A DNA stretch of 47,563 nt, taken from NCBI GenBank assembly GCA_023511675.1, contig JAIMBC010000008.1, positions 1-47,563 of the forward strand, given 5' to 3'. The translations under genes and the position numbers were made by a program. This stretch comes from Pirellulales bacterium (GTDB lineage: Bacteria; Planctomycetota; Planctomycetia; Pirellulales; JAIMBC01). The notes under the pieces were generated by a model, which was not told the DNA's origin, did no database searches, and worked only from the letters and a program-made list of their open reading frames with translations. Below are positions 1-47,563 of the stretch, in pieces. The number at the start of each line of letters is the position of its first letter. Positions within the stretch are counted from its first letter, which is position 1.

Positions 1-1
1 A

Positions 2-172
2 GCCCGCAAAGAGCGCTTGCTGTATACCATCGTGGCCTTCAACTTTACGTTCTTCGGCTGGGTGATCGTCGTTAGCACGATGTTTACCAACGTCGGCCTG
101 TTCACCAAATGGGCCCCGGCCGCCGTGCTGGCGCTCGCTGCGGCCGGCCTGGTCTGGTGGCTGAAAAGCTGA
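2..172 (+). CDS. 3' end of a truncated CDS, C-terminal transmembrane segments of a membrane protein
   Basis: Frame 2 is open from the window edge to TGA at 170-172: ARKERLLYTIVAFNFTFFGWVIVVSTMFTNVGLFTKWAPAAVLALAAAGLVWWLKS*; two hydrophobic segments. Confidence 0.6.
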   Translation, partial: ARKERLLYTIVAFNFTFFGWVIVVSTMFTNVGLFTKWAPAAVLALAAAGLVWWLKS

Positions 173-458
173 CCCACGCCTCGGCGCCCTCCTCCGCCAT
201 TCCATCGCGCTGCTTGATGGCACCGCCGGATCGTGCCTCAGCATGGCACCTTCACAATGGCGCGCCACGATCGCGCCGCACCGTCGCCCCTGTGGCGTGC
301 CGCAAGCTGCCTTGCCCTGCGCCGTCTCCGCAACCGGGGGCCGCCGGCGCAGGCTGCTCACGCAAGCCGGCCTGTTGACGCCCCGTCTCCGCACGCGGAG
401 GACCGTTGCTCGCAGCGCCGGCCTGCCGCGTGGCAAGCGCTCCTGCCTAGGCCGTCGC

Positions 459-1949
459 TCACGCCTGCGGCGGCTCAGCCGGCAGCCAGAATGTCACGCG
501 CGTGCCGCCCCCTGCTCGCGAGGCGATCCCGATGCCGCCGCCCAGCAACTGCGCAATCCGCCAGCACTTGGACAGCCCCATGCCCAGTCCCCGCCCGGCG
601 GCGCGGCCCGAGTAGAAGGGATCGAAGGCATGCCGGCGCACCTCGGGTGCCAGCCCCGGCCCATTGTCGCTGATCGAGATCTTCAGCCACCTGCCGGCGC
701 CTGGCGGCCCCTCCTGCGGGCAGGCTGATACGGCCCCGTCCGCGGGCACCTCCACCACCGCCGCTGCTACCTCGACGTGCCCGCCCGGCGGCACCGCCTG
801 CAAGGCATTCTCCACTGCCGCACGCAAGGCCACACCCAACTGCACGCCATCTGTTCGAATGCACAGATCGCCTGGGGGGCGCATCTCCACCGTGGCGCCG
901 CAACTGGCAGCCGTGGCGGCGACCTCTTGACGCACCTGCTGCAACACCTCGGCAATCTGGCAGGTGGCAAAGCTCGGCAGGGGCGGGCGCGCGAATAACA
1001 TCAGATCGGCGATCATCTCGTGAATGCGCAAGGCCTGCGCGTGGATCAGGGCCAACTCGCGGCGCCGCTCAGGATTACCTTCGCTACGCAAGGCGAGCTG
1101 GGCCCGGCCGGAGATTACCGCCAGTGGATTGTTGATCTCGTGCCCCGCCCCCGCCGCAAACTCCGCCAACGCGGCCAACTTCTCCTCTTCCACAAGCTGC
1201 GCCAGCCGAGCTTCCAGCTCCGCCAGCCGCCGCAGCCTGGCCGCCACCTGCGGCAACAACTTGACCGCCGTGCGGTCCTCCCCCAGCCAGCGGCACGCAT
1301 GCACGTCGCCAGCCGACGGCAGATCCGCCCCCATGCAGTGCCGCACATGCACTGCCACACGGTCCTGCGCGGTGTGCAAGCCTGTCAGCCTCTCCGCCAC
1401 AGATAGCGGCAGCCATGCCTCCCACTGGCCATCTGGCCCCAGACCCGCGGCGCTCAGCCACTGCGGCGCCACATGCACCAGAGACAGCAAGCGGCCGGCA
1501 TCTGCCTCCTCTGCCGTCCATTCGCCAGCGCCCTCTCCGAAGCGTGCCGCCGCGGCCAAGGCCCTGGATGCTAGCCGGGCAAAGGCAGTCCTTGCCTCCG
1601 CTGTGGTATCGGCACCGCCGGCATGCCAATCACCCCCCTCGTCCGACCAGTTCAGCCGGTAGCGTGCCTCCGCAAGCCAACGTGCCAGCGCCTGGAGACC
1701 CTCGAAGGCTGCCTGTGCTGTGCCTGCGGGCGACTGCGCAGCGTGCACCAGGCACCAGATGGCAAGCCCTGGGCACGCTGAGAGGGCCGCTGCCGCATGT
1801 GTCTCGGCTTGCGCCGGCGCCAGCAGCACATCCAGCAACAGGGCAGCCGCCCGATCCGCCGCTGGCAGGCGCAAACAGCAACCCTCGCGCGTTACGCAGG
1901 GCAGCAGCCACATCTGCCGGCCTCGCTTGGGCCCATGGCGCCGAGCCAA
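459..1949 (-). CDS. Sensor histidine kinase, soluble (HisKA + HATPase_c)
   Basis: H-box AAGAGHEINNPLAVISGRAQL, N-box VENALQAV, G1 ISDNGPGL, F-box FDPFYSG, G2 GRGLGMGLS; no obvious TM helix. Confidence 0.92.
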   Translation of the reverse strand: MARRHGPKRGRQMWLLPCVTREGCCLRLPAADRAAALLLDVLLAPAQAETHAAAALSACPGLAIWCLVHAAQSPAGTAQAAFEGLQALARWLAEARYRLNWSDEGGDWHAGGADTTAEARTAFARLASRALAAAARFGEGAGEWTAEEADAGRLLSLVHVAPQWLSAAGLGPDGQWEAWLPLSVAERLTGLHTAQDRVAVHVRHCMGADLPSAGDVHACRWLGEDRTAVKLLPQVAARLRRLAELEARLAQLVEEEKLAALAEFAAGAGHEINNPLAVISGRAQLALRSEGNPERRRELALIHAQALRIHEMIADLMLFARPPLPSFATCQIAEVLQQVRQEVAATAASCGATVEMRPPGDLCIRTDGVQLGVALRAAVENALQAVPPGGHVEVAAAVVEVPADGAVSACPQEGPPGAGRWLKISISDNGPGLAPEVRRHAFDPFYSGRAAGRGLGMGLSKCWRIAQLLGGGIGIASRAGGGTRVTFWLPAEPPQA

Positions 1950-1982
1950 ACGCCCCTGCTACGCGCAGAGGTACAGCTCACG

Positions 1983-2564
1983 CTAACGAGACGCCGCCAC
2001 TTCCATGTCCAGCAGGTGGCAGATCCGCTCCACCAGCTTCTCCACCTCAAATGGCTTGTGCAGGAAGTCGTTGGCGCCCGCGTTGCGCAGCTCTTGCACC
2101 TTCTCCTCCTCAACCATGCCCGAGATGCAGATGATCTTCACCTCGTCCATGCTCGAGTCGTTGCGCACCCGCTGGCACACCTCGCGCCCGTTGATGTCTG
2201 GCAGCATCACGTCCAGCACAATCAGATCGGGCCGATACTCCTTGACCAGCATGCCGGCATCGAACCCGTTGTTGGCCTTGCGGATCTCGAAGCGGCCATC
2301 GCGTTCGAGCACGTCGGTGATCAATTCGACCAACTCCTCGTCGTCGTCGACGATCAGCACCTTCCGCTTGCCGCTCTCCAAGGCATCGGTGGGAATGCCG
2401 TTGTCGCGCATGAAGTTGAACAACTGGTCCCGCGGAATGCGGCGGAATCGGCTCCCAGGCACGCGGAAGCCCTTCAATTGTCCCGAGTCAAAGCAGCGAA
2501 TGATGGTCTGCTGACTCACCTTGCAGATCTTGGCAGCCTCGCCGGTCGTGAACACAGTTTTCAT
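1983..2564 (-). CDS. Response regulator with N-terminal excisionase/BldC-like HTH and C-terminal receiver domain
   Basis: MKTVFTTGEAAKICKVSQQTIIRCFDSGQLKGFRVPGSRFRRIPRDQL (HTH), then KVLIVDDDEELVELI...PDLIVLDVMLPDINGREVC...KPFEVEKLV (REC). 33 bp upstream of the histidine kinase on the same strand. Confidence 0.92.
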   Translation of the reverse strand: MKTVFTTGEAAKICKVSQQTIIRCFDSGQLKGFRVPGSRFRRIPRDQLFNFMRDNGIPTDALESGKRKVLIVDDDEELVELITDVLERDGRFEIRKANNGFDAGMLVKEYRPDLIVLDVMLPDINGREVCQRVRNDSSMDEVKIICISGMVEEEKVQELRNAGANDFLHKPFEVEKLVERICHLLDMEVAASR

Positions 2565-3006
2565 AACTGCTTACCACCTTTTTTCCCGTCCCGATTGGGC
2601 CGGCTCTGGCAGAGCACCTCGCGCCTCCCGGTCCTGCGTGCACGCACACGCCAAACCGCCACCTGTGCAGTGGCTGAAAGCTTGCTCGATGCCCCGCATC
2701 CTCCGTGTTACGCTCCCTGGACTGAAGTCCACACTCTCTTCGCCCCTAAAACTTTCTGGTACCCCTATGCCCCGGCATGGCAGCCAGTTCGGCTGAAGCT
2801 AACTCGCTCCCCCTAACAGGCCCATGAACGAGGCCGTACGCAGATTCCTTCTGTTAGAAGCAACTCCTCCCAAGTGTTTCAAAACCCTTACACTGCCTTT
2901 ACACATCTGTGGCTGTAACACTCGCAAAACCTGCGGTTGCCGGGTACTCTGCATTCAGCAGCTTTCTCCAGCCCTACCAGGCTTGCCGAGTTTGCCACTT
3001 GACGGA

Positions 3007-3034
3007 ATTATACCTATCCTCCAAAGCCAGTCAA
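3007..3034 (-). promoter_or_regulatory. Near-consensus sigma70-type promoter: TTGACT-N16-TATAAT on the minus strand
   Basis: Reverse complement reads ATTGACTGGCTTTGGAGGATAGGTATAATTCC; -35 at 3029-3034, -10 at 3007-3012. Predicted TSS ~3000, about 435 nt upstream of the response-regulator ATG. Confidence 0.55.
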
Positions 3035-3348
3035 TATCGGTTTTATCGACGCAAGTGAAATAAACGTAACATCTTACGACAATCATGGCAAAATGGGATG
3101 TTTGCGCCACGGCCTTCACCTGCGCTTCGAGTTCTGCCTTACAAAGCCAGCCCAGCAACCCAAAGGCTCCTGTTCAGAGCAAACGTAGCCGTCCGGCGGC
3201 ACGGTAGCTCGCACCAGACGGCCCAAGGGCGGCAGTGCGGCGGGCCAGCGCCAAAACTTGGCCTTGCGGCCGACCGCGCGCCCCCGAGAAGTGGGCAGAC
3301 GCGCCTGCACGTGCCAAACGCTAGCGGGCAGCTCTCAGCATCGCGGTG

Positions 3349-3389
3349 CTTGGGCACACTTCTCGGCCGGGCGCAGGGGTGTGCCCAAG
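3349..3389 (+). other. Strong stem-loop in intergenic DNA
   Basis: CTTGGGCACAC (3349-3359) is perfectly complementary to GTGTGCCCAAG (3379-3389); as plus-strand RNA the stem extends with U-G/C-G pairs to about 15 bp. Confidence 0.6.
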
Positions 3390-4000
3390 GTGCCAACATG
3401 CCCAAAGCACGCCGGCGCATGCACCCGATGCCCACGCCCCTTTCCGCGGGCGGAGGCTCTTGGTGCCAAATCGGGCGTAGCGGCCCCCAAGTGGGGCGCC
3501 TGCCCCCCTTCTCTCGCGGCCCTGATGGCGAACGGTGCCTTCGCGTTTGGTCCGGCAGGCCGCTGTGCAAAGCACCTTTTTCTCTGCACGGCTTTCTTTT
3601 GCTCGGCAGCGTGGGCCTGCACGGCGGCGTGACCCGCACGGCACACTGGCTGTGCCTGACGTACCGTGGGCGAGAGGGGCCGGATACCGGGTAGGACGCC
3701 GTGACCAGGCTTCCAAGAGACGGCGTACCGTGCCAGTCTTGGCGTGGGGCGCACGTGGTCGCTGGAGATAGGTACGGTGGCTGGCGATTGGCAGGATTGC
3801 TGGGGTTGGCGCGGCGGCCTGTTTCAGGCCGTGCTTTGCTTGCCGTGGGGGCTAAGCGGTCGTGGCGTGGGGTCGCGATCAGCGATGGTGGTGGGCCATC
3901 GTGGCGAGCGATCCCGCTCATCGGTGGGGGCGAGTGTTTGTGGGGGGAGCGTCAGGCATGGCTGCCTCCATCCAGGCGTCCCTCGGCGACGGGATGGGCG

Positions 4001-5857
4001 TTAGCGGCCTTCCAGGTGCAGGCGGACCAGCGCCAGATCGGCCGGAGTGATGCCGCTAATCCGACCGGCCTGGGCCAGCGTCTGGGGTTGCACGCGACAG
4101 AGCTTTTCACGTGCCTCGGCCCGCAAATGGCGGATGGCCGCATAATCGAAGCCAGGCGGAATGCGCAACTCTGCCAGCCTGCGTGCCCGCTCCACCTCGA
4201 CCTCTTGCCGTGCGATGTACCCGGCATACTTGGCATCGTACACCACCTGCTCAACGGCCTCGGGCGGCACGCTGGCCAGCGGAGGATGTCTGGCCACCAC
4301 ATCTTGCCAGGTGGTCTCCGACCGGCTCAGCAGCTTCAGCAGGCTGCCTTCGGGCCCTCGCAGTTCGGAGAGGATGGCCTGGGCCGATTCGATGTGTGCC
4401 CGCTTCTGGAGAAAGGCGTTCCAGCGCACGTCGTCCACCAGACCGCAGACGCGTCCGATGGGCGTCAGGCGGCGGTCGGCATTGTCATGCCGCAACAGCA
4501 GCCGGTATTCCGCCCTGCTGGTGAACATGCGATAGGGTTCGTCGACGCCACGGGTTACCAGATCGTCGATGAGCACGCCGATGTAGGCCTGGCTGCGATC
4601 GAACACCAGCGGCGCCCGGCCGAGGCAAGCCAGGGCCGCATTGGCGCCCGCCAGCAGTCCCTGTGCCGCGGCCTCTTCATAACCCGTGGTACCGTTGATC
4701 TGGCCGGCCAGATACAGGCCAGCCACGCGCTTTGTCTCCAGCGTGGGCCAGAGCTGCTGGGGCGGCGCGTAATCGTACTCCACGGCATAGCCGTAACGCA
4801 TGATGTGGGCGCGCTCCAGCCCGGGAATCAGCCGCAACATGCCTTCTTGCACGTCTCGCGGCAAACTGGTGGAGATGCCGTTGACGTACATCTCCTGGGT
4901 CTGGCGGCCTTCTGGCTCGATGAAGAGCTGGTGCCGTTCTTTCTCTGCGAAGCGCACCACCTTGTCTTCGATCGACGGGCAGTAGCGCGGGCCGCGGCTT
5001 TGAATCTGGCCGGAATACATGGGTGCCCGGTGCAGGTTCGCCCGGATCAGCTCGTGCACGGCGGGATTCGTGTAGGCGATCCAGCACAGCACCTGCGGCG
5101 TCTCGATGGCAGGCGTGAGAAACGAGAAAGGCTGGGGTACGTCGTCGCCGGCCAGTGGTTCGAGGCGGCTGAAGTCGATGGTGCGGCCGTGCAACCGTGG
5201 GGGAGTACCCGTCTTGAAGCGGGCCAGTTCGAAGCCGTGCCGGACCAGCGCGCTGCTGATGCCGGAACTGGTCCCTTCGCCGGCGCGGCCACCAGGGGTC
5301 TTCTGTTCGCCGGTGTGCATCAGGGCCTGGAGGAAGGTGCCGGTGGTGAGGATCACGGCGCGTGCCTGATAGACCTCGCCGCCTCGCACGCAGACGCCCC
5401 GCACGCGAGCAGGCGGCCCCGGCTCGACGAGCAGGTCTTCGACGGCCTCTTGCGTGAGCACAAGGCCCGGCTGCTCTTCCAGCAGCCGCTTGATTTCTTG
5501 CTGGTAGGCGCGCTTATCGGCCTGTGCGCGCGGGCCGTGCATGGCAGGGCCCTTGCGGCGATTGAGCAGGCGGAACTGGATGCCCGTGGCATCGATGGCA
5601 CGGCCCATCAGGCCGCCGAGCGCATCGACCTCGCGGACGAGCTGGCCCTTGGCCACGCCGCCGATGGCCGGGTTGCAGCTCATCTGGCCGATGGTGTCGA
5701 GGCTGGTGGTCAGCAAGGCCGTCCGCGCGCCGAGGCGGGCCGCGGCGGCGGCCGCCTCTGCACCGGCATGGCCGCCTCCGACCACCAACACATCGAATTC
5801 GTAGGCGCTGCGACTCATGGGCAGATCAAGCGACAAGGGATCAGCAGGCGTCTGCAA
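4001..5857 (-). CDS. mnmG: tRNA uridine-5-carboxymethylaminomethyl(34) synthesis enzyme MnmG (GidA)
   Basis: 618 aa; FAD motif [77 protein letters not shown]-term [18 protein letters not shown]. Confidence 0.97.
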
Positions 5858-6052
5858 GATCGTGCGGCTATCCCTTGCATTCTCGCCGGAGATGCCCGCA
5901 TTTCAATGCTCGCGGCAGGTGGAGGTCGGCATGCTGGCGCTCTGCAAGGCGCGGTGGCCGCTTGTAGCCGCCGTTCGTTCGCACATCCAACTTGTCGGAA
6001 CTCTCCGAGGCGCAGGGCCCAACCTGCGTTGTGGAGCCTCGGCGACGGGTTG

Positions 6053-6394
6053 CTAAGCCGGCTCGGGCCTGGGGCGGGGCTGACGCGGCGTCACGCGCAC
6101 CTGAATCTCGTCGTTCACGACTCGTACCTCGAAGCGATCGATCTTCAGTCGCGGGTTATCGCACCAGGTGCCATCCGTGACGCGGAACCGCCACGCATGC
6201 CAGGGACAGGTGACGACACCGCCTTCCACGTACCCTGCGCCGAGCGAGGCGCCCATATGGGGGCAGGTGTCGTCGATGGCATAATACGCCCCGTCGCAGT
6301 GGAAGACGGCGACCATGCGGCCGCCCACCTCGAAACTGGCGCCTTGCTCGGGCGGGATGTCGCCGACCTTGGCCACGGTTACGAACTCGGACAT
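6053..6394 (-). CDS. Rieske [2Fe-2S] domain protein (nitrite reductase small-subunit/ferredoxin-like)
   Basis: CPHMGASL...CPWHAWRF Rieske ligands; likely start at MSEFVTVAKVGD (ORF extends to 6424). Confidence 0.9.
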   Translation of the reverse strand: MSEFVTVAKVGDIPPEQGASFEVGGRMVAVFHCDGAYYAIDDTCPHMGASLGAGYVEGGVVTCPWHAWRFRVTDGTWCDNPRLKIDRFEVRVVNDEIQVRVTPRQPRPRPEPA

Positions 6395-6916
6395 GTAGAG
6401 GACTCTGCTTGAGGCATGTTCCAACGCAGCGGATGGTATACCAATGTTCCAGCCGCAGCGATGAGATTAGGCCGCAAGATGCGTCTCTGGCAAGAGAGAG
6501 GGGGGCGCAGGCCGAGCACTGCCTCCGCGCACGCCGCGAATAGCCCACGGCCGCTTCATGGCAGGTGAGCGTGGCACGAAACGCTGGCCCCTACGGATTC
6601 GGTGCGTTCTTTCCGGGATAATAAGTCTGTACCCCTGCCATCGTTCAGCGGGCCCTCGCACGCTGGCTCCCAGGTGGGAAGAGGCAACACGCCCCCATGT
6701 CTGAGCCAACGATTCTTGGTCGCTCGGCCCGGTGTGTAAAGTGGCAAGAGAAGGACGGGGCACCTTCTCCCCTGACCAAGGGAAGAGGAATGGAGGAGAG
6801 GCCATCGCCTGCTGTACGCCCCGGCAAGTCCCCACGGGCACAGCGGGCATTGCAACCGGAAGTCGCCGGCGGGGATCCCACGCTACGGGAACAGGGGGGC
6901 GGGAGGCCCACGCTCC

Positions 6917-6996
6917 CAGCAGCGAGGGCTGTGCTGCCGTGAGGCGGCGGTCTCGCCAAGGGCTGGCCCCGCCTTCTCAGCAGCGAGGGCTGTGCT
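6917..6996. repeat. 19-bp exact direct repeat CAGCAGCGAGGGCTGTGCT, 61-bp period
   Basis: Copies at 6917-6935 and 6978-6996 in the intergenic region between the Rieske and MBL genes. Confidence 0.75.
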
Positions 6997-7224
6997 ATCG
7001 ACAGCCAGGCTCACCTTGCCCTGTGGGACGGTGCTGGCCGGACCCTAGCCGTCGCCGCCTCAAGTCGAGTGGCCGCTGCCGGGCCGAGTGCCCGTGGAGG
7101 CCGGGACAGGTTGGCGGGGCAGGCGAAGGTGTGCGGTCCTCGCGGTAGGGTCGAGGGGGCGCCATGCACCAGGTTGCCCCTCACTGCCGAGGGCGTACAA
7201 TGCCGCCAAACACGCGAGGCATCT

Positions 7225-8031
7225 GTGGCTCGTTCTCCACGCACCATCGATCTCAGCGGGCAGTTGTTGTTCTTGGGCACGGGTACATCGGTAGGCGTGC
7301 CGGTGATCGGCTGCGACTGTGCTACGTGCAGCAGCACGGATGTGCGCAATCAGCGCACGCGCTGCGCGGTGGTGCTGGGGCTGCCGCAGGGACATCTGCT
7401 GATCGACACGCCGCCGGATTTGCGCTGGCAACTTCTGCGCGAGGGAGTGGGCATTGTGCACGCCGTGCTCTATACGCACGCACATGCCGACCACCTTTAC
7501 GGCCTGGACGACCTGCGCATGTTCTCCTACTACCTGAACAAGCGGGTGCCGCTGTGCTGCGAAGATTGGGTCGAGGCGCGGATCCGCCAGGCGTTCGACT
7601 ACGCCTGTGCTGCCGATGAGGAGCCGTTCCATGCCGGCGGGATTCCGCTGGTGGAGTTTCGTCGCATCGATACCGCACCTTTCGAGCTGCTGGGAGCGCG
7701 GGTGGTTCCGATCCGCCTCGGGCACGGAAAAGGGTGCGTGCTGGGCTTCCGTGTGGGCAACGTGGCCTATTGCACCGATACGAACCATATCCCGCCTGAA
7801 AGCTGGCCGCTGCTGGAAGGGCTGGACGTGCTGATTCTCGACGCCCTGCGCGACCGGCCGCATCCCACGCACTTCAGTTTGCCAGAAGCCATCGAGGTGG
7901 CCCGCAAACTGGCGCCGCGGCGCACGCTGTTCACGCATATTGGGCATGAACTCGAACACGGCTCCGCCATGGCCCGCCTGCCTGCCGGCATGGAGCTGGC
8001 CTACGACGGGCTGCGGGTGCCCCTGAGCTGA
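7225..8031 (+). CDS. MBL-fold metallohydrolase, PhnP-like
   Basis: LFLGTGTSVGVPVIGCDCATC, THAHADHLYGLDDLR; likely GTG start at 7225 preceded by TACAAT at 7197-7202. The track ORF opens at 7069. Confidence 0.85.
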   Translation: MARSPRTIDLSGQLLFLGTGTSVGVPVIGCDCATCSSTDVRNQRTRCAVVLGLPQGHLLIDTPPDLRWQLLREGVGIVHAVLYTHAHADHLYGLDDLRMFSYYLNKRVPLCCEDWVEARIRQAFDYACAADEEPFHAGGIPLVEFRRIDTAPFELLGARVVPIRLGHGKGCVLGFRVGNVAYCTDTNHIPPESWPLLEGLDVLILDALRDRPHPTHFSLPEAIEVARKLAPRRTLFTHIGHELEHGSAMARLPAGMELAYDGLRVPLS

Positions 8032-8315
8032 GGCGCCTGTTGCGATTGCCGCGGCAGACGGTTGTTGCGACGGTGCCAGTGTGGGAAGGGGAGTTGGCCG
8101 CGTGCGTGCTGTACCGGTGAAGGGTGCTTGGCCGGGGATTACAGCGTGCGACTGGAGATGTGTTACAATCGGCCAGCAAATGTGCGGCCTCGTCCACCCT
8201 CCTGCGCGTAGGCGGCGAAGCGCTTCCCGATCCGGTTGCCACGCCTGCCCAAGGCGTTCGCTTTGAGGCGTGCCTTTGCTGCCCCCGCATGGCTCTAAAG
8301 CGGAAGGCGCCCCTC

Positions 8316-9818
8316 ATGAAGCACGAATTGCTCGCCCTGCTGGCACCGATCGAACAGCAGCATGTGCTGGCATTCTGGGACAGGCTTTCGCCCGATCAGC
8401 AGCAGTCTCTCGCCGAACAGATTCGGGAGCTGGACCTGGACCTAGTGCACTCCCTGGTGCATACCCATGTGTTGCCGCGAAACGGTCCGCAGGGCGGTTC
8501 GCCCGCTCCCCTGTCAACCAGCGGCGGTGTTGCGCGCACACTGCCAGCGGAGCCGCCGGCCAGCCTGGCCGAGCGCGCCGTGGGGCCGCCCGCCATCCGC
8601 CTGAACGGCGCCGGCGCAAGCTACCCCGTAGACGAAGCTCGCCGCACTGGCATCCAGGCGTGGTCGAGCGGCCAACTGGGCGTGCTCCTCGTCGCCGGTG
8701 GGCAGGGCACCCGACTGGGCTTCGATCATCCCAAGGGAATGTATCCCATCGGGCCTGTCTCGGGCTGCTCTCTGTTTCAGATCCTGTGCGAGAAGGTGCT
8801 GGCCGCGCAGCGCCGTTATGATGTGACGCTCCCCTTGTACATCATGACCAGCCGTGCCACCCACGACGAGACGTGCGCGTTCCTCGCCCAGCACGGCTAC
8901 TTTGGGCTTGCCCCCAGCCACGTCACCCTCTTCCGTCAAGGCAGCCTCCCCGCCGTGGACGCCCAGACCGGCCGCCTGCTGCTCGAATCTCCCTCGAGTC
9001 TGGCACTGGCTCCCGATGGCCACGGAGGCCTGCTGCGTGCTCTGCGCAGCCAGGGCGTGCTGCAAGACATGCAGGATCGCGGGCTGACGCGGCTGTTTTA
9101 CATGCAGGTCGATAATCCGCTGGCCACTGTGGGAGAGCCGCTGTTTGCGGGCTGGCACCTGCTGGAGCAATCGGAGCTTTCCACCCAGGTGGTCGCCAAG
9201 CAGGCGCCCGACGAGCGGGTAGGCAATGTGGTGGAGGTGGACGGCCGCGTGCAGATCATCGAGTACAGCGATCTACCGGCCGAGGCCGCCGCACGCCGGC
9301 ATCCAGATGGCTCGCTGGTGCTCTGGGCGGGGAACATCGCCGTGCATCTCTTTGAGTTGCCGCTGCTCGCGCAATTCAGCACGGCCGACTGTACGCTGCC
9401 GTTCCACGTGGCCCGCAAGAAGGTGCCTTATATCGACGAAAGCGGCTATCGTGTCCAACCAGAACGCGAGAATGCCTGCAAGTTCGAGCAATTCATCTTC
9501 GACCTGCTGCCCCATGCCCGCCGCGCCCTGGTGGTGGAGGTGGATGCAGAGCAAGCCTTCGCCCCGCTCAAGAATGCCCCGGGCGCCCCGAGAGATGCAC
9601 CCGAGCACGTGCAGGCCCGCATGATTCGGTTGCACCGCCGCTGGCTCGAGGCCGCCGCAGTGCGCGTGGCGCCAGGTGTAAAGGTGGAGATCAGCCCGCT
9701 GGCGGCCCTTGCACCCGATGATCTGGCGGGCCGGCTGCCGCAGAATTGGCAGATCGAGGCAGACACATACATCTACGCCGCGGCTGATGGCAGCCTGGCG
9801 TGGCGAGGGGCCAAGTGA
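8316..9818 (+). CDS. UDPGP-family uridylyltransferase (UTP--glucose-1-phosphate or UDP-N-acetylhexosamine pyrophosphorylase)
   Basis: VLLVAGGQGTRLGFDHPKGMYPIGPVSGCSLFQI, FYMQVDNPLATV, VVAKQAPDERVGNVVEVDG; start at MKHELLALLAPIEQQHVLAFWD. Confidence 0.9.
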   Translation: MKHELLALLAPIEQQHVLAFWDRLSPDQQQSLAEQIRELDLDLVHSLVHTHVLPRNGPQGGSPAPLSTSGGVARTLPAEPPASLAERAVGPPAIRLNGAGASYPVDEARRTGIQAWSSGQLGVLLVAGGQGTRLGFDHPKGMYPIGPVSGCSLFQILCEKVLAAQRRYDVTLPLYIMTSRATHDETCAFLAQHGYFGLAPSHVTLFRQGSLPAVDAQTGRLLLESPSSLALAPDGHGGLLRALRSQGVLQDMQDRGLTRLFYMQVDNPLATVGEPLFAGWHLLEQSELSTQVVAKQAPDERVGNVVEVDGRVQIIEYSDLPAEAAARRHPDGSLVLWAGNIAVHLFELPLLAQFSTADCTLPFHVARKKVPYIDESGYRVQPERENACKFEQFIFDLLPHARRALVVEVDAEQAFAPLKNAPGAPRDAPEHVQARMIRLHRRWLEAAAVRVAPGVKVEISPLAALAPDDLAGRLPQNWQIEADTYIYAAADGSLAWRGAK

Positions 9819-10090
9819 ATCGCCAGGAGGCGACGGACGGCGAGCCTCTCGAGCAACTTTCGGGCTGGAAGGCGCAAGCGGGGCGCCTGTCTGCCAGGAC
9901 CGTTCGCTGGCCGCAGCCTCTTTCGGGGCCGCATGTTCATCGCGGACGCTCGCGGCAGTAACGCTGACGACAACGGTACAGGAATCCCCACCACCTGGAA
10001 GCTGGCGACGCTCGACTGGGATCGACGTCCAGCACCGCTGACCTCAACGGCACCGCAAATCCCACAGGGCCATCGCCTGCCGCGGCCGAT

Positions 10091-10603
10091 TCAACGGCAC
10101 TCGAGTTCGTACACCAGATAGCCGGCGGAGGACATTCCCAGACGCTCGTACACGGCCTGAGCCTGGCGGTTCTGCCGCGCTACGTACAACCTCAGGCCGC
10201 ACGTCTGGGGATCCTGCCTCGCCAGCGCCGCCACATGCGCAAACAGCGTGCGAAACACACCCTGGCCCCGATGCTCGGGCAGCACGTACACGCTCTGGAT
10301 CCACCAGAACAGGCCATTGCGCCAGTCGCTCCACTCGGTGGTGATCATGAGCTGGCCGGCCAGCACCGGTGCTGCGGCAAGCATTGGCTCGCCGGTAGGG
10401 GCCGCCACCGGCAGGACAGCACGGTCTGCCACAAAGTAGCGGCCCAGCCGTGCATCTTCCAGCACGCGGCGCACGCCACGGCGGACCACCTCGCGTGCGA
10501 GGGACCTGGCTTCCGTCTCCGCTGCCAGCCGGCAGTTAAAATCGACCAGCACGTCCAGATCTTGCACCGCTGCGGGCCGGACCCGCGGCTCGCCATAAAG
10601 CAT
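10091..10603 (-). CDS. GNAT-family N-acetyltransferase
   Basis: SVYVLPEHRGQGVFRTLFAHVAALARQDPQTCGLRLYVARQNRQAQAVYERLGM (acetyl-CoA binding motif). Confidence 0.87.
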   Translation of the reverse strand: MLYGEPRVRPAAVQDLDVLVDFNCRLAAETEARSLAREVVRRGVRRVLEDARLGRYFVADRAVLPVAAPTGEPMLAAAPVLAGQLMITTEWSDWRNGLFWWIQSVYVLPEHRGQGVFRTLFAHVAALARQDPQTCGLRLYVARQNRQAQAVYERLGMSSAGYLVYELECR

Positions 10604-10756
10604 GATGACCCGATCGTAGCCCGGCGGGGCGTCTGGCTGAAGATCCTTGATATGGGGAAGACACGCCCACGCCGCAGCGGCACGCCGGCGGGGAGTGTGG
10701 CTTCCCCGCGCGGCGCGCGGCGGGTCCCGCGGCAGTGGGCGGGACGTCTGGTCAAG

Positions 10757-11182
10757 CTACTTCTTGTGGGCCTTGTGGCAGGCTCCACATGCCTTGGTCA
10801 CGTTTTCGAAGCCAGCGCGGGCTGCATCCAGGTCCTTGGCCTGCGCGGCGGCCAGCACCGCCTCGCTCCCCTCGCGCAGGGTCTTGGCGGCATTGGCCCA
10901 ATCTGCATCCGGGCAGCGGCCGTCGTCCATCAGCAGGTAGCCCATCTCATTCAGGCAAGAGGCATGGCAGGCCGCAGTGTCCCACTCCTCATCATTCTTG
11001 GGGCCCGCCTTGAGCAGCTCGGCCAGCCCGCCGCAATGCGCTGCGTTGATGCCCCGCATCAGATACTTGGTTGCCGCCTTGCGCATCTTCCCCTGCTTGA
11101 CCTGCGCCGTTGCCACGCCCCAGACCAACAGCCCCGCCGCCGCCGTCGCTGCCAAGAACAGCCTTACTGTTGCACGCGTCAT
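10757..11182 (-). CDS. Secreted c-type cytochrome (C-terminal CxxCH, cytochrome c'-like)
   Basis: Signal peptide MTRATVRLFLAATAAAGLLVWGVATAQ; C-terminal FENVTKACGACHKAHKK. Confidence 0.8.
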   Translation of the reverse strand: MTRATVRLFLAATAAAGLLVWGVATAQVKQGKMRKAATKYLMRGINAAHCGGLAELLKAGPKNDEEWDTAACHASCLNEMGYLLMDDGRCPDADWANAAKTLREGSEAVLAAAQAKDLDAARAGFENVTKACGACHKAHKK

Positions 11183-11440
11183 GAGTTGGACCTCCAAGGT
11201 AGGAACCGAAACAGCAAGCGGGTGCCGGCAGGTCAAAAACCACGATGAGTATAAGCTGCGTGCCAGCGGCAAACAACCGTTGAACTCGCCACCTATGCTG
11301 ATAAACTGCCGCCGCCACAGTTTGCGGCACGGCGGCAACACGTACGCTTCTGGGAGTACCTGCGTGCACCGCGCAGGTAACGACCAATCTCACCGCATTC
11401 GGTCAACACCCTGAGGCTGCCTGAGTGCGGCGGGTAGAAA

Positions 11441-11476
11441 GCGGCAGGCACCTCCCCACACTCCTCAGCCTGCCGC
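11441..11476. other. 9-bp perfect inverted repeat GCGGCAGGC/GCCTGCCGC, 18-nt loop
   Basis: Arms 11441-11449 and 11468-11476, about 210 bp upstream of the ACT-domain CDS. Confidence 0.4.
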
Positions 11477-11683
11477 ATTGCCGCGAGGCTCCGCCGGCGA
11501 TGCCGGCCTTACCATGGTTGACTAGGCCGCACCAGAACCTCTATGCTGAACTTCAAGCGTGTGACTGCCAGGCCGCGGGCAATCATTCATTTTGCTGCTC
11601 TTCATCCGCTGCGCGGCTCGCCGGCATCACGCCCTCCCACCTGATGTACCTTCTCTCTCGGTCCTTGTGGCGAGTCGATCCTG

Positions 11684-12175
11684 ATGAGCTTTGGCGAAGG
11701 TTCAGGCACCGATTACCTCACAGCCCGCGGCCGCGACTACCCAACCATTCGGCAGTTCACGGTCTTTCTTGAGAACCGGGTAGGCCAACTGCTCGAGGTG
11801 GTTCGCCGCTTCGAAGGCAGCAAGGTGCGGATCGTTGCCCTCTCCATTACCGAGAGTGCCGAATGTGCTTTTGTGCGCTTTCTGCTCAGCCACCCCGAGC
11901 CAGGCCGTGAGATTCTCGAGCGTGCGGGGCTGGCCATCATTGAACGCGACCTGATCGGCGTGGAGTTGCCCGAGGATCCCAATCCGCTGTTGCGCGTCTG
12001 CACGGCATTGCTGCAAGCCGAGGTGAACATTGTGCAGGCCTATCCGCTGCTGGTGAGGCCGCGAGGCCGCCCCGCCGTGGCGCTGATGGTCGATAACATC
12101 GAAATGGCCATGGAAACCCTGGCCTCCAAGGGCTTCGCCATGGTCACCGAACGCGACCTGATGGAAGAAGACTGA
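11684..12175 (+). CDS. Tandem ACT-domain protein
   Basis: RQFTVFLENRVGQLLEVVRRFEGSKVRIVALSITESAECAFVRFLL, and a second repeat LLRVCTALLQAEVNIVQAYPLLVRPRGRPAVALMVDN. Confidence 0.85.
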   Translation: MSFGEGSGTDYLTARGRDYPTIRQFTVFLENRVGQLLEVVRRFEGSKVRIVALSITESAECAFVRFLLSHPEPGREILERAGLAIIERDLIGVELPEDPNPLLRVCTALLQAEVNIVQAYPLLVRPRGRPAVALMVDNIEMAMETLASKGFAMVTERDLMEED

Positions 12176-12487
12176 ACGGCTCTCGCCCCGTACAGCCGGC
12201 GCGGGGCCATGCCTGTCTCATCGTTCGCTGCGGCGTGCCGCCAAGCGAGGCTGGGTACGGGTTATGCTTCTTCGCACCCCGAGTCGCTTCGATTGAAGAT
12301 CGGTCTCCCCTATTTGAAAGGCGGACGAGCCGCCTACACCGCGGCAGCTCGCCGTGGCAGGATTGCCTGTGCTACCGGGCGGGTGGTGATAAAATGCCGC
12401 AGGCCGGAGGATGAACGGCAGCCGCTGTGGGGGGAGCCGGCGTGAAGGTTGTCGCCCTCGAAGGTGCAGCCTTGATTGGGCAGCACC

Positions 12488-14578
12488 TCAGGGACGTTCC
12501 AACTCGTCGGCGAAGGCCAGGGCAATGTGGGCATGACGCGGATGGCGAAGGCGCAGCTCTGGGTCGTCCGTGAGCAATGTGCCGAGCTGGCGCCACAGGC
12601 TGGCATTTCGCGGGGCGCTCCACAGGCGCTCGAGCAGATCGATGAGGCGGCGTTCGGCCTCCGCCAGGGGGAGTTGCTGGGATTGTTCCGCATATGCCTG
12701 CCGCTGCGCATGCAGCGTTTTCAGCAGAAAGATGCTTTCCGGCGTGTGCGGGTCCAGCTCAAACAGGTCGACAGCCTGGCTGCATGCTTGCAATGCGGCA
12801 GGCCAGTCTTCAAGCTCCTCGTTGCACGCCGCCATGCCAAAGGCCAGTTCCCAGCGCGCCGGTTGAGACATACCCTCGGGAGGGTACTGGTTCAGTGCAT
12901 CCCGATACGCCGCCATAGCCTCGCGCCACTGCCTCAGCTCGCGGTAGGCTGCGGCGCGCCGATAGTGCGTGTAACAGCGCACCTGGGCCGTGGGCTGTGC
13001 AGCCAGCGCGCGATCGTACCAGGCGAGAGCCAGATCGAAATCCATCAACTCGTGTGCACACATGCCGCCCAGCATGAAGCCCTCGGCCCGCACATACTGG
13101 CTGTGCTGCTCGATGGCACGGCGATACAGCGACAGGCCGGTGCGAAAACGGTCCTGGGCTTCGGCATCGAGGGATTGAAACTTGAGGGCCACGCCAGCCT
13201 CGTATTCCTGCCTGGCCAGGTTCAGCAGGGCGGTCGCCCAGCCCACATGGCTGGCGTAGCGTGCCGGCTCAAGGTGAGCGGCCCGGCTAAAGTGCAAGAG
13301 GGCCAACTGGTAATCGGGTCGGTTGCCTGCCTTCAATTCGGCCTGGCCGCGGAGGTAGTGGGCCGCTGCATGCTCGCGCCGGCCTGCAAAGCTGAACCGG
13401 CCGGAGCGCACGGCGGCATCGAATGATTCGATTGCCGCGTCGAGCGGCGCGACCGCTTGCTGCCAGTGCTGCTGGGCAGCGAGTTTGCGTGCCTCGGCCA
13501 GGCGGCCGCGGCCCTGGGCTTCTTGCTGGGTGGCTTGTTGCCAGCGAGGGTCGGTGGGCTGGTCGATCAGGGCAGGGTCGAGTGGCCCATGCAAGCGGTC
13601 CCGATAGATGGCTGCCGGCACGGCCAGCAGCAGCGCCACGACCGCCGCCGCGTGTACACACCACCGCAGCCAGGGAAGCGGGGGCCTGGCGGCGCCGAAC
13701 ACAGCCTCTTGCAGGGCGCCGACGAGTTCCTGGCAACTGCCAAAGCGGCATGCGGGGTCCAGGTGGGTGGCACGCCGCAGCACGGCTTGTTCCTCTGGCG
13801 TGGCCGCGGAGAGATCGAGATTCCCCTCGCGGATGGCCTGTTCCACGGCCCAGCGGTTCGTGCTGGAGTACGGCAGTTTGCCAGTGGCCAGCTCGTAGTA
13901 GGTGATGGCAAGGGAATACTGGTCGGTAGTGGAGGCTGGCGGCTTGCCGCTGACGATTTCCGGGGCGGCATAGGCTGGCGTCCACGAGCCGCTTCCCGTG
14001 GACCGCAACTCGCCCAGCACGCTGGCCAGCCCAAAGTCGCACACCTGCGCCACCCCGCCGGTGAGCATGATGTTCTGCGGCTTGATATCTCCATGGTGAA
14101 TGGCCACCGGCCCACGCCCCAGATCGTGCCGCGGCTCATTCAAGTAGTCGATGGCCAGCGCCGCCTGCTGCACGTATGGCAGCAGCTCCTCTCGTGGAAT
14201 GCCCTGCAACCCCTCTGCCTGGCACTCCTGCAAGCGAGAGAAGAGATCCTGCCCCGCCAGTGTCATGGCGATCACCAGCTCGCTGTACAACTCGGTGGCC
14301 CCGTGAGAGGTGATCTGGCTCTCCTCGTTCACCACAGAGCCGGTCATGTCTTTCAGCCAGAACGCAATGATCGGCACCAGGTGGGGGTGATGTACCTCCT
14401 TGATCACGCGCATGGCACGCAGCTCGCGCAGGCCGCGCCCCCCTTGCAGATTGATGAACTTCAGCGCCACGGAGATGCCGCCGGGACCGCTGGCCTTCCA
14501 TACCTCACCCAATCCCCCCCGGCCCAGGGGTGTCAGCAGCTTGTAACCGGGTACCGGCTGTTCTCCCACACGTGGCAT
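12488..14578 (-). CDS. Serine/threonine protein kinase with TM segment and C-terminal TPR region (non-RD, HGD catalytic loop)
   Basis: GRGGLGEVWKA, VALKFINL, HHGDIKPQNIM, CDFGLA, APEIVSG; TM LRWCVHAAAVVALLLAVPAAI; TPR-like repeats afterwards. Confidence 0.9.
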   Translation of the reverse strand: MPRVGEQPVPGYKLLTPLGRGGLGEVWKASGPGGISVALKFINLQGGRGLRELRAMRVIKEVHHPHLVPIIAFWLKDMTGSVVNEESQITSHGATELYSELVIAMTLAGQDLFSRLQECQAEGLQGIPREELLPYVQQAALAIDYLNEPRHDLGRGPVAIHHGDIKPQNIMLTGGVAQVCDFGLASVLGELRSTGSGSWTPAYAAPEIVSGKPPASTTDQYSLAITYYELATGKLPYSSTNRWAVEQAIREGNLDLSAATPEEQAVLRRATHLDPACRFGSCQELVGALQEAVFGAARPPLPWLRWCVHAAAVVALLLAVPAAIYRDRLHGPLDPALIDQPTDPRWQQATQQEAQGRGRLAEARKLAAQQHWQQAVAPLDAAIESFDAAVRSGRFSFAGRREHAAAHYLRGQAELKAGNRPDYQLALLHFSRAAHLEPARYASHVGWATALLNLARQEYEAGVALKFQSLDAEAQDRFRTGLSLYRRAIEQHSQYVRAEGFMLGGMCAHELMDFDLALAWYDRALAAQPTAQVRCYTHYRRAAAYRELRQWREAMAAYRDALNQYPPEGMSQPARWELAFGMAACNEELEDWPAALQACSQAVDLFELDPHTPESIFLLKTLHAQRQAYAEQSQQLPLAEAERRLIDLLERLWSAPRNASLWRQLGTLLTDDPELRLRHPRHAHIALAFADELERP

Positions 14579-14625
14579 CGTCGCGCCTCAGGGGTGGTGG
14601 CTGATTCTGTTTCGACCGCTGGCCA

Positions 14626-15597
14626 TCACGAGTGCGGCGGCAGGGCCGGCGCTTCCGGCCCAAAACGCTCTCCCACTCGTACCGGATAGCCGCGCAAGAA
14701 ATCACTGACCTCCAGTACTCGCTTACCCTCAGGTTGCACAGCGTGCAAGGATAATGTGCCCCCACCGGTGGAGATGCTCAGCTCGTCGGGGCCGGCTTGG
14801 ACCACGGTGCCGGGCGGAACCACAGGCAGCTTCCCTTCCACAGGCCGCACCGCCGTCAAAATCAACCTCAGCGGCCTGCCCCCCGGCCGATGCCACCACG
14901 TGTACGTCCGCGGCCAGGGTTCCAATGCCCGCACCTGATTGTAGATGGCCCGCGCCGGACGGGACCAGTCCACCTGGCCGTCTGACTTGCGCAGGCGCCG
15001 AGCAGGCGTCGCCAGCGCCGGATCCTGCGGCCGAGCATGCACCTCCCCGCGCTCAAGTTGCCGGAGCGTTTCTACGACCAGGGGCGCGCCCAACTGTGCC
15101 AGCCGGGCCTCGAGCTGGGGGGCCGTCTCGTCCGGGCCAATGGCCGTGGCTGCCTGGGCCAGAATCGGGCCGGCGTCAATGGCGGGCGTCATGTGAATCA
15201 CCGTCACGCCCGTCTGTTCCTCCCCGTGATAAATGGCCCAGTTGATGGGTGCCGCCCCCCGATACCGCGGCAGCAGCGACCCGTGCAGGTTTACGCCACC
15301 CAGCGGCGCCAGCGCCAGCAGCTCCGGCCCCAGAATCTGCCCGTAATCGGCAACCACCAGCACATCCGGCCGGTAGGCAGCCAGGGTGCGGTACACCGCC
15401 GGAGCGTTTACTTGCCACGGCTCTTCGATGGGCGTGCCCTGCCGCGCCGCAAGTGCCCTCAAGGCCGGCCCGCCGGAGGCCGCGGCACCGGGCCGTTGCG
15501 GCTGCGTGACAAGCGCCGCCACCTGAAAACCCGCGGCGTACAGGGCCTCCAGCGTCGGTAAGGCAAACGGCCCCGTGGCGAACATCAGCACACGCAT
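14626..15597 (-). CDS. fmt: Methionyl-tRNA formyltransferase
   Basis: MRVLMFATGPFALPTLEALYAAG, GVNLHGSLLPRYRGAAPINWAIYHGEEQTGVTVIHMTPAIDAGPIL. Confidence 0.96.
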   Translation of the reverse strand: MRVLMFATGPFALPTLEALYAAGFQVAALVTQPQRPGAAASGGPALRALAARQGTPIEEPWQVNAPAVYRTLAAYRPDVLVVADYGQILGPELLALAPLGGVNLHGSLLPRYRGAAPINWAIYHGEEQTGVTVIHMTPAIDAGPILAQAATAIGPDETAPQLEARLAQLGAPLVVETLRQLERGEVHARPQDPALATPARRLRKSDGQVDWSRPARAIYNQVRALEPWPRTYTWWHRPGGRPLRLILTAVRPVEGKLPVVPPGTVVQAGPDELSISTGGGTLSLHAVQPEGKRVLEVSDFLRGYPVRVGERFGPEAPALPPHS

Positions 15598-16076
15598 GCG
15601 ATCTTTCCCTCAGGCGACGCGTCTGGGCCGTGGCCGCAGGCCAATGCCGCGACGCGGCGCACGGCACGCCGAATGGAGAAGCGCATAGCTGCTGCCTCTC
15701 TTCCCATCCTTAGCACTGACGACATCGTTCCTCCCGTGGGGTTTCAGCATGCTAAGCGAGCCTCCTTGCCAACCGTCAACCCAACACCAGCACCTACCGA
15801 CGGCCCCACTTGCCGCATCCCCGCACGCCGCAACCGCTGCCCCGGCCCGCCAGTTGGCCTGCCAGATGCCAACACAGGCCGACAGCTTCTTCAGGCCAAT
15901 GCCGGCAGCCGCGTGGCAGCAGCCGCCGGCACCTTGTGCAGTTCTGGGCGCTCTTGTCACGTAATCAGGCGGAACCCACCGTGCACTTCAGCCAGTGGCA
16001 CCAGGGCACCTACGCCGGCTACCGGCTGCGCGATGGGGCCTGCCCATCCCGCCCGTTGCGCGTCCGCCGGGCCCGC

Positions 16077-16667
16077 TTACGTGCGAAGCTGTTCCAGCAC
16101 TTCCAGTTGTCTGATGATCGCCTCGTTATCAGGGATCTCCCTGCGGCACTGCTTGGAATGATAAATGATCTCGAACTCTTTGATGGGTTCCTGGAGGGCC
16201 ATGCGCACGGTGGGGGAGAGCCGATCGATGAACAGGATGCCGTCCAGATGGTCGGTTTCATGCTGGACCACGCGGGCCGCCAATCCTTCTAGGCGTGCGG
16301 AGACCTCTTCGCCCTCCAGGTTGTATGCGTTGATGGAGATCTGCGCGGGCCGCCGCACGGGGGCGTACAAGCCGGGCAGGCTCAGGCAGCCCTCTTCAGC
16401 TTCTTCCGATCCCTTGGGCCGGGAGAGCACGGGGTTGATGAACACATGCTCTTCTTCGGGCTTGGCGGGGTCGGCCGACAGGTTCATTACAAACAGCCGG
16501 TAGGGCAGGTTCACCTGATTGGCGGCCAGCCCCACGCCCTTGGCCTCGTACATCAGGGCGAACATCTGGCGCACGATCCCCCGCAGTTCTTCATCGATGC
16601 GTACCAGCGGCCTGGCGGGGCGCAACAGCGCTGGGTGGGGGTATGTTACAATGTGTAAGTCGGGCAT
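16077..16667 (-). CDS. def: Peptide deformylase
   Basis: Motifs GVGLAANQV, EEGCLSLPG, QHETDHLDG. Confidence 0.96.
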   Translation of the reverse strand: MPDLHIVTYPHPALLRPARPLVRIDEELRGIVRQMFALMYEAKGVGLAANQVNLPYRLFVMNLSADPAKPEEEHVFINPVLSRPKGSEEAEEGCLSLPGLYAPVRRPAQISINAYNLEGEEVSARLEGLAARVVQHETDHLDGILFIDRLSPTVRMALQEPIKEFEIIYHSKQCRREIPDNEAIIRQLEVLEQLRT

Positions 16668-16686
16668 GCGTGGAACTATTAAGGCG

Positions 16687-16692
16687 ATTATA
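16687..16692 (-). promoter_or_regulatory. Candidate -10 element (TATAAT) for def
   Basis: Minus strand reads TTACCG-N17-TATAAT with predicted TSS ~13 nt from the def ATG at 16667. Confidence 0.35.
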
Positions 16693-16778
16693 GTGGTACG
16701 GCGTGCGCCCGGTAAGCGTGCCTACGACGATGGCGGGCCGAAGCAAGATCGGCAACACGGCCCCTGCTGCAATTCTTT

Positions 16779-17813
16779 ATGGGAACGACCTTTGTGGCAA
16801 AAGTCTTCGTGGCGGAGCCGCGCCCGGCATCCTTAGCAGCCGCGGAACAGACGCCTGCCTGGCAGAGCCGCTCGCCTGCCTGGCTGGTCTCTCTGCTCTT
16901 GCACATGCTCTTGGTGGTCGTGCTGGGATACCGCGTTGCCCCTCCGCACAAGGGCACCGCCACCCGGCAGCAGACGCAGCTTCTGGCAAGTCTGGAGACG
17001 GCCCAGCAAGACAGCCAGCCCTTCGCTGACGCAGCAGAAGATGCCACGGAGGTTGCATCGGCTCCCGCCATGGCATTGGCCTCTGGTGGTCCGGCATCCG
17101 TCCAGGACGCGTTCGACGAGGCCCCTCTCGACGCCAGTTCGGCCCTGCCTTCCAGCGAGCCCGTCTCCCTGCCGGCGGGAGAGGGGCTGGGGGCCGCCAC
17201 CGGTACCGCGGGCATGACGCAGGGCGGCTCGGGCCGTCCCGGCAATGTAGGGGGCATGGCACGAACTTCGGTCTACGGCGTGGTAGGGGAGGGGCAGACG
17301 TTCGTGTATGTTTTCGATCGCTCCGGCAGCATGGGCGGAGGGGGAGACAGCCCGCTGGCCGCTGCCAAGGCCCAGCTCCTGGCGAGTCTGGAAGATCTGG
17401 GCCCCACGCACCGATTTCAGATCATCTTCTACAACCAGGATCCGACCATCATGAAGATTCCGCCGGGGGGGGCCAGCCTGGCATTCGCCAATGAGCAGAA
17501 CAAGCTGATTGCGCGGCAGTTTGTCGCATCGATCACCGCCACCGGCGGCACGGAACACGAATCGGCCCTCACCCTGGCGCTCAAGCTGCGGCCGGATGTA
17601 GTGTTCTTTCTCACCGATGCGGACGAGCCGGCAATGACCCCCGTCCAACTGGCGCGCATCGCACGGCTGAACGGGGGCCGGACCAGCATCCACACCATCG
17701 AGTTTGGCGTGGGCCCGCCGGCGCGCCGCCACAACTTTCTTCGCCAGCTTGCACAAGACAACGCCGGCCAGTACGTGTACGTCGATGTGACCCGCGCCAA
17801 TGCCGTTCGCTGA
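16779..17813 (+). CDS. Membrane-anchored von Willebrand factor type A domain protein
   Basis: TM SPAWLVSLLLHMLLVVVLGY; VYVFDRSGSMGGGGDSPLAAAKAQLLASL (MIDAS DxSxS). Confidence 0.85.
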   Translation: MGTTFVAKVFVAEPRPASLAAAEQTPAWQSRSPAWLVSLLLHMLLVVVLGYRVAPPHKGTATRQQTQLLASLETAQQDSQPFADAAEDATEVASAPAMALASGGPASVQDAFDEAPLDASSALPSSEPVSLPAGEGLGAATGTAGMTQGGSGRPGNVGGMARTSVYGVVGEGQTFVYVFDRSGSMGGGGDSPLAAAKAQLLASLEDLGPTHRFQIIFYNQDPTIMKIPPGGASLAFANEQNKLIARQFVASITATGGTEHESALTLALKLRPDVVFFLTDADEPAMTPVQLARIARLNGGRTSIHTIEFGVGPPARRHNFLRQLAQDNAGQYVYVDVTRANAVR

Positions 17814-17841
17814 AGAGAACTACGGTACCAGCAGCAGGCCA

Positions 17842-17950
17842 CGGTGCTGGAACAGAATCTCGCGGCGCGTTGAGGTCGGTCCGCCTCGAACCCCTCCGTG
17901 TAATGTGCCAACACGCTGCTCGAACAGCCTCTCACGGCGCCTTGAGGGTC
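17842..17950. repeat. ~36-bp imperfect direct repeat (about 30/36 identical), 72-bp period
   Basis: CGGTGCTGGAACAGAATCTCGCGGCGCGTTGAGG at 17842 versus CGCTGCTCGAACAGCCTCTCACGGCGCCTTGAGG at 17914. Confidence 0.6.
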
Positions 17951-18006
17951 TGCTCCAAGAGACGGACGTACCGGGCAAGCTGACGGGGCGTACGGGCCGT
18001 GGTGCC

Positions 18007-21000
18007 GTGGCGGGGGCCGTAGCGTGCAGGGCCGCGCGGCCCATCTGGCACAGGCAGCTTCGGCGATGGGTGTTGCTGTGCATCCTGGCGGGGACGGCTT
18101 GTGTTGCCCCGCCCTGCCTGGCGGACGTGGTGCTATTGCGGAGCGCCAGCTTGCCTTCGGGCCGGCAGCGTGTTGAGGGAACGATCGAGGACTACACCGG
18201 CCGCGAGCTGGTGATGGTCAATGCCAGCGGCAAGCGGTTGCGGTTCAAGGCGCAGCAGGTGCTACGCATCGAAGCCAACTGGACTACAGAACACCTCGCG
18301 GGCAACGAACACCTGGCCCGCCGCCAGTATGCCCAGGCTGTAAGCAGTTTTCAGGCGGCCGCACGGCGCGAGACCCGGCCATGGGTCCAAAGGTTGATAG
18401 TGGCACGCCTGGTAGAGGCTTATCGTGAACTGGGCCAGTATGCGCAGGCGGCCGAACTATTCCTCGAGCTGGTGGAAAGCGACCCGGACACGCCCTGGTT
18501 CGACGTGGCGCCGCTGGTCTGGCTGGGAGGAAGTGTGTCGCCACGGCTCGAGGAGCGTGCGCGGCGGTGGCTGCAAGACGAGTCGCGGCCAGCGGCTGTG
18601 CTGCTGGCGGCCAGCCATCTCTTGCACACGGTACGGCACGAGCAAGCGCTGGGCCGTCTGGAGCCGCTGGCCGATGCGGCCGATGCACGCTACCGCGCCC
18701 TGGCACGAGGCCAGCTTTGGCGTGCTGCCTTGCAGCAAGCTTCACCCGAACAGCTCGAGCGCTGGTCGCTCGAGGCGGAGGCATTTCCCGCCTGTGCCCT
18801 GCCGGGGGTAGCAATCGTGCTGGCGCGAGGCCACGCGGCGCGCAAGAACTACCTTGCCGCGGCGCTCTGGGGTTTGCGCGGAGCTGTGCTGTTTCCTGAA
18901 CACGCGCTGCTGGCAGCAGAGGGCCTGTGGCAAGCCGGCACGGCCCTGGAGAAGGCCGGCCATGGTCCCCTGGCAGCTCGCGTGCTGGCCGAACTGGCTG
19001 CTCGCTACCCAGACAGCCGTCTCGCCCGGCTGGCCCTGGAGCGGCTGCAAGCCCTGGACCCGGCACTGGCAGCGGCCCCCGAGGCAGTGCTGGCCACCGT
19101 TGACGCGACGGGACGGAGCACCGCTCCCGGCACAGCCGACGACGACATGTCGGCCGTGCTTGATACCATGGCAGTGCCGCCCGGCTCCGAACCAGCCGTC
19201 CAGCACCTCGCTGCGCATGACGAGCCTCTGAGCCGATTCTTGGCGCTCTCCGAGGCGCTGCGCGCGCGTCGACTGCATCTCGTGACGGCCTGGTACGCAG
19301 AGTGGCTGGCCGCCCGCCTGCCCGAGGACGATCCCCGACACATCGAATTGGCGTGCGAACAATCCCGCTGCCTCATCGACCAGGCGATCGAACTGCCGCC
19401 GCCAGAAGCTGCTCCCTTGTGGCAACAGGCCGCGGCGGTGGTGCGCGACGTGGCTGCAAGATGTCCTGAGCATCCTCGGCTGGTGCTCGCCAAGGTGCAA
19501 CAGGGACTGGTCGAGTTGATCCAGGGCGAACTAGGCCGCGAAGCACTCCTCGCCACCGGGGCAGACGAGGCCGGCGAGGACGTGCGTGCCCGCCTGCGCG
19601 AGGCCATTCTCCTGCTGCAAGCCGCCGATGACCATGTCCAGAAACTCTTGCGCAGCCAACCGCCTCGCCCACAGGAAACGGCCCTGTCTACCCGCGAACT
19701 GCTGGCCCTGAGCCACCACATCTCTTTTCAGCTTGCCCGGGCCTATCGCAATCAGGGCCTGGCCTATCCGCCGGATTCAGCAGATCGCATCAACGCCTTG
19801 CGCCAGGCGCAGGAACGTCTGGGGCCGCTGGCCCAGTTGCAACCCCAACACGCGCTCGCCTGGCCCGCCCGCCTGGAAGAGATCCACTGCCTCCGTCTGC
19901 TGGGAGAGCTGGACCAGGCCGCCGGCCGCCTGAGCCTGCTCAAGAAGGCAGACCCGCCTCCCCACGTGCAAGACGCCATGCAGGCGGAGGAACTGCGCCT
20001 GGCTCTGGCATCAGGCAACGTCCCCCGAGCCGTCTCGCTGGCCGACAACATGGCCCAAGCAGGCGGGCGCACCAGCGCGGATCTGGCCCTGGCACTGCTG
20101 GAGGTCTGGCTGGCCGCCTGGCGCGAGGCGGCCAGCTTGTCGGACCAGCCCGAGACGCCGCCGGCCGGAGACGCCAATCCCCCCGCTCCGCTGGGCTCCC
20201 AGGAGGAACTGCGCCAGCGAGCCGCCACGCTTGTTCAGGCCATGGCCCAGTACGGACCCTACTGGTTCCGGCGTGCCGAGGCCCTGCTGGCCACCAGTGC
20301 CGGCACCCTCGCCGCCAGCGGCGATGCCGAACTGGTGCGCCGCGCGGCGGCAGGCCTCTTCCGCAAGGGACAGCTCGAGCAGGCCCTCCAGGCCCTGGCC
20401 CAGGCCCAGCATGCCGCGGCCGCCGCCGGCAATCCACCAGCCGCCTTCGAGGCCGCCTTCCTCGCCGCTGCCATGCTCGAATCGTCCGGCCGCCGTGCAG
20501 AGGCCGCCACGCAATACCGCGCAGCCGCGCTGGCAGATCCGCAGCATCCCCGCGCCGCCGAAGCCCACTTGCAGGCCGTCTACCTCGCCGCACATCCCCC
20601 AGCCGACTCTCCCGATCCCGCTACCTGCCAGGCCTGGCTCGAGGAGCACCTCCGCACCTGGCCAGACGCCGCCACGGCCATGCAGGCCCGCCTCTGGCTC
20701 GGTCGACTGCTGGAACTCCAGGGCGACTACCAGCAGGCTGCCGCAGCCTACGAGCAAGTGCCGCTGGACGATCGGCTGGGGAGGGAAGCCCTGGCCGGCG
20801 CAGTGCGCGCATACGATCTGTTGCTCTCACAGGCTGCCCAGGCGGGGAAGGACGCCAAGAGCCTGGCCGCCGAGGCAGGCAGACGTTTTGCACGCCTGGT
20901 CGATCCGGCACACGGCAGCCTGCCGGCGGAATGGAGTCCAGCCCAGCGCGACGCCGTGCTGGCGGCCGCGCGGGTATGGTTGCTGTACACCACGGACCAT

Positions 21001-21690
21001 TATGAGCAGGCGGAAAGGCTGCTAGCTGCCGGGCTGAGCGGCATGCCGCCGCCTTCTGCGGAGTGGCGGGCGGCGGCCCAGGGCTGGTTGGTATTCGCGC
21101 TGGCGGCCCAGGGACGCCGAGCCAAGGCACAAGAACTGGTGGGGGAGCTGGCCGGCGGTGCAGCCAGCGAGCTGGTTGCCCTGCTGCAAGCAGTGGATGG
21201 ACTCTTGGCCGCGTCGGAGGGGGAGGTGCGGCGTGAGCTGGCGCTGTTGCAGTTGGCCCTGTTCGATGAAATGCATGGCCGCCTGGAACAGTTGGCCGAT
21301 CAGGAGCAAGCGGCCCTGGCCCTCTGTCTGTTGCGTGCACGGCTGGCCGCGGAGGACATCCAGGGCGCACGGGCTCAGGCGGAGCGGATTGTTGCGGCGT
21401 ATCCAGAGAGGGGCCGCGTACAGGAGGCCTGCGCGCAGCTTCTCACAGACAGCATGCAACCCGAACTTTTGCAGCTTGCCGCACGCCGCTGGCAGGAGAT
21501 CGTCCGCCGGCTGCCCAACGGAGCGGCGCGCTGGCTGCACGCGAACTATTACCTGGCGCTCACCTGGGAGCGTTTGGGCCAGAAGAAAAAGGCCGCCGCC
21601 TTGGCCCGCTACGTACAACAGCTTTATCCCGAAGGCGGCACTGCCCAACTCCGCGCCCAATTCGCCGCGCTAATGAAGCGCTGCCAGTAG
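18007..21690 (+). CDS. Very large secreted/periplasmic TPR-repeat protein
   Basis: Open frame 17800-21690; signal-like WVLLCILAGTACVAPPCLA; many TPR-like helices. Start uncertain (17800, 18007 or 18070). Confidence 0.8.
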   Translation: MAGAVACRAARPIWHRQLRRWVLLCILAGTACVAPPCLADVVLLRSASLPSGRQRVEGTIEDYTGRELVMVNASGKRLRFKAQQVLRIEANWTTEHLAGNEHLARRQYAQAVSSFQAAARRETRPWVQRLIVARLVEAYRELGQYAQAAELFLELVESDPDTPWFDVAPLVWLGGSVSPRLEERARRWLQDESRPAAVLLAASHLLHTVRHEQALGRLEPLADAADARYRALARGQLWRAALQQASPEQLERWSLEAEAFPACALPGVAIVLARGHAARKNYLAAALWGLRGAVLFPEHALLAAEGLWQAGTALEKAGHGPLAARVLAELAARYPDSRLARLALERLQALDPALAAAPEAVLATVDATGRSTAPGTADDDMSAVLDTMAVPPGSEPAVQHLAAHDEPLSRFLALSEALRARRLHLVTAWYAEWLAARLPEDDPRHIELACEQSRCLIDQAIELPPPEAAPLWQQAAAVVRDVAARCPEHPRLVLAKVQQGLVELIQGELGREALLATGADEAGEDVRARLREAILLLQAADDHVQKLLRSQPPRPQETALSTRELLALSHHISFQLARAYRNQGLAYPPDSADRINALRQAQERLGPLAQLQPQHALAWPARLEEIHCLRLLGELDQAAGRLSLLKKADPPPHVQDAMQAEELRLALASGNVPRAVSLADNMAQAGGRTSADLALALLEVWLAAWREAASLSDQPETPPAGDANPPAPLGSQEELRQRAATLVQAMAQYGPYWFRRAEALLATSAGTLAASGDAELVRRAAAGLFRKGQLEQALQALAQAQHAAAAAGNPPAAFEAAFLAAAMLESSGRRAEAATQYRAAALADPQHPRAAEAHLQAVYLAAHPPADSPDPATCQAWLEEHLRTWPDAATAMQARLWLGRLLELQGDYQQAAAAYEQVPLDDRLGREALAGAVRAYDLLLSQAAQAGKDAKSLAAEAGRRFARLVDPAHGSLPAEWSPAQRDAVLAAARVWLLYTTDHYEQAERLLAAGLSGMPPPSAEWRAAAQGWLVFALAAQGRRAKAQELVGELAGGAASELVALLQAVDGLLAASEGEVRRELALLQLALFDEMHGRLEQLADQEQAALALCLLRARLAAEDIQGARAQAERIVAAYPERGRVQEACAQLLTDSMQPELLQLAARRWQEIVRRLPNGAARWLHANYYLALTWERLGQKKKAAALARYVQQLYPEGGTAQLRAQFAALMKRCQ

Positions 21691-22450
21691 TGATGCCCTG
21701 CGCCGCATACCACCGGCGTGGTGCACTGCCGCCCTGGCAATGGCTGGCACGCATTGGAATAAGCGTGGGCAATTGTGCTTGGATCTCCCCATGCCTGGCG
21801 GCATGGCCGCCAGTGCAAGCGGGCTACGACCTTGACCTCTTCTTGTACCATCGCGGTGCGGAAAGGCCGATGGGGATTGCGCAGGCGGGTTGCCATCCAC
21901 CTGAAGCTGGGGCGTATGCCGGCAGCCGACAAAGACCAAATGGAGTTCCATCTTCGCCGGCTCGATCAAGACGAAACACTAGCCAACGAACACTCGCCCC
22001 TGGGCCAGATCCCTGCGCCGGCAATTCGGCTGAGCACGTCGAACTGCTACGACCGGACGAAAGCGGTATTCGTCCTGCTGGCTCTATCCCCGAACCGGCG
22101 CCGCGAAAGTTGCTTGAGACGACGCTGCATGAAGCCATCTGTGCGGGCCGCGCCCGCCGCGACGCATGCCAACCGCACATACCTCATGGTATGGGTTTGT
22201 TTTCGCCCTCTTGCCTGTTCCCTGACACACCGCAAGACAACGGCGTTGGGTGAGGAATGGACGACGTTCCATCTTCGCCGCTGGTGGACCACAACGGTAC
22301 ACGACAAGCATTCTCTATGAGGTTGCTAGCTCTTGGCCTGGTTAAGAAGATTTCGAGCAAGCGAGCGTGTTGCAGGAGGGCAAAGCCGATCGATGGAGCG
22401 AAGTGGCGGTTGCGGGCAGAGAGGTTGCTGCGCATTGCGCAAAGCGGCCG

Positions 22451-22515
22451 TCTCTCGTTGCTCTCGTTTCCAGGCTCGCACCTGGGAACACAATTCCTGC
22501 GAGGCTCTGCCTCGG
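22451..22515. repeat. Degenerate two-hairpin palindromic repeat
   Basis: TCTCTCGTTGCTCTCGTTTCCAGGCTCGCACCTGGGAACACAATTCCTGCGAGGCTCTGCCTCGG; hairpins TTTCCAGG..CCTGGGAA and CGAGGC-TCT-GCCTCG. Confidence 0.5.
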
Positions 22516-22876
22516 TCGTCGCCATTGCCGCCAAAGGCCTCCGTCTGCCGTTACGCTCTGAGCCCAGGCCGTCACGTTCGAAGTGACCGCTTCGTGCGGT
22601 CCTGGCGTCTTCAAATACGCTGGCACTTGAGGGCCGCAGCGTGCGTGGACCCGCTCAAACGGGTTACTACGAATCCAATGGATCGCCTCACCACGAGCGG
22701 CGCGACCGCATTCAGGGGATCGATGGAGCCAGCGCAGAAACTGATAAATGGGCCGACTGGCAATGGGCACGCAGTGTGCTGGGGCGCGCCACAACGGTGT
22801 GAGTCGGGCGACGAAGGCGATGAATCTTGGCACTACACCAGCACATGCGGCGAGGCGGGGGAGGGCGAACGATGCA

Positions 22877-23014
22877 CGCGGCTGCGGGGCCGCCGGGCAC
22901 GCTCCGCTGCTGTGCGGTCGGGTACGCTCGCCTGCGGGACCGCAGTAGCCTGACTGGTCAGTGGGAGAAAGATTGACGTTGGGCACGCTCGCCTACGGGG
23001 CCGCCGGGCACGCG
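22877..23014. repeat. Cluster of GC-rich imperfect direct repeats (GGGYACGCTCGCCTRCGGGRCCGC)
   Basis: GGGTACGCTCGCCTGCGGGACCGC (22920-22943) and GGGCACGCTCGCCTACGGGGCCGC (22981-23004), 21/24 identical; a further partial copy near 22880-22915. Confidence 0.55.
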
Positions 23015-23569
23015 GGGGCATGGAGAGGGAGCTGGCACAGCTTGACGCCGTGGGGGGAACTGGTCCAATGGAGGTAAGATCAACTTGACCAACTCCGCTT
23101 CCCCTACATGCTGCGTTGCTGCCTACGGGCGCCCTGTCGAGCCGCGGGGGCCGCAGCAGGCAACCATAGATCACTGCCCTTCGCGCCATGGACCTACCAC
23201 CCATGGCCCCTCCTGTAATAGGGGGGGGAAGCACGTCCGCCCGCCGTACGCTACGGCTGCCTGCCGCAGGCGAGCAGCCCTGGGCTGCCCAACCTTTGCG
23301 ACAGCCGGTGGGGCGGTGGTATCGAGGTAGCTGGCGCCGGCTCGCGCAGCAGGAAGGTCGGCTGGCATTGGATTCTCCGCGGGCAGGCAAACTCGCTACG
23401 CCTCAGGGGGCCGGCAATTCGAGCTGGCAGGTCGTGCCAGGCAGCAGCCCTCGGCTCGCGTCGCCCATCGTGCTCGAAAACGGCATGAGCATCCCACGGC
23501 TCACGCCTCGATTTCACCCTCACAGGCACGATCTGGCAGACCCACGCCGGCGTGCGGAGCGATCGCATC

Positions 23570-25789
23570 ATGCGGCTTGCTATCAACAGTCAACTTGGGC
23601 CGTACCAGATCCTCGCGTTCGTCGGCAGCGGAGGCATGGGGGAGGTGTATCGTGCACGCGACTCGCGGCTGGAGCGGGAAGTGGCCATCAAGGTGCTGCC
23701 GGAGGCCTATGCGGAAGATGCCCAAGCAGTGGGGCGTTTCTTCCGTGAGATGCGGGCGGTGGCCGCACTTTCGCATCCGAACATTGTGACCATCTTTGAC
23801 ATTGGCACGGAGGGGGGGCTGGCCTATGCGGTGATGGAGCTGTTGCACGGCCAGACGTTGCGTCGGCGCACGCAGCAAGGGTTGTTGGAGTGGCCGCGTG
23901 CGGTGGAGATTGGGCAGGGCCTTGCCGAGGGGCTTTCGGCTGCGCACGCCAAGGGGATCGTGCATCGCGACATCAAGCCGGAGAACGTATTCCTGACCGA
24001 GGACGGGGGGGTGAAGATCCTGGACTTTGGGCTGGCGCGGTTACAGAGCCATGGGGGTTCGGCCGGTGTGGGCGCATCATTGCTGGCGACGCAGCCGGGC
24101 ATGCTGTTGGGCACGGTGGCCTACATGTCGCCGGAGCAGGTGCGCGGCACGGTGGCGGATGCGCGGAGCGATATTTTTTCGTTGGGGTGCGTGTTGTACG
24201 AGATGGTGGCGGGGCAGCGGCCGTTTGTGGGCGGATCGGCGGGCGAGACGATGGCGTCCATCCTGCACGCGTCTCCGGCGGAGCTGAGTCAATCGGGGCA
24301 GCATCGGCCGGCGGAACTGGACCGGCTGATCATGCGGTGCCTGCACAAGGAGCCGGCACGCCGCTGGCAGACGATGCGAGAGGTGGCCCAAGCCTTGCGG
24401 CAGCTTGGGCAAGGCGCGCTGGGTGGCAGAGGGGACAGCCATCGGTTGCTGGAAACGGCCAGTTTCTTGAACACGCCTCATCCTGCCGCCGACGTGCCGC
24501 GCGGTCCTTCGTTGGCGGTGCTGCCCTTTCGCAACATGAGTTCGGATCCCGAGAATGAGTTCTTCAGCGACGGGCTGGCGGAAGAGCTGATCAGCGTGCT
24601 CAGCAAGTTGCAGGGCTTGCGTGTGGCATCGAGGACTTCCTCCTTCGTGTTTCGAGGCAGGGACGAGGACGTACGCAAGATCGGCGAGCAGCTCAACGTA
24701 CGGCACGTGCTGGAGGGGAGCGTCCGCAAGGCCGGCAGCCGGTTGCGGATCAGCGTGCAGCTCGTGAACACCGCGGACGGCTACCAGCTCTGGTCCGAGA
24801 CGTACAACCGAGAGCTGCAAGATGTGTTTGCCATCCAGGACGAGATTGCTCAGAGCATTGCCAGTTCGCTCCAGGTGATCTTGACGGAAAGCGAGAAGCG
24901 GAAGATCGAGCGTGCGCCTACCTGCAATGCGGAGGCCTACGAGCACTACCTGCGCGGCCGTTACTACGTGCGGCAGTTTCGCCGCGAGACGTTCGAGCTA
25001 GCCCTGCAAATGTTCTCACGCGCCATTGCCATCGATCCCAACTATGCCCTGGCATACGCCGGCACTGCCGACTGCCATTCGCTGCTGTACGTCTCGTTCA
25101 ATCATCCCACCAGCGTGGAAGCGGCCGACCAGGCCAGCCGCAAGGCCCTGGAGCTGGCACCCGAACTGGCCGAGGCGCATGTGGCCCGTTGCCTGGCAGT
25201 CTCTCTGAAAAAGGACTACGCCGAGGCCGAACGTGAATTCCAGCGAGCCGTCGGCCTCGATCCCAACCTCTTCGAGGCCTATTACTACTACGGACGCACC
25301 TGCCACGCCCAAGGCAAGTATCTGGAGGCGGCGCGTCTCTTCGAGCATGCCTGCCGCCTCTGCCCCGATGACTACCAGGCCTCCTCCTATCTGGCCATGG
25401 TGTATGGCGAATTGGGCCGTACCGCCGACGCACAGGCAGCCAACCGCCGCGCGGCCGAGCTGGTCACCAAGCACCTCCACGCGCACCCCAACGATCTGCG
25501 GGCTTTGAACACGGGGGCGGTGATCTTGTGCCGCGTGGGCGACTCGCAGCGGGCCCTGGCGTGGGCAGAACGCGCCCTGGCCATCGGGCCGGACGAGCCC
25601 ATTACCCTTTACAACGTGGCCTGTGCCTATGCCCTGTTGGGTGAAGTGGAAAAGGCCATGTGCTGCCTCGAAAACGCCGTCACCCACGGCTATGCCCACA
25701 AGGCATGGCTGGCGCACGACTCGGACCTAGCCTCCCTTCGAAGCCTACCGCGGTTTCAGGCGTTGCTGGCCGACGCCGCCAAGCAATGA
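23570..25789 (+). CDS. Serine/threonine protein kinase with C-terminal TolB-like and TPR regions
   Basis: LGPYQILAFVGSGGMGEVYRARD, VHRDIKPENVFL, LDFGLAR; SLAVLPFRNMSSDPENEFFSDGLAEELISVLSKL...GSVRKAGSRLRISVQLVN; TPRs. Confidence 0.93.
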   Translation: MRLAINSQLGPYQILAFVGSGGMGEVYRARDSRLEREVAIKVLPEAYAEDAQAVGRFFREMRAVAALSHPNIVTIFDIGTEGGLAYAVMELLHGQTLRRRTQQGLLEWPRAVEIGQGLAEGLSAAHAKGIVHRDIKPENVFLTEDGGVKILDFGLARLQSHGGSAGVGASLLATQPGMLLGTVAYMSPEQVRGTVADARSDIFSLGCVLYEMVAGQRPFVGGSAGETMASILHASPAELSQSGQHRPAELDRLIMRCLHKEPARRWQTMREVAQALRQLGQGALGGRGDSHRLLETASFLNTPHPAADVPRGPSLAVLPFRNMSSDPENEFFSDGLAEELISVLSKLQGLRVASRTSSFVFRGRDEDVRKIGEQLNVRHVLEGSVRKAGSRLRISVQLVNTADGYQLWSETYNRELQDVFAIQDEIAQSIASSLQVILTESEKRKIERAPTCNAEAYEHYLRGRYYVRQFRRETFELALQMFSRAIAIDPNYALAYAGTADCHSLLYVSFNHPTSVEAADQASRKALELAPELAEAHVARCLAVSLKKDYAEAEREFQRAVGLDPNLFEAYYYYGRTCHAQGKYLEAARLFEHACRLCPDDYQASSYLAMVYGELGRTADAQAANRRAAELVTKHLHAHPNDLRALNTGAVILCRVGDSQRALAWAERALAIGPDEPITLYNVACAYALLGEVEKAMCCLENAVTHGYAHKAWLAHDSDLASLRSLPRFQALLADAAKQ

Positions 25790-25811
25790 GCCGGCCCGCC
25801 GCCGCGCGGCC

Positions 25812-27293
25812 TCACTCCTGGCGGCAGGTATATTGCAGATCGTCAAAATAGATGCGCTGGGCGTTGCCGTCGATCCAGGTGGTGATGATGCCGAAGCGGT
25901 CGAATGCCGTGGGCGCATCGGCTCGCCCCGGCGCCAGGTCGAGCTGCACGCGTTGCCCATCGAAGTCCACGGTGATGCGCCCCTGCCCGCCGGAAGCCCC
26001 AGGATCATACTCCAGACTCCAGTCGTGCGCCGTGCCGTCGGGCAGAATGTGCGGCAGGCCGGGACCTGCTGCGTAGGCCTCTGCTCCGTTGGACAATCGG
26101 CAGGCTGGATAGAAGAAGAATCCGTCTCGGCTGGGCCCTTCGACCACGATCCCCAGGAAGTTGTGGGGCAAGGCGGAATCTTGCGAGTCGCTGCGGGCGG
26201 TGCTGCGCTGCGAGTGGAAGAAGCCCAGCAGCGACGTGCTATCGCTCACGCCGCGGCAGAGGCTCGCGCGCCCAGAGGCCCGCAAGGGCTTGTCTGTGGA
26301 GAGCAGGTCCAGTCGATCTGCATAATATGCCGTGCGTTCGGGGTAACGGATATCGCCCCGGAATACCAGACCGCCCAGCTCTCCGCGGCCTTGGCCGCCG
26401 GCGAATGAGGTGTCGCTAAAACCGAAGTCAAAGCGGGGCCGCACGTCGTAGCTGACATAGTGGCGGCGGTTGCTCCGGCCTTCCCAGCCGGGATCGTCGT
26501 CGAAAGTCTCTGGGTCGCCGTTCACAACCAGGTCGTCCAGCCAGACCTCGCCTCCTTGATCGAAGTGCTTGGGTATGGCCAGCAGGCCGAAGCGGTTGAA
26601 CGTTGCGCCGTCTTGCTTGTGGCCGGCATCGAGATGGCACACGGCTGTCTGGCCGTCGATGGAGACCTTGATGCTGCCGCCGCCGTGGTTGCCGTGCGGG
26701 TCGTATTGCATCGACCATTGGTGCGGCATGTTCGCCGCAAATCCAAGCGGTTCCCGCCGGCCGGTTTGTTGATCGATCCTGGTGGCAAAGCCGCCCGGGT
26801 TGTCTCCTCCGGCACGCCAACGGCTGGTGGCGTACTCGACATAGGCATAGAACACGTCTCCCCGCCCGTACAATCGCAGCACGATGCTGTTGGGCGTGCG
26901 CCACTCGTTGAGCGTGTCCGCGTTGAAAAAGCCCACCAGCACATGGAAGTGGGGGCTGGTGCAGGCGAACATCCCGGAGGCACTCAGGCGGTCGTCCAGC
27001 GTGGCCGGGCGGATGGGCCGCGCGTAGTATGCCGCCTCGCCCGCCGGCGTGATATGGCCGCCGATCTCGCCAGCCGCAGCCCCCCCGGCATGGCGTGTAT
27101 TGCTGTAGCCGAAGTCCTGCCTCACCTCGGCCGGCGGCAGGGACGAGCGGTTGTTGTGCCCCTCCCAGCCGGGATCCCGGTCGAACGTCTCCACGCGTTC
27201 CTCGGCGTGCGCCGGCGTAACCGCCGCCAAGAGCGGAAACACGGCCGCCGGCACCGAGAACAGGGCGCCACGACTGAACAAGCAATGTCGCAT
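25812..27293 (-). CDS. Secreted protein of unknown function with an internal tandem domain duplication
   Basis: Signal-like N terminus; ETFDRDPGWEGHNNR...DFGYSNT...WSMQYDP...FNRFGLL...WLDDL repeated as ETFDDDPGWEGRSNR...DFGFSDT...WSLEYDP...FDRFGII...YFDDL. Confidence 0.75.
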   Translation of the reverse strand: MRHCLFSRGALFSVPAAVFPLLAAVTPAHAEERVETFDRDPGWEGHNNRSSLPPAEVRQDFGYSNTRHAGGAAAGEIGGHITPAGEAAYYARPIRPATLDDRLSASGMFACTSPHFHVLVGFFNADTLNEWRTPNSIVLRLYGRGDVFYAYVEYATSRWRAGGDNPGGFATRIDQQTGRREPLGFAANMPHQWSMQYDPHGNHGGGSIKVSIDGQTAVCHLDAGHKQDGATFNRFGLLAIPKHFDQGGEVWLDDLVVNGDPETFDDDPGWEGRSNRRHYVSYDVRPRFDFGFSDTSFAGGQGRGELGGLVFRGDIRYPERTAYYADRLDLLSTDKPLRASGRASLCRGVSDSTSLLGFFHSQRSTARSDSQDSALPHNFLGIVVEGPSRDGFFFYPACRLSNGAEAYAAGPGLPHILPDGTAHDWSLEYDPGASGGQGRITVDFDGQRVQLDLAPGRADAPTAFDRFGIITTWIDGNAQRIYFDDLQYTCRQE

Positions 27294-27893
27294 GGGAAGG
27301 CGTCTGTATCGAGCACGTGCTGGCGGAGAGGACGGCTACCCGCAACCATTGTTGCAGCGCGATGGCCGCCCTTGCCAGGGGAAACGTCTGGGTGGGGAAT
27401 CATGGAGGGCGGGCGGCAGAGGCTTCTGTCTTTTCAAACTGCCCTGGCCTCGGCAGGCACGGCTGGCCTCCACGCGTCACTGTGCCAAGCCAGGTAGAAC
27501 ATGCCGGCCGGCGCAGGCGGCGACGTGCGGGTCGGCGGTGCCCGCGGCGCTGTGCGGCCGCCTGAGAGCCGTAAAGCAGCGGCGACGGATGGAGCACGGC
27601 TGCCACCCTGGCAAACAGTGCAGCTACGTGCGCTGCCACAGGTGTTGGCTGACCGCCGTCCGCACTTCGCGGTCTTGCTGCTGGCGTCTCGGGTCATCAA
27701 CTCCGCGGGCAACACGCAGAAGCTCGGCAAGCCAGAGTGCAACGAGCACGGCCTGCCCAAGGCGTCGGGATGAGCCGAGATGAGAATTCTGGATAACTCT
27801 GATCTGAATCGACGCGGGGAGCTGTTGCCTAGAGGGTTCGTGCTGCATATGCCCTGCTGTTTTCGGCTTTCAGGCAGTGCCGTGCCAACTGAG

Positions 27894-27922
27894 TTGCTCC
27901 GTGCGATGGATGTGGGTTATAG
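27894..27922 (+). promoter_or_regulatory. Candidate sigma70-like promoter TTGCTC-N17-TTATAG upstream of the FHA gene
   Basis: -35 at 27894-27899 and -10 at 27917-27922, ~110 bp upstream of ATG 28033. Confidence 0.35.
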
Positions 27923-28032
27923 TGACAGTGTGCGGCCCTGAGGTGGTTGGTGCAGGCCGCACTCGTCCGGCAGTTCGAGCAGGGCTGCCTGATAGAGGCC
28001 ACCCCCGGGTGCAAGGTGCGTGAGTGAGGCCA

Positions 28033-28821
28033 ATGGATGCCCGGCTGGTAGTTGTGGAAGGCAAGGCCACGCGAAAGGTGGTGCAGCTCAAGCTGCCTAC
28101 CACCATCGGCCGTTCGCGCGAGGCGGACCTCAAGGTCGGCCATGCCTCGGTAAGCCGCATTCATTGTGAGATTTATGAGCTAGACGGTGCCTTGGTCGTG
28201 CGAGACGCTGGCTCCCTCAATGGCACCTTCATAGACAACGTGCGGATTACGGAGTCCATCCTCAAGCCGGGAGATCGGCTCACCGTGGGGCCGCTGACCT
28301 TTGTCGCTGAGTATGAGCATCAGGGCGACTTCCCAGTATTGCCCGTCCGGGCGGCCCCCAGTGCCACGACCACCGTGCCTGACGACGCACTCAAGCGCAT
28401 CGCCAGCGCTTCGGCCAGCTCCACCTCGCCTGGCTTCAGTCCTCCGCCGGTGCCTATACCGTTGGGCACTGCTGTGCCTGCCCCGCTCCCCCACAATCTG
28501 CCCCTAGCCGCTGAAGAGACGGCAGAGAGCGCGTCGCCTGCTCCGCCTGTCGAGGCAGCCGGGGGAGATGCGTCCCCCCAAGCCCCGTCTCCACACCAGG
28601 GCGGCAACGCCTCCGCAGCGAACGTGCCGGCAACGATTGATCTCCCCCCCACGTTGGACATGCCGGCGGAGCCGGGTGCCGTGGCCCCGCCTACGCCCGA
28701 TGTGCCGCCCGCTAGCGCTCAGCTACCCTTTCTGCCGCCCGGCACGGATCAGGGCGTCCAGCAAGTAGACGAAGACGACGACGACCTGCAGAACTTCTTT
28801 CAGGAACTCGGCCTGAAATGA
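28033..28821 (+). CDS. FHA-domain protein with Pro/Ala-rich linker and acidic C-terminal tail
   Basis: [68 protein letters not shown]; tail [17 protein letters not shown]. Confidence 0.88.
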
Positions 28822-31037
28822 CCGTTGCGGTAGGCCCGTGTTGCTGGGCGGCAGCCGTGCTGTTGTGTGCGGTGTTGTCGGCCGTGGGCTGTGGCGCGGC
28901 GGCAGAACCGGCGGCGGGCGAAAAGCCATCCGGCAAGGTGGAGGATGGGGCCGAGAGTCTTGGCAAAGGTGTGGCCGCAAGTGCGGCTGAGAGCGGCGGG
29001 GCGAGTGGGGGCGGGCGTCGAGCAGCAAGTGCGGCCAAACGTGGAGCCGCGGGTCGGCACAGTGCAGGTCGCGTTGCGGATGCGGACTCGGCCGCCGCGG
29101 CTGGAACGGGTGCACAGGAGCATGCTGCCGAGCCGGCGGCGGCCGATGCAACACCAAAGCACGGCGCAGCCGCGGCACAGGCGGGGCGCCATGCCAACCG
29201 TCTGGCGAGGGAAACCAGCCCCTACCTGCTGTTGCACGCGCACAACCCTGTGGACTGGTATCCGTGGGGAGAAGAGGCGTTGGAGCGTGCGCGGGCGGAG
29301 GGCAAGCTGATTTTTCTCTCCATTGGCTACTCGAGCTGCTACTGGTGCCACGTGATGGAGCGGGAGAGCTTCATGGATGAGGAGGTAGCGGCCTATCTGA
29401 ACGAACACTTTGTGTGTATCAAGGTCGATCGGGAGGAGCGGCCAGATATCGACGAACTCTACATGACGGCTCTGAGCCTGCTTGGTCGGCGTGGGGGCTG
29501 GCCTCTGACGATGATCCTCACGCCCGAAGCGCTGCCCATCTATGGCGGCACGTATTTTCCTCCGCGAGACAGGCTGGTGGTGCCGCCTGGCGGCGAGGCG
29601 GAACAGCCTCAGAGGCTGCCCGGTCTGCTCAGTTTGCTGCGCGTGGTGCGGGAGGCATGGGAGGAGAAGCCGGCGGAACTGCGGCAGGGGGCCGAGCAGC
29701 TTGCCGCGGCTGTCCGCCGTGTCCTGTCCGGTCCGCCGGGGCTGGCGGCCCGTCCCCCGCATGAGAACATTGCGGAACTGGTAGTTGCTGAACTGGCGGC
29801 CCGCTACGACGAGCGCCATGGCGGGTTCTCTGGGGGCAGCTTCGATCAGCCCAAGTTTCCCGAGCCTTCCAACCTGACGTTCTTGCTGGATCTGGCGGAA
29901 CACGAGGGCCACGTCCAGGCCCGGCGCATGCTGGAAGGCACGCTGAATGCCCTGGCTGCCGGAGGAATTCGGGACCATCTGGGGGGTGGGTTCCATCGCT
30001 ACAGCACGGAACGCACCTGGAGCGTGCCTCACTTCGAGAAGATGCTCTATGACAATGCTCAACTGGCCTCGCTGTTTGCCCGCGCCTACGCGCTGTGGCA
30101 AGATGAGGAACATCGGCGGGTCGTGGAGGAGCTGGTTGCGTTCATGCTGCGAGAAATGCAGTCTCCGCAAGGAGGGTTCTACTCAGCGATTGACGCGGAG
30201 ACGAACGGCGAAGAGGGGGCCTATTACGTCTGGTCGGCCGAAGAGCTGCGCAGCCTGATCCCGCCCGAAGAGTGGGCGGCCTTCGCCGCGGCCTACAGCC
30301 TCGATGGCGAACCGACCTTTGAGGGCCGCTACGTGCTCCGCCGGCCGCAGGGTGTTCCGGCCCAAGAGGCAGCAGCGGGCGACGACGTTACGCAGCACCA
30401 GAAGTTCGCAGACCTGCGGCGCCGCCTGCTGGCCGCGCGAGAAGAGCGGGAACGCCCGCTGGTGGACGTCAAGGTGCTGTGCGGCTGGAATGGTTTGGCC
30501 ATTCGCGGTTTGGCAGATGCGGGCAGATGCCTGCGCCAGAGCGAGTATGTGGATGCGGCGGCACGTGCTGCCGAATTCGTACTCTCTCAGATGCGAACGG
30601 CAGAAGGCCGCTTGCTGCGGGTGCACGCGGGGGGACAGGCTCATGGTACGGCATTTCTGGATGACTATGCCTTGTTGATCGACGGCCTGCTTGCCCTGCA
30701 CGAGGCGACGGGGGATGCTCGCTGGCTGGCCGAGGCCCGTTCGTTGCAACAGCAGCAGATTGAGCTGTTCTGGGACCATGCCGGGGGGGGATTCTTCTAC
30801 ACGCCCAGCGATCACGAGGCCCTGTTTGCACGCAGCAAGGACCCGGTGGACTCTGCCTTGCCATCGGGCAACGCCGTTTCGGCAAGCAACCTGGTCTACC
30901 TGGGCCGCGTGCTGGGAGAAGCCGCATGGCAAGAACAGGCGCGCCAAACCGTGCTGGCGTTCTCCTCGCTCATCGAGAACTCTCCGGCTGCCGTGCCGAG
31001 ATTGGTTCAGGCGTGGCTCGCCCTGAAGCGGGGCTAA
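28818..31037 (+). CDS. DUF255/YyaL-like thioredoxin-domain protein with N-terminal export signal
   Basis: [62 protein letters not shown] overlap with the FHA stop; N-term [30 protein letters not shown]. Confidence 0.92.
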
Positions 31038-31241
31038 GGGCACGGCAGCTACGCGCGGAGAGGGGGGCGGGCCCGTTGCCTGCGGCGGGGCAAAGGTGCG
31101 CGCCGCCTTGTGCGCGCTTCGTGGTGCGACCTGGTCATGCGCCTGGTGCAGTGGGCCGCGTGGGACGGCGCCCTGGGGATAACGCCCCTGGGATAACGCC
31201 CTGAAGATGAACCTCGTGGGGTGTATGTTCGAGCGGGCGGC

Positions 31242-32048
31242 TCACAGCAAGAACTCGCCGGCAATGCCTGGAGCGCCATACTCAGCGCCTCCGGTGAGGA
31301 CGCGCAGGTTCGGCAGGGGCCGACACTCGCCCGGGCTGTGCGTGTGGCCGCAGAGCACCGTACACTGCCGGCCGGGGAACTGCTGGGCCACTTCCAGCAG
31401 CACCTCCCCAGCGGCGGCACACGTGAAGTGGGGCAGCCATTCATCGTTGGAGATGGCGCCCTGGTACCAGCAGGCTTCTCGCAAGGGGGGCACATGTGTG
31501 AGGACGTATACGTGCTGGTGGCGTGTGAGCGCTGCGGGCAGGACCCGTCGCAGGTGTGCGGCTGCCTCGTCGCCGAGGGCGCGCAGCACCGGCCATCGGT
31601 CCGCCTTGGTGAGGCCCTTCAGTTCGGCAATCAGATAGTGGTCGAGCATCGTGACCAGGGAGCGCACATAATCTCCCAGCCTGGCATCCGCCCAGCCGTC
31701 GTGCCCGACCAGTCCCACGCCGGGGGCCAGCTCTTCAACTTCCCGGTCGCACAACCAGGCCATGCGAGGGTGGCGGCGGCAGAACTCCGCCACTTGCTGG
31801 CGCACTTCGCGCAGCGAACCGAAGTAATAGTCGTGGTTGCCCAGCACAAAGTAGATGGGGCAGGGCAGGGCGCGGCGGAGCCGATCGAGGTGAGCGAGGA
31901 GCGAGGGAGCCTCGGAAATGTCTCCGCTGATCAACAGAGCCTTCGGTGCGCCGCGGGCAAGATGCTCCAGGAACTGCTGGAGTTCATGTTCCTCCAGCAG
32001 ATTCAGGTGCGGATCCGTCAGCCAAACCACTCGCGTCATGGTGACCAT
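31242..32048 (-). CDS. Calcineurin-like metallophosphoesterase
   Basis: RVVWLTDPHLNLL, ALLISGDISE, FVLGNHDYY, LTHVPPL, VLCGHTHSPGE. Confidence 0.92.
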   Translation of the reverse strand: MVTMTRVVWLTDPHLNLLEEHELQQFLEHLARGAPKALLISGDISEAPSLLAHLDRLRRALPCPIYFVLGNHDYYFGSLREVRQQVAEFCRRHPRMAWLCDREVEELAPGVGLVGHDGWADARLGDYVRSLVTMLDHYLIAELKGLTKADRWPVLRALGDEAAAHLRRVLPAALTRHQHVYVLTHVPPLREACWYQGAISNDEWLPHFTCAAAGEVLLEVAQQFPGRQCTVLCGHTHSPGECRPLPNLRVLTGGAEYGAPGIAGEFLL

Positions 32049-32252
32049 GCCCCGGGCGGCCGCGCGCCAGCGGCCCTACCCGGAGCTAACAGGGGCCAAG
32101 CCGTCTCCTGCAAGTATGGTCGGCACGCGGGCTGCGGTCGAGCGCACCAACAAGCTTTAATCGACACGCGCTGCCAGCGTGGTACTGCTGCCACAGCCGC
32201 ACACCCGCGCAATCAGCACCGGCGCAAGACGGGCACTGCCCCTAGAGGGGCG

Positions 32253-33947
32253 CTATTGAGGCGCGCCACGCTGTGCTGCGAAAATCCCGCCCCACGATGC
32301 CAGCACGCGCAGCAGGCCCTCCTCGGCCTCCAGCCGGTAACGCACGCCGCGGCCGTAAGGTGCAATCGTCAGGTGCAAGTGGTCCTGTCCCGCGTTGCCA
32401 AGTTGCAGGGCCATCATGGCCAGCATGGGATTGCTATTGGGCTGCTGAGAGAGCAGCCCCGCCAGTTGGCCCAGGGAGATGCTGGCCTTGAAGGGGGGTA
32501 GTTCCGCCACAGCCTCCGTCTTGCTGGAGCGGTCGAGGGCCTGTTTGACCAGCTCCACCCCCTTGGGACCGATGGCCAGGTACGCCGTTTGAGGGCCGAA
32601 CGCCAGGGTGGCATCGAAGGTGGGGCCGAGCAGCTTCTTGGCTGATTCGTCGTTGGGGAACACCTCGGCCGTGGGCAGCGAGAGCGTGTGGAAGCGTGCG
32701 CCGTTGTACTCGGCGGCATCCAACTTCACGGCAGGGAAACCTGGAATCTGCTTACCACCCTCCATGAACCGCTTGATGGCCGCCTCGAAGCGCGCCCCAT
32801 CGGCAACCTGGACACCCACCACCACCCCCAGCGGCGTCTGACCGCTCACCGAGGCGGCCAGCGCGAACTGCCCCCTGGCTGCCGTTGCTTGCATCTCGTC
32901 TGTCAGATCGATGACAAGCTGCTTCAGCAGCGCCTTGAGCCGTGGATCGTGGATCGTCGTATCCTGCTCAATGTTTTCCAGCCACTCGGTGCGCAGCGTC
33001 TGTAGGGGGGCGGCCAGGCCTGCCGCCTGCTCTGCTGGCCCCGCCACGTTCAAATGCAGCGCGCCCAGCGCACCCGGCAGCATGGCCCCCGCCACCAACG
33101 AAGCAGGAGCTGTTGCCAGAGGCGCGCCGCCAGCCTGTTGCACGGCGGCTTCGGTAAATTCCAGGCCCACGTCGATGGCCAGCTTACGTGCCTTACCGTC
33201 CACCAAGAGCCCCAGCGTCACGTGATCGACCTGCTCGAGCACCAGCGAGAGGGCGGCAAGCTGCATCTCTACATTCTGCTGCTGCTGGCGGAACTCCTGT
33301 TCGGTCTGCCCCGACTGCCGCACCGTGGCCAACCGCGCCACGTTCCGAAGCTGGTCGATGGCCTGGTCGCGCAAGTTCTGTGGGATGTTCTGCACGCTCA
33401 AGCGCACCGCCAGGTCGTAGTCTTGGTGCAAGCCGGCCAAGAGCGGCGAGGGGTCCTCGGGCAGGCCCTCCAGGGCCTCCATGGCTTGGGCGATATACGC
33501 CCAACTGCCCTGCTGCTTGACGAACAAGGCGATGTTCGGCGTTTCGATTCGCTGGATGCCATTGCCCAGGTCTTCCGGAGTGCCTACCACGCCCTCCAGC
33601 GCATCCAGCAGGTGCGAAACGTCTGTGACCGGAACAAAGGCCACGGCCTGGGCCTGTGTCCCGGTGAAGGCACCCAGCAGCCCCCAGGGCCGACCGCTGT
33701 CCAGCCCCGCCAGGCCCTGCTGGTGCGTGAGCATGGCGATCGTGCCCTCAAAGCTCCTCAGCAAGTTTGGATTATTGGTCAGCTCGCCCAGCATGGCGAC
33801 GTCTGACTTCAGGGCATCGTAGCCCGAAAACGCCACCACCAATGCCGGCCTCGCCAGCACCGAATCCTCGGCCTGATTCTGGGCCGGTGCCACCGCCGCA
33901 GACCAGACCAACCCCGCACACACCAGCCCCGCAACAAGCCTGTTCAC
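32253..33947 (-). CDS. Secreted hypothetical protein (DUF3352-like appearance)
   Basis: Signal peptide MNRLVAGLVCAGLVWSAAVAPAQ; long alpha/beta protein without a recognised catalytic motif. Confidence 0.75.
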   Translation of the reverse strand: MNRLVAGLVCAGLVWSAAVAPAQNQAEDSVLARPALVVAFSGYDALKSDVAMLGELTNNPNLLRSFEGTIAMLTHQQGLAGLDSGRPWGLLGAFTGTQAQAVAFVPVTDVSHLLDALEGVVGTPEDLGNGIQRIETPNIALFVKQQGSWAYIAQAMEALEGLPEDPSPLLAGLHQDYDLAVRLSVQNIPQNLRDQAIDQLRNVARLATVRQSGQTEQEFRQQQQNVEMQLAALSLVLEQVDHVTLGLLVDGKARKLAIDVGLEFTEAAVQQAGGAPLATAPASLVAGAMLPGALGALHLNVAGPAEQAAGLAAPLQTLRTEWLENIEQDTTIHDPRLKALLKQLVIDLTDEMQATAARGQFALAASVSGQTPLGVVVGVQVADGARFEAAIKRFMEGGKQIPGFPAVKLDAAEYNGARFHTLSLPTAEVFPNDESAKKLLGPTFDATLAFGPQTAYLAIGPKGVELVKQALDRSSKTEAVAELPPFKASISLGQLAGLLSQQPNSNPMLAMMALQLGNAGQDHLHLTIAPYGRGVRYRLEAEEGLLRVLASWGGIFAAQRGAPQ

Positions 33948-34393
33948 GTTAACTCTCCAAAACTACATTCGCCAAGTGCTGAGGCACACTACCTTCCTTA
34001 CCCCGCGATGCGTAGCACAGTTTTAAGCAAAAACCTTCGCCGGCTCCAGCGGTCGGCGCAAAAAGGGCAGCCCGTGCGGGCAGCGTGCTGTCAGGGCGCC
34101 GGCTGCGGTCTTTGCCGGGGCGGTGGCGGTGCCCGAGCCCCCGCCCCAGGCGAACGGGCCAGCAAGGGGCATACGAGGGTCGCCGAGCGGGTACGCGATG
34201 TGCGTGCCACGACTTCGGGTCCAGAGTACGCCGGGGCAAGATGTGCGGCCCGACCATCCGCCTCGCCCCTGACCGCGACTGGCTCGTTCCCTGGCCTGGG
34301 AGGGCGCGCACGCTCGGCCCGGGATGCTTCTTCCGTGTGTTCATCGGAGCGGCGAGGACTCACCGCCTCGGCGCGACCCAATGCGAGTGCGAT

Positions 34394-34621
34394 CTAGCGC
34401 TCGCGGTAGGTGATGCGGCCGCGGGTGAGATCGTAGGGCGAGAGTTCCACCTTAACGCGGTCGCCCGGCACGATGCGGATGAAGTTCTTGCGCATTCGCC
34501 CCGCCACGTGAGCAATAACCTGATGGCCGGTATCGAGTGTGACTCGAAACCGAGTGTTGGCAAGTGCCTGCGTTACGACGCCATCGACTTCTAACCCTTT
34601 TTCTTTCTCTTTTGCCTCCAT
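34394..34621 (-). CDS. infA: Translation initiation factor IF-1
   Basis: [75 protein letters not shown]. Confidence 0.95.
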
Positions 34622-34654
34622 AAACCTCTCCAGGATCCTCAGATACCACACATC

Positions 34655-34699
34655 CCCCCTGACAGGGGGTATTACAAATACTTATCCTACCATTTGCAA
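34655..34699 (-). promoter_or_regulatory. Candidate infA promoter TTGCAA-N17-TGTAAT with a 7-bp palindrome just downstream of the -10
   Basis: -35 at 34694-34699, -10 at 34671-34676; CCCCCTGACAGGGGG inverted repeat at 34655-34669. Confidence 0.45.
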
Positions 34700-34791
34700 T
34701 TGCAGCGTCCAGAGCGAAAGTTACGCGCTTCCCGTGCGGGGGCTGCATGCAGCCGCCCGGTCCGTCGCGACGATCGCGTGCCCGGTTCCAG

Positions 34792-35976
34792 CTAATGACG
34801 TTTACAGGCATCCAACGCCTCGGCCACTGCTGCCAGCACGTACGCACGCGACTCGATGCCGAGCGAAAGTCGGATGGTGCCTCCGCTGATCCCCAGTGCC
34901 TCCTGCTCCGCCGGTCCCAGCAAGCGATGGCTGGTGCTTGCGGGGTGGCTCAAGGTGGTGCTCAGGTCGCCCAGCGAGGGTGAGAAGGGGATGTGACGCG
35001 CCGCGGCAATGAACGCCTCGGCCGCCGGGGCGCCTCCCTTCAAGGTGAACGTGACCACCGTGCCATAGCGTGCCTGGAACTGCCTGGTTGCCAGCGGGTG
35101 ATAGGGGCTGGTCGGCAGGCCGGGGAAGTACACGCGCTCTACCTCGGCACGTTCCTGCAAGAACCGCGCAACGGTCAGCGCGTTATCGCAGGCACGTTCG
35201 ACACGCAAGGCCAGCGTACCCAGCCCTCGCAGGGCCAGCCAGCAATCGTAGGGGCTTGCCGCCATCCCCCAGGTGGTGTGCACCGCGGCCACGCGCTGCC
35301 AGGCCTCGCTGCGGCCTGCCAGCACCCCCAGCAGCACGTCGCTGTGGCCGTTCATGATCTTCGTCAAGCTCTCCACCACCAGGTCCGCTCCATGCTCCAG
35401 CGGGCGGCAGAGCACCGGGCTGGCAAAGGTATTATCGACCAAGAGCCATGCGCCGCACGCATGCGCGGCGGAGGCCAGGGCCTGCAAATCCGCCACCTCG
35501 AGTAACGGGTTGGCAATCGTCTCCACCACCACCAGGCGCGTGCCTGGGGTCAAAGCGTCGAGGAGGGATTGCGTATCGGCGCCATCGGCGGTCACGATGA
35601 GCACGCCCAGCCTGGCCAGCTCGGGACCGAAAAGCTGCTGCGTCCGGCCGTAGAGCCGATTGCTGGCCACCACGCGGTCTCCCGGCTGGAGCGTCGCCAG
35701 GGCAGCCAACCCCAGTGCGGCCATGCCTGAGCTGCACACAATGGCCTCCGGGGCACCGTGCAGCCGTTGGATTTGCCGTGCCAGCATATCTGCGTTGGGA
35801 TGGCCGTCCCGACTGTAAACATAGCCCTGTTCCTCGTGCGCAAGCAGGGCCTGCGCCTGCCGCGGGTCTCGGCAGGCATAGACGGCGGCATGGTACAGGG
35901 GGGGCGAGAGCGGCTCGGTGCTGAGCCGTGGCGGACGCTCGGGACGTGGGCAGAGGTCTTCGGGGGAAGGAGGCAT
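34792..35976 (-). CDS. PLP-dependent Cys/Met-metabolism enzyme (cystathionine gamma-synthase/lyase family)
   Basis: SRDGHPNADMLARQIQRLHGAPEAIVCSSGMAA, LLVDNTFASPVLCRPLEHGADLVVESLTKIMNGHSDVLLG (PLP lysine). Confidence 0.93.
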   Translation of the reverse strand: MPPSPEDLCPRPERPPRLSTEPLSPPLYHAAVYACRDPRQAQALLAHEEQGYVYSRDGHPNADMLARQIQRLHGAPEAIVCSSGMAALGLAALATLQPGDRVVASNRLYGRTQQLFGPELARLGVLIVTADGADTQSLLDALTPGTRLVVVETIANPLLEVADLQALASAAHACGAWLLVDNTFASPVLCRPLEHGADLVVESLTKIMNGHSDVLLGVLAGRSEAWQRVAAVHTTWGMAASPYDCWLALRGLGTLALRVERACDNALTVARFLQERAEVERVYFPGLPTSPYHPLATRQFQARYGTVVTFTLKGGAPAAEAFIAAARHIPFSPSLGDLSTTLSHPASTSHRLLGPAEQEALGISGGTIRLSLGIESRAYVLAAVAEALDACKRH

Positions 35977-36527
35977 GGGGCGGGTTGCGTGTGGGGCGCA
36001 GGCGAGCGGGGGCCGGCCGCAGTCATCTGGCGGTGCAGGCCCCCGATGGGTTCAGCGATGGATGCAGTTTAGTCGTGTGGCAGTCATTGGGGCAAATGCC
36101 ACCAGGGCAGGGTCGATGTGCCGGCGCTTGCAGGTCCGCCTGCCGGCCAGGCACCGGTGCCGCGTGCCGGACGGGCACGGGGGCGCTTTGCGGGCGGGGG
36201 CGCGGGGGGAGCCTGGCGCGTCCTGCATGCGGAGGGCGCAGTGCCTCCTGGCGGGCGGGGGCGCGGGGCGGCATGGCAGGCGGCGTCGTGGTGGGCGCGA
36301 GGGGGTGGTGAACGAATGCGTGCAAGGTTCTGAGATGGCCGTGAGCAGCAGGCGGCGTCGCGCGTAGGGATTCTGACGCTGGTAGCGGCAGGCCAGGGCG
36401 AGCTTCGCAATGTACGATTGCATAATCGGGCGGACATCCTAGACCCGCTTCCCATCAGGCGATAGGCTGAAGAGTTGAGCCGTCAGCGCCAATCCGGTTC
36501 GATGACAGCCAGGCAGGCGGTGAGCCA

Positions 36528-38582
36528 ATGGGCCCCATGAGCAGCGACCAGGTATACGAATCTGTGATGGTCGAGCGGACGCGGCAGCAGATCCGCGCCC
36601 TGGTGGCTGAGATTGCCCATCTGGCCCAGCAAGACATCCAGACGCGAGACTTCTATCGCGAACTGCTCCAACGCCTGCTGCAAGCGCTCGGCGCTCCCTG
36701 CGGAGCCGTTTGGCAGCCGGGAGAGGGAGGTTCGATCGAGCTGGTCTACCAGATCAATCTCCACGAGACGCGGCTGGTGGAGAATCCCGAAGCCATGCAG
36801 CGGCACGGCCGGCTGTTGCAGCGGGCCCTCGTAACGGGCGAAGCCGCCATCGTCCCACCCCATATGGGAGACGGCCAAGAGGGCCAGCCGGGCAACCCCA
36901 CCGACTTCTTGTTGCTGTTGGGGCCAGTCCGCGTGAAGGACGAGACGCGCGGCCTGGTCGAGGTGTTCCAGCGGCCGGATACGGCGCCTACCTCCCACCC
37001 CGGCTATCTGCGCTTCGTGCGGCAAATGTGCGAGCTGGCCGCGGAGTACCACAAGAACCGGCAACTCCAGCATTATTCGCTGCGCCAAGCCCTCTGGAAT
37101 CAGCTCGAGCACTTCGCGCGGGTGGCGCACTACTCCCTGGACGTGCGCGACACGGCCTACACAATTGCCAATGAGGGCCGGCGGCTGATTGAGTGCGACC
37201 GCGTCAGCGTGGCGGTGCGCCGGGGCCGCAGATACGTCATCGAGGCGATCAGCGGGCAGGACACGTTCGACAAACGCTCCAACACGGTCAGACTGCTCAC
37301 GCGTCTGGCACAGGCCGTGGCCGTGGCGGGAGAGCCGCTCTGGTTCACCGGAGATGCTGCCAATCTGGCGCCGCAGGTGGAAGAGGCCGCGCAGGCGTTC
37401 GTCGACGAAACGCATACCAAGTGCGTGGCCGTGCTGCCGCTGCGCCGCCCGCCGCAGCCTCCCAAGGATAAGGAGCAGGATCATCTGGACGAGCAGCCCG
37501 GAGAGGTGATCGGCGCCCTGGTGGTCGAGCAGATCGAAGACGCTCGCCCGCGCGAAGGCATGGCCCAGCGCGTGGCCGTCGTGTGCGACCACGGCAGCAC
37601 CGCGCTGGCCAACGCACTGGATCATCAGGGCCTGTTTCTCATGCCCGTCTGGCGCGCGCTGAGCAAGAGCCGCGTGCTCGTCACGGCGCGGAATCTGCCC
37701 AAGACGTTGGCGGCTGCCGCCGCGCTCGTGGTACTGGTGTTGGTGCTGGTGCTGGTGCCGTACGATTTTCAACTGCGCGGCAAGGGGGTGCTGCTGCCCG
37801 TGGAGCGGCGGGACGTGTTCGCGGCCGTGGACGGTACGGTGGAACAGGTGCTGGTTCGTCATGGGGAGCGTGTGCGCCGCGGCCAGAAGCTGCTGGTGCT
37901 GCGCAACTCGGACGTGGAGGGGCAGATCGAGCATACGCTGGGAGAGATCCGCAAGACGGAATCGGACCTGGCGGGCATCCAGCGGCAACTGTTCGGAGTG
38001 GGAGGCGTGCCGCTGAGGCGGGAAGATGAGGTCAAGCTTGCCTCGGACGAGGCATCGTTGAAGAAAAAGCTGGAGAGTCTGCAGCAGCAGCTCAGGATTT
38101 ATCAAGAAAAGCAGCAGCGGTTGACGATTCGCAGTCCGATCGACGGCGTGGTGGCCACTTGGGATGTGGACCGGCTGTTGCAGTATCGGGCGGTCAAGGC
38201 AGGCGCCATTCTGCTGCATCTTGCCAATCCTGATGGAGAGTGGGAGGTGGAGCTGCACATGCCCGAGGACCGGATGGGGCACATTGCGCAGGCCCAGCGC
38301 GCTCTGGGCAAGGATCTGCCCGTGACGTATTACCTGGCCATGGACCCGGCCACGCGCCATCAGGGGAGGATCGCGGAGGTGCACCAGAGCGCTGAAGTGC
38401 GCGGAGAAGAGGGGAACACGGTGTTGGTGCGGGTGAAGATCGACCAATCGCGGTTAAGGAACATCCGTCCGGGGGCAGGGGTAACGGGCAAGGTGTATTG
38501 CGGTCGGCGTGCCCTGGGGTACGTGCTGTTCCACGACTTGGTGGCCTGGTTGCAGCGTGAGGTGGCTTTCAGGCTTTGGTAG
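36528..38582 (+). CDS. GAF-like N-terminal domain + TM + C-terminal HlyD/biotinyl-lipoyl adaptor protein
   Basis: GAF-like ERTRQQIRALVAEIAHL...LLQALGAPCGAVWQPGEGG...; TM AAAALVVLVLVLVLVPYDF; barrel-sandwich VFAAVDGTVEQVLVRHGERVRRGQKLLVLRN; coiled coil. Confidence 0.85.
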   Translation: MGPMSSDQVYESVMVERTRQQIRALVAEIAHLAQQDIQTRDFYRELLQRLLQALGAPCGAVWQPGEGGSIELVYQINLHETRLVENPEAMQRHGRLLQRALVTGEAAIVPPHMGDGQEGQPGNPTDFLLLLGPVRVKDETRGLVEVFQRPDTAPTSHPGYLRFVRQMCELAAEYHKNRQLQHYSLRQALWNQLEHFARVAHYSLDVRDTAYTIANEGRRLIECDRVSVAVRRGRRYVIEAISGQDTFDKRSNTVRLLTRLAQAVAVAGEPLWFTGDAANLAPQVEEAAQAFVDETHTKCVAVLPLRRPPQPPKDKEQDHLDEQPGEVIGALVVEQIEDARPREGMAQRVAVVCDHGSTALANALDHQGLFLMPVWRALSKSRVLVTARNLPKTLAAAAALVVLVLVLVLVPYDFQLRGKGVLLPVERRDVFAAVDGTVEQVLVRHGERVRRGQKLLVLRNSDVEGQIEHTLGEIRKTESDLAGIQRQLFGVGGVPLRREDEVKLASDEASLKKKLESLQQQLRIYQEKQQRLTIRSPIDGVVATWDVDRLLQYRAVKAGAILLHLANPDGEWEVELHMPEDRMGHIAQAQRALGKDLPVTYYLAMDPATRHQGRIAEVHQSAEVRGEEGNTVLVRVKIDQSRLRNIRPGAGVTGKVYCGRRALGYVLFHDLVAWLQREVAFRLW

Positions 38583-38594
38583 GAGGTGCGCTGG

Positions 38595-39533
38595 ATGAAG
38601 ATTGCCTGTTTGCTGTTGGCGACGGCTGCGTTGAGCGGTCCACAGGAGGGGGGTGGGGCGGCCAAGGCCCCTCGTGGGACGTTGGTGGTGGAGAAGTGCA
38701 TGCTCCAGGCGATTGACGATGTGCAGGTGCCAGCACAAGAGGCGGGCGTGATCGTGATGCTGCGTGCCAAGGAGGGCATGCAGGTGGAGGCGAACGACCC
38801 GGAGCCGCTCGCCCAGATCGATGACAGCAAGGCGCGGATGGCCAAGTTGATCGCTGAGGCGGAGAAGAAGGTGGCCGACAAGAAGGCCAAGAGCGAGGTG
38901 AACGTCGAGTATGCCAAGGCGGCGGAACGCGTGGCGGGGAAAGTGGTGGAGGCCTTTGTGAAGGCCAACGAGAAGTCCCCGGGTTCCAAGCCGCTGGTGG
39001 AGATCGAGCGTGTGCGGCTGGACCATGAGCGGACGCAGTGGCAGATCCGGCAGGCGGAACTTGACCGTGAGGTGGAAGAGCTGACGGCCGAAGCGAAACA
39101 GACGCAGGTGGACGCGGCGGAAGAGGACATCCGCCGGCGGAGGATCACGTCTCCTATTGATGGCGAGGTGGTCGAGGTTCGACCGCAACTGGGAGAGTGG
39201 GTCAATGCCGGCGATCCCGTGCTGCGCGTGATCCGGCTCAACCAGTTGCGCGTGATCGGCTTTGTAAATGCAGCGGACGTGGCTCCCTACGAACTGCACA
39301 ACCGCTCCGTGCGGTTGATCGTGGAGCTGGAGCGCGGCCGCCGGGAGGAGTTCGAGGGCCGCGTGGTATGGATCGACCCACAGCTTGCCCCCAACGGACA
39401 GTACCGTTTCTGGGCCGAGGTGGACAACCGCCTGGAGGCCAGTGGAGATTTCTGGATCCTGCGGCCCGGTCAAGAGGGGACGCTCGTGGTGGATACCAAG
39501 CTGGCTGACCGCCCCACACGCCGCAAACGCTAA
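38595..39533 (+). CDS. Periplasmic HlyD-family adaptor subunit
   Basis: Signal-like MKIACLLLATAALSGPQ; coiled coil; ITSPIDGEVVEVRPQLGEWVNAGDPVLRVIRLNQLRVIGFVN. AGGAGG at 38581-38586 precedes ATG 38595. Confidence 0.85.
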   Translation: MKIACLLLATAALSGPQEGGGAAKAPRGTLVVEKCMLQAIDDVQVPAQEAGVIVMLRAKEGMQVEANDPEPLAQIDDSKARMAKLIAEAEKKVADKKAKSEVNVEYAKAAERVAGKVVEAFVKANEKSPGSKPLVEIERVRLDHERTQWQIRQAELDREVEELTAEAKQTQVDAAEEDIRRRRITSPIDGEVVEVRPQLGEWVNAGDPVLRVIRLNQLRVIGFVNAADVAPYELHNRSVRLIVELERGRREEFEGRVVWIDPQLAPNGQYRFWAEVDNRLEASGDFWILRPGQEGTLVVDTKLADRPTRRKR

Positions 39534-39583
39534 GCCGCCCAGCAGGGCGGCCCTGGAAAGCTGCCCGCCAACGTAAATCGACC

Positions 39584-41824
39584 GTGGTCACCCTTGCTGA
39601 CAGTTTGCTCTCCAGCACGGCACGCAAGCTGGCCCTGCGCAAACGGCCCGACCTGACCGCGCGCCAGCATCGCTATCAGGGGCGAGCGTACTGGGTGGTC
39701 AAGGAGCCGGTAGGGCTGAACTACTTCCGCTTCCAGGAAGAAGAGTTCTTCATCTTGCAGCTCCTCGACGGGAACGTGAGCCTGGACGACCTCAAACAGG
39801 CCTTCGAGGCCGCGTTCCCCCCGCAAAAAATCAGCGTGGAAGAGCTGCAACAGTTCCTCGGCCTGCTCCACAAGAGCGGCCTGGTGATTGCCGACGTGCC
39901 CGGCCAGGGCCGCCAGCTCAAGCTCCGGCGAGACGAACGCGTCCGCAAGGAATGGACGGCACGCTTCACCAATCTGCTCGCCATCCGTTTCAAGGGCATC
40001 GATCCGGAAGCGATCCTCAACTGGCTGCACCCCAAGCTGGCCTGGATGTACACGCCGCCGGCCGTGGCCTGCTGCCTGCTGCTGATGCTCTCGGCCATCC
40101 TGCTGGTGCTGGTGCAATTCGACGAGTTCCGCTCCCGCCTGCCGACCTTTCACCAGTTCTTCACGCTTCAGAATGCCATCTGGCTCTCCATCGCCCTGGC
40201 GGCCACCAAAGTGCTGCACGAGTTCGGCCACGGCCTCACCTGCAAACACTTCGGCGGCGAATGTCACGAAATGGGCGTGATGATCCTGGTGCTTACCCCC
40301 TGCCTGTACTGCAATGTCTCCGACTCCTGGATGCTGCCCAACAAGTGGCATCGCGCGTACATCGGAGCCGCCGGCATGTACGTCGAGCTGATCATCGCTT
40401 CCATCTGCACCTGGATCTGGTGGTACAGCGACCCCCATACCCTGCTCAACCAACTCTGCCTGAGCACCATGTTCGTCTGCTCCGTCAGCACCGTGATCTT
40501 CAACAGCAACCCGCTGCTGCGCTATGACGGCTACTACATCCTCTCCGACCTCATCGAAATCCCCAACCTGCGGCAAAAAGCCACCGACATCCTGGCACGC
40601 AAGCTCAGCGACTGGTGCCTGGGGCTCGAACTGCCCGACGACCCCTTCCTCCCGCAACGCAACCAGTTCTTCTTCGCCCTCTACAGCGTGGCCGCCGCCA
40701 TTTACCGCTGGGTGGTCGTGTTCTCCATCATCTGGTTCCTCTACCGCATCTGGCAGCCCTATCGCCTGGAAGTGATCGGACAAGCTATGGCCCTGGTGGC
40801 CCTGTATGGGCTGTTTCTGCACCCCCTGTACAAGATGTACAAGTTCCTCAGCGTGCCTGGGAGGTTGGATCGCGTGAAGAAGGCCCGACTGTTCGGTACG
40901 ATCGGCGTGGTGGCGGTCCTGGCGGCAGCCGTGTGCCTGGTCCCGCTCCCCAACCGAGTGTTCTGCCCGCTGGAGGTGGAAGCACGCGACGCGCAAAGCG
41001 TGTACGTAGGCATGCCCGGCGGTACGCTCGAAAAGGTATATGTCCAGCCGGGACAGCGCGTGCGGCCCGGCAAGGTGCTGGCACAACTTGTCAACCTCGA
41101 TCTCGACTTGCAAATTGCCACGCTGGAGGGAGAGCTGGCCCATTACGAGGCGGAGCGAGCCAGCCTGCTGAACGCACGGTACGATAGTCCCTCGGCGGGC
41201 CTCCGCTTGCAGACGGTGGAAAGAGCCATCGAGAGCACGCGCAAGCTGTTGCAGCAGCGGCAAGAGGACAAAAAGCGCCTGCGGCTGGTAGCCCAGCAGG
41301 CCGGCGCCGTGCTGCCCCCGCCCGAGGTGCCACAAAAACCCGCGGCCGAAGGGGAGCTGCCCCATTGGTACGGCACACCCCTCGATCCACGCAACCTCGG
41401 CTGCTACCTGGAAGAGGGCCAGCTCTTCTGCCTGGTGGGAGATCCCACACGTCTGCAAGCCATCCTGATCATCCCGCAAGAGGAGGTGGAGTTCGTCTCC
41501 GTCGGCCAACGCGTCTCGCTGCGATTGGACGATCTGCCCGGGCAGGAGTTTCCCGGAGTCATCGAAGAGATTTCTCAGATCGACCTGAAGGTGACGCCGC
41601 GCCACTCCTCGAACAAGGCGCAGGGAGAGGTGCCGTCAAAGACGGACGAGTCGGGCGTGGAGCGGCCGCTGAATATCTCGTTTCAGGCCAAGGTGTACCT
41701 AGACAACCCGGACGGATTGGTGCGTCTGGGTTTCCGCGGCAAGGCCAAGATCTACGCGCGCTGGCAAACGCTGGCCCAGCGCGCCTGGCGGTTTGTCAAC
41801 CGCACCTTCCACTTCCTGCTCTAG
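39584..41824 (+). CDS. PqqD-like N-terminal region + M50 (site-2-protease-like) zinc metallopeptidase + C-terminal HlyD region
   Basis: VLHEFGHGLTCKHFGGECHEMGVMILVLTPCLYCNV, FNSNPLLRYDGYYILSDLIEIPNLR; YVGMPGGTLEKVYVQPGQRVRPGKVLAQLVN; GTG start. Confidence 0.88.
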   Translation: MVTLADSLLSSTARKLALRKRPDLTARQHRYQGRAYWVVKEPVGLNYFRFQEEEFFILQLLDGNVSLDDLKQAFEAAFPPQKISVEELQQFLGLLHKSGLVIADVPGQGRQLKLRRDERVRKEWTARFTNLLAIRFKGIDPEAILNWLHPKLAWMYTPPAVACCLLLMLSAILLVLVQFDEFRSRLPTFHQFFTLQNAIWLSIALAATKVLHEFGHGLTCKHFGGECHEMGVMILVLTPCLYCNVSDSWMLPNKWHRAYIGAAGMYVELIIASICTWIWWYSDPHTLLNQLCLSTMFVCSVSTVIFNSNPLLRYDGYYILSDLIEIPNLRQKATDILARKLSDWCLGLELPDDPFLPQRNQFFFALYSVAAAIYRWVVVFSIIWFLYRIWQPYRLEVIGQAMALVALYGLFLHPLYKMYKFLSVPGRLDRVKKARLFGTIGVVAVLAAAVCLVPLPNRVFCPLEVEARDAQSVYVGMPGGTLEKVYVQPGQRVRPGKVLAQLVNLDLDLQIATLEGELAHYEAERASLLNARYDSPSAGLRLQTVERAIESTRKLLQQRQEDKKRLRLVAQQAGAVLPPPEVPQKPAAEGELPHWYGTPLDPRNLGCYLEEGQLFCLVGDPTRLQAILIIPQEEVEFVSVGQRVSLRLDDLPGQEFPGVIEEISQIDLKVTPRHSSNKAQGEVPSKTDESGVERPLNISFQAKVYLDNPDGLVRLGFRGKAKIYARWQTLAQRAWRFVNRTFHFLL

Positions 41825-41873
41825 CACCGCCCGCGGCCCGCGCTGGCGGCGTCTCAGAACGCGGACTCTTCAA

Positions 41874-41946
41874 ACGCAAAACCGCAAAGACGCGAAGACG
41901 CAAGCGGTGCGTGCACTTACTTTGCGCCCTTGCGTCTTGGCGTTCT
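41874..41946. repeat. Imperfect inverted repeat of the CGCAAAGACGCGAAGACGC type
   Basis: Left arm ACGCAAAACCGCAAAGACGCGAAGACGCAAG; right arm ACTTTGCGCCCTTGCGTCTTGGCGTTCT; 50 bp after the M50 stop codon. Confidence 0.65.
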
Positions 41947-42324
41947 CTGCTCATTTCCACGTCAGGCGTCAACAACTCGCCAGACCTCAGGCGCAACAGC
42001 GCGTCGCGGAGGCTCCTCGATTGACCCATCGCCTCCAGCGTCTTGTACCGCCGCCAGCACCAGGGGCGACCTCGCGGCAGCCGCAGCCTGCCTGCCATCA
42101 AAGCTTATGCCAGCGGCTTCTCTTATCTATTCTCACGCCTCCAGCCATACCTCTCACCTTATGCACCTTGCCAGGTAAGCACGTCGCCCGTGCCATCTGT
42201 GAGCTGTGGCTGCAACAAGGCCGCCCGTATGGACGATATCGACTGCAAGGCTTGCCCGAAGTGCGATCTTACCGCACCTTCACGGGTGCAGGCCGCTGCT
42301 CGTGGGGAAGACGACGTGCCTGCC

Positions 42325-44817
42325 ATGAAAGACGGTCCCCGCCCGCTCGGGCGGGTGCGCCAGCGTACTCCGCGGCCATTTTACAGCCGCATGGCCTTCC
42401 GCATCCTGCTGCTGGTGGCCTTTGCGTGGCCGTTCTGTTTCTCCGGAGCCTTTCGCGCGCTGATCAACAAGCGTGACGATGTGGCGAGCTGGCTGCCGGC
42501 ACGCTATCCCGAAACGCGCCTGCTGCAATGGTTTCAGCAGCATTTTGCTGACGAGCAGTTCATCCTGGTTTCCTGGGAGGGCTGTACGCTGGGCGAGTCG
42601 GCCGCGGAGGACGATCAACGCTTGCGGCTGCTGGTGAAGAAGCTGTTTCCCACGGTGAGTAACGAGGAGTTGGCCGCTCGACGTGCGCCGCCCCAGTACT
42701 TCAAGAAGGCGATCACCGGTCGTGATGCCATCCAGCGATTGACCAGCCCTCCCATCAAGCTGGCGGAACTGGAGGCGCGGCAGCGGCTGCGCGGCTCGCT
42801 GGTGGGACGGGATCTCAAGCAGACCTGCCTGCTCTTGGTGCTGTCCAGCGAAGGGATGCAAGACGTGCGCAAGACCGTGGCGCACGTTCGCCGGGTTGCC
42901 TGTGGAGAGTGCGGCATCCCCGAGGCGGATCTGCACATGGGTGGGCCTCCGGTGGATAACGCCGCCATCGATGAGGCGGGGCAGACCAGTCTGTATCGCG
43001 TGGCGGGACTGGCCGTGCTGATCGGCTCGATCATCTCGTGGTGGTGCCTGCGGAGCGCGCGGCTGATCTTGATGGTGTTCGCAGGCGGATTGATGGCGGG
43101 CGCCGCCAGCATGGCCATTGTGTGGTTTTCCGGCGGCACGCTGAACGCCATTTTGCTGACCATGCCGTCGCTGGTGTACGTAGCCACAATCTCCGGCGCC
43201 ATCCATTTGGCCAATTACTACCGAGACGAACTGCGTCGCGGGGTGAGTCCCGAGGAGGCGCCGGGGCGTGCCATGCAGCATGCCTGGCTGCCGCTGTGCC
43301 TGGCTACGCTCACCACGGCCACCGGCCTGCTCACGCTCTGTTACAGCGAGCTGGTGCCCATCCAGAACTTCGGCCTGTATTCGGCGATCGGGGTGGTGGT
43401 CAGTGCCGTGATCCTGTTCTTGTATCTGCCCGCCGCGTTCCAGCTCTGGCCCTTGCAGCCGCAGCAAGAAGAGCAAGAGGCTCTCTTCGATCCCTTTCTC
43501 TCCAAGCGTTGGCGGCTGGTGGGCTGGGGCGTGATCCACAGGCACTGGCTGGCTGCTTTCGCCACACTTGCCATCCTGGCTGCCTGCGGCTACGGCATGA
43601 CCCGCATCAAGACCTCGATCCATCTGATGCGGCTGTTTCCGCCCGATGCCCGCATTCTGGCGGACTACCGCTGGCTAGAGGAACGCCTGGGCGAGCTGGT
43701 GCCGCTGGAAGTGGTCGTGAAGATCAACCAGGATCCCGCCGTCTGCCCTCTGAACTTCCTGGAACGGATGGAGCTGGTGGGGCGCATTCAGCAGCAGATG
43801 CAGAACGTGCCGGAAGTCGGCAGCAGCCTGTCGGCCGTGACCTTTGCACCGCGGCTGCCCCGTCCCGAAGACTACCGCCGCAAGGGCGGCATTCTGGGCA
43901 CGCTGCGCCGCATGGCCGTGCGCGATGAGTACCAGACCGCACGCCGGATGTACAACCAGAAACTATCGGAGCACCGCCATGAGTATCTCGAAGAGGACTA
44001 TCTGGCGGAGGAGGCCGGCCACGACCTGTGGCGGATCAGTGCACGCGTCGGCGCCTTGCAAGATGTGGATTACGGGCAGGTCATGGCTGACATCCGGCAG
44101 GCCGTGGAACCGGTGTTTGCCGAGTTGCGCCAGCAGGGCGTGCAGGGGATCGAGCCTATTTATACGGGCCTGGTGCCGCTGGTGTACAAGGCGCAGCGCT
44201 CGCTGATGGACGGTTTGGTGTTCGGATTCGTCACGGACTTCATCCTGATCACGCTGGTGATGATGCTGGCCGTCAGGGACTGGTCGGCTGGGCTGATTCT
44301 GGCGCTGCCCAGCATCTTCCCGGCGGTGGTGGTGTTCGGGCTGATGGGCTGGCTGGGAATCGTCGTCGATATTGGCACGGTGATGGCTCCCAGCGTGGCA
44401 CTGGGGGTCACCGTGGACGACGTGGTGCACTTCATGCTCAAGTGCCGCCGCGGTTTAAAGGAGGGTCGGTCTCGCCGGTCGTCGGTGATGCTGGCGTACA
44501 AGGGGTGTGCCCGGGCCATGTACCAGAGCTGGGGAGTGATTGGGCTGGGCCTGTCAGTATTTGCCCTCAGCCCCTTTACACCCACGCAGCGCTTCGGCTA
44601 CCTGATGGTCTCGCTGCTCACGGCGGCGCTGGTGGGCAATCTGGTGCTGCTGCCGGCGCTGCTCTCCGGCCCGCTGGGTGCCCTCTTCGGCCGCCGTTAT
44701 CGCAGGCTACGCTGGCAACGCTTGCAGCTTTGGCGAGAAGAGGCGCGGGCACACTGCGACACGCCGGGGCCCCAGCTCATTCACCTGGAAATGCTGCGCC
44801 GGAGCAAGACGGCGTGA
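42325..44817 (+). CDS. MMPL/RND-superfamily (SSD-like) transporter
   Basis: Multiple TM helices: FRILLLVAFAWPFCFSGAF, VAGLAVLIGSIISWWCLRSARLILMVFAGGLMAGAASMAIVWF, VMAPSVALGVTVDDVVHFMLKCRRGLKEG. Alternative in-frame start at 42229. Confidence 0.88.
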   Translation: MKDGPRPLGRVRQRTPRPFYSRMAFRILLLVAFAWPFCFSGAFRALINKRDDVASWLPARYPETRLLQWFQQHFADEQFILVSWEGCTLGESAAEDDQRLRLLVKKLFPTVSNEELAARRAPPQYFKKAITGRDAIQRLTSPPIKLAELEARQRLRGSLVGRDLKQTCLLLVLSSEGMQDVRKTVAHVRRVACGECGIPEADLHMGGPPVDNAAIDEAGQTSLYRVAGLAVLIGSIISWWCLRSARLILMVFAGGLMAGAASMAIVWFSGGTLNAILLTMPSLVYVATISGAIHLANYYRDELRRGVSPEEAPGRAMQHAWLPLCLATLTTATGLLTLCYSELVPIQNFGLYSAIGVVVSAVILFLYLPAAFQLWPLQPQQEEQEALFDPFLSKRWRLVGWGVIHRHWLAAFATLAILAACGYGMTRIKTSIHLMRLFPPDARILADYRWLEERLGELVPLEVVVKINQDPAVCPLNFLERMELVGRIQQQMQNVPEVGSSLSAVTFAPRLPRPEDYRRKGGILGTLRRMAVRDEYQTARRMYNQKLSEHRHEYLEEDYLAEEAGHDLWRISARVGALQDVDYGQVMADIRQAVEPVFAELRQQGVQGIEPIYTGLVPLVYKAQRSLMDGLVFGFVTDFILITLVMMLAVRDWSAGLILALPSIFPAVVVFGLMGWLGIVVDIGTVMAPSVALGVTVDDVVHFMLKCRRGLKEGRSRRSSVMLAYKGCARAMYQSWGVIGLGLSVFALSPFTPTQRFGYLMVSLLTAALVGNLVLLPALLSGPLGALFGRRYRRLRWQRLQLWREEARAHCDTPGPQLIHLEMLRRSKTA

Positions 44818-44902
44818 GCCGCGGCGCCCTTCAACCGCCGGCCGGCCGTGTGATACAACAGTCGCTGCCACGGCCTTCCTGGCAACGGCCGTAAAGTTCG
44901 CC

Positions 44903-45640
44903 ATGGCTCGCAGGCCTCGACCGCAAGAAATCGCTCCGCCCCTCTCATCCAGCACAACTTCTGCTGGCGGCGCCGCCGATGCCGGCCTCTCTCTGGACGC
45001 GCTCAGCGAGGCCTTCGCCGGCATGCTGCAAGCCGCCGAACCATATGCCCCTCCGCCCCTGCGCACGACGGCCGGCACGGACGATGCCGAGCCGCCCCCC
45101 TCTGCGGATGACGATGGCGAGGTCTCTCCCCGCTCGATCGTTGAGGCAATGCTGTTCGTCGGCCTGCCCGATGGCCGGCCCCTCACTGCCCGGCAGATGG
45201 CGGCACTGATGCGCGGCGTGCGCCCCGCTGAGGTCGATGAACTGGTGCGCGAGCTGCGCGAGCAGTACGTTGCCAACAACTGCCCCTACGAAATCGCCAG
45301 CGTGGCGGAGGGATATCGGATGCAACTGCGCAGCGAATACTCCCGCATCCGAGACAAGCTGCAAGGCCGCACACGGCAGGCACGCCTCTCTGCCGCTGCC
45401 ATCGAGGTGCTTTCCCTGGCAGCGTACAAGGGCCCCCTGACCGCTGACGAGGTTTCGAACCTGCGGGGCAGCGCCAGCGGACATTTGCTGGCACAACTGG
45501 TGCGCCGGCGTCTGCTGGCCATTGACCGCAGAGGCAACAAGCCCCGCTATACGGTCACGCAACGCTTCCTCGACCTTTTCGGCCTGGATAGCCTCCAGGA
45601 CCTGCCTCAGCCCGACGGCCCTTCTGCCGCCGCACCCTAG
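44903..45640 (+). CDS. scpB: SMC-Scp complex subunit ScpB
   Basis: SPRSIVEAMLFVGLPDGRPLTARQMAALMRGVRPAEVDELVRELREQY...LSAAAIEVLSLAAYKGPLTADEVSNLRG...RGNKPRYTVTQRFLDLFGLDSLQDLP. Confidence 0.88.
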   Translation: MARRPRPQEIAPPLSSSTTSAGGAADAGLSLDALSEAFAGMLQAAEPYAPPPLRTTAGTDDAEPPPSADDDGEVSPRSIVEAMLFVGLPDGRPLTARQMAALMRGVRPAEVDELVRELREQYVANNCPYEIASVAEGYRMQLRSEYSRIRDKLQGRTRQARLSAAAIEVLSLAAYKGPLTADEVSNLRGSASGHLLAQLVRRRLLAIDRRGNKPRYTVTQRFLDLFGLDSLQDLPQPDGPSAAAP

Positions 45641-45853
45641 GCACGCCCCGCCGCGTCGCCCACGTGGCCAGCGTCCCTCCTGCTCTGTCCGGCTGGCGCG
45701 GGAACGTTGTCACCGCACATCAGCCTATGCCGGCCCAAGAATTGCCTGCCCGGCTCGCGCGGGAACAGCGAACCGGCCGCGCACGGGCGGCTGAGACCCA
45801 CCTCTGCCAGATTCTCGCCACGCTTTCCGGCTCTCTCTCCCCGCTGGGTCCCT

Positions 45854-47218
45854 CTATGCCAAAGCCTGGGTCGCCACCGCCGATGGGGCGGGCCGAGCTG
45901 CCGGCGCCATCATCACCGTGGTAAAGTAGCTCTGCACCGCACGATCGAAATACTCCGGCCGCATCTCCAGCGGCAGATCGTTGTACACGCAGTAATTGCG
46001 AATCTGGCCCAACAGGTCGCGCGGATGGCAGCGCCGCAACCGCCTGCCAACTGCAAAGTAGTGCCGAGCTAGCAGATCATCGACCACCTCCGGAGCATAG
46101 GCAAAGCCCATGGCGGCACACCAGCGGGCAAAAAGCTGGTGGAACTCCTCCGGCGGCGGGTCGGTCACGTGAATCTTGTAAGGAATGCGGCGCAAGAACG
46201 CTTCGTCTACCAGGTCGGCCGGATCTAGATTGGTGGAAAACAGGATCAGCTGATCGAACGGCACCTGAATCTTCTTGCCCGAGGCCAGCGTCAGAAAGTC
46301 ATACCGCTTCTCCAGCGGCACGATCCAGCGGTTGAGCAGCTCGCACGGCTGCACGCGCTGCCGGCCAAAGTCGTCGATCAAAAGCGAGCCGCAATTGCTC
46401 TTGAGCTGCAAGGGCGCCTCGCTCACGTTGCTCTTGGGGTCGTGGCGGATCTCGAGGCTGTCGAGAGTCAGCTCGCCCCCGGCGATGACCGTGGGGCGGC
46501 GGATCTTCACCCAGCGGCGGTCATGGTCCGCACGCTTCAACACGCTGTCCCCGCCTTCAGCGACCGCCTCGTGATACGCCGGATCGTACAGCTTGATGAG
46601 CTGCCCGTCTTCCACCAGCGTCCGCGGGATCCAGACGTGTTGGCCAAAACAGCGGGTGATCCGCTCCGCCAAGGTCGTCTTCCCGTTGCCGGGAGCCCCG
46701 TACAGGAACAGCCCAGCACCCGAATTGATCGCCGGCCCCAGAGCATCAAACAACACAGGATCGATGGTGATGTCGCTAAACGCCTGCTCGAGCTGCGCCC
46801 GACGCGGCGCCTCCGCCCGGATCGACTGAGCCTCCACCGACAGCACATACTCCTCCAGCGGAACCGGCGCGGGACCCACATAAGCGCAGGCCTCCGTAAA
46901 CAACTGCGCCCGCTGGCGGCCCTGGTCGGTCAGGGCATAGTAATAGTCATTCAGCGGGGCCGCCCCCGTATGGGTCACGAATTGCCGTTGGCGCAGTCGC
47001 TGCAACTCCCCCTCCAGCACTCCGTAAGGCAGGCAGAGCCGCTCGGCCAGCGTGCGCCCGCTGGCCTGCCCGCCCGCCAGCAAATGCTTGCATATCAAAC
47101 TCTCCACCAACGGCTCGCTCAGCCCCGTTTCGGCCAACGTGCTCGGCTCAGCCGGCTTGAACGTCTCCTCGGCCAGGATCGCGGCCAGTAGATTTCCCTG
47201 CTCAAGAGTGGCAACCAT
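45854..47218 (-). CDS. AAA-family ATPase with N-terminal helical/winged-helix-like region
   Basis: Walker A LYGAPGNGKTTLAERI, Walker B CGSLLIDDFGRQ, sensor LILFSTNLDPADLVDEAFLRRI; start MVATLEQGNLL. Confidence 0.85.
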   Translation of the reverse strand: MVATLEQGNLLAAILAEETFKPAEPSTLAETGLSEPLVESLICKHLLAGGQASGRTLAERLCLPYGVLEGELQRLRQRQFVTHTGAAPLNDYYYALTDQGRQRAQLFTEACAYVGPAPVPLEEYVLSVEAQSIRAEAPRRAQLEQAFSDITIDPVLFDALGPAINSGAGLFLYGAPGNGKTTLAERITRCFGQHVWIPRTLVEDGQLIKLYDPAYHEAVAEGGDSVLKRADHDRRWVKIRRPTVIAGGELTLDSLEIRHDPKSNVSEAPLQLKSNCGSLLIDDFGRQRVQPCELLNRWIVPLEKRYDFLTLASGKKIQVPFDQLILFSTNLDPADLVDEAFLRRIPYKIHVTDPPPEEFHQLFARWCAAMGFAYAPEVVDDLLARHYFAVGRRLRRCHPRDLLGQIRNYCVYNDLPLEMRPEYFDRAVQSYFTTVMMAPAARPAPSAVATQALA

Positions 47219-47563
47219 GGCAAGAATGCGGGGGTATATACTTGCGGACGCTGCGCCTGCCCAGTCACGGTGTTGGACGAGAGGGCCGCATTCCAAGTGT
47301 AGTTTGTACTAGGGTACGCGGCGGCAAACATCTGTAGGAACGCCTACCGCCCCGTTCCACCCAAATCTGCAATCGTAACCCATTGGCCCCCAACGAGATG
47401 AGCCGTAACTTTCCATCCAGGCCCGCGCTGGCACCCTGCTGGCCATGCAAGCTGCGGCTCGCCGTGGCGAAGGATAGGGGCAGAGCAGTCCTGGCGTGGT
47501 TTCTCCAAAAACACAGGCTCTTCCGGTTTTAGGTGCAGAACGCGAGAAAGACGGCCTTTAGGC

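Follow-up and report, generated by a model that had tools for sequence, protein, structure and literature searches.

A GAF-HlyD, HlyD and PqqD-like/M50/HlyD gene cassette of Pirellulales as the probable core of an exporter for large LExR-leader proteins

The closest described gene set, encoding GAF-HlyD, M50-HlyD and HlyD proteins beside a secondary SecA ATPase, was reported as an uncharacterised module by Kamneva, Poudel and Ward in 2015 (PMC4452313), who allow for partners encoded apart, give META1p2399-2402 as an operon of this kind in Methylobacterium extorquens AM1, and name Blastopirellula marina DSM 3645, the cassette of which is also among our loci (L101). The main text of that paper puts forward neither a substrate nor a leader, and likewise no PqqD domain and no partner of the DUF3467 type, and in searchable papers we found neither a proposal of cargo or leader signal for the module nor an account of how giant proteins with an N-terminal LExR motif leave the cell. 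Here, we describe a cassette of three genes (P1, P2 and P3) in a window of 47,563 nucleotides, the whole stretch analysed, from contig JAIMBC010000008.1 of a Pirellulales bacterium. The cassette resembles the 2015 module in its GAF plus HlyD (P1), Peptidase_M50 plus HlyD (P3) and HlyD/biotin_lipoyl (P2) proteins and belongs to the same phyla, but whereas SecA lies next to the genes of the module, there is no SecA2 alongside the present cassette. Because the gene set is reported in PMC4452313, the cassette is not unknown; the caveat attached to the original prediction, that the cluster might prove to be an already characterised system, applies in part, the set having been described there as an uncharacterised module. 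New here are the linkage to giant genes in Proteobacteria, the LExR leader, the co-occurrence of P3 with LEPR, and a DUF3467 partner following the same pattern.

Three further systems bear comparison. Type I secretion (HlyB-HlyD-TolC) has in common with the cassette HlyD-type adaptors and, as far as the proposed cargo is concerned, large repetitive substrates; a TolC-family protein is encoded in several of the homologous loci. However, it has an ABC transporter, whereas the genes flanking the cassette include no ABC ATPase, and its signal is C-terminal, whereas here an N-terminal signal is proposed and one adaptor is fused to a protease. The M50 proteases of daptide and epipeptide systems (NF041824, NF058609) align with residues 28-411 of P3, covering the M50 core and the N-terminal region, but P3 scores below the cut-off and carries an extra HlyD adaptor, and no precursor peptide gene was seen. 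MacA-type periplasmic adaptors are the best PDB fold matches of the adaptor parts of both P1 and P3 (Foldseek E 8e-13 for P3), but the cassette has no MacB or AcrB partner and carries its adaptors as fusions with GAF domains or with a protease.

Architecture and conservation of the cassette

The features of the cassette are collected in Table 1. As originally predicted, the three genes are consecutive on the plus strand, with gaps of 12 bp between P1 and P2 (3 bp with the GTG start of P2) and 50 bp between P2 and P3, and HlyD-type regions occur in all three proteins, HlyD_3 being above the Pfam cut-off in each (P1 E 6e-14, P2 E 2.8e-18, P3 E 3e-9). P2 begins MKIACLLLATAALSG, and the hydropathy of its likely signal is 1.7. 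The GAF-like region assigned to P1 as a putative cytoplasmic sensor is present, but there are two GAF domains instead of one according to Pfam, which matches twice (E 1.1e-9), and to the AF2 model (pLDDT 85).

Table 1. Positions of the cassette genes and their domains and motifs in the window
Feature	Position	Strand	Description and basis
P1	36528..38582	+	GAF-GAF-TM-HlyD adaptor, 684 aa; ORF, Pfam, AF2
First GAF domain of P1	36618..36971	+	~aa 31-148; Pfam GAF 41-172, AF2 secondary structure
Second GAF domain of P1	37143..37529	+	~aa 206-334; second GAF stretch, AF2 secondary structure
Sole TM helix of P1	37689..37781	+	aa 388-418; hydropathy
HlyD-type adaptor part of P1	37758..38513	+	aa 411-662; HlyD_3, HlyD_D23, AF2
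P2	38595..39533	+	Periplasmic HlyD-type adaptor, likely Sec signal; ATG 38595, alternative GTG 38586
P3	39584..41824	+	PqqD-like / M50 zinc protease / HlyD fusion, 746 aa
PqqD-like (RRE-type) domain of P3	39626..39892	+	~aa 15-103, predicted cytoplasmic; PF05402, AF2
Polytopic M50 core of P3	40043..40966	+	aa 154-461; Pfam M50, hydropathy, AF2 helices
HEFGH zinc motif of P3	40217..40231	+	aa 212-216
NPLLRYDG motif of P3, third zinc ligand D315	40508..40531	+	Alignment of 40 orthologues
HlyD-type adaptor part of P3	40967..41770	+	aa 462-729; HlyD_3, HlyD_D23, Foldseek

The polytopic zinc-protease core predicted for the third gene is borne out by a Peptidase_M50 match above the cut-off (Pfam E 2.5e-7) and by the motifs H212-E213-x-x-H216 and N309-P310-x4-D315-G316, in which H212, E213, H216, N309, P310, D315 and G316 are invariant across 40/40 P3 orthologues. 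The HExxH motif is also retained in all 11 proteobacterial P3 homologues, as is the third-ligand aspartate (11/11); from this comparison many Planctomycetota rows, translated in a wrong frame or from the wrong strand, were set aside. With both elements in a polytopic core, P3 is, judged from its sequence, a putative protease of the M50 (site-2) type. At the N-terminus of P3, PF05402 gives 15.9 bits on the protein from the window against a gathering cut-off of 23.4, and the top match of a PDB profile search is PqqD (3g2b), but at E 0.44. The PqqD-like assignment, weak for a single sequence, is nevertheless consistent over the orthologues, with PF05402 matching 20 of 22 at E up to 1 (best E 2e-5), and in the AF2 model this region consists of beta strands and, after them, three helices.

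The set P1-P2-P3 is complete in 50/52 Pirellulales loci, so that the objection that homologues of the three genes might be routinely separated in other genomes fails; P2 immediately precedes P3 in 63 of 69 loci. Among 80 related loci (ORFs of at least 80 aa), no further conserved neighbour of the cassette was found in Pirellulales. One ORF cluster recurring in 21 loci was judged to be an artefact, its example lying on the strand opposite P2, and the other neighbour ORF clusters reached at most 12 loci each. The flanking genes include no ABC, MFS or outer-membrane channel (TolC) gene and the next gene encodes an MMPL/RND protein, both in agreement with the original prediction; since this MMPL gene (42043-44817) adjoins the cassette in 0/80 related loci, it was rejected as a member of the system. 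A scan for sigma-70 promoters and terminators gave nothing exceeding shuffled sequences.

A SecA2 gene is present in 46/47 Pirellulales genomes, usually away from the cassette; it adjoins P1 in the genomes G010, G014 and G031. No SecA2 (secondary SecA_DEAD) gene was found in the window or in this draft assembly. The ATPase absent from the locus is probably a secondary SecA encoded elsewhere. Members of the TolC family are likewise distant, with 14 OEP matches in the genome and none in the window, and homologous loci include SecA2 as well as, in several cases, a TolC-family protein. DUF3467 is present in 21/22 Pirellulales, compared with 0/9 P3-negative genomes.

LExR leaders and giant genes

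LExR designates a LEPR-like N-terminal motif with the consensus E-x-L-E-P-R-x-L-L-S-A, in which substitutions occur. In 8 of 11 proteobacterial plasmid loci, the homologous module immediately follows a gene 7-39 kb long, and seven of the eight giant proteins encoded there start with the LExR motif. Within Planctomycetota, a LExR giant is located at the module in two genomes (G103, G192). Additionally, a LExR protein of 2039 aa is encoded just downstream of P3 in one locus (L040).

In a set of 196 planctomycete genomes, LEPR proteins co-occur with P3 (19/21, Fisher P 5e-12), as they do outside the class (P 6e-9) and when families are counted (P 3e-6), although genomes with and without P3 also differ in phylogeny; the exceptions are two genomes with LEPR and without P3 (G188, G206). 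The model NF012209, which misses diverged motifs, has no match in 27/46 P3-positive genomes. Matches to the LExR profile number 9-41 in 8 P3-positive genomes versus 0-5 in 12 P3-negative ones. Around the cassette in Pirellulales no enrichment of LExR was found (1.7 per Mb). Next to SecA2 there are four LExR matches in 0.24 Mb, but three of these had gone into building the profile, so that the count does not provide independent evidence. The highest hydropathy among the N-termini of the giants, 1.75 in Methylosinus, matches that of the likely P2 signal, and hydropathy alone therefore cannot exclude a Sec signal in the Methylosinus giant.

Proposed export route and alternatives

Taken as a whole, P1-P2-P3 probably represent the core, spanning inner membrane and periplasm, of an exporter dedicated to large surface or secreted proteins with LExR leaders. 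The export role is well supported, and we infer leader binding, leader cleavage, the SecA2 motor, the channel and the role of the GAF domains. The large cargo proteins would carry a short N-terminal LExR leader in place of a Sec signal, and the cytoplasmic PqqD-like domain of P3 may capture it by analogy with RRE domains, which capture the leader peptides of RiPPs. Force would be provided by SecA2, encoded elsewhere in most Pirellulales, and the HlyD regions of all three proteins would form a periplasmic conduit leading to a TolC-type channel that is also encoded elsewhere. The leader would be cut at the membrane by the M50 site of P3, and the GAF pair of P1 may tune the activity to some signal. 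The protease-coupled export machine suggested originally fits these findings; the GAF gating and envelope signalling suggested with it are more speculative, some related modules having an adaptor in which no GAF domain is detectable.

The intact M50 active site, the tandem GAF domains of P1 and the lack of an adjacent exporter ATPase gene would also suit envelope signalling, with the M50 protease cleaving a membrane-bound regulator (regulated intramembrane proteolysis), the HlyD parts sensing or tethering the envelope and the GAF domains binding a ligand. We regard this as improbable, as the conserved neighbourhood contains neither a regulator nor a sigma/anti-sigma gene, the adaptor lacks a detectable GAF domain in some related modules (E. 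coli L122, Thalassospira L230), and homologous loci, with three adaptors, SecA2, TolC and giant genes upstream, point to export. An equally small chance is given to maturation and export of a RiPP-like peptide or small molecule, in which P3 would act on a short precursor in the manner of a daptide/epipeptide M50 protease and the adaptors would export the product. The PqqD-like domain is in line with such a role, and the daptide metalloprotease model NF041824 is the best curated match of P3, but its 188 bits fall under the model cut-off of 300 bits, the 80 loci (ORFs of at least 80 aa) share neither a conserved small ORF nor a gene for a modification enzyme, and homologous loci have giant genes instead.

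Kamneva et al. (2015, PMC4452313) proposed that the M50 core is a membrane pore, and it is indeed polytopic, in a module without another inner-membrane channel gene (PMC4452313). That protease activity is merely incidental to such a pore is slightly less probable still: the zinc ligands and the catalytic glutamate do not vary among the 40 orthologues and persist in the 11 distant homologues, a conservation that a plain pore would not need. Pore and protease roles of the core could, however, coexist.

The leader-guided export favoured here may, tentatively, constitute a separate secretion system, protease-coupled through PqqD/M50/HlyD fusions and in most of its forms driven by SecA2. Each planctomycete cell would use it for many LExR cargos; in Proteobacteria, some E. 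coli plasmids included, its cargo would be a single giant adhesin-like protein. Very large surface proteins with a LExR start and no clear Sec signal occur in planctomycetes and in other bacteria, and a conserved module tied to the LExR giants via a short common leader makes it possible to test both how they are exported and what the 2015 module does.

The conserved three-gene cassette

The three open reading frames lie where the original prediction had placed them, and are separated by gaps of 12 bp (P1-P2) and 50 bp (P2-P3). In Pfam searches, P1, P2 and P3 each carried an HlyD_3 match above the cut-off, with two GAF matches in P1 and Peptidase_M50 in P3. The AlphaFold2 models feature two GAF domains, one transmembrane helix and an adaptor in P1 (mean pLDDT 85), while in P3 (mean pLDDT 80) a polytopic core lies between a small strand/helix domain and an adaptor; relative domain placement is uncertain in both, as pTM is low (0.39 and 0.53, respectively). 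MacA was the nearest fold for both adaptor parts (Foldseek), and in 20 of 22 orthologues the N-terminal domain of P3 gave a weak but consistent match to PqqD, the best at E 2e-5. Judging from the membrane-helix count, this domain should be cytoplasmic and the P3 adaptor periplasmic. The window also encodes a 480-aa P-loop ATPase without a Pfam family above cut-off (45854-47296, minus strand).

Locations of the cassette genes and DUF3467, and sizes of large genes upstream of homologous modules
Feature	Location or size	Remark
P1	36528-38582	ORF
P2	38595-39533	ORF; alternative GTG start 38586 possible
P3	39584-41824	ORF
DUF3467	G000:C312:8895-9155 (L261:3470-4204)	
Large gene, Pseudosulfitobacter	38.8 kb	
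Large gene, Methylosinus	26.5 kb	
Large gene, E. coli	13.4 kb	
Large gene, Azospirillum TSA2s	13.0 kb	
Large gene, Azospirillum TSH58	14.9 kb	
Large gene, Thalassospira	12.1 kb	
Large gene, Pontibrevibacter	31.8 kb	
Large gene, Kosakonia	7.0 kb	

P3 homologues were present in 56 of 58 genomes of the window's order, identified as Pirellulales through its named members. Among the 80 loci compared, P2 was directly upstream of P3 in 63/69, and the complete P1-P2-P3 order was found in 50 of the 52 with enough upstream DNA. Genes beyond these three were not conserved across the 80 loci, and the unit is therefore three genes: the predicted cluster held together, but the neighbouring MMPL/RND gene is not part of it. 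In five planctomycete MAG loci with P3 (L099, L103, L106, L109 and L111), no P2 could be recognised immediately upstream, and in two of them (L106 and L111) P1 was also missing from the locus DNA examined. The zinc ligands of P3 (H212, H216, D315) and the catalytic E213 were invariant in 40 orthologues and the protease motifs were retained in 11 proteobacterial homologues, so at the sequence level proteolysis appears to be under selection.

Relation to the SecA2 module

A set of GAF-HlyD, M50-HlyD and HlyD proteins around a secondary SecA_DEAD protein (SecA2) has been described from Planctomycetes, Verrucomicrobia and Proteobacteria by Kamneva et al. 2015 (PMC4452313), who proposed a role in secretion, termed the broader biological role completely unknown and noted that the partners may be encoded apart. 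The cluster studied here is real, conserved and grouped with that module, sharing its three protein types, but as its ATPase gene is separated it is a variant and not a full member. The predicted lack of an ABC ATPase is genuine, and the motor is likely SecA2: a short secondary SecA occurred in 46/47 Pirellulales genomes, usually distant from the cassette, and immediately adjoined the orthologous genes in three genomes (G010, G014 and G031). None was found in the window's own assembly (94.6% complete). No SecA2 is annotated in the E. coli (NZ_CP104683.1), Azospirillum and Kosakonia loci, and therefore another motor may replace it there. In three Pirellulales genomes (G042, G047 and G051), 10-14 P3-related matches each and several secondary SecA genes were found, which suggests parallel systems with separate cargo.

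Large LExR proteins and DUF3467 as probable partners

On annotated plasmids, a homologous module was directly downstream of a large gene in eight of the eleven loci read; two others gave no verdict, and in Magnetospirillum a gene of only 1.5 kb occupied this position. Seven of the eight giants start with a short common motif (LExR), mostly preceded by a basic stretch, such as LEPRFLLSADP, MEPRVLLSADP, LEPRMLFDGA and LESRQLFDGA; for the eighth, from Azospirillum TSA2s, the annotated start may be wrong. Hydropathy of these N-termini is mostly far under signal-peptide level (15-residue maximum 0.6-1.1 in six), but Methylosinus, at 1.75, comes close to the 1.7 of the likely P2 signal. The same motif opens large Planctomycetota proteins, including three of secreted type in the window's own genome (SdrD-like, subtilase and amylase). 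Additionally, LExR giants adjoin the module in two genomes (G103 and G192), and an LExR protein of 2039 aa follows P3 in locus L040. Near-identical copies of the M50-HlyD gene of the E. coli locus, mostly plasmid-borne, were present in 24 of the 5426 complete genomes of this species; in that locus the gene comes after the large gene, which encodes an Ig-like protein, and after genes for a TolC-family protein and two adaptors.

Across a set of 196 Planctomycetota genomes, 46 carried P3 homologues (>80 bits), 21 gave hits to the LEPR model NF012209 and 19 had both (Fisher P 5e-12). The co-occurrence persisted outside the window's class (P 6e-9) and at family level, where P3 occurs in 19 of about 64 families and these include all nine with LEPR (P 3e-6). 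A broader LExR profile built here gave 9-41 hits, mostly in long ORFs, in eight P3-positive genomes versus 0-5 in twelve P3-negative ones; the two groups differ in phylogeny, and for G000 and G016 a few of the hits are circular, as those sequences went into the profile. In Pirellulales as a whole, LExR genes were not enriched near the cassette, and one cassette thus probably serves many such proteins in trans.

The small protein DUF3467 was found in 21/22 Pirellulales genomes versus 0/9 P3-negative genomes, lies within the operon in three Alphaproteobacteria (L121, L230 and L233) and adjoins a 2429-aa LExR gene in genome G012. By this matching distribution and location it behaves as a further partner of the cassette, although it is not specific, being also carried by unrelated organisms.

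A leader-guided export hypothesis

The most economical reading of the cassette is a leader-guided, protease-coupled exporter. Context and composition make an export machine highly probable, while linkage and co-occurrence favour, with less confidence, the LExR proteins as its substrates. SecA2 would act as the motor, the three adaptors would form the conduit and a TolC-type channel would lie on the outside. By analogy with related domains, the PqqD-like domain of P3 might capture the leader and the M50 site might cut it, both steps being tentative assignments. What is new here is the tie between the module and large proteins marked by LExR. The open-access literature yielded no earlier report of this tie, though one may exist elsewhere, and with it a so far uncharacterised module gains a secretion hypothesis that can be tested.
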